Below, one piece after another: positions 1 to 50,585 of a stretch of DNA of 50,585 nt. Below the pieces are notes generated by a model. It saw only the letters and a list, made by a program, of their open reading frames with translations. It was not told where the DNA came from and did not search any database. The position numbers and the translations under genes are program-made. This DNA comes from an uncultured Clostridia bacterium (lineage in GTDB: Bacteria > Bacillota > Clostridia > Lutisporales > Lutisporaceae): NCBI GenBank assembly GCA_937930535.1, contig CALGKJ010000003.1:1-50585 (forward strand). Reading direction: 5' to 3'. The number at the start of each line of letters is the position of its first letter. Within the stretch, counting starts at the first letter, position 1.

Positions 1-674
1 TTAATATTATTTATCATTTCTATAACCATATCGTATTTCTTTTGTTTTGTATAAATTGAAACAAGATTATATGTAACATCCAGTTTTGAGTGGATATTGT
101 CAAGATTAATGTTTTTGATGGTGGAATCAGCCAGCTTAAAATAGTTTTCTGCTTCAAGGTATTTTTTTTCTGCACACATAATAGATCCTAAATGGCTATA
201 AGACTTTGTAAGATAGATATTTGGTCCGCAATCATACAGCTTTTCTACTGCTTTATTAAGATGCTCAAAGGCTCTGTTATCATTTATCATATTATAGCAG
301 ATACCTATAATCGCATAAAGCATACCAAGCTGCTTGCTGCTTAATAGGGATAAATTTTCATTATTTATACAATAAGAAATAAAGCTTTGAATCTTGTCGG
401 CTGCCTGTGCGTATTCTTTAATTCCCATCAAGTATTCGGCATTAATTATTAATTTTTCATAGGATTCATTAATTTCGCTTTCGTCGGATAAGAAATATGA
501 AATTGGTTTCTCAAGTCTGTTGGCTATATATTCTAGTGTTGCCATAGAAGGTGCAGTAACACCATTTTCTATCAGGCTAAGTAAGCTTCTTGATATGTAA
601 TTATTTGCCAGCTCTTCTTGAGTAAGTCTCTTTGCTTTTCTCGCTTTTTTTATTCTTCGACCTAAATTAATCAT
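1..674 (-). CDS. XRE-family regulator with TPR-like repeats (partial, C-terminus off the window)
   Basis: The minus-strand frame is open from ATG at 674 to the window edge, about 224 residues with no stop, so the 3' end lies outside. GGGGGAGG sits 7-8 nt before the ATG. Residues 1-65 form a Cro/C1-type helix-turn-helix (MINLGRRIKKARKAKRLTQ, then a recognition helix with SRSLLSLIENG). From about residue 70 on the protein is helical with TPR-like units (for example YLEAENYFKLADSTIKNI). This is the architecture of Firmicutes XRE-TPR regulators such as PlcR/Rgg/AimR relatives, which often bind small peptides. That ligand class is inference; no peptide gene is visible here because the downstream side is outside the window. 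Confidence 0.85.
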   Translation of the reverse strand, partial: MINLGRRIKKARKAKRLTQEELANNYISRSLLSLIENGVTAPSMATLEYIANRLEKPISYFLSDESEINESYEKLIINAEYLMGIKEYAQAADKIQSFISYCINNENLSLLSSKQLGMLYAIIGICYNMINDNRAFEHLNKAVEKLYDCGPNIYLTKSYSHLGSIMCAEKKYLEAENYFKLADSTIKNINLDNIHSKLDVTYNLVSIYTKQKKYDMVIEMINNI

Positions 675-1345
675 TTGATTGCCTCCCCCCATATGATGGA
701 CTGGTATATTTAAAATAACTATTGTAATAACTAAATTATTTTTCTATCTAAATTAAACCATATCTTACTATGTGAAGTCAATAATAGTAATGATATATTA
801 CTGAAAGTTAATATAGTTAAAATGAAGGTGTTGCAATAGATTTGGCTTGTTTGTAACAAATTAGGTAACGCAAAAAAATTTAATTAAATTAACAATACAA
901 GGATGGATCTAAATATATTAACAAAATTATACAGTAAAATGACTCGGCGGTCTAAAAATTAACCACTTTATATTATAAATAATTAACAAAATACATTAAA
1001 TAATATGTAAGTTAATGCTGATTTATTAGATATCAGCTCGTTTTATGAGAGTGTGAATGTCAATAAAGTATTAAATGTATGAATTTAATATCAAAAAATA
1101 CCATTTTGCGATGGGATGGAATTTTAGCTGCATTTTTGGTTATAATATTAAAGTTTCTGAAATTGTTAATATAATTCATGTATTATACTTAATTTAATAC
1201 AGGATAAAAAAAAACTACAAGCAAATAATATTATTGAACACAGCAAAATTATTCTGAATAAATAGTACTTTGCTATTTAAACATTATTACATAGTTATTA
1301 CAGTTTAGTGTGCAGGAACTGTATGAAAACGGCTATGGCATTTAT
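675..1345. other. Long AT-rich intergenic region
   Basis: About 670 nt between the divergent XRE-TPR gene and the repeats in front of lonB. I see no open frame with a ribosome binding site, no tRNA and no recognisable riboswitch. It must hold the promoter of the XRE gene, and possibly that of lonB, but no -35/-10 pair stands out. Confidence 0.5.
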
Positions 1346-1449
1346 TAGAGATAACCAACTCTAAAACTCAAAATACTTTTCGTTAAGAGTTGTTAATCTC
1401 TATGTGAGAAACAACTGGAAAGTTTCAATTTTGAAGTTGTTTCTCTTTA
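1346..1449 (+). mobile_element. 104-bp two-hairpin repeat, copy A
   Basis: First of two tandem copies. The element starts TAGAGATAACCAACTC and ends GTTGTTTCTCTTTA. Hairpin 1 pairs AGATAACCAACTCT with AGAGTTGTTAATCT (two mismatches). Hairpin 2 pairs GAGAAACAACT with AGTTGTTTCTC perfectly. The terminal TA at 1448-1449 is also the first TA of copy B, as expected for insertion at a TA dinucleotide. It resembles a MITE; no transposase of this family is in the window. Confidence 0.85.
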
Positions 1450-1551
1450 GAGATAACCAACTCTAAAACTCAAAATACTTTTCGTTAAGAGTTGCTAATC
1501 TCTTTGTGAGAAACAACTGGAGAAATTTAATTTTGAAGTTGTTTCTCTATA
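1448..1551 (+). mobile_element. 104-bp two-hairpin repeat, copy B
   Basis: Second tandem copy, exactly 104 bp from TA to TA and sharing the junction TA with copy A. It is nearly identical to copy A, with changes in hairpin 1 (TTGCTAATCT) and in the loop of hairpin 2. It ends 58 bp before the lonB start, so it probably lies in the lonB promoter or leader region. Confidence 0.85.
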
Positions 1552-1609
1552 ACTTAGGCTCAGAAAATATCATTTAGTTTTGAGCTTCAATTTGGAAGGA
1601 GGTAGAGAT

Positions 1610-3322
1610 ATGACACAAGTATTGTTTATTATACAATTTTTCTTTGCCGTAGTAATCGGATTGTATTTTCTAAACCTGCTGAAAGGACAGCAAGGAAATA
1701 AAGTAGCAGTTGAGAAGGAGTCTAAAAAAGAACTAGAAAAGCTTCAAAAGCTAAGGGACATAAAGCTGACAAAGCCTTTATCTGAAATTACAAGACCTTC
1801 CTCAATGGAAGATGTTATAGGACAGGAAAATGGAATAAAGGCATTAAGAGCTGCAATATGCAGCCCGAATCCCCAGCATATAATAATCTACGGACCTCCG
1901 GGAGTAGGAAAAACTGCGGCAGCAAGATTGATATTGGAGGAAGCAAAAAAGAAAATATCCAGCCCCTTCAGGCAGGAAGCAAAATTTATAGAAGTGGATG
2001 CAACCTGTGTAAGATTTGATGAAAGAGGCATAGCTGATCCTCTTATTGGTTCAGTACATGATCCTATTTATCAAGGTGCTGGTGCAATGGGAGTTGCTGG
2101 CATACCTCAGCCAAAGGTAGGAGCTGTAACCAAGGCACATGGAGGTATATTGTTTATAGATGAAATTGGAGAGCTTCATCCAGTGCAGATGAATAAGCTT
2201 TTGAAGGTACTAGAGGACAGAAAGGTTATGCTGGAAAGTGCATATTACAGCTCTGAGGATACTAATATACCATATCATATACATGATATATTTCAAAACG
2301 GACTTCCAGCTGATTTCAGACTGGTAGGAGCTACTACAAGAGGTGCTGAAAGCATTCCGCCGGCACTTAGATCAAGATGTCTGGAAATTTATTTTAAGCC
2401 GCTTCTGCCAGATGAAATAAAGCTTGTATCAAAAAATGCGGTAAACAAAATTAACTTTGATATTGAAGAGGAAGCCTTGGAAACAATATCAAATTATGCT
2501 ACTAATGGAAGAGAGGCAGTAAATATTATACAAACAGCAGCGGGAATAAATATAAATGAACGAAGGAACAAAATACTAGTAAAAGACATAGAATGGGTTT
2601 TGAACAATGGTCAATACAATCCTAGATTAGAAAAGAAAGTGGGAGACGAAGCTCAAGTAGGCTTTGTAAATGGTCTTGCGGTTTATGGTCCTAATATAGG
2701 GACACTTTTAGATATAGAAGCAACAGCACAAAGGACTGCCAAGAACATGGGACGAATAATGATAACTGGAATAGTAGAAGAAGAGGAAATAGGTTCCAAG
2801 GATGGAAAAACAATAAAACGAAAAAGTATGGCTAAAGGCTCTGTAGACAATGTAGCTACCGTAATGAAAAAGTATCTTGGAATCAACTGTGAGGATTATG
2901 ACATTCATTTGAATTTTCCGGGAGGAGTGCCGGTAGATGGTCCATCAGCAGGCATTGCTATAGTAGTAGCAATATACTCTGCAATAACAAATAGCATAAT
3001 AGATAGTAAAATTGCTATGACTGGAGAAATATCCATTAGAGGCAAGGTTATGCCCGTAGGAGGAGTAGTAGCCAAGGTGGAAGCTGCCAAGCAGGCTGGT
3101 GTAAAAAGAGTAATTATACCAAAGGCAAATTATCAGGAAATACTTTCGGATTTTGATATAGAGGTTTTCCCTGTAGAGGATATAAAAACTGTAATAGATC
3201 TGGCTGTTGGAAGGCAGCTTGAAGTAAAGACTCTTATAGCACAGCCGGCAGAAATAGGTATATTAACTGCAAATCCTATAGGTGGCAGTCCAACCACTGT
3301 ACAGGCGCAAGGTGAAGGATAG
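1610..3322 (+). CDS. lonB: ATP-dependent protease LonB
   Basis: A 570-residue membrane-anchored Lon protease. The chosen ATG at 1610 follows GGAAGGAGG with good spacing; an upstream TTG at 1580 has no such signal. Residues 4-22 (VLFIIQFFFAVVIGLYFL) are one transmembrane segment. The AAA+ domain has Walker A GPPGVGKT at 95-102 and Walker B ILFIDEIGEL. The protease domain has the catalytic dyad Ser446 (VDGPSAGIAI) and Lys489 (VVAKVEAA). The long N-terminal substrate domain of LonA is absent, as is usual for LonB. In Bacillus, LonB is linked to forespore development; the same role here is inference. It lies directly upstream of lonA, a common arrangement in spore-forming Firmicutes, with a 332-nt gap between them. 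Confidence 0.95.
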   Translation: MTQVLFIIQFFFAVVIGLYFLNLLKGQQGNKVAVEKESKKELEKLQKLRDIKLTKPLSEITRPSSMEDVIGQENGIKALRAAICSPNPQHIIIYGPPGVGKTAAARLILEEAKKKISSPFRQEAKFIEVDATCVRFDERGIADPLIGSVHDPIYQGAGAMGVAGIPQPKVGAVTKAHGGILFIDEIGELHPVQMNKLLKVLEDRKVMLESAYYSSEDTNIPYHIHDIFQNGLPADFRLVGATTRGAESIPPALRSRCLEIYFKPLLPDEIKLVSKNAVNKINFDIEEEALETISNYATNGREAVNIIQTAAGININERRNKILVKDIEWVLNNGQYNPRLEKKVGDEAQVGFVNGLAVYGPNIGTLLDIEATAQRTAKNMGRIMITGIVEEEEIGSKDGKTIKRKSMAKGSVDNVATVMKKYLGINCEDYDIHLNFPGGVPVDGPSAGIAIVVAIYSAITNSIIDSKIAMTGEISIRGKVMPVGGVVAKVEAAKQAGVKRVIIPKANYQEILSDFDIEVFPVEDIKTVIDLAVGRQLEVKTLIAQPAEIGILTANPIGGSPTTVQAQGEG

Positions 3323-3654
3323 ATTCGCTTATCAACATATGTTATTTGTATAATAAACACCCTAAAACAGGAAACACATATTGATAAAATATGTTTATAA
3401 AGATATAATAAATTAGTACTATTTCATTTATGTAATATTTACTAATTTATCTTTAAAATTATACAAAAAGTACCAACGCCATAAGGCTTGCGAACTTTAA
3501 CTGTATACTTTCTATAAAGTATAAATGACATTTGGTTATCTATATAGAGAAACAACTACAAAAAAACATCTATGAACATTGATTTTAAGTAAAAGGATAA
3601 TGAAACAAAAATTTATTTACTCAAGAACTTTAATTGTAACAGGAGTTGATGACT
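3323..3654. other. lonB-lonA intergenic region with inverted repeats
   Basis: Holds a likely hairpin pairing AAAGATA..TAAATTAGTA near 3405-3424 with TACTAATTTATCTTT near 3440-3454, a short palindrome (ATACTTT..AAAGTAT) around 3504-3520, and the repeat-end remnant at 3534. I saw no CtsR heptamer repeat or CIRCE element, so heat-shock control of lonA by these regulators is not supported. Confidence 0.4.
3534..3557 (-). repeat. End-to-end remnant of the 104-bp repeat
   Basis: GGTTATCTATA at 3534-3544 is the reversed left end of the 104-bp family, and TATAGAGAAACAACT at 3543 onward is the reversed right end. They meet through a shared TA. The interior of both neighbouring copies is missing. This looks like the junction of a former tandem pair, comparable to the A/B junction at 1448. 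Confidence 0.6.
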
Positions 3655-5997
3655 ATGGCAAAGGAACATGGAAAAAATAGACGAATACCATTACTACCAC
3701 TAAGAGGACTCAGCATTTTTCCTTATATGGTTTTACATTTTGACGTGGGCAGGGAAAAGTCCGTAAGGGCACTAGAAGAGGCAATGATTAATGATCAAAT
3801 GATATTTCTTGTAACACAAAAGGAAGCTCAAACAGATTTGCCTACCAGAGAGGATTTTTATGAGGTTGGCACGATATCAAAGATTAAGCAGCTTCTTAAG
3901 CTTCCAGGAGATACTATAAGGGTGCTGGTAGAAGGTATATCAAGAGCTAGTATAAAAGAAATAATATCTGATGAAGCTTATTTCCTTGTAGAATCAGAAG
4001 AATTCATAGACGGTGAAGTTGAAATCGATGTTGAAATAGAAGCTTTTAAAAGATCAGTTATTGGGGTATTTGATGAATATGTAAAGTCCAATTCAAAAAT
4101 TGCTCCAGAAACCCTTATGACCATAACTGATATAGAAGATATTTCAAGATTTGCAGACGTAATAGCTTCTAATCTGGTAATAAAAATTGAAGAAAAGCAG
4201 GAAATATTAAGCCTGTTTGACGTTAAAAAGAGATTGGAAAAAATCTATGAAATTATTACAAGAGAGCTTGAGATACTTGAAATAGAAAGAAAAATAACAT
4301 CAAGAGTCAGAAAACAAATTGATAAATCCCAAAAGGAATATTATCTAAGAGAACAGTTAAAAGCAATCCAAAAGGAGCTTGGCGAAAAAGAAGGTCAGCA
4401 GGAGGAAATAGAGGCTTATAAAGAGAAGCTTGAAAAGCTTACTCTTCCTGAAGAGGTTGTTGCCAAGGTGGAAAAGGAGCTGGATAGACTATCTAAGCTT
4501 TCACAGGGCTCACCCGAGGTTGGAGTCATAAGAAACTATCTGGACTGGGTATTTGATTTACCATGGAACACAGAAACCGAGGATAATCTGGATATTAAGC
4601 ATGCAAGAACAGTACTGGATGAAGATCACTACGGATTAAAAAAGGTTAAAGAAAGAGTACTTGAGTATCTTGCAATAAGACAATTATCTCAGAATATGAA
4701 GGGTCCCATACTTTGCTTGGTAGGACCTCCGGGAGTTGGAAAGACTTCCATAGCAAAATCAATAGCAAGAGCAATGGGAAGAAAGTTTGTCAGAATGTCC
4801 TTGGGCGGAGTAAGAGATGAAGCGGAAATAAGAGGACATAGAAGGACATATATAGGAGCAATACCTGGAAGAATAATATATTCTATGAAGCAGGCAGGAA
4901 GTCAAAATCCATTATTCCTGTTTGACGAAATAGATAAGATGGCACATGATTTCAGAGGAGATCCGGCATCTGCAATGCTTGAAGTACTTGATGCCGAGCA
5001 AAATAAAGATTTCAGGGATCATTACCTTGAGCTGCCGTATGACTTATCAAGAGTTATGTTTGTTACAACGGCAAACTCCATAGAAACTATACCGGCACCT
5101 CTTTTTGATAGAATGGAGGTAATCCATATATCAGGTTATACAGAGGAGGAAAAGGTTAGTATAGCCATGAACTATTTACTGCCAAAGCAGATAAAGGAGC
5201 ATTCTTTGAAACCCGAAAATGTCCTTGCTTCTGAGGCTACAATAAGAGCAATAATCAGCGGCTATACTCGTGAATCAGGTGTCAGAAGCCTGGAGCGGGA
5301 AATAGCAAATGTAGTAAGAAAATCTGCGGCTCAAATAGTAGAGCATAACAAAAACAGTGTGAGAATAACTCCTGATAACCTTAAAAAATATCTTGGTATT
5401 CAGAAGTTCAGATATGATAAAGCTAACCAGAAGGATGAGGTTGGTGTAGTAACTGGCCTTGCATGGACCTCTGTAGGAGGGGATACTTTATTTATCGAGG
5501 TATCAGTAATGCAGGGAACAGGCAAACTGGAGCTGACAGGTCATCTTGGAGATGTTATGAAGGAATCAGCGAGAGCAGGACTAAGCTATATCAGATCAAA
5601 ATGTGAAGAGCTTGGCATAGACCCTGAGTTTTCAAAGAACCTTGATATCCATGTGCATGTACCAGAGGGTGCGACACCAAAGGATGGTCCATCAGCAGGT
5701 ATTACAATGACTACTGCTTTAATATCAGCCCTTACAAAGCTTCCTGTATATAAAGATGTAGCTATGACAGGAGAAATTACCCTAAGAGGCAGAGTTCTTC
5801 CTATAGGAGGACTTAAAGAAAAGGTGCTGGCAGCAAACCGTGCTGGCATTAGGAAGGTTATTATTCCTATTGAAAACGAAAAGGATCTTGAGGAGATACC
5901 AGCTAATGTAAAGAAGAACATGGAATTTGTATTAGCAAGCCATATGGATGAAGTTCTTGAACATGCACTGCTTAGAGGTGACAAAGTTGATAATTAG
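3655..5997 (+). CDS. lon: ATP-dependent Lon protease (LonA)
   Basis: A 780-residue cytosolic AAA+ protease that degrades misfolded and regulatory proteins. Residues 10-200 are the N-terminal substrate-binding (LAN) domain ([20 protein letters not shown]), followed by a coiled-coil linker. Walker A is GPPGVGKTS near 356, Walker [12 protein letters not shown]. The C-terminal protease domain has Ser680 ([10 protein letters not shown]) and Lys723 ([10 protein letters not shown]), at the positions typical of bacterial LonA. AGGAG at 3641 gives 9-nt spacing to ATG 3655; the TTG at 3646 and ATG at 3649 are too close to it. The 3' end overlaps ysxC by 11 nt, so the two are translationally coupled. 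Confidence 0.97.
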
Positions 5998-6586
5998 AAG
6001 CTGTGATTTTATAACTAGCGCATCAAACGGCAACCAATACCCAGAAACAGACCTACCAGAAATAGCTTTTTCTGGTAGGTCCAATGTAGGAAAATCTTCT
6101 TTGATAAATTCCATGTTAAACAGGAAAAAGCTCGTTAAGGTCAGCTCCAGCCCAGGCAAAACCAGACTAATTAACTTTTTTTCTGTAAATGATCAACTTG
6201 TACTGGTGGATTTGCCTGGTTATGGTTATGCGGCAGTATCCAAGGTGGAAAAAGAAAAATGGGGCAGGATGATTGAAGAATATCTCAAACACAGAGACAT
6301 TTTAACAAATGTTGTTTTATTGGTTGATATAAGGCATAAGCCAACTAATGATGATAAAATGATGTATGATTTTATAAAATATTATAGAAAATCCGTAGTA
6401 GTTGTTGCTACAAAGCTGGACAAGATAACTAAGACTGCACTTCCAAAGAATCTAAAACTAATAAAGGATACTTTAATGCTTGATAATGATGATATATTGC
6501 TACCCTATTCATCTGAAACCCATCAGGGCAGAGAACAACTGTGGGATATACTTGTCAGTAGTCTGCCAAAGGAGAATGATATATAA
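5987..6586 (+). CDS. ysxC: Ribosome biogenesis GTP-binding protein YsxC/EngB
   Basis: A 199-residue small GTPase needed for late assembly of the 50S ribosomal subunit. G1 is GRSNVGKSS near residue 30, G3 DLPGYGYA near 75 and G4 TKLD near 142. The start is taken as TTG 5987 because AGAGGTG at 5974-5980 gives 6-nt spacing and because family members start with M-I-I-[KR]-S just before the same conserved region. The longer frame from 5948 would overlap lonA by 50 nt without a ribosome binding site. The lonA-ysxC order is widespread in Firmicutes, including Bacillus. Confidence 0.95.
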
Positions 6587-6633
6587 ATATCAAGTATTAA
6601 AAACCGGACTGCATGAGAAAGGAAGTGAAATAC

Positions 6634-7005
6634 TTGGAAGAGAATTTCCAAACCATATTACTAGATGCTTTGACAGAAGCTATTAATAAGAATAGAGCTG
6701 TTACAATAAAAAATAATATGAATAATTATATAATAGTTATAACCGCCACAAATGATGAAATAATAGTGTCAGTAAGCAAGATTCCATATATAGTTAATGA
6801 TATTATAACGGTTTTATCTGATGCCTTAGACTCTAAACCAGATATGGTATTTAACAGAGTCAGTGTAGTAAGTGAAGATTTTATTATATACTATATGGTC
6901 TGGATGCGTAATCTTGAAAAGGGCAAGCAGTTTGTTGAAAAGGAATTTGCAATGCCTCAAAACAATATAACATATATGAGTCCCAGAGCCTTATCAGTAA
7001 TCTAG
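6634..7005 (+). CDS. Small conserved-looking protein of unknown function
   Basis: About 123 residues from TTG 6634, or 130 from ATG 6613. AAGGAAGTG at 6618-6626 lies 7 nt before the TTG, while the ATG has no Shine-Dalgarno sequence, so the TTG is preferred. It is soluble and mixed alpha/beta: an amphipathic helix near the start (ILLDALTEAINKNRAV), beta strands (YIIVITATNDEIIVSVSKI), and a final segment with YYMVWMRNLEKGKQFVEKEF. I do not recognise a family. It follows ysxC by 47 nt in the same direction and is probably the last gene of the lon-ysxC transcript, because a 23-bp hairpin follows its stop codon. Confidence 0.75.
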   Translation: MEENFQTILLDALTEAINKNRAVTIKNNMNNYIIVITATNDEIIVSVSKIPYIVNDIITVLSDALDSKPDMVFNRVSVVSEDFIIYYMVWMRNLEKGKQFVEKEFAMPQNNITYMSPRALSVI

Positions 7006-7023
7006 GGAGCAACCATAAAACTT

Positions 7024-7073
7024 CATAGATATGAAAAACAGTGATTTTTCAATCACTGTTTTTCATATCTATG
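7024..7073. terminator. Bidirectional 23-bp hairpin between convergent genes
   Basis: CATAGATATGAAAAACAGTG at 7024 (arm continues to 7046) pairs perfectly with 7051-7073 around a TTTC loop. The arms contain A5/T5 runs, so either strand could terminate. The stop codon of cca (7049-7051) lies across the loop, and the last cca codons form the right arm. Confidence 0.8.
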
Positions 7074-8386
7074 GCATACCTCAACAGCAGCTCTTTATTA
7101 TTTAACTCTGGATTATCAATTACCAGCTTTAAAAGCTTATTTAAAATAATGCCTATCTGTTTACCCTTCTGAATGCCTGAGGCTAATAAATCCTCTCCAT
7201 TTACCGCAAGCTTCTTTAAGCTTATACACTGATTTTCTGCTTGTATTTTGCAATATATTTCACTTATGCTTTTTAAGGACTCAAGCCTTAAAGTCTGCTG
7301 TAATCCACTTTGTGCCTTGATATCAGCAGCTTTTATCTTAATCCAGTCTTCAAAAAACTGTTCTCCTATTGTATTTATGGCTCTTCTGACTGCTTTTAAT
7401 TCAGGCTTAACCTCTTTGCCGTGATGCTTGATCAGTGTACAGACAGTATTGATTGTGCTGTTATCAAAGCGCAGTCTTTTTAATATGGCTTCTGCCTTTG
7501 ATGAACTGACATCCTCATGACAGTAAAAGTGATCAATGCCACTTGAATCAGCAGCCTTTACATCAGGTTTTCCAATATCGTGCAAAAGCATAGTCCATCT
7601 CAGCGTTATATCGTTATCTATATTTTCTGCTGAGTGCAGCGAATGCATAGCCACATTACTAATGTGATAAGGATTATTCTGTAGTACTTCAAAACAGATA
7701 TCAAATTCAGGAATAATATACTTTAGTATGTCGGTTTCTTTTAGCAGCAGGAATCTTGAGGGATTGTCCGAACAAAGCAGTTTGCTGAGCTCATCCCTTA
7801 TTCTTTCAACGCTTATATTTTTAATCAGATGGCTGTTATTTTTTATTGAGAATAATGTATCCTGCTCAATGCTAAAGCCTAACTGAGCTGAAAAGCGTAT
7901 TGCTCGGAGCATTCGCAGAGCATCCTCCTTAAAACGCTTATCAGCTATTCCTATAGCTCGTATTGTACTAGAGGCGATATCACTAATACCTGAAAATGGA
8001 TCTATAATACCCTTATTGGGATGATATGCTATTGCATTCATTGTAAAATCACGTCTGCTTAAATCATCCTCTACTGATGAAGTAAACTCGACAAAATCAG
8101 GTCTTCTATTATCCTTGTACTCTCCGTCAATTCGAAAGGTAGTAACCTCATAGCTGTTTTTGTTAAGCAAAACGGTTACTGTTCCATGCTTAATACCTGT
8201 AGCTATTGTGCTGTCAAAGATGCCTTGAATATCCTTAGGCTTTGCGTCTGTTGTGATGTCCCAGTCCTTTGGATGTCTACCCAATATTGAGTCCCTTATG
8301 CATCCGCCAACTGCAAATGCCTGATAACCATGAGAATTAAGTATGTCAATTATTTGATATACCTCACTAGGAAGCTTTATATTCAT
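7049..8386 (-). CDS. cca: CCA tRNA nucleotidyltransferase
   Basis: A 445-residue class II nucleotidyltransferase that adds or repairs the 3'-CCA end of tRNA. The head domain has FAVGGCIRDSILGR and the catalytic pair DWDITTDAKP (DxD) near residues 27-50. The ERIRDELSK segment follows. The C-terminal half has an HD-type domain (LLHDIGKP and KHHGKEV), as in many clostridial Cca enzymes. AAAGGAGTGA precedes the ATG at 8386. It lies 20 nt downstream of the cis-prenyltransferase gene on the same strand, so the two are probably co-transcribed. Confidence 0.95.
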   Translation of the reverse strand: MNIKLPSEVYQIIDILNSHGYQAFAVGGCIRDSILGRHPKDWDITTDAKPKDIQGIFDSTIATGIKHGTVTVLLNKNSYEVTTFRIDGEYKDNRRPDFVEFTSSVEDDLSRRDFTMNAIAYHPNKGIIDPFSGISDIASSTIRAIGIADKRFKEDALRMLRAIRFSAQLGFSIEQDTLFSIKNNSHLIKNISVERIRDELSKLLCSDNPSRFLLLKETDILKYIIPEFDICFEVLQNNPYHISNVAMHSLHSAENIDNDITLRWTMLLHDIGKPDVKAADSSGIDHFYCHEDVSSSKAEAILKRLRFDNSTINTVCTLIKHHGKEVKPELKAVRRAINTIGEQFFEDWIKIKAADIKAQSGLQQTLRLESLKSISEIYCKIQAENQCISLKKLAVNGEDLLASGIQKGKQIGIILNKLLKLVIDNPELNNKELLLRYAIDMKNSD

Positions 8387-8406
8387 TAGAAGTCACTCCT
8401 TTAGTA

Positions 8407-9057
8407 TTATCCTCCAAGGGTAACGTCCTGAGCCTGATACCAATCCAAGGCTTTATAAAATTGATCTGCTCTAAAGTCCGGCCACATATCCTCTATTATA
8501 TAAAAATCAGCGTAGACGGATTGTATAGGCAGAAAACCGCTTAGTCTGCGTCTGCCTCCCCACCGAACCACTAAATCTATTCTGGATATATCCCTTGATG
8601 CCAGACTGTCTAAAAAGCTGGTATTATTGTTCAGCTTATTAATAGAATGTGCCAAATCCCAATTCCAGCCGTAGTTTACAAGAAAATTTATTTTAATAAG
8701 ACCTTTACCAAAGCGAACTCTGTTTGTAAAGGGAATAAGCTCTTTTGGGAATAGCTGTGAGCTTGTATTTCCTATAACAAGCAAATCTCCATCCCTGTTG
8801 CATAATTCCATAACAGCATTGACGCAGGCTTTTTTAAATGCCTCGGTTTGTGCTGAGGGACGCTTTGTATTATCCTGTGTAAAGCCGTAGAATGTAATCT
8901 CTTTTATACCAAGCTCAAGACAAATTTTATACAATTCAAAACCCGGCTTAATGCCGTGGGCATATCCGTCCTGTTTTTGCAGTCCGTTGGATACAGCCCA
9001 TCTTCTGTTGCCATCAGGTATAAAGCCTATATGATTGGGTACCCTTTTAAAATCCAT
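8407..9057 (-). CDS. Divergent cis-prenyltransferase (undecaprenyl-diphosphate-synthase family)
   Basis: 216 residues, shorter than typical UppS (about 250). The fold signatures are present: HIGFIPDGNRRWA near residue 9 with the catalytic Asp, YGFTQDNTKRP, and a C-terminal RWGGRRRLSGF..YADFY..MWPDF block. Several UppS positions are changed. The usual DGNGRWA has Arg for the second Gly; SSENW-RP lacks the Trp; RT-G-E-RxS has Trp for Thr and Arg for Glu; the Mg-binding Glu of AYAEL is Asp. It may therefore be a paralogue with another chain length or substrate rather than the essential UppS. GAGGTGG precedes the ATG at 9057. Neighbours are a ThiF-fold protein upstream and cca downstream. Confidence 0.8.
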   Translation of the reverse strand: MDFKRVPNHIGFIPDGNRRWAVSNGLQKQDGYAHGIKPGFELYKICLELGIKEITFYGFTQDNTKRPSAQTEAFKKACVNAVMELCNRDGDLLVIGNTSSQLFPKELIPFTNRVRFGKGLIKINFLVNYGWNWDLAHSINKLNNNTSFLDSLASRDISRIDLVVRWGGRRRLSGFLPIQSVYADFYIIEDMWPDFRADQFYKALDWYQAQDVTLGG

Positions 9058-9207
9058 TTATGTTCCACCTCTTGCTCTGTATTTTACATATATGAATATT
9101 ATACCCAGCATTTTGATTTTTACCCCAAATATTAGTCTATATAATTTATCAAAAAACTACACTAAAAATTCCCAATTAGTATTTTCAATAAAATATAGAT
9201 GCAGCTG

Positions 9208-9885
9208 CTATAAGTCTACAACCTCATATTCATGATTGAGCAGATTTATCAAAAGCATTTTTTTCCTAAGCAGCAACTCCTTACCGATTAACACCTTTAG
9301 GGCTTCGCAAACCTGTATAGAGGCAACCATAGCCGGTGTAAAGGATGGATTTCCCAGAGTGCTTTCAATACCAGACTTGTCAGAGTTTGTATAAATAAAG
9401 CTTAGGGTATTGTCCCCAGGTAATATTGTAGTAACCTGACCATACCATCCGGCAATTGCACCATGTACCATTGGGATACCTAGTAAAGCTGCAACCTCCT
9501 GCAACGCTAAACGACTTGGAATATTATCCAAAGCGTCGATTACTAAATCATGTCCCTCCAATATACTTTTTCCGTTTTCCAAAGTGAACCTGTCAACTAC
9601 AGGATTTACTTTTATGAGAGGATTCACGCTCAGCATTCTTTCCTTAGCAGTTTGAGCCTTGCTCTTTCCTATGGTTTCGCTGCTAGATAATATTTGTCTG
9701 TTAAGATTTGATTCATCAAATACATCGCCATCTACGGCTGTAATAGAGCCTATTCCCAGCCTGCCCAGCATTTCTACCACATATCCGCCCAGACCGCCGC
9801 AACCAATCACACATACCTTGAAGGTCGCTAGGCGTTCGTTTTCTTCTACAGAGAGCATATTCATGTTTTTCATATATCTTTTCAT
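9208..9885 (-). CDS. HesA/MoeB/ThiF-family protein lacking the canonical cysteines
   Basis: A 225-residue E1-like protein. The Rossmann ATP-binding motif is VIGCGGLGGYVVEMLGRLG near residue 29, followed by VDGDVFDESNLNRQIL with the Asp and Arg-Gln expected for acyl-adenylate chemistry, and later VIDALDNIPSRLALQ and PMVHGAIAGWYGQV. The zinc CxxC pairs of MoeB/ThiF and a cysteine in the crossover loop are absent; the only cysteines are in the N-terminal beta strand and Gly loop and in a late helix. TTGGAGGT gives good spacing to ATG 9885. It could adenylate a small carrier protein or peptide, but no carrier gene is visible nearby. A 150-nt gap separates it from the prenyltransferase gene. Confidence 0.85.
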   Translation of the reverse strand: MKRYMKNMNMLSVEENERLATFKVCVIGCGGLGGYVVEMLGRLGIGSITAVDGDVFDESNLNRQILSSSETIGKSKAQTAKERMLSVNPLIKVNPVVDRFTLENGKSILEGHDLVIDALDNIPSRLALQEVAALLGIPMVHGAIAGWYGQVTTILPGDNTLSFIYTNSDKSGIESTLGNPSFTPAMVASIQVCEALKVLIGKELLLRKKMLLINLLNHEYEVVDL

Positions 9886-10100
9886 TAAACAACCTCCAAT
9901 AAAAACCCTATACTTAATTATATATTTAAAACCCTATAATAAAAAGAGTACAATATATAGAGCTTAGACTTAAGATTTGTTTTCCTATATGTCGATAATA
10001 TATAAAACATTAGTTTTTATGGTATGCTATAATTATTATAGATAAACACCATCAAGCTTTATATGAAAATTAGGATAATTATTTATAAGGAGATATAAGT

Positions 10101-11084
10101 ATGAAAAAACTAGCTAAGATTATTATACTGTGTTTATTGCTTATATTAGCGTTAAGCAGCTGCAAAGCAGATACTGACAATACTGATTCGGGTTCCGATT
10201 ACATACCTGCAGCCAATGAAAGAGGCAATAGCACCGGCAACATTACAAATGGGGGAGCTGTTGTTGCGCAGGGGGAATGGATTTATTTTTGCAATGGTGC
10301 AGACAATGTAAATATATATAAGACAGATATAAATGGCGGCGATTATATAAAAATCAATGAAGACAAATCCATGTTTATAAATGTTGTTGGAGACTGGATA
10401 TATTACAGCAACATCAATATTGATGAAAATAGCAGCTTGTATAAAATAAAGACTGATGGTTCAGAGCGGACTAAGCTGAGTAACGATAATACTGTTTTTA
10501 CCAACGTTATAGAAAACTGGATTTATTATAGTAATGGCAGTGATGGAAGATCCATATACAAGGTCAAAACCGATGGAAATTCCAGAACAAAAATAGTTGA
10601 TGATTTTTCATCATATTTATGTGTTGAAAAGGACTGGATATATTATTGTAATGGCACTGACAATAAGTCCTTATACAAGGTGCGTACAGATGGCAGCCAG
10701 AAAACAAAGCTTAGCGATGATATGGCAACCTATATAAATTTAGAAGATGATTGGATTTACTACTGTAATGAATCAGATAAAAACAGGCTGTACAAAATAA
10801 AAACAGATGGTACTGAACGAAAAAGATTGAATGAAGAGTCTTCCACCTTTGTTAATGTGCATGGTGATTGGGTTTACTACAGTAATGGCTTTAACGGAAA
10901 CAGAGTAAGCCGTATATCCAAGGATGGAAGCAGGAGTAAGATATTAAATTATGACAGCTCTCATTTTATTAATACCGCTGGCGACTGGATTTTTTATATT
11001 AAAGAATACTCAGGAAGCCGATTGTACAGAATGCGCAGCAATGGGACTGAGATACAGTTGGTTGAAAAAATAAAAGGTAGGTGA
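10101..11084 (+). CDS. Lipoprotein with DUF5050-type repeats (predicted beta-propeller)
   Basis: A 327-residue exported lipoprotein. The signal peptide MKKLAKIIILCLLLILALSS is followed by Cys21 in a lipobox (LSSC). From residue about 50 to the end there are six to seven repeats of about 40 residues built on W-I/V-Y-Y-S/C-N ... LYK-I/V-K/R-T-D-G-S/T, the pattern of DUF5050/low-density-lipoprotein-receptor-like propeller repeats. These fold as blades; the ligand is not known. AAGGAGATATAAGT precedes the ATG. It stands alone, with its own stem-loop at the 3' end. Repeat similarity suggests internal duplication. Confidence 0.85.
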   Translation: MKKLAKIIILCLLLILALSSCKADTDNTDSGSDYIPAANERGNSTGNITNGGAVVAQGEWIYFCNGADNVNIYKTDINGGDYIKINEDKSMFINVVGDWIYYSNINIDENSSLYKIKTDGSERTKLSNDNTVFTNVIENWIYYSNGSDGRSIYKVKTDGNSRTKIVDDFSSYLCVEKDWIYYCNGTDNKSLYKVRTDGSQKTKLSDDMATYINLEDDWIYYCNESDKNRLYKIKTDGTERKRLNEESSTFVNVHGDWVYYSNGFNGNRVSRISKDGSRSKILNYDSSHFINTAGDWIFYIKEYSGSRLYRMRSNGTEIQLVEKIKGR

Positions 11085-11099
11085 AAAAACCTGCCTTTT
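11072..11099 (+). terminator. Intrinsic terminator after the lipoprotein gene
   Basis: AAAAGGTAGGT at 11072-11082 pairs with ACCTGCCTTTT at 11089-11099 (11 bp with one G-U wobble) and ends in four T. The lipoprotein stop codon (11082-11084) is at the base of the loop. Confidence 0.7.
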
Positions 11100-11101
11100 A
11101 T

Positions 11102-11129
11102 GCTATAATTGTATCGATACAATTATAGC
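11102..11129. promoter_or_regulatory. Perfect 28-bp palindrome, probable MocR operator
   Basis: GCTATAATTGTATC at 11102-11115 is followed immediately by its exact reverse complement to 11129. The centre TGTATCGATACA resembles sites bound by GntR/MocR proteins. It contains TATAAT at 11104-11109, so a bound regulator would probably block the promoter. The start codon of the MocR gene is 14 nt further on, which points to autoregulation (inference). Confidence 0.75.
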
Positions 11130-11142
11130 GAGGTGTAAAATC

Positions 11143-12591
11143 ATGCTGGTTGATAAATATTTTACTGGTTTAGCTTTAGATAGAAAAAATACAAAGCCTG
11201 TATATATACAGCTTTATGAGCAGTTAAGAAATAGTATTGAGGATGGTATAATTCGAGAGGATAGCAAGCTGCCTGCTATTCGTTATCTGGCTGATAAGCT
11301 TGCTGTAAATAGTGTTACTGTTGTAAATGCCTACAAGCTGTTGGAGGACAATAAGCTTGTATATAAACGAATGGGAAGCGGTACTTATGTAATGCCTTTA
11401 AAGGAGAAGATTATAACAGAGGTAGATGCGAATTCAGCAGTTGATGAAATGGACTATGGGGTGGAAGGCGATTATGATCAGGATATTATTAATTTCGCTT
11501 CAGCTTCTCCAGATCCGCAGCTTTTTCCGTTAAATGATTTTAAGAGGGTTGTTAATGAGGTGCTTGAAAGAGATGGAGGAGTTGCCTTTACTTATCAGGA
11601 CAGCTTGGGATACAAACCCCTTAGATATGCAATAAGCGATCATATGCAGCTAAATGGAATAAATGCCTCTGCTGAGGATGTGAATATTATTTCAGGGGCC
11701 CAGCAGGGAATAGATATTATCTCAAAGGTACTGCTTTCAAATGGTGACTATGTTTTTGTTGAAAGTCCCACATATATGGGGGCTGTCTCGGCTTTTAGAG
11801 CCAGAGGAGCAAAGATAGTTGAAATACCACTGAAAAATGACGGCATGGATATGAATGAGCTGGAGAAACGACTAAAGCTGATCCGGCCTAAGTTTATATA
11901 TGTTATGCCTAACTTTCAAAACCCAACAGGCTGCAGCTACTCAGAACGTAAAAAAAAGCATTTGCTGCTGCTTTGTAAAAAGTATGGGGTGCTGATAGTA
12001 GAGGATGACTACTTAAGTGACTTAAGCTTTATTTCCGCTGCTGCTGTACCACTAAAAGCCTATGATTCAGACAACAGAGTCATATATATTAAAAGCTTCT
12101 CAAAGATATTTATGCCGGGGCTAAGAATAGCCTATCTTATAATTCCGCAGTTTATCAGAGAAAAGGTAGCTAACGCAAAGTATATGGCTGATATTTCTAC
12201 CTCAGGCTTTATGCAAAGAGTTTTAGATTCTTACTTTCGCAGCGGAATATGGAATAAGCATATAGAATACATGAAAAAAGAATACAGCATACGATACTAT
12301 GAAGCTGTAAGAGCATCCAGAAAGCTTCTTCCGGGAGCAAGCTTTAATCCCCCCAATGGAGGACTTAATCTTTGGATAAGACTGCCAGAGGAGATCAATT
12401 GCGGTGAGCTGCTAGCAAAATGCAGTGATAATAAAGTTATCTTTATGCCGGGAACTGCTTTTCTAAATAGTGAGGAAGGAAACAGATATTTTAGACTAAG
12501 CTTTGCAGCAGTCAAGCCGGATAAGATTGCTGAAGGCATATCCATAATAAGCAGATTAATGGATAGTCTGAGAAATAAGTCAATAAGGTGA
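11143..12591 (+). CDS. MocR-type GntR regulator with aminotransferase-like domain
   Basis: A 482-residue transcription factor. Residues 15-80 are a GntR winged helix (PVYIQLYEQLRNSIEDGII and LADKLAVNSVTVVNAYKLL). Residues about 110-475 are a fold-type I aminotransferase domain, with the PLP-binding Lys321 in SFSKIFMPG, and NPTG at QNPTGCSY. MocR proteins sense amino acids, GABA or pyridoxal phosphate and often control neighbouring metabolic genes. Here both neighbours are unrelated, so the target is unknown; autoregulation through the palindrome just upstream is likely. GCGAGGTG precedes ATG 11143. The stop codon is inside the terminator stem. Confidence 0.92.
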   Translation: MLVDKYFTGLALDRKNTKPVYIQLYEQLRNSIEDGIIREDSKLPAIRYLADKLAVNSVTVVNAYKLLEDNKLVYKRMGSGTYVMPLKEKIITEVDANSAVDEMDYGVEGDYDQDIINFASASPDPQLFPLNDFKRVVNEVLERDGGVAFTYQDSLGYKPLRYAISDHMQLNGINASAEDVNIISGAQQGIDIISKVLLSNGDYVFVESPTYMGAVSAFRARGAKIVEIPLKNDGMDMNELEKRLKLIRPKFIYVMPNFQNPTGCSYSERKKKHLLLLCKKYGVLIVEDDYLSDLSFISAAAVPLKAYDSDNRVIYIKSFSKIFMPGLRIAYLIIPQFIREKVANAKYMADISTSGFMQRVLDSYFRSGIWNKHIEYMKKEYSIRYYEAVRASRKLLPGASFNPPNGGLNLWIRLPEEINCGELLAKCSDNKVIFMPGTAFLNSEEGNRYFRLSFAAVKPDKIAEGISIISRLMDSLRNKSIR

Positions 12592-12616
12592 AAATGACTT
12601 TTCACCTTATTGTTTT
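12582..12616 (+). terminator. Intrinsic terminator of the MocR gene
   Basis: AATAAGGTGAAAA at 12582 pairs with TTTTCACCTTATT ending at 12611 (13 bp, loop TGAC), followed by GTTTT. Confidence 0.85.
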
Positions 12617-12865
12617 ATCATTTGCGTTAACTTAAGCCAAGTTATACCAATTGCTGTAAATATAACTTTTCGGAAGTTGTTTACATCCACGAAGCCTAAC
12701 ACGAGAGGCAGCACAGTAATTTATATGAAATACCTCAATATAATAAGCATCATATAATGTTAGTTGTTTCATATTCTTAAGGTGCTGCTTTTGTAAACAA
12801 CTGTAGAAAAATTATATTTACAGCCAGAGATTTATAAAATTAGAGCTTAAGTTAACGCATATGAT
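12617..12865. repeat. Long (about 250 bp) imperfect palindromic element
   Basis: Five separate blocks on the left pair in order with blocks on the right: 12617-12637 with 12845-12865 (21 bp, one mismatch, core TGCGTTAACTTAAGC), 12653-12671 with 12806-12824 (19 bp, one G-T), 12675-12685 with 12792-12802 (11 bp perfect), 12708-12714 with 12782-12788 (GCAGCAC), and 12723-12730 with 12767-12774 (ATATGAAA). The whole segment folds back on itself as one arm. It fills the gap between two convergent genes. It is either a palindromic mobile element or a structured RNA. It is not the 104-bp family. Confidence 0.8.
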
Positions 12866-12869
12866 TGTT

Positions 12870-14126
12870 CTATATAATTTCTTTTAAAGTCTTAACCACC
12901 TCAGCATCCAAATCACCCTTTTCTACTAAAGACTCTATTATTGAAACAGCTTTTTCTTTAGGCATACCGGGACGATAAGGTCTATCCTCTGTTAATGCTT
13001 GATAAATATCACATACTGCAATAATCCTGCTTTCCAGGGATAACTCCTCAGAGCCGATTCTTTCCGGGTAGCCGCTTCCTCTTAAGGTTTCATGGTGGTT
13101 TGCCGCCCAGGCTGCGATTTCCTCCATGCCGTTAATCTTTTGAAGAATCAGCTTAGTATAATAGGTATGGGACTTAATGATTGTATATTCTTCCTTTGTG
13201 AGCCCTGCGGGTTTATCAAGTATGTGGTTAGGTACTGACAGCTTACCCAGATCGTGAAGCAGTGCAGCTATCTCCATTTTTGTTTTTTTCTCCTCACAAA
13301 AGCCGTAATATTGCGAAAATCTTTCTGCATGGTTAGTCAGACCTACAGAGTGCTGATGTGTAAACTTGCTTTTTTTATCTATAATTGCAGCAAACACTAA
13401 TGCTATATCCTTAAGCTTATCAAGTGAAACCGGAGTACTTATTAATGGCTGCATCCTATCTAAAATGTCTGTATCAGTGTTGATGTTTTCTATATCCAAC
13501 CAGAAGCGGTCACTTTTAGCAATAGACAACAGTGCATCCACAACATCCGGGGAAAAAAGCCTGCCTCTCGTCTCCTTGAGCCAGCTTAGAATTTTTTCTC
13601 TTTGTATCATGCTAGGAAGATTTTCATCATACATAAGCTCAAACATATCTGCTACATGGATAATGCTGGACTCTTCTGGAATATTGTATTTATCCAGCTT
13701 GTTAAAGCCGGAACCGTCAAAATGCTCATGATGAAATCTAATAATATCAGAAATATAGGGATCAACAGGAAGACATTTTACAATTTTTGCACCAAAATCC
13801 GAATGTTCAGTAATAAAGCTTTTGTTTTCATGACAGGAACAAAAAGCATCAACAGCGCCGATGTCGTGCAGAAACGCTGCTATATATAAATTGTCCAGCC
13901 TTGAGGCTTTATAACCTAAGGCTTTTGCTATAAAGATTGATATAAGAGCTGTCTTTTTGGAATGGGATGTGAAATTATGCTTATAGACGTTAAAGCCAGG
14001 TATTGTTACCTCAAAGTCGATCTTCTTGTTGCTATCCTTAAATGTACAGGATTCTGCCAAATCTAAAGCCAGAGAAATAGAGGATACAAACTTGGCGAAA
14101 TCAATTAAGAAAATTTCATTACTCAT
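12870..14126 (-). CDS. Double HD/HD-GYP domain protein
   Basis: 418 residues with two HD-type domains. The first, about 55-185, has AAFLHDIGA, TEHSDFGAKIV and FHHEHFDGSGF. The second, about 255-410, has AALLHDLGKLSVP, KSHTYYTKLIL and NHHETLRGSGYP, the full HD-GYP signature of cyclic-di-GMP phosphodiesterases. No receiver or membrane segment is present. GGGGGGTC lies about 9 nt before ATG 14126. A cyclic dinucleotide phosphodiesterase role is inferred from the second domain; the first retains HD and a GSGF variant and may also be catalytic. It is transcribed alone and divergently from the glutaminase gene. Confidence 0.9.
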   Translation of the reverse strand: MSNEIFLIDFAKFVSSISLALDLAESCTFKDSNKKIDFEVTIPGFNVYKHNFTSHSKKTALISIFIAKALGYKASRLDNLYIAAFLHDIGAVDAFCSCHENKSFITEHSDFGAKIVKCLPVDPYISDIIRFHHEHFDGSGFNKLDKYNIPEESSIIHVADMFELMYDENLPSMIQREKILSWLKETRGRLFSPDVVDALLSIAKSDRFWLDIENINTDTDILDRMQPLISTPVSLDKLKDIALVFAAIIDKKSKFTHQHSVGLTNHAERFSQYYGFCEEKKTKMEIAALLHDLGKLSVPNHILDKPAGLTKEEYTIIKSHTYYTKLILQKINGMEEIAAWAANHHETLRGSGYPERIGSEELSLESRIIAVCDIYQALTEDRPYRPGMPKEKAVSIIESLVEKGDLDAEVVKTLKEII

Positions 14127-14297
14127 ATTTTTGACCCCCCGTTAAAATGTCTATATAGAAATATAAATATGCATGTTCAAATAGATTAATGGTTGCTTCC
14201 AACACTAGAAAATAATATATCTATACAGCAATGATTTGTATTAATTCTATTATATTACAATTGATATGATATTTCTCTAAAATTTTTGTGAACTGTA

Positions 14298-14325
14298 TTG
14301 ATTATACATAATTGCGTGATATAAT
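14298..14325 (+). promoter_or_regulatory. SigA-type promoter for glutaminase
   Basis: TTGATT at 14298-14303, a 16-nt spacer, and TATAAT at 14320-14325 preceded by TGA (extended -10). It lies about 100 nt upstream of the glutaminase start. Confidence 0.7.
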
Positions 14326-14345
14326 TTTTCTGATAGAATCAATAA

Positions 14346-14387
14346 TAAGCACTTATTGTATAAGCACTTATTGTATAAGCATTATAC
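14346..14387 (+). repeat. Tandem 15-bp direct repeats in the glutaminase leader
   Basis: TAAGCACTTATTGTA occurs at 14346-14360 and 14361-14375, and a partial third copy (TAAGCATTATAC) follows. It lies just downstream of the -10 element, so it is placed like a repressor-binding array or an RNA leader element. Confidence 0.7.
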
Positions 14388-14427
14388 AAACACTGTCTAT
14401 AAATTTTATATTGTTGGGGGTCATTAT

Positions 14428-15345
14428 ATGCAGGAAATAATTGATAGGGCAATAAAGCATGGGTGGGGTTACATAGGATATGGAAAACCGGCTGCTTATA
14501 TACCTGAGCTTTCAAAGGTTAATCCCAACCAATTGGGAATATCAGTAATACAGATTAACGGTGAAAACTGGAATTCAGGAGATTATGAAGCAAAGTTTAC
14601 GATACAGAGTATATCAAAGACAGTGGCATTAATAATGGCAGTTGTGGATCGGGGTGCTGACTATGTATTCGCAAAGGTGGGAATGGAGCCTACGGGTGAT
14701 GCCTTCAATTCAATAATAAAGCTTGAAACAATAAAAACTGCAAAGCCTTTGAATCCCATGATAAATGCAGGTGCTATTGCCATAGATTCTATGATTCAGG
14801 GTGAAAGTATCGATAAAAAATTTGAAAGAGTTTTAGATATGTTCAGGAGACTTTGCCATAACCACAGCATAGGCAACAGCGAGCAGGTTTATAATTCAGA
14901 AAAAGCTACAGGCTTCAGGAACAGGGCATTAGCGCATTTTATGAAGGACTCGGGTATAATTGAAGGTGAGGTTGAAGAGGTTTTGGATTTATATTTCAAG
15001 CAATGCTCAGTTGAAGTAACCTGCAAGGATATAGCGATGCTTGGTGCAGTTCTGGCAGGAGATGGAGTCAGTCCGGTAACAGGGGAGCGTTTACTGCCTA
15101 GAAGTTTGACTAGATTAGTAAAGACTTTTATGGTAACATGTGGTATGTATGATGCATCAGGAGAATTTGCCATAAGAGTAGGCTTACCAGCTAAAAGTGG
15201 GGTAGGCGGCGGCATAATGGCTTCTGTTCCAGGCAAAATGGGGATTGGAGTTTATGGACCGGCATTGGACGAAAAGGGAAATAGCATCGGGGGGATAAAG
15301 ACTCTGGAGTATTTATCTAACGAAATGGATTTAAGCATATTCTAG
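14428..15345 (+). CDS. glsA: Glutaminase
   Basis: A 305-residue serine-dependent beta-lactamase-fold glutaminase that hydrolyses glutamine to glutamate and ammonia. The catalytic S-x-x-K motif is SISK at residues 61-64 (TIQSISKTVALIM). Other family blocks are NPMINAGAIA, NSEKATGFRNRALAHF and GLPAKSGVGGGIMA. The start is ATG 14428 behind GGGGGTC; the upstream ATG at 14356 lies within the tandem repeats and would add 24 residues not seen in the family. Length matches bacterial GlsA (about 300-310). It has its own promoter and may share a transcript with the exported protein 44 nt downstream. Confidence 0.95.
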   Translation: MQEIIDRAIKHGWGYIGYGKPAAYIPELSKVNPNQLGISVIQINGENWNSGDYEAKFTIQSISKTVALIMAVVDRGADYVFAKVGMEPTGDAFNSIIKLETIKTAKPLNPMINAGAIAIDSMIQGESIDKKFERVLDMFRRLCHNHSIGNSEQVYNSEKATGFRNRALAHFMKDSGIIEGEVEEVLDLYFKQCSVEVTCKDIAMLGAVLAGDGVSPVTGERLLPRSLTRLVKTFMVTCGMYDASGEFAIRVGLPAKSGVGGGIMASVPGKMGIGVYGPALDEKGNSIGGIKTLEYLSNEMDLSIF

Positions 15346-15389
15346 TCATATCTGCTATGCAGATAAATATGCAGAGGAGGATGCGGAAA

Positions 15390-16652
15390 ATGAAAAAATT
15401 ACTTGCAGTATTAACAGTATTATGTTTTTCCTTTAGCAGCAGTACATATTACTTTGCTGATAGCAAAGTATATGATAAAGCTTACAGCTTACAGCCAATA
15501 AGTACTGTTAGTGTAGAATCAAATTTAATTCATGATCTAACAAAGCTTAGCTCTCTATATACTACGAAAGAATATCAGGAGCTAACTATTTATACTAATG
15601 AGCTTTTAGTCAAGCTGAATGAACAGAGAGAATTTATCAATACTCTGGGAAGCTTGTATTATCTGGGTTATGCTGAAAACAAAATAGATGCTGTAAAGCT
15701 TAAGAAGCTATTGCAATGGAGCTCTGAGTATAGTGAACAGTCACTATTGTTTAGCAGCAGCTATTTTAAAGAATATATGCAATTGAGAATTAATAAGCTT
15801 GATACCAGCTTTGCAGGTAAGGCAAAATATGATACCAAAGGTATTGCTGCAAATTCTGTGAAAAACTATGAGGAGTTTGCAAAAAGCTTTGAAAAGGACA
15901 AGGCAGCAAAGGATAAGCTGTTTCTCATATTACAGGATAAGCTGCTTGATAAATTGATATCTGAGGATGTTGCTGATAAGGAAAAATACTTATACGATAT
16001 TCTGTCTTTGAGGCTGGAGTCCAATATGAGTGTTGGTATGCAGTATATATATGAGCTTTTTGAGAGTCAAATAAGGTTGCGTATACTTGAAAAGATAATA
16101 TATAATAACAATAAGATAGTAAAGGAGCTTGCAGTAAAGGTTGATAAAACCTTCACAGTTGAAGAGGATAGTAATGTAAAAAGTGATGCCGCTCTTAAAG
16201 AGGCATCAACAAAAAGTGCCGAGCTGTTGAGTACTATGCTAGCTGCATACGGAGAATCAGCCAAGCTGATTATGCAGGAAATTAGCAAGCATAAAGTATA
16301 CGGCAATTTAAAGGGTAAAGGTATAAGTAATGCCTATACTGCTTCCTTTGAGAACAGCAAGCAGCAATATACGAAAAACCTTAACCTGCTGTTAAGCGGC
16401 TTTGCAGGTGAAGGAGGCACAAGCCTGACTGAGAATAAAAATTATGAAATGAGTGATTTCGTGATTTTTATAAAAGACTTTTTGGATTACAGCAGAACAA
16501 TAGACAGTCAGGATATTGAAGGAAGAAAAATGCTGATAAAATTTAGACAGTCTGTACTACAGTTCATGCCTATTCAAGAGGCGAGTTTTTTGATATTAGA
16601 TACTTTATATAGAATTAATATTGAAGTTATCTATAAAGAAGAAACCATATAA
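15390..16652 (+). CDS. Exported helical protein of unknown function
   Basis: 420 residues. AGAGGAGG at 15373-15380 gives 9-nt spacing to ATG 15390, so upstream ATGs at 15357, 15369 and 15381 are not used. The N-terminus MKKLLAVLTVLCFSFSSSTYY is a Sec signal peptide, probably cut after YFA. The mature protein is charged, Lys/Leu/Ser-rich and almost entirely helical, with no cysteine, no transmembrane helix and no catalytic motif I recognise. It is 44 nt downstream of glutaminase in the same direction and is followed by a terminator, so it may be co-transcribed. No function is proposed. Confidence 0.8.
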   Translation: MKKLLAVLTVLCFSFSSSTYYFADSKVYDKAYSLQPISTVSVESNLIHDLTKLSSLYTTKEYQELTIYTNELLVKLNEQREFINTLGSLYYLGYAENKIDAVKLKKLLQWSSEYSEQSLLFSSSYFKEYMQLRINKLDTSFAGKAKYDTKGIAANSVKNYEEFAKSFEKDKAAKDKLFLILQDKLLDKLISEDVADKEKYLYDILSLRLESNMSVGMQYIYELFESQIRLRILEKIIYNNNKIVKELAVKVDKTFTVEEDSNVKSDAALKEASTKSAELLSTMLAAYGESAKLIMQEISKHKVYGNLKGKGISNAYTASFENSKQQYTKNLNLLLSGFAGEGGTSLTENKNYEMSDFVIFIKDFLDYSRTIDSQDIEGRKMLIKFRQSVLQFMPIQEASFLILDTLYRINIEVIYKEETI

Positions 16653-16674
16653 TTAATGATATTTAATTTCGTAT

Positions 16675-16724
16675 AAACAAGAGCTTGTCAGAGTAATAAA
16701 CTGATTTAAGCTCTTGTTTTTGTT
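16675..16724 (+). terminator. Intrinsic terminator
   Basis: AAACAAGAGCTT pairs with AAGCTCTTGTTT over a 21-nt loop, followed by TTTGTTTT. Confidence 0.75.
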
Positions 16725-16812
16725 TTGCTTTTATATATGAATAATACTTGCAGTTTGTGGAGAGAAATATAATGTTAAATAATTCTTAGCAGTAAAGGAG
16801 TATGGAGGTAAA

Positions 16813-17823
16813 ATGCAAAATAGTATTAAAGCCGTAAGCCAGCATAAAGCTTCAGGAGCAGCAGAGGTTTCCTTGGGAGTAGATGTTGGCTCTGTAAGCA
16901 TAAATATAGTATTAGTTGATCAGCAGAATAACGTAATATCAAGCCAATACCTGAGAGGAAACGGACAACCTCTTGATTCGGTAAAAAAAGGATTGGCTAA
17001 TTTAAACAGAGAATTTGGAGACGGTATAGTAATAAAGGGAGTGGGTGTTACTGGAAGCGGAAGGCAGCTAACAGGGGTATTACTAGGAGCTGATATAGTA
17101 AAAAATGAAATAACAGCCCATGCAAAAGCGGCTGTTTCTATTGTGCCCGAGGCTAGAACAATATTTGAAATAGGTGGGCAGGACTCCAAGATAATTCTGC
17201 TTAAAGAAGGCATGGTTGTTGACTTTGCAATGAATACCGTTTGTGCAGCAGGTACAGGCTCTTTTCTGGAGCACCAGGCAGAAAGGCTTGGTGTACCTAT
17301 CGAAGAATTTGGTGAGCTTGCTCTAACAGCCAGCAGAAATGTAAGAATAGCAGGCAGATGTACAGTTTTTGCAGAATCTGATATGATATCCAAGCAACAG
17401 TACGGATTTTCCAAGCCCGAAATAATAAATGGGCTGTGTGAGGCTTTGGTAAGAAACTATATTAACAATTTGGGCAGGGGCAAAAAATTAGAACCACCCT
17501 TTGTATTTCAGGGAGGCGTTGCAGCAAATAAAGGAATCAGACATGCCTTTGAAAAAGAGGTAGGTTATGAAGTAGTAATACCAGAGTATTATAATGTTAT
17601 GGGAGCCATAGGCGCAGCAATACTGGCAAAGGAGCATATTGCTGCAAGAGGCGGCAAAACTAATTTCAGGGGCTTTGACGGGGCTGCTGACAGCTTTTCA
17701 CCAACTAGCTTTAATTGTGAGAGCTGTGATAATTATTGTGAGGTAATAAAAGTAGATTTAAACAATAAAACAGTAGCAATGTGGGGAGACCGATGTGGTA
17801 AATGGACAAATTCTGTAGTATAA
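16813..17823 (+). CDS. Acyl-CoA dehydratase activase (BadF/BadG/HgdC family ATPase)
   Basis: A 336-residue ASKHA-fold ATPase. Motifs are GVDVGSVSINIVLVD (phosphate 1), GGQDSKIILL, NTVCAAGTGSFLEHQA and GRCTVFAESDMI. The two cysteines in the last two motifs are those that ligate a shared [4Fe-4S] cluster at the dimer interface in HgdC/CompA. The C-terminus adds a CESCDNYC cysteine cluster not needed for the core fold. Such activases use ATP to inject one electron into a 2-hydroxyacyl-CoA dehydratase or benzoyl-CoA-reductase-like partner. Candidate partners are the two DUF2229/HgdB-like genes at 34784-36866, on the other strand. GGAGGT precedes the ATG. Confidence 0.9.
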   Translation: MQNSIKAVSQHKASGAAEVSLGVDVGSVSINIVLVDQQNNVISSQYLRGNGQPLDSVKKGLANLNREFGDGIVIKGVGVTGSGRQLTGVLLGADIVKNEITAHAKAAVSIVPEARTIFEIGGQDSKIILLKEGMVVDFAMNTVCAAGTGSFLEHQAERLGVPIEEFGELALTASRNVRIAGRCTVFAESDMISKQQYGFSKPEIINGLCEALVRNYINNLGRGKKLEPPFVFQGGVAANKGIRHAFEKEVGYEVVIPEYYNVMGAIGAAILAKEHIAARGGKTNFRGFDGAADSFSPTSFNCESCDNYCEVIKVDLNNKTVAMWGDRCGKWTNSVV

Positions 17824-17956
17824 AAAAAGGCATATATTTATCCCTTTTGTAATAATTTAGTATAAGGAACTAGTGGGTTATAAATGCCCAATTTAATAAC
17901 TGATAGGAGGGATAATTATAAAACCGAGAATTATAATCCTAAACAAAAAGAATCTA

Positions 17957-18352
17957 ATGATTTATGCCTTATTACTGTTGATTACCATTATTGCAATATT
18001 TATGCTTTTTGCAATGCGGAATGAAAAAAGTGGTGTTCCATCCTCCGGCTATACATATTTAAAATATAGAGATGGAGTGTACATAGGCACAGAGAAAACA
18101 GAGCATGGAAACATCAAGGCAGAAATAACAATCCAAAACGCAGTAATAAAGGAAATCAAGCTTCTGGAGCTTCCACCAAAATTTATTGAGGATAACGTAG
18201 CATTAAAGGATGAAATTCCGCAGCTTATCTTTGATATTGTTCAATCTCAAAATATAGTAGTTCCAAGAGCGACCAATAATTCAGCATATGTGTTGAATAA
18301 GATTATCAAAGCAGTACGCTCTGCTTTGGATCAATCACTTATAGGAAAATGA
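17957..18352 (+). CDS. Membrane-anchored, FMN_bind-like small protein
   Basis: 131 residues from ATG 17957, with one N-terminal transmembrane helix (YALLLLITIIAIFMLFA) and an extracytoplasmic domain like FMN_bind: YRDGVYIGTEKTEHGNIKAE at the start and VPRATNNSAYVLNKIIKAV at the end. The usual SGAT-Y-T/S flavinylation motif is replaced by PRATNNS, so covalent FMN binding is doubtful. The ATG has no ribosome binding site. A strong AGGAGGG at 17905-17911 lies instead before an in-frame ATA at 17918; starting there would add IKPRIIILNKKNL, a plausible positively charged N-terminus. See the finding on this start. It ends at a strong bidirectional terminator. Confidence 0.75.
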   Translation: MIYALLLLITIIAIFMLFAMRNEKSGVPSSGYTYLKYRDGVYIGTEKTEHGNIKAEITIQNAVIKEIKLLELPPKFIEDNVALKDEIPQLIFDIVQSQNIVVPRATNNSAYVLNKIIKAVRSALDQSLIGK

Positions 18353-18354
18353 TG

Positions 18355-18394
18355 AAAAAAGGTACAAATCCTCAGAAGGATTTGTACCTTTTTT
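18355..18394. terminator. Bidirectional terminator between convergent genes
   Basis: AAAAAAGGTACAAATCC at 18355-18371 pairs perfectly with 18378-18394 around a 6-nt loop; A6 and T6 on the outer ends serve both strands. It overlaps the stop codon of the perR-like gene by two bases. Confidence 0.9.
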
Positions 18395-18809
18395 AGTTTT
18401 CTAATTTACATTCAGGACAGTAACCGAAGAAATAGAGCTGCTGATTTACTAGCTTATATCCTGTTTTTGAGCTTACCTGCTCAAGCAGATTAAAAAGCAT
18501 CTCATCATCAACATCTTCTACTTTGGTACAGCCTAAACACGTAATATGTGGATGTTGATTAACATTAGCATCATACCTGAATTTATCTTCGCCTACATTA
18601 AGTTCTTGTACAAGATTCAATTCTTTAAATACTTCCAATGATTTGTAAACAGTTGCAAGGCTCATTGTTGGGTATAGGGGCTGTAATCGGTGATAAATCA
18701 TGTCTACTGTCGGGTGTTCTTTTGTGTTTCGTAGAATCTCATACACCGCTATACGCTGGGGAGTAACCTTGTAACCTTTTTCTTTCAGACATTTAACGAT
18801 ATCAAACAT
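18393..18809 (-). CDS. perR: Fur-family peroxide-type regulator (PerR-like)
   Basis: 138 residues. The N-terminal winged helix has VTPQRIAVYEIL and PTMSLATVYKSLEVF. The metal domain has FRYDANVNQHPHITCLGC and FFGYCPEC, the two CxxC pairs of the structural zinc site, and Asp/His residues arranged as in PerR (DANVNQHPH, then DVDD). PerR senses peroxide by metal-catalysed histidine oxidation and represses oxidative-stress genes. The PerR rather than Fur/Zur assignment rests on this spacing and on a partial PerR box just upstream; it is not certain. GGAGGGA precedes ATG 18809. Confidence 0.85.
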   Translation of the reverse strand: MFDIVKCLKEKGYKVTPQRIAVYEILRNTKEHPTVDMIYHRLQPLYPTMSLATVYKSLEVFKELNLVQELNVGEDKFRYDANVNQHPHITCLGCTKVEDVDDEMLFNLLEQVSSKTGYKLVNQQLYFFGYCPECKLEN

Positions 18810-18825
18810 AAATAAATCCCTCCAG

Positions 18826-18840
18826 CGAAAATCATTATAA
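18826..18840 (-). promoter_or_regulatory. Candidate PerR box
   Basis: On the minus strand the 15-mer TTATAATGATTTTCG matches the Bacillus PerR consensus TTATAATNATTATAA at 11 of 14 informative positions. It lies between the perR-like start and its promoter region, consistent with autoregulation. Confidence 0.45.
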
Positions 18841-19058
18841 TAACATAGTAAGAATAGTCTTATATACCCAGTTTGTCAATAGTTGTTATATTTTATGTCG
18901 ATTTTCTAATATAAATGGTAAGGGGCAGACAAAAAACTAATACTAACTAATAATGTTTATTAATAATCTATGATTCTATTATAACATTTAATCCATGAAA
19001 GTAAATACAATATATCAAAATATTACACATATATAAATACATCTTTATAGCCTTTATA
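18841..19058. other. AT-rich spacer upstream of the perR-like gene
   Basis: Together with the following repeat this is part of a 498-nt gap between the divergent perR-like and LURP-one genes. No frame with a ribosome binding site and no RNA gene is visible. Confidence 0.4.
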
Positions 19059-19162
19059 TATAGAGAAACAACTTCAAAATTAAATATGTCCAGTTGTTTC
19101 TCACAAAGAGATTAGCAACTCTTAACGAAAAGTATTTTGAGTTTTAGAGTTGCTAATCTATA
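19059..19162 (-). mobile_element. 104-bp two-hairpin repeat, copy D
   Basis: Reverse orientation, exactly 104 bp, with TA at both ends. Hairpin 1 is perfect here (AGATTAGCAACTCT with AGAGTTGCTAATCT). Hairpin 2 is GAGAAACAACT with AGTTGTTTCTC. It lies in the gap between the perR-like gene and the LURP-one gene. Confidence 0.85.
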
Positions 19163-19307
19163 GTAATACGCATCTTATATTTGATATAATATAAACAAGA
19201 GAATCTGTGTATAATTACATGGCACTATGATTTTCAAGCTGTTTGTTCAAATATAGATTACAGCTTATGCAAGCCTTGAGAATTAATAAAAATATTGGAG
19301 GTGCAAT

Positions 19308-19790
19308 ATGAGATATAAGGTTAAGCAAAGAGTATTTAGTCTGGGTGATAATTTTGTAGTTAAGGATGAATATGAACAGGATTGCTTTATAGTGAGAGGT
19401 AAGGTATTTTCCTTTGGTGATAAGCTTCAAATTGAGGATTTACATGGTAACATACTAATACGTATAAGACAAGAGATATTCAGATTTCTTCCTGAGTATT
19501 ATATTTACTCCGGTGATAAAGAAATTGCAATGGTAAAAAAAGAGTTTACATTTTTTAAGCCTAGATTTAGAATTGAAAGTGATTTAGGTACATATCAAAT
19601 AGAGGGTAACTTTATGTCCTTGGATTTTAATATATTAAAGGATAATCAAATTGTAGCACAGGTAAGTAAAAAGTGGTTTTCCTTCGGGGATACTTATGGA
19701 GTTGATATTGCAGATGATGAGTATCAGGCATTTATATTGGCTCTTGTAATAGTAATAGATCAAACACTTCATGATAATGAACGTCGTTAA
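19308..19790 (+). CDS. LURP-one-related family protein
   Basis: 160 residues that follow the LURP-one/Tubby-like pattern (formerly DUF567): repeated short beta strands such as MRYKVKQRVFSLGDNFVVKD, CFIVRGKVFSFGDKLQIED, HGNILIRIRQEIFRFLPEYY and FRIESDLGTYQIEGNF, ending in a helix (AFILALVIVIDQTLH) that fills the barrel in this fold. The family is common in Firmicutes but its function is poorly known; related Tubby folds bind phosphoinositides and plant members are defence-linked. GGAGGTGCAAT precedes the ATG. An extended -10 (TGATATAAT at 19182-19190) lies about 120 nt upstream. It is monocistronic, with a terminator right after it. Confidence 0.85.
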   Translation: MRYKVKQRVFSLGDNFVVKDEYEQDCFIVRGKVFSFGDKLQIEDLHGNILIRIRQEIFRFLPEYYIYSGDKEIAMVKKEFTFFKPRFRIESDLGTYQIEGNFMSLDFNILKDNQIVAQVSKKWFSFGDTYGVDIADDEYQAFILALVIVIDQTLHDNERR

Positions 19791-19796
19791 GGCATT

Positions 19797-19823
19797 AAAA
19801 AACCCCCATTGAGGGGGTTTTTT
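19797..19823. terminator. Intrinsic terminator between convergent genes
   Basis: AAAAAACCCCC pairs with GGGGGTTTTTT around ATTGA; usable from both strands. Confidence 0.9.
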
Positions 19824-19838
19824 AATATTAAGCTTTTG

Positions 19839-21014
19839 TTACAGCCCAGCAGCTTTTTTAACCATTGCTTGATGGGTTGAGTCTACTTTATTTCCTGCAT
19901 GTGTTTTACTTCCTTTAAAGTGTATGCAAAAATGTCCATTAAAATTATTGTTGCTTATGCTGCCATTGCCATGAGGCATACCATTCATTGAACCTGCTAT
20001 GTTTCTGCCGTTGACACTAACTATCACTGATCTTCTGTCCCAGCTCCAGCTTCCATATAAGCTCTTCATTACTGCTGTATCTTCAGCAGTTAATGGTTCT
20101 ACATCCGCATGGTTATGACCTTGATATCTTTTTACTTTAAAGGTTTTGCCTGTTGCGACATCGGTTATTGTTGCAATTGCACCTTTCTCAAATATGTACT
20201 GTACTTCGTCAAACCATCCTAGGTACTCGCCTTTGCTTACTGCGGTACTTGTACTGGTGTCCTTGCTTTGTGAGCTGCTATATTCAGCATCCTGCTCATC
20301 AGTTGGGATTTTCAGTACTTGTCCAATCTGAAGGATTGAGGTTTCAGTTAAATCATTGAGCTTTAACAATGCAGCAAGTGAAACACCAAAGTCTTCGGCT
20401 ATCAAAGAGGCTGAATCGCCGGCTTTAACTACATAAGTATTTTCAGTATTGCTGTTACCGTTAACCTTTGAATCGTCATCATTGTTTTTGTCAGTTGTTA
20501 CGGTTGTTACAGTTGTTACAGTTGACTTATTGACACCGGGTATTATGAGCTTATCGCCAATTTTGAGAACGGAGCTTTCAGTAAGGTTATTAGCTGTTAA
20601 TATTGAGGATGTAGTCACTCCATATGCTTTAGCAATATCCCATACAGTGTCGCCCTGCTTTACTGTATGTATAGCGTTATCATTTTTTGAGGTAGTTGAG
20701 GATCTGCTTGCTGTTGCTGCTGTAAGACTGGTCAGCTTATTTAAGGTTGCTGGTCCTACTTTGCCGTCTGCTGTAAGCTTATAGTCCTTTTGAAAAGCTA
20801 TAACTGCTTTTTCGGTGATGTCACCAAAATATCCAGTACAGTCACCTTCAAAATATCCAAGCTTTTTCAGCATTTGCTGTACCTTTACCACCTCTTGGGA
20901 GTTGTCTCCCTTTTTCAAGGTTCCACTACTTGCATACGCATTGCAGCTAAGGCTGATAAATACTGTTAACACTAGCGCGAAAACAAAGATTTTTTTGATT
21001 AGATCCTTCTTCAT
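19839..21014 (-). CDS. Secreted peptidoglycan-binding protein with two LysM domains
   Basis: 391 residues. Signal peptide 1-29 (KKIFVFALVLTVFISLSCNAYA). A PG_binding_1 domain spans about 33-92 (EVVKVQQMLKKLGYFEGD). LysM 1 is near 118-160 (HTVKQGDTVWDIAKAYGV) and LysM 2 near 195-238 (YVVKAGDSASLIAEDFGV), joined by a Thr/Val-rich linker. The C-terminal 130 residues form a conserved-looking domain with KRYQGHNHADVEPLT, SWSWDRRSVIV, MNGMPHGNG and GHFCIHFKGSKTH. Its invariant-looking His and Cys residues suggest an enzyme, but I do not recognise the family. AGAGGAGT precedes the ATG. A c-di-AMP riboswitch lies immediately upstream, which fits a cell-wall role. Confidence 0.88.
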   Translation of the reverse strand: MKKDLIKKIFVFALVLTVFISLSCNAYASSGTLKKGDNSQEVVKVQQMLKKLGYFEGDCTGYFGDITEKAVIAFQKDYKLTADGKVGPATLNKLTSLTAATASRSSTTSKNDNAIHTVKQGDTVWDIAKAYGVTTSSILTANNLTESSVLKIGDKLIIPGVNKSTVTTVTTVTTDKNNDDDSKVNGNSNTENTYVVKAGDSASLIAEDFGVSLAALLKLNDLTETSILQIGQVLKIPTDEQDAEYSSSQSKDTSTSTAVSKGEYLGWFDEVQYIFEKGAIATITDVATGKTFKVKRYQGHNHADVEPLTAEDTAVMKSLYGSWSWDRRSVIVSVNGRNIAGSMNGMPHGNGSISNNNFNGHFCIHFKGSKTHAGNKVDSTHQAMVKKAAGL

Positions 21015-21031
21015 TTGATTACTCCTCTCAC

Positions 21032-21163
21032 TAAGCCTACGAGGTTAGTTGACGGGTTTGGGTTGAGAGTAACCCTAAGAACTTATACAATCAAGAGTAC
21101 CTATGACTATAAGTTCAATTCACCCCAAGGGTTGTCCCCCGTTTCCATAAGGAATTCGGCTGT
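21032..21163 (-). promoter_or_regulatory. Cyclic di-AMP riboswitch (ydaO/yuaA type)
   Basis: On the minus strand the leader has the conserved blocks of this class in order: GAATTCC, GGGGGACAACC, TTGGGGTGAATTG, a variable stem, GGTTACTC, and the 3' hallmark CCGTCAACTAACCTCGTAGG. TATAAT at about 21173-21178 (minus strand) is a good -10 for the transcript. The aptamer ends 18 nt before the LysM gene start, near the ribosome binding site. In Bacillus and Clostridia this riboswitch turns off cell-wall and potassium-related genes when c-di-AMP is high. Confidence 0.92.
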
Positions 21164-21358
21164 CTTAAACTATATTATACTACATTAACTTAAATATGGG
21201 AAGCTTGTATACAGAAAAATGAAAACTAATCCTAAATAATATTATTCTGTATAATTATATGGTATAATTATGTAATAAGCAGTTTGTAATAGAAAATACA
21301 TAACATAAGCTGAATAAAATAATAATAAAGCTTGATAAGTTTTGGCAGGAGGAGAGTT

Positions 21359-21646
21359 ATGATAGGTAAAATTCGTTTGCTTGCGAGATATATACGGGAT
21401 AAAAACACCTCATTATTAAAAAAGCTGCTTATTTTGGGGAGTATTCTATACTTAATACTGCCTTTCGATTTAGTACCTGATTTTGTTATTGGTTTAGGCT
21501 GGCTTGATGACATCCTTGTGGGTGTTTTCATCTGGCTTGCTGTTAAAAGCGAACTGAATGAATATAATAAGGTAAAGCATAGGAGTGATAAAAAAGCGTC
21601 GAAAGTAATAAAGTTCAGACAAAAACAAGAGGATAACAGGAAATAA
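21359..21646 (+). CDS. DUF1232 (YkvA-like) membrane protein
   Basis: 95 residues. CAGGAGGAGAG precedes ATG 21359; the TTG at 21332 has no such signal. The DUF1232 core is LLKKLLILGSILYLILPFDLVPDFVIG with the diagnostic LPFDLVPDF motif, followed by a second hydrophobic stretch (WLDDILVGVFIWLAV) and a basic tail. Members are small membrane-associated proteins of unknown role. Its stop codon is 2 nt before a truncated copy of the 104-bp repeat. Confidence 0.85.
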   Translation: MIGKIRLLARYIRDKNTSLLKKLLILGSILYLILPFDLVPDFVIGLGWLDDILVGVFIWLAVKSELNEYNKVKHRSDKKASKVIKFRQKQEDNRK

Positions 21647-21648
21647 TT

Positions 21649-21737
21649 TATAGATAACCAACTCTAAAACTCAAAATATTTTTCGTTAAGAGTGGATAAT
21701 CTCTTTGTGAGAAACAACTGGATTAATTTTATTTAAA
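21649..21737 (+). mobile_element. 104-bp repeat, truncated copy E
   Basis: Left end intact (TATAGATAACCAACTCT). Hairpin 1 is damaged (AGTGGATAATCT), and the sequence leaves the family consensus after GAGAAACAACTGGATTAATTT, so the right arm of hairpin 2 and the right end are lost. Confidence 0.75.
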
Positions 21738-21769
21738 TGCAGGAATAAAAACAAAAGTGTAGAATAAAG

Positions 21770-21790
21770 AATTATGAAAAATTCATAATT
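21770..21790. promoter_or_regulatory. Short palindrome upstream of glgB
   Basis: AATTATGAA and TTCATAATT flank AAA. It is 31 nt before the glgB start, in the place of an operator or leader hairpin for the glycogen cluster. The composition is AT-rich, so it may be chance. Confidence 0.35.
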
Positions 21791-21821
21791 TTCAAAATAA
21801 TTTAGGCGGGAAGTGTATAGT

Positions 21822-23726
21822 ATGACATTTTCATTAAACAGCCCATATGATACTTATTTATTTCATCAAGGTAACCATTTTAGGAGTTATGAATTTATGG
21901 GAGCTCACCTTGTAGAAAATAATGGTGTTAGTGGAGCTATATTTAATTTGTGGGCACCCAATGCAAAGGAAGTAAGAGTAGTCGGTGACTTTAATAGCTG
22001 GAATGGGTGCTGTCATTGCATGGAAAAACAAAGCGATTCTGGAATTTGGTCGCTCTTTATTCCTAATCTCAAGCAGTGGGATTTATACAAGTACGAGCTA
22101 TATACCTGGGATGGCCGGGTACTCACTAAATCAGACCCATATGCCTTTTATTCCGAAATGAGACCGGGTACTGCCTCTAAAATAGCAGCATTGGATTTAT
22201 ATGAGTGGAATGATAAGGCTTGGATGGAGAATAGAAAAAATCTTAACACATCTGAAAAGCCAGTTAATATATATGAAGTTCATTTAGGCTCATGGAAAAG
22301 AAAAGAGAATGGAGATTTTTATACATATAGAGAGCTAGCAGAAGAATTAGTTGAATATGTATGTTATATGGGGTATACACATATAGAGGTACTACCTCTT
22401 TCTGAGCATCCTTATGATGGTTCATGGGGATATCAATCAACAGGATATTATTCTGCAACCAGCCGATATGGCTCACTTTATGATTTTATGTATTTTGTAG
22501 ACAGGTGTCATCAAATGGGAATAGGTGTTATTATGGACTGGGTACCAGGTCATTTCTGCAAGGACGATCATGGTTTAAGGCAATTTGACGGTACTGCTTT
22601 ATATGAATATGCGGATCCTGTTAAGGGGGAAAATGCAGGCTGGGGTACTGCAAATTTTGATCTGGGAAGAACAGAGGTAAATAGCTATCTTATTTCTAAT
22701 GCCCTTTTCTGGCTTGACAAGTATCACATAGATGGAATTAGAGTAGATGCTGTTGCCAGCATGCTTTATCTTGATTTTGGTAAGGAAGCGGGTCAATGGC
22801 AGCCCAATCGTAATGGTGGTCGAGAAAACCTTGAAGCTGTAGAATTTATAAAAAAATTAAATACAATGGTACATGAATATTATCCAAATGTATTGATGAT
22901 TGCTGAAGAGTCAACCACATGGCCTTTTGTAACAGCTCCAACCCATTCTGAGGGTCTCGGCTTTAATTATAAGTGGAATATGGGCTGGATGAACGATATG
23001 CTTAAATATATGGAAATGGATTCAATATATAGAAAGTTTCATCATAATCTTATTACATTTTCATTTATGTACGCATATTCGGAAAATTTTCTCTTGCCTT
23101 TATCACATGATGAGGTGGTGCATGGGAAAAAATCATTAATAGATAAAATGCCCGGTGATTATTGGCAGAAGTTTGCGAATCTAAGAGCTTTCTATGGCTA
23201 TATGATGGCACATCCAGGAAAGAAGCTGCTCTTTATGGGCGGAGAGTTTGGTCAGTTTATAGAATGGCGGTATGCTGATAGTTTGGACTGGTTGCTTTTA
23301 GATTATGATATGCATAAAAAAATGCAAAACTATGTTAAAGCCCTTAATGAATTTTATAAAAATGAAGCCAGCTTGTGGGAGCTGGATCACACATGGGACG
23401 GCTTTAAATGGATAGATGCAGACAACTATACTCAAAGCATTGCAGCCTTTATACGAAGAAGCAGGAACAAAAAGGATTATCTTGTGGTTATATCTAATTT
23501 TATACCTGTAGTGCATGAGAGCTATAGAATAGGTGTACCTTATTCAGGTGATTACATTGAAGTATTTAATAGTGATTGGTGCGAATTTGGCGGTTCAGGT
23601 CAACTTAACAGCAAACTTATAAAAACTGATAAAATAAAATGGCATGATATGGATTACTCGATAGAAATCAAAATTCCACCGTTAGCAACAGTATTTTTAA
23701 GGAATACTAATATTGAGCTGGATTAG
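21822..23726 (+). CDS. glgB: 1,4-alpha-glucan branching enzyme
   Basis: A 634-residue GH13 enzyme that creates alpha-1,6 branches in glycogen. An N-terminal CBM48 domain (AIFNLWAPNAKEVRVVGDFN) is followed by the (beta/alpha)8 barrel with EVLPLSEHP, the nucleophile Asp309 (DGIRVDAVASMLY), the AEEST block with the acid/base Glu, and LSHDEVVHGK with the third carboxylate. The start is ATG 21822 behind GGGAAG; the GTG at 21813 is in frame but overlaps that signal. It is the first gene of glgB-glgC-glgD-glgA-glgP, with a 12-nt gap to glgC. Confidence 0.96.
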   Translation: MTFSLNSPYDTYLFHQGNHFRSYEFMGAHLVENNGVSGAIFNLWAPNAKEVRVVGDFNSWNGCCHCMEKQSDSGIWSLFIPNLKQWDLYKYELYTWDGRVLTKSDPYAFYSEMRPGTASKIAALDLYEWNDKAWMENRKNLNTSEKPVNIYEVHLGSWKRKENGDFYTYRELAEELVEYVCYMGYTHIEVLPLSEHPYDGSWGYQSTGYYSATSRYGSLYDFMYFVDRCHQMGIGVIMDWVPGHFCKDDHGLRQFDGTALYEYADPVKGENAGWGTANFDLGRTEVNSYLISNALFWLDKYHIDGIRVDAVASMLYLDFGKEAGQWQPNRNGGRENLEAVEFIKKLNTMVHEYYPNVLMIAEESTTWPFVTAPTHSEGLGFNYKWNMGWMNDMLKYMEMDSIYRKFHHNLITFSFMYAYSENFLLPLSHDEVVHGKKSLIDKMPGDYWQKFANLRAFYGYMMAHPGKKLLFMGGEFGQFIEWRYADSLDWLLLDYDMHKKMQNYVKALNEFYKNEASLWELDHTWDGFKWIDADNYTQSIAAFIRRSRNKKDYLVVISNFIPVVHESYRIGVPYSGDYIEVFNSDWCEFGGSGQLNSKLIKTDKIKWHDMDYSIEIKIPPLATVFLRNTNIELD

Positions 23727-23738
23727 GAGGGGAAAAAC

Positions 23739-24893
23739 ATGCAAAAAAAAGAATGGATCGGAATGATTTTAGCAGGCGGGCAAGGCAGCAGACTGACCTT
23801 GCTGACAAAAAAAATTGCAAAACCTGCTGTGCCTTTTGGTGGGAAATATAGGATCATAGATTTTCCTCTAAGCAATTGTTCAAATTCAGGTATAGACACT
23901 GTGGGCGTATTAACACAATATCAACCGTTAATTTTGAATTCCTATATAGGTATTGGAAGCCCATGGGATTTAGACAGGAAAAAAGGCGGGGTTACATTGC
24001 TGCCGCCATACATGAATGAGCAGGGCGGAGAATGGTATAAGGGGACTGCTAACGCAATCTTTCAAAATATCAACTTTATTGACTATTATGATCCTGAATA
24101 TGTGCTGATACTTTCAGGTGATCACATATACAAAATGGACTATTCTCAAATGCTAAATTTTCATAAAAAGAAGGGTGCAGAAGCTACAATTGCTGTTATT
24201 GAAGTGCCTTGGGAAGAAACAAACAGATTTGGAATCATGAATACTAATGAAGATGGAAGCATCTATGAATTTGATGAAAAACCTAAAAATGCAAAAAGCA
24301 ACCTTGCCTCCATGGGAGTTTACATATTTAACTGGAAAACCTTGAGGAAATTTTTAGTTGAAGATGAGCAGGATAAAAACTCACAAAATGATTTTGGAAA
24401 AAACATTATTCCTAATATGCTTGATACAGGTATAAAGCTTTTTGCTTATCCCTTTAAAGGCTATTGGAAGGATGTAGGTACTATAGAGAGCCTATGGGAA
24501 GCCAATATGGATCTGCTGAAGCCTGATAACGAGCTGAATCTTTATGATACATCCTGGAGAATTTACTCGGTAAATCCTATAAGACCACCGCATTTTACAG
24601 GAGAATCAGCAAGCATTAAAGGCTCTCTGATAGGCGAAGGCTGCGTAGTATACGGTGAAGTCCATAATTCGGTTCTTTTTTCAGGAGTATACGTTGGGAA
24701 AAATACAAAGCTTGTAGATACTGTTGTAATGCCTAATGTTACAATCGAAGATAATGTAACAATCGAGAGAGCTATTATCGGAAGCGATTCATTAATAAAA
24801 CCAGGCTGTGTAATCGGAGACAAAAACTCAAATGCAGTTACACTAATAGGCGAAAGTGATGTAGTTGAAGAAAACACAACATATAAAGAATAG
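23739..24893 (+). CDS. glgC: Glucose-1-phosphate adenylyltransferase, catalytic subunit
   Basis: 384 residues; makes ADP-glucose from ATP and glucose-1-phosphate. The N-terminal nucleotidyltransferase has [20 protein letters not shown], with the catalytic Arg and Lys, [11 protein letters not shown] and [11 protein letters not shown], with [15 protein letters not shown] for glucose-1-phosphate binding. The C-terminal left-handed beta helix runs from about 290. AGGAGGGG spans the glgB stop and precedes ATG 23739. With GlgD it is expected to form a heterotetramer, as described in other Firmicutes. A 104-bp repeat separates it from glgD. Confidence 0.96.
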
Positions 24894-24917
24894 AAAAACG
24901 CATATTATATAAATCTA

Positions 24918-25021
24918 TATAGAGAAACAACTTCAAAATTAAAGCTTTCCAGTTGTTTCTCACAAAGAGATTAGCAACTCTTAACGAAAAGTATTTTGAG
25001 TTTTAGAGGTGGTTATCTATA
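24918..25021 (-). mobile_element. 104-bp two-hairpin repeat, copy F, inside the glg operon
   Basis: Reverse orientation, exactly 104 bp with TA ends, between the glgC stop (24893) and the glgD start (25075). If transcribed with the operon it would place two stem-loops in the glgC-glgD mRNA. The element also creates an in-frame start codon at 25009 that artificially lengthens the glgD reading frame. Confidence 0.85.
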
Positions 25022-25074
25022 GGATACTTGCGTTACTATCGGGATTTATATATTTATTTGTGGGAGGGATTCAG

Positions 25075-26193
25075 ATGAAAGATTATATGGGAATTATCAA
25101 TCTCAGTGAAAGAGAAGATAATATTAAAGAATTGACATATAACAGACCCATTGCTGCTATACCTATAGCGGGCAGATATAGAATAATAGATTTTGCACTT
25201 TCTAATATGGTAAATTCAGAAATATCAAATGTGGGCATTTTTACTCAAAACAAATACAGAGCGCTTATTGACCATTTAGGCACCGGCAAGGCATGGGATC
25301 TGGACAGAAAAAATGATGGTCTATTTGTATTGAATCCTGTTTTTAATTATTATACACTGGGAATTTATAGAGGTGATATAGAGAACTTTAAGAATCATAT
25401 AGACTATGTACATCTTAGCAAGCAAAAAAATGTGATCGTCACATCAAGCAACATGATATGTAATGTTGACTACAAAGCTGCTATTCATTATCATACAGAA
25501 AAAAATGCAGATATAACAGTTTTATATAAAAAAGCAAATGATTGTGCAGAGAATTTCCAGTACTGCAATACTTATATTATAGATAACGATAATAAAATAA
25601 GTGCTGTAGATATAAATACAGGTAAAACCGATGAAAACAACATTTCCATGGAAATGTTTATTATGAGCAAGTCATTATTTTTAGATATTGTACATACATG
25701 CTCATCAAAGGGTGACTATGATTATTTTAAGGATGCCATACATAAAAATATTGGAAAATTCAAAGTCTATGGTTATGAATATGACGGATATCTGGCTTGT
25801 ATAAACTCTATTCAAAGCTATTTTAAGACTAGTATGCAGCTGCTGGATATGAAGCTTTCAAGAGAGCTGTTCTTCAAAAATGGTCTTATCTATACAAAGG
25901 TTAAGGATGAAGCGCCTACTAAATACACAGAAAATGCTGTTGTATCAAATTCGCTGCTTGCAAATGGAAGCATGATAGATGGTACTGTAGAAAACAGTAT
26001 AATATTTAGAGGCGTCAGAGTAAGAAAGGGAGCAGTGGTCAAGAATTCTATACTAATGCAGAATAGTATAGTAGAGGAAGACGCACTTGTCAGAAATGTA
26101 ATCCTCGATAAGAATGTTGTGATTACGCAGAATAAGCAGTTAAAGGGTGATGATAATTATCCTATAGTAATTGAGAAAAAGGCTATTATATAA
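25075..26193 (+). CDS. glgD: Glucose-1-phosphate adenylyltransferase regulatory subunit GlgD
   Basis: 372 residues, homologous to GlgC but degenerate. The AGGxGSRL catalytic loop is absent; the protein begins MKDYMGIINLSEREDNIKEL and goes into PIAAIPIAGRYRIIDFALSN. The beta-helix domain is kept (NSIIFRGVRVRKGAVVKNS). In Firmicutes, GlgD is nearly inactive alone but raises GlgC activity. GGGAGGGATTCAG precedes ATG 25075. The longer frame from 25009 begins inside repeat copy F and is rejected as the start. It is 28 nt before glgA. Confidence 0.94.
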   Translation: MKDYMGIINLSEREDNIKELTYNRPIAAIPIAGRYRIIDFALSNMVNSEISNVGIFTQNKYRALIDHLGTGKAWDLDRKNDGLFVLNPVFNYYTLGIYRGDIENFKNHIDYVHLSKQKNVIVTSSNMICNVDYKAAIHYHTEKNADITVLYKKANDCAENFQYCNTYIIDNDNKISAVDINTGKTDENNISMEMFIMSKSLFLDIVHTCSSKGDYDYFKDAIHKNIGKFKVYGYEYDGYLACINSIQSYFKTSMQLLDMKLSRELFFKNGLIYTKVKDEAPTKYTENAVVSNSLLANGSMIDGTVENSIIFRGVRVRKGAVVKNSILMQNSIVEEDALVRNVILDKNVVITQNKQLKGDDNYPIVIEKKAII

Positions 26194-26221
26194 TCAAATG
26201 AACTAAAAGGAGTGGATTGTC

Positions 26222-27652
26222 GTGAAGGTACTTTTAATTGCATCGGAAGTCCATCCATTTATTAATACTGGAAGCCTTGGCGATGTTGTCTTTTCACTTT
26301 CTAAAGAGCTTAGAAGGCTTGGCATAGATGTAAGAGTTATGATACCAAAATATGGTGATATCCCTAAATTCTTTAGAGATAAAATGACGTGTATAAATAT
26401 TTTTAACGTTCCTGTAGGCTGGAGAAACCAGTACTGCGGCTTGGAAGAGCTTAAGTATGAGGGTGCACCCTTCTACTTTATAGACAATGAGTATTACTTT
26501 AAAAGACAAGGTATATATGGTTTCTATGATGAAGCAGAAAGATACGCTTTTTTTAATAGAGCAGCACTGGAATCTATCCGCTATCTGGATTTTACTCCTG
26601 ACATTATACACTGCAATGACTGGCAGACAGGAATGCTCAGTGTACTATTAAAGGAGCACTATCAAAATGAGCCTGAATATAAGGAAATGAAAACAGTATT
26701 CACTATTCATGATCTAAAGCATCAAGGAGTATTTCCCAAAGAAATATTAGGAGAGCTTTTGAATTTGGGTAACGAATATTTCCGCAGTGATGCTGTTGAA
26801 TTTTACGGCGGTGTAAGCTTTGTGAAGGGTGGACTGGTATTCTCGGATTCCATAACTACCTTAAGCAGCACCTATGCAGATGAAATACAAACGCCATTTT
26901 TCGGAGAAAGACTAGATGATATTTTTAGAAAGAAAAGAAGAAGCTTGTATGGAATAGTTAATGGCATAGATTATACCGCTTATGACCCTGGAACGGATAG
27001 AAGCATCTATACCAACTATACAGTAGATACTTTAGAAAATAAGTCTGAAAACAAGGTAAAGCTTCAGGAAGTACTAGGACTGAAGGTTGATGCTGAAATA
27101 CCAATGCTGGCACTGGTGTCTGAGCTTACTATGCAAAAGGGTATTGATCTGCTGGCATATATTTTGGAAGACCTTTTAAATATGGACATACAGATGGTAG
27201 TCTTAGGCAAAGGTGAGCATCAGTATGAAAACTTATTTATGGAATATGCAAAAAGATATCCAAAGAAGCTGTCTGTCAGCCTTGTGGAGGATGATTTTCT
27301 TGCCAGAAGAATATTCGCCGCCTCAGACATATGCCTTAAGCCATCCCTTTTTGAGCCTTGCGGAACAGGGCAGTTAATGGGAATGAGATATGGATGTCTA
27401 CCCATAATAAGAGAGACCGGTGGGCTGAAGGATACTGTAAAGCCATATAATGAGTATACAGGCGAAGGCTGCGGATTCAGCTTTACCCATTATAATGCGC
27501 ATGACCTGTTATATACTATAAAGAGAGCCTTGGATGTTTATAAGGACAAAACAATCTGGAACAACATAGTAAAAAATGCCATGCTGCAGGATTACAGTTG
27601 GCGCAGCACTGCTTTGAAATATAAGCGTGTATACCAGGAATTGACATTGTAA
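26222..27652 (+). CDS. glgA: Glycogen synthase with altered active-site residues
   Basis: A 476-residue GT5 glycogen synthase-type protein; elongates alpha-1,4-glucan from ADP-glucose in E. coli GlgA. GTG start behind AAGGAGTGG. Landmarks are KVLLIASEVHPFINTGSLGD at the N-terminus, HCNDWQTGML, FTIHDLKHQG, NGIDYTAYDP, and SLFEPCGTGQLMGMRYG. Two positions that are nearly invariant in GlgA differ: the Lys of KTGGL is Asn (INTGSL), and the Arg of SRLTxQKG is Glu (SELTMQKG), although the Lys of QKG is present. Either specificity has drifted or activity is low. It lies between glgD and glgP (55-nt gap). Confidence 0.9.
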   Translation: MKVLLIASEVHPFINTGSLGDVVFSLSKELRRLGIDVRVMIPKYGDIPKFFRDKMTCINIFNVPVGWRNQYCGLEELKYEGAPFYFIDNEYYFKRQGIYGFYDEAERYAFFNRAALESIRYLDFTPDIIHCNDWQTGMLSVLLKEHYQNEPEYKEMKTVFTIHDLKHQGVFPKEILGELLNLGNEYFRSDAVEFYGGVSFVKGGLVFSDSITTLSSTYADEIQTPFFGERLDDIFRKKRRSLYGIVNGIDYTAYDPGTDRSIYTNYTVDTLENKSENKVKLQEVLGLKVDAEIPMLALVSELTMQKGIDLLAYILEDLLNMDIQMVVLGKGEHQYENLFMEYAKRYPKKLSVSLVEDDFLARRIFAASDICLKPSLFEPCGTGQLMGMRYGCLPIIRETGGLKDTVKPYNEYTGEGCGFSFTHYNAHDLLYTIKRALDVYKDKTIWNNIVKNAMLQDYSWRSTALKYKRVYQELTL

Positions 27653-27707
27653 CAGTGTGCTGTTTCAAATATTATGAATCAAAGTTAGAGGAAAATCGGA
27701 GGAGAAA

Positions 27708-30173
27708 ATGGATATAAGTAAAGAAAAGTTCAAAGAGGATTTTATTAATAAATTAACAACGATGCATGCGAAAAGTCTGGAACAAGCATCAATTTTAGAT
27801 AAGTATTCAGCTCTTGGAAGCTTGATAAGAGACTATGTAGCGGAAAAGTGGGTAAAAACCAATCATAAATATTACGAACAAGGCGAAAAACAGGTATACT
27901 ACTTTTCAATAGAATTTTTACTAGGAAGACTGCTAGGCAACAATCTGGTTAGTATAGGACTTGAAGAGCTTTGCGAAGAAGCACTAAAGGAGCTTGGCAT
28001 AACTCTAAAAGAGCTAAAATCAGTAGAACCGGATGCAGGACTAGGAAATGGCGGTTTGGGAAGACTTGCTGCCTGCTTTTTGGACTCAATGGCATCTCAA
28101 GGCATACCTGGTCATGGCTGCGGCATAAGATATAAATATGGCTTGTTTGAACAGAAAATAGTTAACGGCTATCAGGTAGAGCTTCCAGAAAACTGGCTGA
28201 GGGAAGGCAATGTTTGGGAAATAAGAAGAAGCGACAAGGCTGTTGAAGTAAAATTCGGCGGCAATGTATGGACAGAGCAGAAGGATGGAAGCTTAGTATT
28301 TCATCATGATAACTATGAGCCTGTTTTAGCAGTACCATATGATACGCCAATAATAGGCTATAAAAATAACACCGTAAATACTTTAAGGCTGTGGAGTGCG
28401 GAAACTCCAGTCAAGGATTTTGACTTATCCTCCTTTAGCAGAGGAGATTATCTAAAAGCAGTAGAGCAAAAGTATTCCGTAGAGTCCATATCCCAAGTGC
28501 TGTATCCTGATGACAGCTATCACGAAGGAAGAGTATTAAGACTCAAACAGCAGTATTTCTTTGTATCTGCTGGTATTCAAAGTATCGTAAGAAACTTTAA
28601 GGCAGCAGGGCATAATATACATGACTTTGATGAAAAGGTGGCTATTCATATAAATGATACCCATCCAGCAGTTGCCGTGCCTGAGCTTATGCGTATACTT
28701 ATGGATGTTGAAGGCTTAGATTGGGACGAAGCTTGGAGAATAACCACCAATACTATATCCTATACCAACCATACAATTATGGCGGAAGCTCTGGAAAAAT
28801 GGCCTATAGATATGTTTAAGGGATTGCTTCCAAGAATATTCTTGATTGTAGAGGAAATCAACGAGAGATTCTGCAAGGAGCTTTGGAATAGATACAACGG
28901 CGATTGGGATCGTATAGGTAAAATGGCTATTATTGGAGATGGATATGTAAGGATGGCGCATCTGGCTATTGTAGGCAGCCACAGCGTAAACGGAGTAGCA
29001 AAGATACACACTGAAATATTAAAGAAACAGGAGCTGGCAGATTTTTATAACTTCCAGCCCTATAAGTTTAATAATAAGACCAACGGTATAACTCATAGAA
29101 GATGGCTCAGAAAGGCAAATCCGAAGCTGAGCCAGTTGGTAAAGGCAACAATAGGACCAGAGTGGATAAGACATCCTACCGAGCTTATTCGACTTCTGAA
29201 ATATGCCGATGATCCAGTGTTTCAAGAAAAAGTGCATCAAATAAAGCATGAAAACAAACAGCATCTGTCAGCAATAATTAAGGATAAGTACGACATAAAT
29301 ATTGACCCCAACTCCATATTTGATGTGCATATAAAAAGGCTTCATGCATACAAAAGACAAATACTGAATGTACTAAATATAATGAACTTATATAACAGAT
29401 TATTGGATAATCCTGATTTGGATATAGTTCCTCGTACCTTTATATTTGGCGCAAAGGCTGCACCGGGCTATTATCTTGCCAAGCAGACAATAAAGCTTAT
29501 CAATACACTGGCTCATAAAATAAATAACGATAAGAGAATAAAGGATAAGATCAAGGTAGTATTTATGGAGGACTATAAGGTATCTCTGGCAGAAAGAATA
29601 ATTCCTGCTGCTGACGTAAGCGAGCAGATATCAACCACTACAAAGGAAGCATCCGGCACAGGAAACATGAAGCTTATGATGAATGGTGCAATAACTATTG
29701 CAACCTTGGACGGGGCGAATATTGAAATAAGAGATGAGGTAGGAGACGACAACATTGTAATATTCGGATTAACCGAAATGGAGGTTATAGACTATTATAG
29801 GCATGGAGGCTACAACTCTGTGGATCTGTATAAGAATGACCCAAGGCTTACCCGAATATTGGATCAACTGCTTAACGGCTTCCTATTAGATAATAATGTT
29901 GAATTCTTAAGCATCTATAATGCGCTATTACTACATAATGATGAGTATTTCGTGCTTAAGGACTTTGATTCATATGTTAAAGCTCAGAATAATATTGACC
30001 AGTTATATAGAGATAAACAGAAATGGATGAGAATGGCGATACACAATATAGCTCACTCAGGTATATTCTCAAGTGACAGAACCATAATGGAATACGCATC
30101 TGGAATCTGGGGCGTCAGAAATGTTCCAGTAGATAAGTATAATGTGAGGATTGAGAAGGCGAGAGTAGAGTAA
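27708..30173 (+). CDS. glgP: Glycogen phosphorylase
   Basis: An 821-residue GT35 enzyme that releases glucose-1-phosphate from glycogen. The pyridoxal-phosphate Lys655 lies in EASGTGNMKLMMNG. Other blocks are FSIEFLLGRLLGNNL, GLGNGGLGRLAACFLDSMAS, NDTHPAVAVPELMR and HIKRLHAYKRQ. Length is typical (about 800-830). CGGAGGAGAAA precedes the ATG. A clear terminator lies downstream, so expression of the following genes needs read-through or a separate promoter. Confidence 0.97.
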   Translation: MDISKEKFKEDFINKLTTMHAKSLEQASILDKYSALGSLIRDYVAEKWVKTNHKYYEQGEKQVYYFSIEFLLGRLLGNNLVSIGLEELCEEALKELGITLKELKSVEPDAGLGNGGLGRLAACFLDSMASQGIPGHGCGIRYKYGLFEQKIVNGYQVELPENWLREGNVWEIRRSDKAVEVKFGGNVWTEQKDGSLVFHHDNYEPVLAVPYDTPIIGYKNNTVNTLRLWSAETPVKDFDLSSFSRGDYLKAVEQKYSVESISQVLYPDDSYHEGRVLRLKQQYFFVSAGIQSIVRNFKAAGHNIHDFDEKVAIHINDTHPAVAVPELMRILMDVEGLDWDEAWRITTNTISYTNHTIMAEALEKWPIDMFKGLLPRIFLIVEEINERFCKELWNRYNGDWDRIGKMAIIGDGYVRMAHLAIVGSHSVNGVAKIHTEILKKQELADFYNFQPYKFNNKTNGITHRRWLRKANPKLSQLVKATIGPEWIRHPTELIRLLKYADDPVFQEKVHQIKHENKQHLSAIIKDKYDINIDPNSIFDVHIKRLHAYKRQILNVLNIMNLYNRLLDNPDLDIVPRTFIFGAKAAPGYYLAKQTIKLINTLAHKINNDKRIKDKIKVVFMEDYKVSLAERIIPAADVSEQISTTTKEASGTGNMKLMMNGAITIATLDGANIEIRDEVGDDNIVIFGLTEMEVIDYYRHGGYNSVDLYKNDPRLTRILDQLLNGFLLDNNVEFLSIYNALLLHNDEYFVLKDFDSYVKAQNNIDQLYRDKQKWMRMAIHNIAHSGIFSSDRTIMEYASGIWGVRNVPVDKYNVRIEKARVE

Positions 30174-30215
30174 GTGTCAAAGTAAAAATCATTAAACTGT
30201 CATAAGCATGTTTAG

Positions 30216-30253
30216 AGTGAATGTGTATCTCTTGGATATACATTCACTTTTTA
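30216..30253 (+). terminator. Intrinsic terminator after glgP
   Basis: AGTGAATGTGTATC pairs with GATATACATTCACT (14 bp, one G-T) around a short loop, followed by TTTTT. Confidence 0.85.
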
Positions 30254-30324
30254 ATAAAGCTGCAATTTATTGCACTAAAAATATATACTGCATATATCAA
30301 TATAAGGAAGCAGGTGAAGTTGTT

Positions 30325-32301
30325 TTGAGTCAGAATTTTATTATTCACAATTCACATGATGTTAAATATAGAGAGCCCTTTGGGGCAGTATCCTGCGGAG
30401 CGGATGTAACTCTTAGAGTAGAAGCCAACACCAGATTAACCATAAATTCTGCCAAGCTGGTACTAATAGAGGATAATGGTGCTGAAAGACATATAGATAT
30501 GCAGCTGGAGCAGCAGCAAGATGAAAAGCATTTATATGTAACAAGACAAACTGTGTTACAAGAACCGGGACTTTTATGGTACTATTTTAAACTTAATATC
30601 GACGGTGTTGACTATTTTTATGGCAACAACAGCAATGCCTATGGAGGTATAGGGCATATAGCTCACCACATACCTGTTTATTACCAGATTACGGTATTTG
30701 AGAAAGCTGCAAAAGTTCCATCGTGGTACAAGGATGCCGTTATTTATCAGATCTTTGTTGATAGATTTTTCAATGGCAATGAGGATGGAAAAATATTAAA
30801 TCTAAGAAACAACAGCTTTTTATATTCAAGCTGGGAGGATACTCCCTGCTATATTAAGGATCGTGATACGGGTGAGATACTCAAGTGGGACTTTTTCGGC
30901 GGTAATTTGCTTGGTGTAATCAAAAAGCTGGATTATCTAAAGGATTTAGGAATTAATACTATTTATCTTAACCCTGTATTTGATTCCCCAAGCAGCCATA
31001 AATATGATACATCTGATTATAAGAGCATAGACAAAATGTTTGGAGACAATGAAATATTCAGAAGGCTTTGTGAAGAAGCCAAGGCAAAGGGTATGTCCAT
31101 AATACTCGATGGTGTTTTCAGTCATACCGGCAGTGACAGCATATACTTTAACCGATACGGCAGCTACAATACGCTGGGTGCATATCAATCCAAGGAATCA
31201 CCTTATTACTCATGGTATAGATTCCACGATCATCCGCATTCCTACGAATGCTGGTGGGGTATTGATAACATGCCCAATATAAATGAAATGAATCCAGACT
31301 ATAGACGTTATATTATTAGCGATGAAGATAGTGTAATAAAGTACTGGATAAAGCAGGGAATCAAGGGCTGGAGACTTGATGTAGCTGACGAGCTGCCGGA
31401 TGAATTTATCAAGGAGCTTAAGGCTGCTATGCAGCAGCAGGATCCTGAATCAATACTTATAGGTGAGGTATGGGAGGATGCATCCAACAAAATCAGCTAT
31501 GGCAGCAGAAGAAGATACCTGTTGGGAGAAGAGCTGGACTCAGTAATGAACTATCCCTTTAGAAGCATTATGATGGATTATATACTAAGCTGGAAAAGTG
31601 CTGAACAAGCCAATGCAGCAATGATGAGCCTAAAGGAAAACTATCCTCCTCACAATTTCTATGCAAATATGAATCTAATAGGAACCCATGATGTACCTAG
31701 GATACTAACAATATTGGGAGAAGCACCTGCTGAGGAAGCCTTAAGCTACAAGCAAAAATCCGAGTATAAGCTGGATGATGAAAAAAGGCGGCTTGCAATA
31801 TCAAGGCTTAAGCTTATGTCGCTGATACAGATGACCTTCCCGGGCGTACCATCAATATACTATGGAGACGAAGCGGGAGTAGAGGGACATAGAGATCCCC
31901 TGAACCGCAAAACATATCCCTGGGGAAAGGAAGATACTGAGCTTTTGGAGTGGTATAAAAAGCTTATAGCTGCAAGGCATAAATATAGCTGCTTAAGCAC
32001 AGGAGATTTTATACCATTATACGCAAGAGATACTGTTTATGCCTATTTGAGAATAATAAACAACGAAAAGGACGCTTTCGGCGAATACAGAAAAAATAGT
32101 ACAGCAGTCGTTATATTAAATAGAAGTAAGCATGATAATGAAAAAATTGAGATAAATCTGAAGCCTTGGCTGGACAGCGGCTGTTTAATAGATATCCTTT
32201 CCAATAATGAATATTTACTAAAAGAGGGTATACTCAACATAGAGCTAAAGCCCTTAGAAGGTAAAATATTTATATGTAAAGGCAGTACACATAATGAATA
32301 G
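30325..32301 (+). CDS. GH13 alpha-amylase/neopullulanase-type glycosidase
   Basis: 658 residues from TTG 30325, which has AGGTGA at 8-nt spacing. The frame opens at ATG 30208, but that codon lies just before the glgP terminator stem and its sequence would be translated through the hairpin. An N-terminal beta domain (about 1-125) leads to VIYQIFVDRFFNGN and the barrel: TIYLNPVFDSPSSHKYDTSD, ILDGVFSHTG, GWRLDVADEL (nucleophile Asp), LIGEVWED (Glu) and LIGTHDVPRI (Asp). It is cytosolic (no signal peptide) and placed with glycogen genes, so it probably trims glycogen or maltodextrins. It overlaps the methyltransferase gene by 8 nt. Confidence 0.93.
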   Translation: MSQNFIIHNSHDVKYREPFGAVSCGADVTLRVEANTRLTINSAKLVLIEDNGAERHIDMQLEQQQDEKHLYVTRQTVLQEPGLLWYYFKLNIDGVDYFYGNNSNAYGGIGHIAHHIPVYYQITVFEKAAKVPSWYKDAVIYQIFVDRFFNGNEDGKILNLRNNSFLYSSWEDTPCYIKDRDTGEILKWDFFGGNLLGVIKKLDYLKDLGINTIYLNPVFDSPSSHKYDTSDYKSIDKMFGDNEIFRRLCEEAKAKGMSIILDGVFSHTGSDSIYFNRYGSYNTLGAYQSKESPYYSWYRFHDHPHSYECWWGIDNMPNINEMNPDYRRYIISDEDSVIKYWIKQGIKGWRLDVADELPDEFIKELKAAMQQQDPESILIGEVWEDASNKISYGSRRRYLLGEELDSVMNYPFRSIMMDYILSWKSAEQANAAMMSLKENYPPHNFYANMNLIGTHDVPRILTILGEAPAEEALSYKQKSEYKLDDEKRRLAISRLKLMSLIQMTFPGVPSIYYGDEAGVEGHRDPLNRKTYPWGKEDTELLEWYKKLIAARHKYSCLSTGDFIPLYARDTVYAYLRIINNEKDAFGEYRKNSTAVVILNRSKHDNEKIEINLKPWLDSGCLIDILSNNEYLLKEGILNIELKPLEGKIFICKGSTHNE

Positions 32302-34060
32302 ACACGAAAACCTATACAACCAAGGCAAAACCTTTGAGCAAAATATGGAGACAGTAGAACGTAAGGCTAAAGGGGTGTTCTATACCCCTCTGCCAATAGT
32401 AGAATACATGGTGGAATATGCTTTAAGCAATGTTAAGCTTTGGGACAACCCCTACATTAAAATACTTGACCCAGCCTGCGGTGCTGGATATTTTCTGCTT
32501 AAGGCAATAGAAGTACTGGAAAGAAAATTCAACAATAGTATATCTGAAATTATTGCTTATAGTATAGAACTAACAGATATCTTACAGCAAGGTAACATAA
32601 GGAAATTTATTGCTGAAAATATCATTTGGGGTGCTGACATTGACCCGGAGGCTGTTGAGATTGCAAAAAGCTCTATAAATGAGTTTGTCGGAGAGGAATG
32701 CAGTCTTAACATTATCTGCTGTGACAGCCTTACAAGCGGTGAGGTATGCCTGCTGGATGCGTCTATGGAAAATACCAAGCTTTATCAGCTATGGCATCAG
32801 CAATACAGCTACATACTCGGAAACCCTCCTTATATAGGACATAAGAAAGTGGATAACAGCTATAAAAAAATACTGCATAGGCTTTATAAAGAAGTGTACA
32901 GAGACAAATCTGACATACTATACTGCTTTATTAAAAAAAGCATAGATTTACTTGAAACACAAGGAGTAATGTCATTTATCTGCTCCAGATATTTTATGGA
33001 AGGACCTTCTGCGGAGTATTTGAGAAGGTATATTACAGATAGCTGTGATATAACAGAAATAGTTGATTTTCAAGGCTGTGAAGTATTTGAGGATGCTGGT
33101 GTAGCGGCTTGCATAATAACACTAAAGAAGCAAATCACAGATGCAGCCACCGATATAACAAAGGTCTGTAAATATAATCCTAGGGAAAAAATAAAGCAGC
33201 AGCAGGCTGAGAACTTTAAAATAAATAGAGAAATGCTGAAATCTGACGGCTGGCTTTTGATAGCTCCTGAACAGTATGAGCTTTACAAAATTATTGATGC
33301 CAAGGGGACACATCAGCTCCTGCAATTGATGGACAGCTATCAAGGAATAATTACCGGCTGTGATAAAGCATTTGTTGTGACAGCGGAGGATATAGAAAAG
33401 CACAGCTTGGAAAAAGAACTATTGAAGCCTTGGATTAAAAACAAAAATATATCCCCCAATATGATTGAACCTGCAAAGCAATATCTGATATACGCCGACT
33501 ATATCAATAACGAAGAACAATATCCCAATGCTGTTAGACATATAGCTCAGTACAAAAACAAGCTGATACAGAGAAGGGAATGTATAAAAGGAATAAGAGA
33601 ATGGTATAAGCTGCAATGGGGAAGGCAATGTGAAAGCTTTGACAGCAAAAAAATTGTCTATCCATATAAGTCTTCAAGTAGTCGTTTTGCGGTTGATAGG
33701 GAAGGATATTATTGCAGTGCGGATGTATACAGCCTTATTATAAAAAAGCAATATGCGGCTCAATTTAGCTATGAATATATAGCAGCAATACTAAACAGCA
33801 GTGTTATGGAATTTTATTTTAAGTGCTTTGCCAAAAAGCTTAGTGATAAGCTGTATGACTACTATCCAAATACAGTTTTAAAAATTAAAATTATTGGAGA
33901 TATTATTAATCAGGAATTATTACTATTATCTGAGAAAATAAAAAAATGCAAAAACAAGGAAGAAATTTATAGTATTTCATCAGCTATAGATAGGGAACTA
34001 TATAAAATGTATGGACTAAATGAAAGACAGATTGCAATTTTAGAAAACAGCTTAAAATGA
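32294..34060 (+). CDS. camA: Orphan N6-adenine DNA methyltransferase, CamA-like
   Basis: 588 residues. Motif I is LDPACGAGYF (Asp59) and motif IV NPPYIGHKK (Asn177), the gamma-class N6-adenine arrangement. The C-terminal half is a target-recognition region with YQGIITGCDKAF, KPWIKNKNI, RRECIKGIREWYKLQWGR, KKIVYPYKSSSSRFAVD, CSADVYSLIIKKQY and FSYEYIAAILNSSV. These blocks match, from memory, the order and wording of CamA of C. difficile, which methylates CAAAAA and affects sporulation. No restriction enzyme or specificity subunit is nearby. It overlaps the upstream amylase gene by 8 nt and has prsW 25 nt downstream, so it is embedded in a chromosomal operon and not a mobile RM cassette. The symbol rests on recalled similarity. 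Confidence 0.85.
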   Translation: MNRHENLYNQGKTFEQNMETVERKAKGVFYTPLPIVEYMVEYALSNVKLWDNPYIKILDPACGAGYFLLKAIEVLERKFNNSISEIIAYSIELTDILQQGNIRKFIAENIIWGADIDPEAVEIAKSSINEFVGEECSLNIICCDSLTSGEVCLLDASMENTKLYQLWHQQYSYILGNPPYIGHKKVDNSYKKILHRLYKEVYRDKSDILYCFIKKSIDLLETQGVMSFICSRYFMEGPSAEYLRRYITDSCDITEIVDFQGCEVFEDAGVAACIITLKKQITDAATDITKVCKYNPREKIKQQQAENFKINREMLKSDGWLLIAPEQYELYKIIDAKGTHQLLQLMDSYQGIITGCDKAFVVTAEDIEKHSLEKELLKPWIKNKNISPNMIEPAKQYLIYADYINNEEQYPNAVRHIAQYKNKLIQRRECIKGIREWYKLQWGRQCESFDSKKIVYPYKSSSSRFAVDREGYYCSADVYSLIIKKQYAAQFSYEYIAAILNSSVMEFYFKCFAKKLSDKLYDYYPNTVLKIKIIGDIINQELLLLSEKIKKCKNKEEIYSISSAIDRELYKMYGLNERQIAILENSLK

Positions 34061-34085
34061 ATAGAAAACAGGATGTGAGTATCTT

Positions 34086-34769
34086 ATGCTTTTAGTAACA
34101 GCGGCTGTAGCACCATCCATTGCATTATTGTATTATTTCTATATGCGTGATAAATACGAAAAGGAGCCGGGCGGTGTGCTGATAAAAGCCTTTCTGCTGG
34201 GTGTAATAATAATACTGCCTGTGCTTTTTGCTGAAATGAAGCTGAATATATTTGATACATCAGAAAGAAATTTAGTGACAGCCGGTTATACAGCTTTTGT
34301 AGTAGCCGGACTGGTAGAAGAGGCTTTTAAGTACTTGGCTTTCTTGCTTGTCATTTGGAAAAACAGAGAGTTTGACGAGATGTACGATGGAATAGTATAT
34401 TGTGTTTTTATCTCTCTTGGCTTTGCAACTGTAGAAAATGTCGCTTATGTTTTTTCAAGAGGAGGATTAAACACAGCTTTAATAAGAGCCTTTAGCGCTG
34501 TTCCTGCTCATGCTCTGTTTGGAGCTTCCATGGGATATTATTTAGGCGTGGCAAAATTTGTTTCAAAGGACAAAAGGCTGAAATATATGCTGTCAGGTCT
34601 TTTAGTTCCCGTTTTGCTGCATGGAATCTATGATTTTATACTTTTATCCCAACGCTTTATGCTTTTTATACTCTTCATACCATACATGCTATATCTTTGG
34701 AGAATGGCACTTAAGAATGTAGATAAGCTTGTTGAGGTATCACCATATAAGCCAATAAGAAAAAAATAA
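34086..34769 (+). CDS. prsW: PrsW-family intramembrane protease
   Basis: A 227-residue polytopic membrane protein. The glutamate motif VEEAFKYLAF near residue 80 (EExxK), followed by the downstream FATVENVAY (E) and conserved His motifs (AHALFGASMG, LLHGIYDF), identify PrsW. About seven transmembrane helices are visible. In Bacillus, PrsW makes the first cut in the anti-sigma factor RsiW; in C. difficile it acts on RsiT. No sigma/anti-sigma pair lies next to it here. AGGATGTGAG precedes the ATG. It follows the methyltransferase by 25 nt and is the last gene of the run. Confidence 0.92.
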   Translation: MLLVTAAVAPSIALLYYFYMRDKYEKEPGGVLIKAFLLGVIIILPVLFAEMKLNIFDTSERNLVTAGYTAFVVAGLVEEAFKYLAFLLVIWKNREFDEMYDGIVYCVFISLGFATVENVAYVFSRGGLNTALIRAFSAVPAHALFGASMGYYLGVAKFVSKDKRLKYMLSGLLVPVLLHGIYDFILLSQRFMLFILFIPYMLYLWRMALKNVDKLVEVSPYKPIRKK

Positions 34770-34771
34770 AT

Positions 34772-34807
34772 AAGAAATGGGATCTAATGAGATACCATTT
34801 CTTTTCT
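34772..34807. terminator. Terminator between convergent prsW and DUF2229 gene
   Basis: AAGAAATGG pairs with CCATTTCTT across GGATCTAATGAGATA, followed by TTCTTTT on the plus strand; A-rich sequence upstream could serve the minus strand. The stop of the minus-strand gene lies in the loop. Confidence 0.65.
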
Positions 34808-35881
34808 TTTACTTGTACCAGCCAAATAATCAATAAAGGCTTCCAATCTGGTTACATAGCCTGCTTCACCGGTCTGCTCATCTACTATCAGATATAATAT
34901 TGGTATATTATAATCCTTTTCAATCTGAGGCAGTATGGAGCGTGATACTATTTCGGGCATACAGGTCATAGGATATATTTGTATCAAGCCGTCATAATCC
35001 TGGTTAGCATACTTTATGGCATGAGCAATGCACTGTTGGGCATGACCGCCGATTAATGCAGGCAGATAAGGCTTTGACAGCTTTTTTTCATGAGCATAGG
35101 GCTTTCTGCCGGTGACAGGTCTGATTATTGTATTTCTTGCCCAATCCCCTACAGTCATGGATCTATGAACTTCTATTCCCATATCTCCCAGCTTTTCTTC
35201 AACCTCAAGATTGGAAAAAGGTTCAATAATGGTATATATCTCACCTATAATGCCGATTTTTAGAGGCTTATAGCTTGTATCAATAGGAACACTTTTTAAC
35301 TTTTCTATAGTATCCTGTATCATAGCAAGTATTTCTTCGGAGCCGTGGGTTTTTACTATGTCATTTCTAAAAGCATGTATTATTGCTTTCACCTTTGATT
35401 TGCTTAAGGCTCTAGGTCTGACATAGTAAAGTGTCTCGTTTAGTCTGTCAATTTCACAGCAGATTTTATAAGCTCTCCTTAATGCCTTTATGGGCTTTAT
35501 AACCTGCTTTCCAGTTATTTTTCCAAGCTCCTCCAAAAACTTTCTCTTACCCTCCTTGGGAGGATCAAGTATGACAAAATTTATATCCTTGTAGCCTTCG
35601 TTTTCCAATATTTGCTGCTGTATGGGACCGTAATATCCAAACCTGCATGGACCGCAGCTGCCAGTAATAATAATTGTATCTGCGCCTTCATTAATACTGT
35701 TAATATAGTTTCCAAGCATAATCTTAAAGGGAAGACATACACTCTCGGGTGAAAGCTTTGAGCCAAGCTGAAGCGTAGACTTGGTAGTATAAGCTGGAAT
35801 AACGCTTTCTATTCCGATGTCGTCAAACATAGCCTTAGCGGCTATATACGCTTCGCCCATGTGCGGGTACGTTAGCTTCAT
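34784..35881 (-). CDS. CoA-dehydratase-related protein (HgdB/DUF2229-like), subunit 2
   Basis: 365 residues from ATG 35881, which has TTGGAGGTCTGAAA in front; the frame is open further to 35941 but without a signal. It resembles the 2-hydroxyglutaryl-CoA dehydratase component D/DUF2229 family found with BadF-type activases. Cysteines that may bind an iron-sulfur cluster are in PESVCLPFKIML, ITGSCGPCRFGYYG and YPMTCMPEI. It overlaps the preceding homologous gene by 47 nt, so the pair is co-translated. The reaction is unknown; many clostridia carry this trio without a matching fermentation pathway. Confidence 0.85.
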   Translation of the reverse strand: MKLTYPHMGEAYIAAKAMFDDIGIESVIPAYTTKSTLQLGSKLSPESVCLPFKIMLGNYINSINEGADTIIITGSCGPCRFGYYGPIQQQILENEGYKDINFVILDPPKEGKRKFLEELGKITGKQVIKPIKALRRAYKICCEIDRLNETLYYVRPRALSKSKVKAIIHAFRNDIVKTHGSEEILAMIQDTIEKLKSVPIDTSYKPLKIGIIGEIYTIIEPFSNLEVEEKLGDMGIEVHRSMTVGDWARNTIIRPVTGRKPYAHEKKLSKPYLPALIGGHAQQCIAHAIKYANQDYDGLIQIYPMTCMPEIVSRSILPQIEKDYNIPILYLIVDEQTGEAGYVTRLEAFIDYLAGTSKRKEMVSH

Positions 35882-36866
35882 TTTCAGACCTCCAATCAAG
35901 TAGACTCTTAAAAGCTTCAAGTCGTGTGTTATAACCAGCATCCCCAGTATGCTCGTCTGTGGTCAGCACGATAAAGGGTTTTTTGTAATACCTGCGCAGT
36001 GCGTTTTCTACATATTCCACTGCAATGGAATCAATGCCGCAGCCAAAGGCAGTTACTATCAAAAGACCATCGATCTGAGAATTATCCATCATATATAAAG
36101 CACTTCCAATGATAGATTTTGCACTGCTCCAAAACATCCGCTTGGAAAGCTCCATACACCTCTCATTGATTATATGTGGATCAATCATTTCAGCGGTAAC
36201 ATATTTAATATTCCAATCATTAAGCTTGCTTAAAAGCTTCATATTTACAAAATCATCATAAATCAGGTATGGATGACCTATGACCCCCACAGTATATTTC
36301 TTGTTACTTTCCTGAGGCGGCTCACCCCTAAAAACTCTATTTGGTATGTTCCCATTCAGTAAGCTTTGCTTAAAGCCTTGGTGAGCAGTTAACGCCTTGT
36401 CTACAGCTCTTTTTATCTTTAATGGATTTTTAATGTTTAGCTGGTGTCCAAGCTTATATAAGGACTTTTTCAGATGTTTGCCGCTTCTGCTTAAATCAAT
36501 TTCAATATCCAGAAGCTGAGGCAGGTCAGGAACAGAAAACTTAACCATTTCAGGCAGCCCGCCAAATTTGGGACATATGTACTCATTTTGAGACACACTT
36601 GTAAGTCTCGGTACAAGGATATAATCAGAAGTATTTCTAAGCTTATGAGCATGACCATGATATACCTTTACCGGAAGACATGCATCATCTATACAATATT
36701 TTACCCCTTTATCAAGTATATCCTTGGTAGTTTCAGAGGAGGGTACAACCTCAGCTCCTAATTCGGTCAGGAAGGCTTCCGTAAATGGGAAGTGCTTATA
36801 ATAATATAAACCCCTTGGTACGCCGATTTTAATAGAAATAAATATCACCTCTTTCGTAGCCTGCAT
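35835..36866 (-). CDS. CoA-dehydratase-related protein (DUF2229-like), subunit 1
   Basis: Up to 343 residues. It begins with the family signature KIGVPRGLYYYKHFPF, then ELGAEVVPSSETTKDILDKG, CIDDACLPVKVYHGHA and LIVTAFGCGIDSIAVEYV with potential cluster-binding cysteines. The start is uncertain: ATG 36866 lacks a ribosome binding site, while AGAGGTGA lies just before an ATT at about 36831-36833 that would give exactly the family N-terminus (M-K-I-G-V-P-R). It probably forms a complex with its overlapping neighbour and is activated by a BadF-type ATPase such as the one at 16813. Confidence 0.85.
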   Translation of the reverse strand: MQATKEVIFISIKIGVPRGLYYYKHFPFTEAFLTELGAEVVPSSETTKDILDKGVKYCIDDACLPVKVYHGHAHKLRNTSDYILVPRLTSVSQNEYICPKFGGLPEMVKFSVPDLPQLLDIEIDLSRSGKHLKKSLYKLGHQLNIKNPLKIKRAVDKALTAHQGFKQSLLNGNIPNRVFRGEPPQESNKKYTVGVIGHPYLIYDDFVNMKLLSKLNDWNIKYVTAEMIDPHIINERCMELSKRMFWSSAKSIIGSALYMMDNSQIDGLLIVTAFGCGIDSIAVEYVENALRRYYKKPFIVLTTDEHTGDAGYNTRLEAFKSLLDWRSENEANVPAHGRSVYSR

Positions 36867-36965
36867 GAAAAGCTGATTTATTCAGCTTTATTTTCGCATT
36901 ACATATTATTTACACAACAGGTAATTTTAAAACATGAAATTCGGCTAAAGTACGATATTTTGACA

Positions 36966-36997
36966 AAATAAAAAGACTCAACCCAAGTTGAATCTTT
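36966..36997 (-). terminator. Intrinsic terminator after the chromate transporter genes
   Basis: On the minus strand AAAGATTCAAC pairs with GTTGAGTCTTT around TTGG, followed by a T-rich run. Confidence 0.8.
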
Positions 36998-37005
36998 AAA
37001 GCTGC

Positions 37006-37533
37006 TTAAAACAAGCCGTAAAATATAATACCTAATATTCCAGAACCTAGTATAGCCAGTATAGGGCTGATTTTAAACCTATACACACTGGCAAACACAA
37101 TTATTGCAATAATAACTGACTTATAATCCTCAAAAGAAATCCTTGCTATACCAAAGCAAGCTGCCCCGATTAAACCAAGCACCGCCGGGCGGACGCCCTT
37201 TAGCACCCAGCTTATTTGCTTAAGATGCTTAAATTTCTGAAAATACACAGAAACCAGAAGGGTAAGAAGAAAAGGTATCAATATGACACCAATGGTACAT
37301 AAAGCAGCACCCCAAAAGGATGACAGCTTAAAGCCTACAAAGGTGGAAGAGTTCACGGCGATAGGTCCCGGTGTCATTTCTGATATAGCTGCTATATTTA
37401 CATAGTCCTCTGGGCTAATCCAATTAGCTGATTCTACAACTTCTTTTTGAAGCAGAGATAAAACCGCATAGCCGCCGCCAAAGCTAAAAGCTCCAATCCT
37501 TAAAAATGTGAGAAAAAGCTTAAAAATTATCAT
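37006..37533 (-). CDS. Chromate transporter half-protein 2
   Basis: 175 residues, one CHR-type domain. The signature FLRIGAFSFGGGYAVLSLLQ is at the start, then EMTPGPIAVNSSTFVGFK. About five to six transmembrane helices are visible. Short CHR proteins occur as adjacent pairs that together equal one full-length ChrA; the two halves insert in opposite orientation in characterised cases. The substrate could be chromate, sulfate or another anion. Its ATG overlaps the stop of the upstream half by 4 nt, which indicates coupled translation. Confidence 0.93.
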   Translation of the reverse strand: MIIFKLFLTFLRIGAFSFGGGYAVLSLLQKEVVESANWISPEDYVNIAAISEMTPGPIAVNSSTFVGFKLSSFWGAALCTIGVILIPFLLTLLVSVYFQKFKHLKQISWVLKGVRPAVLGLIGAACFGIARISFEDYKSVIIAIIVFASVYRFKISPILAILGSGILGIIFYGLF

Positions 37534-38066
37534 TTGCTTTCCACCTCACTTCGCATAAAAAAGAAACCAACCGTACCAAATATTATAATAACAAAGGCAG
37601 GATGTAAGTTTAGTATCAGTATCAAACCTAAGGCAGTAATAGATATAAAAGTATTTATCCATTTTATTCCTACAGATTTTACTAGCTTTACCAATGAAAA
37701 AAGAATAAGTGCTGCCACTGCGGGTCTGATGCCAGAGAAGGCTAGCTGTACTATATAATTGTCTGCAAAGGATGTAAAAATGGCGGCAATAAGCAAAATA
37801 ATAAAAAAGGAAGGTGTTATAGCACCCAAAATTGATGTTAATGCACCAAGCACACCTGCTGTCTTGTACCCAACAAAGGTTGCGCAGTTAGTGGCAAGGG
37901 GACCGGGAAGACTGTTGGTAACGGCGATTGAATCAAGGAATTCCTCGGTTGTAAGCCAATTTTTTTTATCCACTACCTCTTTTTGTATTACAGGAAGCAT
38001 GGCATATCCTCCGCCGATAGTAAATGCACCTATCTTAAAAAAGGTTAAAAATAATTTAAACAGCAT
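37530..38066 (-). CDS. Chromate transporter half-protein 1
   Basis: 178 residues, the first of the paired CHR half-transporters. Signature FFKIGAFTIGGGYAMLPVIQ at the N-terminus and TNSLPGPLATNCATFVGYK after the first loop; hydrophobic helices fill the rest. GTAGGTGAG precedes ATG 38066. The two halves share the same domain with clear divergence, so they are old duplicates and not a recent tandem copy. Confidence 0.93.
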   Translation of the reverse strand: MLFKLFLTFFKIGAFTIGGGYAMLPVIQKEVVDKKNWLTTEEFLDSIAVTNSLPGPLATNCATFVGYKTAGVLGALTSILGAITPSFFIILLIAAIFTSFADNYIVQLAFSGIRPAVAALILFSLVKLVKSVGIKWINTFISITALGLILILNLHPAFVIIIFGTVGFFFMRSEVESK

Positions 38067-38131
38067 TAACTCACCTACTTACAAATTTATGTACATGAAA
38101 CCATTATATCAAACACCAGACTATTGATGCA

Positions 38132-38704
38132 TTATAAAAGTCTGCCAAATCTGATTATTTCTTTTTCGGTAATCACAGCATCCATTGGAACATCATGAGG
38201 CTCAGCCCCAAGCTCTTCTACAATCTGAAAGGAATATGCAAGAGCAAGCTTTAAAATACTGCCGGCAGTGTGAAAAAATCTATCATAGTACCCTGCGCCA
38301 TACCCTAGCCTGTTTCCGTATTTATCAAATGCCGCACCCGGCACTACTGCTATATCAATGAGCTTTCTGTCAGCTATTCTTATATTGCTTGGAGCGGCCT
38401 CCCTTATACCATAGCTGCTTATGCTAAGCTGGCTAAGATTATCTATTTCGGCTGCAACCAGCTGTTTTGTTTCATTTACACATACTGGAATAAATACTCT
38501 TTTATTATTGTTAAGTGCATGGATAATAATCTCATCAGTTGCAACCTCATTTCTAAAATCCAGATATGCAAATATACACTTGGATTTTTTATATTCATCC
38601 ATACTTATAAGCTTATCCTTTATTTCAGTACTCAGCTTATTTACCTGCTCCTTGGAAAGTGCGCTGCGCATTTTTAGAACACTGTTTCGTATATCCTTCT
38701 TCAT
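38132..38704 (-). CDS. 5-formyltetrahydrofolate cyclo-ligase
   Basis: 190 residues. TTGGAGGTAATT precedes ATG 38704; the TTG at 38716 is part of that signal. It converts 5-formyl-THF to 5,10-methenyl-THF using ATP. Family blocks are IFAYLDFRNEVATDEII, VFIPVCVNETKQLVAAEI and the C-terminal GAAFDKYGNRLGYGAGYYDRFF loop that binds ATP and folate. Cytosolic. It is transcribed toward the chromate genes with a 66-nt gap. Confidence 0.95.
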   Translation of the reverse strand: MKKDIRNSVLKMRSALSKEQVNKLSTEIKDKLISMDEYKKSKCIFAYLDFRNEVATDEIIIHALNNNKRVFIPVCVNETKQLVAAEIDNLSQLSISSYGIREAAPSNIRIADRKLIDIAVVPGAAFDKYGNRLGYGAGYYDRFFHTAGSILKLALAYSFQIVEELGAEPHDVPMDAVITEKEIIRFGRLL

Positions 38705-38759
38705 AATTACCTCCAATATGGGAATGAACCATATTCACATTATATATAATATCATATAA

Positions 38760-38863
38760 TATAGATTAGCAACTCTAAAACTCAAAATACTTTTCGTTAA
38801 GAGCTGCTAATCTCTTTGTGAGAAACAGCTGGAAGAACTTAATTTTGAAGTTGTTTCTCTATA
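38760..38863 (+). mobile_element. 104-bp two-hairpin repeat, copy G
   Basis: Exactly 104 bp with TA ends, forward orientation. Hairpin 1 is AGATTAGCAACTCT with AGAGCTGCTAATCT (one mismatch). Hairpin 2 has AGAAACAGCT with AGTTGTTTCT (one mismatch turned into a G-T pair in RNA). It lies between the divergent cyclo-ligase and membrane-protein genes, probably near both promoters. Confidence 0.85.
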
Positions 38864-38978
38864 GCTCTTTTTTTAAAATAATAAATTATTTCAGACATTT
38901 TATTATTATACGCCGTATATTATAATGAAAATACAACAGTTATTCTAAAAGGGAAATCAAACGGGAGGGAATATTACA

Positions 38979-39464
38979 ATGAACAGAAATTCAGGCTTTG
39001 TTATAGGTGCAGTTTTAATAGCTATAGGTGTTCTATTTATGCTTTCTAACTTCGGATATGTTAACTTTTCCTTTAACTATCTATGGCCGATGGCTTTATT
39101 GATACCGGGAATATATATGCATTTTGCATTCTTTACTGGTATTGATAAAAACCCGGGTATACTAGTTCCGGCAGGAATATTGACAACCTATGGAGGACTA
39201 TTTTTAGTTAACGTTTTGTTTGGATGGCAGCTAATGGGCAGCTTGTGGCCTTTTTTTATACTGGGAGTTGCTATCGGATTATTTGAGTTATATCTATTTG
39301 GCAATAGAGACAAAGGGCTTTTAATACCTGTTGCCATATTGGGAGCTGTAGGATTTACAGCACTTTCGGGACCAGTTATACAGGATTTAAAGAAATATGC
39401 AACAGCAGTGATATTAATAATTGTTGGAGTATCCGTAATACTAAACAGCAGGAATAAAAAATAG
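38979..39464 (+). CDS. LiaI/LiaF-transmembrane-region-like membrane protein
   Basis: 161 residues with five to six hydrophobic helices: GFVIGAVLIAIGVLFMLSNF, LWPMALLIPGIYMHFAF, AGILTTYGGLFLVNVLFG, SLWPFFILGVAIGLFEL, and a last helix VILIIVGVSVIL. The G-x-x-L-I-x-x-G-V-x-F-L-L pattern and the repeated W-P-x-x-L/I motif are those of DUF5668/LiaI-LiaF membrane regions, which in Bacillus take part in envelope-stress sensing. There is no LiaRS pair next to it. GGGAGGG precedes the ATG; monocistronic with a terminator. Confidence 0.8.
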   Translation: MNRNSGFVIGAVLIAIGVLFMLSNFGYVNFSFNYLWPMALLIPGIYMHFAFFTGIDKNPGILVPAGILTTYGGLFLVNVLFGWQLMGSLWPFFILGVAIGLFELYLFGNRDKGLLIPVAILGAVGFTALSGPVIQDLKKYATAVILIIVGVSVILNSRNKK

Positions 39465-39480
39465 AAAATAAAAACAACAC

Positions 39481-39514
39481 AAAAACAACAGAGTTTATTT
39501 TTCTGTTGTTTTTT
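39481..39514 (+). terminator. Intrinsic terminator
   Basis: AAAAACAACAG pairs with CTGTTGTTTTT, ending in a T run. Confidence 0.8.
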
Positions 39515-39651
39515 ACTTTAAAAGTCAGCACAGAAATAATAGGCATGTGATTTTATAACTTTGTTCATAGACTTTTGTATAGCTTTATTTTTGTTAGGGC
39601 TTCATATTTTGTAAAAATTTAACGATAAATATATGAGGAGGGGATGACTAC

Positions 39652-40791
39652 ATGAAAGCAATTCGTAATGCAAAGATTATTTCAGGAGAAAATCTGATAC
39701 ATTATAAAACACTAGTGTTTGATGAGACTATAGCAGGACTTGTTGACAACAGTGACTTAGGCAAATTTAATATTGAAGAAATGTATGATGCAGAAGAAAA
39801 CTATGTAGCCTCAGGATTTATAGATATACATACCCATGGCTGCAATAACAGTGACACTATGGATGGAACTATAGAAGCTCTGGAAAATATAAGTATGAAT
39901 GTGGCAAAGGGCGGCGTTACCTCACTGCTTCCTACAACTATGACGATGCAATTTGAGTATATACATAAAGCCTTGGAGTGCATAAGACAGCTTCAACACA
40001 AAAGTGCAGGAGCGCAAGTATTAGGCGGACACTTGGAAGGTCCCTTTATCAACAAACAGTTTAAGGGCTGTCATAATGAAGAATACATAATAACACCAAG
40101 CTTTGAGCTTATTTCTAAATATAAGGATTGTATTAAGCTGATAACAATTGCGCCAGAATTGGATGGATGCAGGGACTTTATAAATTACTGCAACCAAAGC
40201 GGAATAAAACTATCAATGGGACATAGTGCTGCATCATATGAAGCAGCCTGTAAAGCCATAGAAGATGGCATAAGCAGTACTACACACACCTTTAACGGAA
40301 TGACTGCATTTAACCATAGAAAACCAGGCGTATTGGGAGCTGCCTTGGAAGGTGATGTCTACTGCGAGCTTATTGCCGATAATATACACGTTCATCCGGC
40401 AGTACAAAGACTGCTGTTAAAAACAAAAACTATAGACAAAATTATTTTAGTTACTGACGCAATGCGTGCTTGTATGCTGGAAGATGGAGATTATGAGCTT
40501 GGAGGAAAGCATGTGAAAGTTGCAGAGGGTACGGCAAGGCTGGCAGACGGAACTCTTGCCGGCAGCATTATTACATTAAATAAGGCTGTAAGGAACTTTA
40601 TGAATAATACCAATATTGATATAGTAAGTGCTGTTAAGACGGTAACCATTAATCCTGCCAAAATGTTAGGAATCGAAAATAAAAAAGGAACTATAGAAGC
40701 AGGCAAAGATGCTGACATAGTAGTTTTTGATAAAAATATTAATATTATTAAGACAATTTCTAAAGGAAAAGTAATTTATAGAAGGAAATAA
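39652..40791 (+). CDS. nagA: N-acetylglucosamine-6-phosphate deacetylase
   Basis: A 379-residue amidohydrolase that deacetylates GlcNAc-6-phosphate to glucosamine-6-phosphate in amino-sugar and peptidoglycan recycling. The barrel has FIDIHTHGCNNSDTMDG (HxH), GGHLEGPFIN (metal-binding Glu), MGHSAASYEAA, THTFNGMTAFNHRKPG and the catalytic Asp in LVTDAMRA. The N- and C-terminal strands form the small beta domain (GTIEAGKDADIVVFD). GAGGAGGGGATGACTAC precedes the ATG. No nagB or PTS gene is adjacent, so it stands alone here. Confidence 0.95.
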   Translation: MKAIRNAKIISGENLIHYKTLVFDETIAGLVDNSDLGKFNIEEMYDAEENYVASGFIDIHTHGCNNSDTMDGTIEALENISMNVAKGGVTSLLPTTMTMQFEYIHKALECIRQLQHKSAGAQVLGGHLEGPFINKQFKGCHNEEYIITPSFELISKYKDCIKLITIAPELDGCRDFINYCNQSGIKLSMGHSAASYEAACKAIEDGISSTTHTFNGMTAFNHRKPGVLGAALEGDVYCELIADNIHVHPAVQRLLLKTKTIDKIILVTDAMRACMLEDGDYELGGKHVKVAEGTARLADGTLAGSIITLNKAVRNFMNNTNIDIVSAVKTVTINPAKMLGIENKKGTIEAGKDADIVVFDKNINIIKTISKGKVIYRRK

Positions 40792-40855
40792 AAAATAAAT
40801 ATAGAATATTAAGGATAATAGCATAAAAAATTATGTATTTCTGGAGGAACCTGTA

Positions 40856-41314
40856 ATGGACGAAAAAGTAATACTGCTGGTAGAAGATAATCCAGACGAT
40901 GAGGCACTAACTATACGAGCATTAAAAAAGAATAACATTCAGAATAAGGTAGTAATAGCACGTGATGGTGAAGAAGCACTTGAATATATTTTTTGTCAAG
41001 GTAAATATTCGGCACGAAACGAATTTGAAATGCCCCAGGTAGTGCTGCTGGATTTAAAACTGCCCAAGATAGATGGTCTGGAGGTACTGCAAAGGATAAG
41101 AAGTGACAATAGGACAAAGCTGCTTCCTATCGTTATACTGACAACCTCAAATGAAGAAAAGGATATTATAGAAGGTTATCGGCTGGGAGCCAACAGCTAT
41201 ATCAGAAAGCCTGTGGATTTTGCCCAGTTTGCTGAGGCTGTGGGTCATATAGGCTTATACTGGCTGGTATTGAATCAAAGTCCCCCATATGTAAGAAATG
41301 TGCAGCAGTCTTAA
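40856..41314 (+). CDS. Single-domain response regulator (Rcp1/CheY-like)
   Basis: A 152-residue receiver-only protein. The acidic pocket is in LLVEDNPDDEAL, the phospho-acceptor is Asp66 in VVLLDLKLPKIDGLEVL, and the conserved Thr and Lys are in LTTSNEEKD and YIRKPVDF. This subtype, with DNPDDE and an extended loop, usually pairs with phytochrome-like or PAS histidine kinases. It lies 40 nt upstream of such a kinase. GGAGGAACCTGTA precedes the ATG. It probably receives phosphate from that kinase. Confidence 0.93.
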   Translation: MDEKVILLVEDNPDDEALTIRALKKNNIQNKVVIARDGEEALEYIFCQGKYSARNEFEMPQVVLLDLKLPKIDGLEVLQRIRSDNRTKLLPIVILTTSNEEKDIIEGYRLGANSYIRKPVDFAQFAEAVGHIGLYWLVLNQSPPYVRNVQQS

Positions 41315-41354
41315 CCCATAGCGTTATATAAAAAAACATAAAAGGAGTGGTGAG

Positions 41355-43826
41355 ATGAAGTGTAAAATTACTATAGGCATAAGAATCCTTTGTGTAGTAC
41401 TTATTTATATCTTTACTTTGAGCACCTTTGCTTATGGTGATTACACCTCTCCCGAGAAGCGGAAAATAATAATCGGGGGAGACTATACCTATCCCCCCTA
41501 TGAATTTATTGATGACAGAGGAAACCCTGCGGGCTTCTGTGTAGATCTAAGTAATGCAATAGCAGAAATAATGAATGTAAATGTAGAAATAAGGCTTGAT
41601 AAATGGGCAAATATCATAAAAGAGCTGAAGGATGGCAATATAGACACATTGCAAGGCATGTACTTTTCGGAAGAAAGAAATGAAATCTTTGATTTCAGTA
41701 CTCCTCACAGCATAGTACACCATTCGGTTTTTATAGTTAAAGGAGCACAGCATATTAAATCCATAGAGGAATTGCATGGGAAATCTATCGTAACCCTTAA
41801 TGCTGATATAATGCACGACTATATAGTGGAAAACAATATTACTGACAAGCTTACAGTAGCAGATAACTATGTTGATGTATTAAAGCTATTGCAAACAGGG
41901 AATTACGATTGCGCAATAATGGCAAAAATATCAGCACTTTATTGGATAAAAAAGCTTAACATAAAGAATATAGAGCCTGTAGGGCCTCCTATTCTTCCAA
42001 AGGAGTATTGTTATTCTGTATTAAATGGAGATAAGGAATTATTATCCATTATTAATGAAGGATTAGTTCTACTAAAGGATAACGGCACATATGCTCAAAT
42101 ATATAATAAATGGCTGGGAGTACTTGATCCCAAGGGTGTACCAAAGGAAACCATAATAAGGTATGCCTTATATATTGGAACACCGCTGATTGCAGCAGTA
42201 ATATTAACAATGCTTTGGTCATGGTCTCTCAAAAAACAGGTAATCAGCAGGACAAAAGAGCTTCAGCTCAGCATTAATCAATTAAAAAAAACAGAAACTG
42301 AGCTTAGGGAAAGCGATAAAAAGCTAAGTACCATCATAGAGAATATAGCAGAGGGAATAATTGTATATGCTCAGGATGGAAGCATAATCATTGCCAATAA
42401 TGCTGCTTGTGAGATTCTAGGACTTACAAAGGAAGAGCTGTTTAAAAGAAATGTAGGTCACAGTAGCTGGAAGTTCATAAATAGGGATGGCAGTGAATGT
42501 GATAGTAAAGCCACTCCTGTTGCACAGGTATATGAGGAGCAGGAGGTAGTAAGAAACACCTTCTATGGAGTACTAAGACCCGACAAAAGTATAAGGTGGC
42601 TTTTGGGTAATGCTGCACCTGTATTTGATGAAGCATCGAATGAGCTTATATACATAGTATCTAATTTCATAGATATTACAGAATTAGAAGAAAAAGACAA
42701 GGCATTGAAAGATAGCGAAAACAGGTATTATTCACTATTCTTAAATATGCAGGATGGATTTTCATATCATAAGATAATTCAGGATGAAAGCAATACACCT
42801 ATTGATTTTACATATATCGAAGTTAACGATGCATTTACAGCCATAACAGGCTTGAAAAAGGATCAAATATTAGGCAAATACGCCTCAAACATATTCGGTG
42901 AGAAGCCCCTAAGAGATAGCCATATATTAAAGCTATTTGGAGAAGTTGCTATTACGGGTAAGAATTTAAAAATGGATCAATATATAACTCCCTTGGATAA
43001 GTGGTTTACCATATCAGCATATAGTCCCAAGAAAGAATTTTTTGTTACGATTATAAATGATATAACAGATAGAAAGCGATTTGAAAAGGAAATAATCGAC
43101 ATAAATGAGGTGCTGGAGCGCAGAGTAATACAGCGTACTACGGAGCTTACTGCTATAAATAAAGAGCTTGAAGCCTTTAGCTACTCAGTATCTCATGATC
43201 TGCGTGCTCCCTTAAGAAGCATAGATGGATTTAGTCAGGCATTGCTAGAGGACTACGAAGACAGACTTGATGATCAGGGGAAAAGCTACCTTAACAGGGT
43301 TAGAAGTGCAAGCCAGAGAATGGCTCAGCTTATAGACGATTTGCTGGATCTTTCAAGAATTACAAGAGGGGATTTGCAGCATAAATCAATAGATATGTCC
43401 GCTTTGGCAAATGCAGTAATAGATGAGCTGCTAAGCACAAGCCCTGAAAGGAAATCGCAAATAATCATTAAGGAAAGTGTAACCGCAAATGGTGATGAGC
43501 GGCTTATGAAGGTGGCTCTTGAGAATCTGCTTGGAAACGCATGGAAATATACTAATAAAAACGAATTTACAGAAATTGAGTTTGGCATGCTCAATAAGAG
43601 TGGAAAGAGAATATATTATGTTAAGGATAACGGCGTTGGATTTGACATGAGGTATTCAAACAAGCTTTTCGGTGCATTTCAAAGGCTTCATGGAGCATTG
43701 GAGTTTGAAGGCACAGGTATAGGCTTAGCCACTGTACAGAGAATAATAAACAAGCATGGCGGCAGTATCTGGGCGGAAAGTGAAGTAGGAAGAGGGTCAC
43801 AGTTCTTTTTTACTTTAGAAAACTAA
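41355..43826 (+). CDS. Sensor histidine kinase with periplasmic-binding and PAS domains
   Basis: 823 residues. Signal/anchor 1-29; an extracellular SBP_bac_3 domain at about 35-260 (KIIIGGDYTYPPYEFIDDRG), the fold that binds amino acids or similar solutes; a transmembrane helix near 270-291 (LIAAVILTMLWSW); a coiled coil; PAS about 318-435 (IVYAQDGSIIIANNAACEIL) and a second PAS about 450-570; HisKA with His614 (SYSVSHDLRAPLRSIDGF); HATPase with NLLGNAWKYT, VKDNGVGFD and GTGIGLATVQ. The binding domain probably gates the kinase. Genes on both sides encode response regulators, so a branched output is likely. Confidence 0.94.
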   Translation: MKCKITIGIRILCVVLIYIFTLSTFAYGDYTSPEKRKIIIGGDYTYPPYEFIDDRGNPAGFCVDLSNAIAEIMNVNVEIRLDKWANIIKELKDGNIDTLQGMYFSEERNEIFDFSTPHSIVHHSVFIVKGAQHIKSIEELHGKSIVTLNADIMHDYIVENNITDKLTVADNYVDVLKLLQTGNYDCAIMAKISALYWIKKLNIKNIEPVGPPILPKEYCYSVLNGDKELLSIINEGLVLLKDNGTYAQIYNKWLGVLDPKGVPKETIIRYALYIGTPLIAAVILTMLWSWSLKKQVISRTKELQLSINQLKKTETELRESDKKLSTIIENIAEGIIVYAQDGSIIIANNAACEILGLTKEELFKRNVGHSSWKFINRDGSECDSKATPVAQVYEEQEVVRNTFYGVLRPDKSIRWLLGNAAPVFDEASNELIYIVSNFIDITELEEKDKALKDSENRYYSLFLNMQDGFSYHKIIQDESNTPIDFTYIEVNDAFTAITGLKKDQILGKYASNIFGEKPLRDSHILKLFGEVAITGKNLKMDQYITPLDKWFTISAYSPKKEFFVTIINDITDRKRFEKEIIDINEVLERRVIQRTTELTAINKELEAFSYSVSHDLRAPLRSIDGFSQALLEDYEDRLDDQGKSYLNRVRSASQRMAQLIDDLLDLSRITRGDLQHKSIDMSALANAVIDELLSTSPERKSQIIIKESVTANGDERLMKVALENLLGNAWKYTNKNEFTEIEFGMLNKSGKRIYYVKDNGVGFDMRYSNKLFGAFQRLHGALEFEGTGIGLATVQRIINKHGGSIWAESEVGRGSQFFFTLEN

Positions 43827-43857
43827 TAAATATTTTGCACAAAACGGAGGAGTTAGT

Positions 43858-45252
43858 ATGGATAATATATACAAAATATTAATAGTTGATGACTCCATTG
43901 ACGATGTAGAGCTTATATTGCTTGAGCTAAGGCGGGCTGGTATAAATGTACTATGGAAGCATATAGACAATGAAGCGGATATGAGGGCTTTGTTAGCAAA
44001 GGATACTTGGGATATAGTTCTTTCAGATCACAGTATGCCAAGATTTTCTTCATCTGAAGCTTTAACGCTTTTAAAGGAATATAACTGTTATACCCCCTTT
44101 GTAATAGTATCAGGCAAAATAGGCGAAGAGTATGCTGTAGAGGCAATGAAGTCTGGCTGCTACGATTATGTAATGAAGGACAAGCTGACTAAGCTTCCTC
44201 CAGTAGTTATAAAGGCTGTTGAAGAAAGCAGGAGCAGAGTAGCGAGAAAGGTTGCAGAAACTCAACTAAGAGAAAGTGAGCATTGGATGCTTACGACCCT
44301 TAAAAGTATTGGTGATGCTGTAATCACTGCGGATAGAAGTGGAAGGGTTAAGTTTATGAATCCTGTAGCTGAGATTTTAATAGGCTGCAATCTGGCTGAA
44401 ACTGTAGGTAAGCCCATAGACAGTATATTTAATGTAATAAGAGAAAAAACAGGCAGTAAAATAGAAAACCCAATAATAAAGGTTATAGTGGAGGGCAGCA
44501 CTATAAAATCTATAGGCGACAGCTTACTCCTCAGCAAGAATGGAACCATACCAATAGACTATAACTCATCACCCATCAGAAATGATGAAGGTGCAGTTCT
44601 TGGGGCTGTACTGGTTTTTAGAGATATTACTGATAGACGTAATGCAGAAATCGCAATCAAAGGCTCTCTGTTTGAGCTTACCGAATCAATCTCAAGAACA
44701 ATAGAATTCAGAGATCCCTACACAGCAGGTCATCAAAAGAGAGCAGCCATGCTTGCACGACAGGTAGGTGAAAAGCTGCGTTTGGGTGAAGACAAGATTA
44801 ATGAGCTGTACATAGGCGGTCTTCTGCATGATATCGGAAAGATAAGCATACCCCTCGATATACTGTCAAAACCCACCAAGCTGACCAATCTGGAATTTGA
44901 ATTTATCAAGGAACACCCCAAAACAGGCTACGAAATAATCAAGGACGCAAAGCTGCCTTGGAATATAAGAGATATAGTGCTTCACCACCATGAAAAGCTG
45001 GACGGCTCAGGCTATCCCTCCGGCTTAACCAGTGAAAAGATTGGACTTGAGGTTAGAATTATTGCAGTATGTGACGTAGTAGAAGCAATGTCAACCTTCA
45101 GACCCTACAGACCTGCAAGATCAAAGGACGATGTGCTTAAGGAACTGTTAGGGGGAAAGGGAATAAAATACGACAGTACTGTAGTAGATATAGTAGCTGA
45201 ACTGATAAATTCAAATAATTTTAACCCTTGGGACAACAGGTATCATAGTTAG
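43858..45252 (+). CDS. Response regulator with PAS and HD-GYP output
   Basis: 464 residues. The receiver domain (1-125) has LIVDDSIDDVEL, Asp57 in VLSDHSMPRF and YVMKDKLTKL. A PAS domain is near 145-260 (ITADRSGRVKFMNPVAEIL). HD-GYP follows at about 270-455: GHQKRAAMLARQVGEKL, GLLHDIGKISIP, KEHPKTGYEII, HHHEKLDGSGYP and RPYRPA. It is a predicted c-di-GMP phosphodiesterase controlled by phosphorylation and possibly by a PAS ligand. CGGAGGAGTTAGT precedes the ATG, 31 nt after the kinase stop, so all three signalling genes form one operon. Confidence 0.94.
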   Translation: MDNIYKILIVDDSIDDVELILLELRRAGINVLWKHIDNEADMRALLAKDTWDIVLSDHSMPRFSSSEALTLLKEYNCYTPFVIVSGKIGEEYAVEAMKSGCYDYVMKDKLTKLPPVVIKAVEESRSRVARKVAETQLRESEHWMLTTLKSIGDAVITADRSGRVKFMNPVAEILIGCNLAETVGKPIDSIFNVIREKTGSKIENPIIKVIVEGSTIKSIGDSLLLSKNGTIPIDYNSSPIRNDEGAVLGAVLVFRDITDRRNAEIAIKGSLFELTESISRTIEFRDPYTAGHQKRAAMLARQVGEKLRLGEDKINELYIGGLLHDIGKISIPLDILSKPTKLTNLEFEFIKEHPKTGYEIIKDAKLPWNIRDIVLHHHEKLDGSGYPSGLTSEKIGLEVRIIAVCDVVEAMSTFRPYRPARSKDDVLKELLGGKGIKYDSTVVDIVAELINSNNFNPWDNRYHS

Positions 45253-45264
45253 TACATATTTAAG

Positions 45265-45308
45265 GATGCGGTGTACATAGAATTTTCTATTTACGTGCAT
45301 CTTTTTTA
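45265..45308 (+). terminator. Probable terminator of the signalling operon
   Basis: GATGC at 45265-45269 pairs with GCATC at 45297-45301, with further partial pairing inside (TAGAA with TTCTA), followed by TTTTTTATTTTTT. Confidence 0.6.
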
Positions 45309-45404
45309 TTTTTTCAGATATTGAAGCAGATTTATGGTTTTGATAATGGTAATATGATAATATTTATATAATTGATTTATTTTTTTAAGGAGTGTGGGTT
45401 TCAA

Positions 45405-47159
45405 ATGAATAAGTTAAGGAGATTTATAGCGTACTATAAGCCCTACAAGGCTATGCTTTTTCTGGACATGCTTTGTGCGCTTACAGCATCAGGCATAGAC
45501 CTGTTGTTTCCAATGCTGGTTCGATACTTATTGGATAATGGCATTAACAACGAAATAGGTGTAGCGGTGGACATAATAATAAAGCTGGGTATTGGTATGC
45601 TGGCACTAAGAATCTTAGAGTATTTCTGCCAATACTACATAACAGCCTATGGACACATAATAGGAGCAAGTATGGAAGCCGATATGAGAAGAGATATATT
45701 TTCACACCTTCAAAAGCTGTCCTTCTCATATTTTGACAATACAAAAACAGGTCAGCTAATGTCCAGAATAACTAATGACCTTTTCGACATAACAGAGCTG
45801 GCACATCATGGACCCGAGGAAATATTCATATCCACAATAAAGATACTAGGTGCATTTATAATACTACTATTTATTGATGTAAAACTTACTCTGATTGTTT
45901 TTGCCTTTGTGCCTCTGATGATGCTTTTTGCTTTCTACTACAACAAAAAAATGAGAAGCGTATTTAAAAAGAATAAGCAGAAAATAGCTGAAATAAATGC
46001 ACAGCTAGAGGACAGCATAGGCGGAGTAAGAGTAGTAAAATCCTTTACAAATGAACAAATAGAACAAGGCAAATTTGATAAGGGAAATATAGAGTTTTTG
46101 GAAACAAAGAAGCAAAGCTACTACTATATGGGTAGATTCTTCTGCGGCATAAGACTCTTTGACGGAATAATATATCTGGTGGTAGTACTGATAGGAACAC
46201 TATTTATACAAAACGGCTCAATAGGCACAACGGATTTGGTGGCATATCTGCTGTATATCAGTACCCTCTTAATACCAATAAGAAGGCTCATAGACTTTAC
46301 AGAGCAGTTCCAGCGAGGAATGACAGGCTTTGAAAGATTTCTTGAGATTGTTAACACAGAGCCGGACATCCGTGACAGTGAAGACAGTGTAGAGCTGGTA
46401 AAAGTAAAGGGCAAGGTAGAATTTGAAGCTGTATCCTTCAAATATGAAAGCGGTGCTACAGTATTGGAAAATATAAATCTAGCAATACAACCCGGTGAAA
46501 CCGTCGCACTGGTAGGTCCATCAGGAGGCGGTAAATCCACCCTTTGCAGTCTGATACCAAGATTTTATGAAGTAAGCAGCGGAGCTATAAAGGTTGACGG
46601 AATAGACATAAAAAACATAAAGCTGGAATTTTTAAGAAAAAATATAGGCATAGTCCAGCAGGATGTATATCTGTTCGCCGGAACAGTCAGAGAAAACATC
46701 AAATACGGAAGACCAGATGCAACAGAGGAAGAAATAATAGAAGCGGCAAAAAACGCCAACGCCCACGAATTTATAATGGGCTTTGAAAATGGCTACGACA
46801 CCTATGTAGGAGAAAGAGGAGTAAAGCTCTCAGGAGGACAAAAGCAAAGAATAAGCATAGCAAGAGTATTCTTAAAAAACCCTCAAATACTTCTATTAGA
46901 TGAAGCAACCTCCGCACTGGACACACAAAGCGAAAGAATAGTACAACAATCACTGGAAAGACTCTGCCAAAGCAGAACAACCTTTGTAATAGCTCATAGA
47001 CTGTCAACTATAAAGAATGCAAAAACTATTTTGGTACTGACCGAAAATGGAATAGAAGAGATGGGGACACATGAGGAGCTAGTGAGCAGCAATGGGGTAT
47101 ATGCGTCGCTGTATAATGTGCAGTTTGAGGATCGGGATGGGTTTGGTGAGATTGCGTAG
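45405..47159 (+). CDS. ABC exporter, ATP-binding and permease fusion
   Basis: 584 residues. Six transmembrane helices (about 1-300; for example YKAMLFLDMLCALTASGIDLLF) precede the nucleotide-binding domain with Walker A GPSGGGKSTL near 370, Q-loop NIGIVQQDVYLFAG, signature LSGGQKQR, Walker B ILLLDEATSALD and a switch His in IAHRLSTI. It is of the MsbA/LmrA/BmrA homodimer type, so substrate may be a lipid or drug. AAGGAG at 45387 precedes ATG 45405; the ATG of the longer frame at 45372 lies upstream of that signal. No partner half-transporter is next to it. Confidence 0.94.
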   Translation: MNKLRRFIAYYKPYKAMLFLDMLCALTASGIDLLFPMLVRYLLDNGINNEIGVAVDIIIKLGIGMLALRILEYFCQYYITAYGHIIGASMEADMRRDIFSHLQKLSFSYFDNTKTGQLMSRITNDLFDITELAHHGPEEIFISTIKILGAFIILLFIDVKLTLIVFAFVPLMMLFAFYYNKKMRSVFKKNKQKIAEINAQLEDSIGGVRVVKSFTNEQIEQGKFDKGNIEFLETKKQSYYYMGRFFCGIRLFDGIIYLVVVLIGTLFIQNGSIGTTDLVAYLLYISTLLIPIRRLIDFTEQFQRGMTGFERFLEIVNTEPDIRDSEDSVELVKVKGKVEFEAVSFKYESGATVLENINLAIQPGETVALVGPSGGGKSTLCSLIPRFYEVSSGAIKVDGIDIKNIKLEFLRKNIGIVQQDVYLFAGTVRENIKYGRPDATEEEIIEAAKNANAHEFIMGFENGYDTYVGERGVKLSGGQKQRISIARVFLKNPQILLLDEATSALDTQSERIVQQSLERLCQSRTTFVIAHRLSTIKNAKTILVLTENGIEEMGTHEELVSSNGVYASLYNVQFEDRDGFGEIA

Positions 47160-47170
47160 GTGAGAGATTT

Positions 47171-47197
47171 CAGTATGTCGGAAATTCCGACATACTG
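47171..47197. repeat. Perfect 13-bp inverted repeat after the ABC exporter
   Basis: CAGTATGTCGGAA, one central A, then TTCCGACATACTG. No T run follows, so it is not a standard terminator; a protein-binding site or a scar of an accessory insertion are alternatives. Confidence 0.6.
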
Positions 47198-47242
47198 GGT
47201 TAATACTGTTATTACTGAAATTATTGAATACTAGCGGTATAG

Positions 47243-47452
47243 TTGAGTCTGCATAGGATAAATAAGCTTAATGCCTTCTTGCAATTTAATGAATATGAGC
47301 TGCTGAATGACTCAGGGAAGGTTACAGCGGAAATAGCAAAAGCCTTTGCGGAAAGTGAATTTGAAAAATATAGGATAGTACAGGAGCGGGTATTTGAAAG
47401 TGATTTTGATAAGCTTATGAAGGAAACAGAGTGTTGTTATGGTATGGGTTGA
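47243..47452 (+). pseudogene. RhuM-family C-terminal remnant
   Basis: 69 residues: KLNAFLQFNEYELLNDSGKV followed by an AEIAKAFAESEFEKYRIVQE stretch and FESDFDK. This matches from memory the last part of RhuM/virulence-protein-like sequences, whose full length is about 320-340 residues. The upstream sequence has no continuing RhuM frame and the TTG at 47243 has no ribosome binding site. It is probably the broken 3' end of a lost gene, typical of genomic-island debris next to defence genes. Confidence 0.7.
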
Positions 47453-47735
47453 TTAGGGGCATTTAGGGAAATATATAGGATAGGTTGAACCTTCTTGGTG
47501 TGGGGTAGTGGCTCATGCTGGGGAGGTTTTTTGTTGTGGTGATGTGGTAATATGTAGGGTATTTGTCGGAAATTTTATAATGTTGTTGCATTTTGGTAGG
47601 TGGGGTGGTAGTATTTTATTTAGGTGGGAAATGTAGGGTTTGATATGAGGATAATGTCTATAATGGGAAGTTCGGAAACATTTTAAAGTGGTTTAGAAAA
47701 AGTACTTTAGTTTATTGCTATTCATTTAATATTAT
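47453..47735. other. G/T-biased non-coding gap
   Basis: About 280 nt in which the plus strand is strongly G and T rich (for example TGTGGGGTAGTGG and TTTTTTGTTGTGGTGATG), unlike every other spacer in the window. TGTCGGAAATT near 47562 repeats part of the inverted repeat at 47171. No gene is visible; it separates the RhuM remnant from the nuclease-ATPase gene. Confidence 0.5.
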
Positions 47736-47756
47736 TTGAATACGGAGGGATTACTG

Positions 47757-50462
47757 ATGAGCTCTAATATTGAGGTCTGTATAAAAGATGGTTCTTCAAA
47801 TACTGAAAGAGGTCGTTTATTAGAGAAATTAACTTCGAAAACATTGGAAATTCAACAATATGAAGTGGTGGATACCATTCGTGTTACGGGTATGGAAATA
47901 GATGTTCTCGCAAGGCATAAGATTAATAACACCCAGGTACTCGTCGAGTGCAAAGCATGGGATTCAACTTTACCTGCAGATGTTATTAGTAAACTTTTGG
48001 GCAATGTTTTTTTGAGAAACGCAAGTGCGGGGTGGCTAATAACTACTGGACCAATGTCGAAAGATGCTGAGGGTATCCGGAGTGAATGGGAAACTCGTAC
48101 TGACGAAGGTCGTGGTAAATTATCATTTTATACTACTGAGCGAATCATTCAATTATTATGTGATTCAAAAGTAATTATTAATGTTGATAGTCTTAAAGTA
48201 AAAGTTGAAGATATTTTTAGTACTAGTGAGAACACAACGTTAATAATTACCGATATAGGTAATTATTGGCTTGTACCGGTTGTTGAAAAAAATTCTGAAT
48301 TTATTACTTCCGTTGTTGTATTTAATGCTGCTAATGGTGAACGAATTATAGATGATAATCTATTGAATGAACTAAAAATGCGAAAAAATAGCTATAGTGA
48401 TTTTCAATGGCTTGCAGGAGAAGAAACCGACAATAAAGTGGTTGAACAACTATTAGATGAATATAAAAGCATTGTACCAATCCTATGCGGAGATGATTGG
48501 GCAGACTATCGTCCTGCTCGTCCTGAAGATTTTGTTGGCAGAAATATTCTATTGAACAATATTTTTTCTTTTTTTAATAGTGTAATTGAGGAAACTTCCG
48601 CAACTCGACTCTTTTCTGTAAAAGCTCCATCTGGAATGGGGAAAAGCTCTGTTCTATTAAAAATTTGTTCAATGGCTAAGAGTCAGAGAAAATCTAAGAG
48701 ATATTTTATTCATGCAGTTGATGTAAGAACTGCAATATCTGCACGATATGCTGAAATGGCATTAAAATCATGTTTTGATTCTGCTGATACTAGTGGTTTT
48801 ACTGATGTTAAGCAGAGAAATTTAGAGTTTACAAACATTTCACAATTTTTGCAAAGCGATTCTGTTGTTAAAACATTTTCATTTTTGAAAAAAGAGAATA
48901 AACTCATGGTACTTATTTTTGATCAATTTGAAGAATTATTTTCTAAAAAAGAATTATATGGCCTATTTGACAATATACGACTTCTATGTAATATTCTCGA
49001 TGCGCAAAAACAAAATTTTGTTGTTGGTTTTGCTTGGAAAACAGATTTATCTATACCAGCTGAGCATCCTGCCTATTTTATGTGGTCGAATCTTTCAGAT
49101 AGAAGGAGAGAATTTGAAGTCCACCAATTTAAAAACTCTGAAATCAAGAGTGCTATTAGAATTTTTGGTGAACAATTAGGAGAAAAAATCAACCCTGTTC
49201 TCAGTAGCTACCTAATTAAACAATGTCAGGGATATCCTTGGCTATTAAAAAAACTATGTATTCATGTATTTAACTTAATTATCGAGGGTACTAAACAAGA
49301 TGCTGTTATAGGTAAAAAGTTAAATATTGTTGATCTTTTTGAAAGAGACTTATCTGAATTAACCCCAGAAGAACATTCATGCATAATAGAAATTGCAAAA
49401 GAGACTCCTGCTGATTTCTTTAAGATTGCAGATGTTTACGGAAATGATGTTATTCAATCATTAGTAAATCGAAGGATTGTTATTCGCCGAGCTTCAAAAC
49501 TCACGCTATATTGGGACATTTTTAGAGATTATGTTATAAACAAGACTATTCCTACTATTGTGTTGGACTATATTCCTCAACAACAATTTGCATCTATTGC
49601 AAAAATGCTATGTGTATTAATTGATAATGGACCTCTATCAACGCTAGATTTAAGTAGAAATATCGGAGTCAATATTAATACTATCGATAATTTAATGATT
49701 GACTGTGTTATGTTTGGGGTAGCCAAAAGAGAAAATGATATGATATCAGTAACAACTAATTCCGAAGAAGAATTAGTTGATACACTACAGTCTTTCTTTA
49801 AGTCGCATATAATTTATATTCAATTGCTCCCACAGAATAAGGAAGGCTTTGATTATACATATTTTCAAAAGCTTTTCCAATTAATATACTCTCAAAGTGA
49901 TATTAGTGATAAAACAAAAAGAACCTACTGTGCAAAAATGTACAATTGGTTTGTACGTTTAGGTTTAATGTATGAAAAAGGTAGAAAGACTTTTCTTAGA
50001 ACAACTAAAGCTTCAGATATAACACTTGAAATCAATGCTTCAGCTGTAACTAGAAGGACTCGGTTAAATACTCATCAGAGTGGTGATGCACTATTCTGGG
50101 GACAAACTTCGCCTGAAAGGTTAATCGATCTATATAACTTAATTTCATCAGGTACAATCAGTTACTCTGGACTGAGAAAGATGGGATATAAAAATGCAAT
50201 AGAAGCATTAACATCTTCACGCGGGTTAACCAAAGAAGGAGATGTGCTAACATTGAATAAGTCGTTAGAAGAAATTTTTGATTTTATTAAAAAGTCTCCT
50301 ACTATCACTGTAGCAGTTTATGAATATCAAAAAAACACCAATATAAAGGGCAAAGAATTAGGAGAAGTTTTAAACGACAAATTTACGCGGAATTGGTCAG
50401 AAGCTTCTAAGTTACGTTATGGAAGTGCGGTACTTCGTTGGTGTAAATATGTAATATCTTAA
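47757..50462 (+). CDS. PD-(D/E)xK nuclease fused to a STAND-type ATPase, putative defence protein
   Basis: 901 residues; ATG 47757 follows GGAGGGA. Residues 15-130 form a restriction-endonuclease-like domain: Glu23, Asp49 (GMEIDVLAR) and Glu64-x-Lys66 (VLVECKAW) fit PD-(D/E)xK, Mrr-like. A small beta domain (about 145-230) follows. The P-loop ATPase has Walker A APSGMGKSSVLLK near 290, Walker B LMVLIFDQFEELF with Asp389, and a GYPWLLKKL motif near 492 like the GxP motif of STAND ATPases. Winged-helix-like segments fill the C-terminus. This nuclease-plus-STAND order is that of Avs-type phage sensors, but it is much shorter and lacks TPR repeats. Codon use is more T-ended than in its neighbours, and it sits beside RhuM debris, both suggesting horizontal transfer. 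Anti-phage function is inference. Confidence 0.8.
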   Translation: MSSNIEVCIKDGSSNTERGRLLEKLTSKTLEIQQYEVVDTIRVTGMEIDVLARHKINNTQVLVECKAWDSTLPADVISKLLGNVFLRNASAGWLITTGPMSKDAEGIRSEWETRTDEGRGKLSFYTTERIIQLLCDSKVIINVDSLKVKVEDIFSTSENTTLIITDIGNYWLVPVVEKNSEFITSVVVFNAANGERIIDDNLLNELKMRKNSYSDFQWLAGEETDNKVVEQLLDEYKSIVPILCGDDWADYRPARPEDFVGRNILLNNIFSFFNSVIEETSATRLFSVKAPSGMGKSSVLLKICSMAKSQRKSKRYFIHAVDVRTAISARYAEMALKSCFDSADTSGFTDVKQRNLEFTNISQFLQSDSVVKTFSFLKKENKLMVLIFDQFEELFSKKELYGLFDNIRLLCNILDAQKQNFVVGFAWKTDLSIPAEHPAYFMWSNLSDRRREFEVHQFKNSEIKSAIRIFGEQLGEKINPVLSSYLIKQCQGYPWLLKKLCIHVFNLIIEGTKQDAVIGKKLNIVDLFERDLSELTPEEHSCIIEIAKETPADFFKIADVYGNDVIQSLVNRRIVIRRASKLTLYWDIFRDYVINKTIPTIVLDYIPQQQFASIAKMLCVLIDNGPLSTLDLSRNIGVNINTIDNLMIDCVMFGVAKRENDMISVTTNSEEELVDTLQSFFKSHIIYIQLLPQNKEGFDYTYFQKLFQLIYSQSDISDKTKRTYCAKMYNWFVRLGLMYEKGRKTFLRTTKASDITLEINASAVTRRTRLNTHQSGDALFWGQTSPERLIDLYNLISSGTISYSGLRKMGYKNAIEALTSSRGLTKEGDVLTLNKSLEEIFDFIKKSPTITVAVYEYQKNTNIKGKELGEVLNDKFTRNWSEASKLRYGSAVLRWCKYVIS

Positions 50463-50585
50463 TGTTCATAGATGTTATAAATAATGATTTAAATTATAAT
50501 TAGGTGATTATGAATAAATTTCGATAATGAGCATTATCTATATGATTATTAGGCTAATAATCGGCAGTTCATAATGCTTACTGTT
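50463..50585. other. AT-rich tail of the window
   Basis: No gene or terminator with a clear T run is visible. TAATGAGCATTATC near 50526 contains a short AT-rich palindrome. Confidence 0.3.

Follow-up and report, generated by a model that had tools for sequence, protein, structure and literature searches.

A CamA-family adenine methyltransferase gene in a glycogen operon of an uncultured clostridium, and the distribution of its relatives

The literature presents CamA as confined to, or uncommon outside, Clostridioides difficile (PMC8187626); it was still called 'specific to C. difficile' in July 2026 (PMC13395437), and both papers promote it as a C. difficile-specific drug target. What, then, is the adenine methyltransferase gene found between a glycogen-degradation gene and prsW in an uncultured bacterium of the Lutisporaceae? 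We analysed it within a window of 50,585 nucleotides, positions 1 to 50,585 of contig CALGKJ010000003.1. The original prediction had proposed an orphan methyltransferase resembling CamA block by block, recognition half included, with the same or a closely related target. Its features and those of the surrounding genes are collected in Table 1.

Table 1. Features of the window, with residues of the methyltransferase (window protein) and their CamA equivalents
Feature	Position	Strand	Basis
glgB-like branching enzyme ORF, head of the co-directional run	21813..23726	+	identified by reading
glgC	23739..24893	+	NCBIfam glgC match on the 3' part
glgD	25009..26193	+	TIGR02092 over cut-off
glgA, glycogen synthase	26222..27652	+	
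glgP, glycogen phosphorylase	27708..30173	+	TIGR02093, 1172.8 bits
GH13 alpha-amylase-type glycogen-degradation gene	30208..32301	+	
camA-family N6-adenine DNA methyltransferase gene, gamma-class (motif I, motif IV, C-terminal TRD)	32294..34060	+	homology and fold
GVFYTP, residues 27-32 = CamA G28-x-F/Y30-Y31-T32-P33	32372..32389	+	alignment to CamA
Motif I DPACGAGYF, residues 59-67, SAM binding; A61 in place of CamA S62	32468..32494	+	
Motif IV NPPYIGHKK, residues 177-185, catalytic	32822..32848	+	
H183, K184 (within the motif IV block) = CamA minor-groove contacts H171, K172			alignment
C-terminal target recognition domain (TRD), about residues 320-588	33251..34057	+	alignment to CamA TRD 320-577
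Q350, I353 = CamA Q346, I349; read A3:T3	33341..33352	+	alignment
R428 = CamA R425; reads G of C1:G1	33575..33577	+	alignment
QWGR, residues 441-444 = CamA Q438, W439, R441; C1, A2:T2, T3	33614..33625	+	alignment
Y458, K459 = CamA Y455, K456; wedge at base pair 5	33665..33670	+	alignment
S475, A476 = CamA S472, A473; T4	33716..33721	+	alignment
S517, L520, Y524 = CamA S514, I517, Y521	33842..33865	+	alignment
prsW, intramembrane protease, co-directional with camA	34086..34769	+	

The methyltransferase gene and its relationship to CamA

The camA-family ORF is intact, starts with ATG and encodes 588 amino acids, in which Pfam detects the domains Eco57I, N6_Mtase and TaqI_C. The same Pfam scan found no nuclease domain in the protein, which is thus not a Type IIG fused restriction-methylase. 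The host genome (4.69 Mb, 252 contigs) contains exactly one camA-family copy. All the blocks quoted in the original prediction were recovered: the motif I and motif IV blocks of Table 1, QGIITGCDKAF (residues 350-360), RRECIKGIREWYKLQWGR (427-444), KKIVYPYKSS, SADVYS and FSYEYIAAILNSSV.

Searching the PDB with phmmer returned CamA of C. difficile with an E-value of 4e-122 over residues 11-550 of the window protein, the next solved relative being M.BseCI at 1.2e-21. By BLASTP, 555 residues aligned to CamA with 41% identity and 61% positives. With an AlphaFold model of the window protein (mean pLDDT 90.6, pTM 0.87), the first 33 Foldseek matches were all CamA-DNA complexes, with TM scores of 0.79-0.84 calculated on the query length. 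VIA-align superposed this model on CamA (7rfk_A) with a Z of 38.9 over 551 residues at 2.9 A, versus a Z of 30.2 for BseCI, the next family. The proposed kinship therefore extends over the entire protein, recognition half included, and the identity is not confined to the catalytic core.

M.BseCI and M.TaqI have the same gamma-class fold with a TaqI_C-type recognition domain, but they differ in their targets, in having restriction-enzyme partners and in being only about 20% identical. Both are restriction-modification methylases, and PADLOC labels the window protein a Type II MTase; the gene could accordingly belong to a restriction-modification system as its methylase, the nuclease being encoded elsewhere or lost, and have no regulatory role. 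We consider this very improbable. Besides the missing nuclease domain, no restriction endonuclease was detected among the 70 immediate neighbours of 36 related loci (PADLOC, and Pfam with the 25 commonest families listed), a check that covered neighbouring genes and not whole genomes; the adjacent cognate enzyme that would have spoken against the original prediction is thus absent there. Three of the 70 neighbours matched the methylase-like PADLOC model mad2. The gene is moreover present family-wide and mostly vertically transmitted, unlike typical mobile restriction-modification systems. CamA of C. difficile is itself an orphan methyltransferase, and shares with the window enzyme its single copy and the lack of an adjacent nuclease. 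From homology, modelled fold, the neighbouring genes and the conserved residues described below, we take the window gene to encode an orphan m6A methyltransferase of the CamA family, complete in length, its target very probably being CAAAAA or CAAAAAR.

Residues reading the target

The base contacts of CamA named in the crystal-structure paper (PMC8187626) were placed on the window protein by alignment, using as CamA reference the sequence in the PDB-search alignment, the numbering of which agrees with every residue of that paper that we checked. In CamA numbering, the window protein keeps Q346, I349, R425, Q438, W439, R441, Y455, K456, S472, A473, S514 and Y521, as well as H171 and K172. None of the published contacts at base pairs 1-4 has changed; among TRD contacts the sole difference is I517 to L, at pair 5-6. 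The catalytic and SAM residues G28, Y31, D60, D114, D149, NPPY and F200 are all matched. In the segment G28-x-Y30-Y31-T32-P33, which closes over SAM and the target base in CamA (PMC8187626), the target-cage residue Y30 is replaced by F; this F, like the A found at CamA S62, is frequent across the CamA family.

To describe conservation within the family we used 38 sequences, namely CamA, the window protein and homologues retrieved by genome searches without a motif pattern. In this set 10 of the 13 TRD contacts are invariant, against 36 of the 228 TRD positions overall (hypergeometric p 6e-7), and these ten hold down to 32% identity. After adding 80 named loci and 13 further, mostly distant, loci (two rows of the enlarged set, L042 and L058, being fragments), the ten contacts were still unchanged except for one Q438H. 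The larger scan that yielded 237 relatives used two peptide patterns which include Q346/I349 and H171/K172, so that conservation at those residues is judged on the pattern-free set alone. The minor-groove contact H171 varies in some Clostridium and other members. As an outgroup control, a protein of 1102 amino acids (L025) showed seven changed TRD contacts: Q346 to A, I349 to A, Q438 to H, K456 to T, S472 to L, A473 to N and Y521 to K.

Since the contacts at base pairs 1-4 are all kept, we predict CAAAAA as the target, either alone or followed by a purine at position 7; a target identical or closely related to that of CamA, as originally proposed, is likely. The enzyme would read C1-A2-A3-A4 through direct contacts; A5 would pair with T6, squeezing A6 out of the helix; and A6 of CAAAAA, possibly CAAAAAR, would be methylated chromosome-wide without a partner nuclease. 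The seventh base may be relevant, the known relatives outside Peptostreptococcaceae methylating CAAAAAR. At CamA position 514, the window protein and CamA have S, and the A. woodii/Eubacterium-type and Clostridium members have G. We hypothesise that the choice between S514 and G514 sets the purine at base 7, the two being confounded with phylogeny. Being closer to CamA and having S at this position, the window enzyme should read CAAAAA or CAAAAAR; both its activity and its exact motif are inferred.

Published methylomes show CAAAAAR with m6A at position 6 in A. woodii, C. pasteurianum, C. ljungdahlii, C. autoethanogenum and E. limosum. For Acetobacterium woodii, the cloned gene Awo_c14460 makes CAAAAAR (PMC6700114). 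One family member in our set (L186), which BLASTP places at 38% identity to CamA and 33% to the window protein, lies at 1,681,037, where gene number 1446 of 3473 would predict about 1.68 Mb. Its identity to the Eubacterium-type copy, taken as that of E. limosum, is 48.6%, and the published figure for Awo_c14460 against the E. limosum enzyme is 48.92%, worded as similarity (PMC9503626). The match in gene position and in these two values argues strongly that L186 is Awo_c14460. This enzyme has the same base-pair 1-4 contacts as the window protein but differs by about 110 extra N-terminal amino acids, by its G at position 514 and by a host without SpoIIE. CP6013_1459 of Clostridium pasteurianum, a lone methylase predicted by REBASE and by the authors of that study to make CAAAAAR (PMC5027557), resembles the window enzyme in predicted motif and lone status. 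CRAAAAR of C. carboxidivorans was also considered as a CamA-family product and rejected, as its enzyme is a 3,726-bp fused restriction-modification gene; motif likeness alone thus does not identify the enzyme. CRAAAAR is also a motif of C. cadaveris.

Could the window enzyme have kept the CamA fold and diverged to another target? It is only 41% identical to CamA, and the TRDs of gamma-class enzymes change readily, as the outgroup L025 shows. Its contacts at base pairs 1-4 are nevertheless unaltered, and the more distant Awo_c14460 still makes CAAAAAR, which renders such a divergence most improbable.

Distribution and descent of the family

The original prediction repeated the view that CamA is nearly unique to C. 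difficile, and this is contradicted by the genomes searched. Relatives are present in 17 of 22 genomes of the window's own family (Lutispora-type), in 55 of 65 Peptostreptococcaceae-like genomes (the family of C. difficile), in 90 of 188 Clostridiaceae-like genomes (the Clostridium family) and, across the class, in 46 of 393 genomes and 29 of 219 genera. The family names used here (Lutispora, Peptostreptococcaceae, Clostridiaceae, Tissierella) were assigned from identical named loci in the tree. The scan of species-representative genomes with the two peptide patterns gave the 237 relatives mentioned above, and carriers hold one CamA-type copy each. Outside the class, none was detected in 398 sampled genomes of the phylum; beside this null result, Orenia (L095, Halobacteroidaceae) carries a CamA relative. 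By sequence, CamA of C. difficile represents a single branch of a family that spans hundreds of clostridia and keeps the same residues for reading DNA. On CamA homologues and CAAAAAR, the open-access literature searched yielded a single remark, on the likeness of the motifs (PMC10745947); the family may have been recognised earlier in subscription papers or in REBASE.

Pairwise CamA distances correlate with those of SpoIIE over 28 genomes (r 0.80, reached by 0 of 2000 permutations), as expected under largely vertical descent. Lutispora proper (genera g4 and g7) departs from this: by SpoIIE it groups with the window's relatives (100/100), yet its CamA is 49% identical to that of Tissierella and only 38% to that of the window clade. 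This conflict points to a probable horizontal replacement of CamA in Lutispora proper. We regard as evenly balanced a broader reading: clostridia would possess an ancient epigenetic system in which CamA-type enzymes methylate CAAAAA(R), passed on mostly vertically and with original links to the sigma-F sporulation switch and to glycogen storage, and CamA of C. difficile would be a branch of this system that did not arise as an invention of that species.

The main interest of these data is the class-wide distribution: an epigenetic regulator held to be species-specific becomes a system shared across the class. Inhibitor selectivity becomes a concern if commensal and environmental clostridia share the enzyme and its DNA-reading surface. 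Through this family, CAAAAAR methylomes that had stood apart (those of A. woodii, E. limosum and probably several Clostridium) are tied to CamA, and the biology of CAAAAA methylation becomes open to study in acetogens and clostridia that are harmless and tractable.

Gene neighbourhood and sporulation

As originally predicted, the gene overlaps the glycogen-degradation gene, GH13, by 8 bp and is followed after 25 bp by prsW. The co-directional run from the glgB-like gene to prsW spans 21813-34769, and the resulting order glg-GH13-camA-prsW differs from the amidase/patatin/ptsI neighbourhood of C. difficile. Around the operon, scans for promoters and terminators yielded about as many hits as shuffled sequences did. 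The camA-prsW pair is kept in nine window-clade loci, with gaps of -1 to 28 bp. glgP is upstream of camA in only 4 of these nine, some contigs ending early, and certain relatives that retain the pair have no glg genes next to camA. In two other, separate clades (L085/L088/L117 and Orenia), glgP immediately precedes camA. From this conserved gene order, a physiological coupling of CamA-type methylation with glycogen and PrsW may reasonably be supposed. The coupling originally suggested, of carbon storage and methylation with envelope or sporulation control, is at best tentative. Beyond methylation, we infer that the window enzyme may act as an epigenetic regulator connected with starvation, storage polysaccharide or sporulation physiology.

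In C. difficile, CamA controls spoIIE and sigma-F activation (PMC13395437). It promotes sporulation there by way of a CAAAAA site at the Spo0A-box element in front of spoIIE. The window's host genome has SpoIIE, but the C. difficile promoter site is not kept: the Me3-type site TATGACAAAAA upstream of spoIIE becomes CTGACAAATATT, reading GACAAATATT in this host and most relatives. CAAAAA is thus absent here at the element corresponding to the Spo0A-box element of the C. difficile circuit, and in the window's family that position holds CAAAAA only in L143, a relative of the same genus. The TGACAAA element upstream of spoIIE is retained. A class-wide spoIIE-promoter target was accordingly rejected, the CAAAAA form being confined to Peptostreptococcaceae and a few others. 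Upstream of spoIIE, CAAAAA occurs 27 times against 16.5 expected in genomes with camA, and 42 times against 21.9 expected in genomes without it, that is, with no greater excess in the former. CAAAAA shows no unusual enrichment in the window itself.

These observations favour a reading in which an active enzyme here has a general task in chromosome or gene regulation instead of sporulation control, the spoIIE circuit being a feature of the C. difficile lineage. This reading concerns function and is compatible with the CamA-family identification. It also agrees with the host fitness effect reported by Kuhn et al. as largely independent of sporulation (PMC13395437), and with the absence of SpoIIE from 15 of 22 further camA-carrying genomes, including Acetobacterium-like and Eubacterium-like ones. 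With so many carriers lacking SpoIIE, the family is not kept by sporulation alone, and it forms a natural series in which the role of a solitary methyltransferase can be compared between spore-formers and lineages without SpoIIE. We nevertheless place general regulation at slightly less than an even chance, because SpoIIE is present in 29 of the first 30 camA-carrying genomes tested and because of the gene order in other families. Seventeen Clostridiaceae loci have camA on the same strand as spoIIAA-spoIIAB-sigF and 98-2371 nt upstream of it, and in several Tissierella-type loci this operon follows 3-5 genes downstream of camA, an arrangement that independently echoes the control of spoIIE and sigma-F by CamA in C. 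difficile.

Neighbourhoods of camA relatives

The glycogen link of camA recurs, because a glycogen phosphorylase gene directly precedes camA at loci L085, L088 and L117 and at L095 (Orenia), which represent two clades distant from that of the window. Elsewhere, the operon spoIIAA-spoIIAB-sigF was found downstream of camA relatives and on the same strand in Clostridiaceae (loci L081, L089, L092, L097, L104, L109, L111-L113, L116, L118, L119, L121-L123, L125 and L126) and at the Tissierella-type loci L055, L058 and L066. The spoVA genes often come next at these camA-bearing loci. The spoIIAA-spoIIAB-sigF operon constitutes a sporulation switch, on which an influence of C. difficile CamA has been reported (PMC13395437).

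Across most of the window's family (loci L138-L154), an element of the TGACAAA(T/A)AT type is conserved upstream of spoIIE. This element takes the form TGACAAAAA in Peptostreptococcaceae, which makes it a CamA site there.

Lineage, integrity and extensions of camA

The camA of Lutispora (L019-L024, L067) belongs to a lineage different from that of its sister genera and is likely a horizontal replacement. The camA of L053, a record entitled 'Calditrichales bacterium MX18-03', is identical to that of G014, a genome of the window's family, and the organism of this record is probably mislabelled. Decayed or broken copies were observed in genomes G962 (20 internal stops) and G890 (five internal stops) and in the MAG locus L058, where the gene is divided between two frames.

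Some CamA-family members (L057, L095, L078, L061, L045) carry N-terminal extensions of 100-150 aa, and the Tepidibacter and Orenia relatives have C-terminal extensions too. No Pfam domain was detected in the extensions of these five relatives.

Other genes of the window and its genome

Two overlapping ORFs face prsW and had no NCBIfam match.

ORFs facing prsW in the window
Feature	Position	Strand	Resemblance (by reading)
Two overlapping ORFs	34784-36866	-	2-hydroxyacyl-CoA dehydratase/activase type

Four other regions of the window's genome, on contigs C69, C16, C156 and C179, scored above the family cut-off for the Eco57I methylase family.
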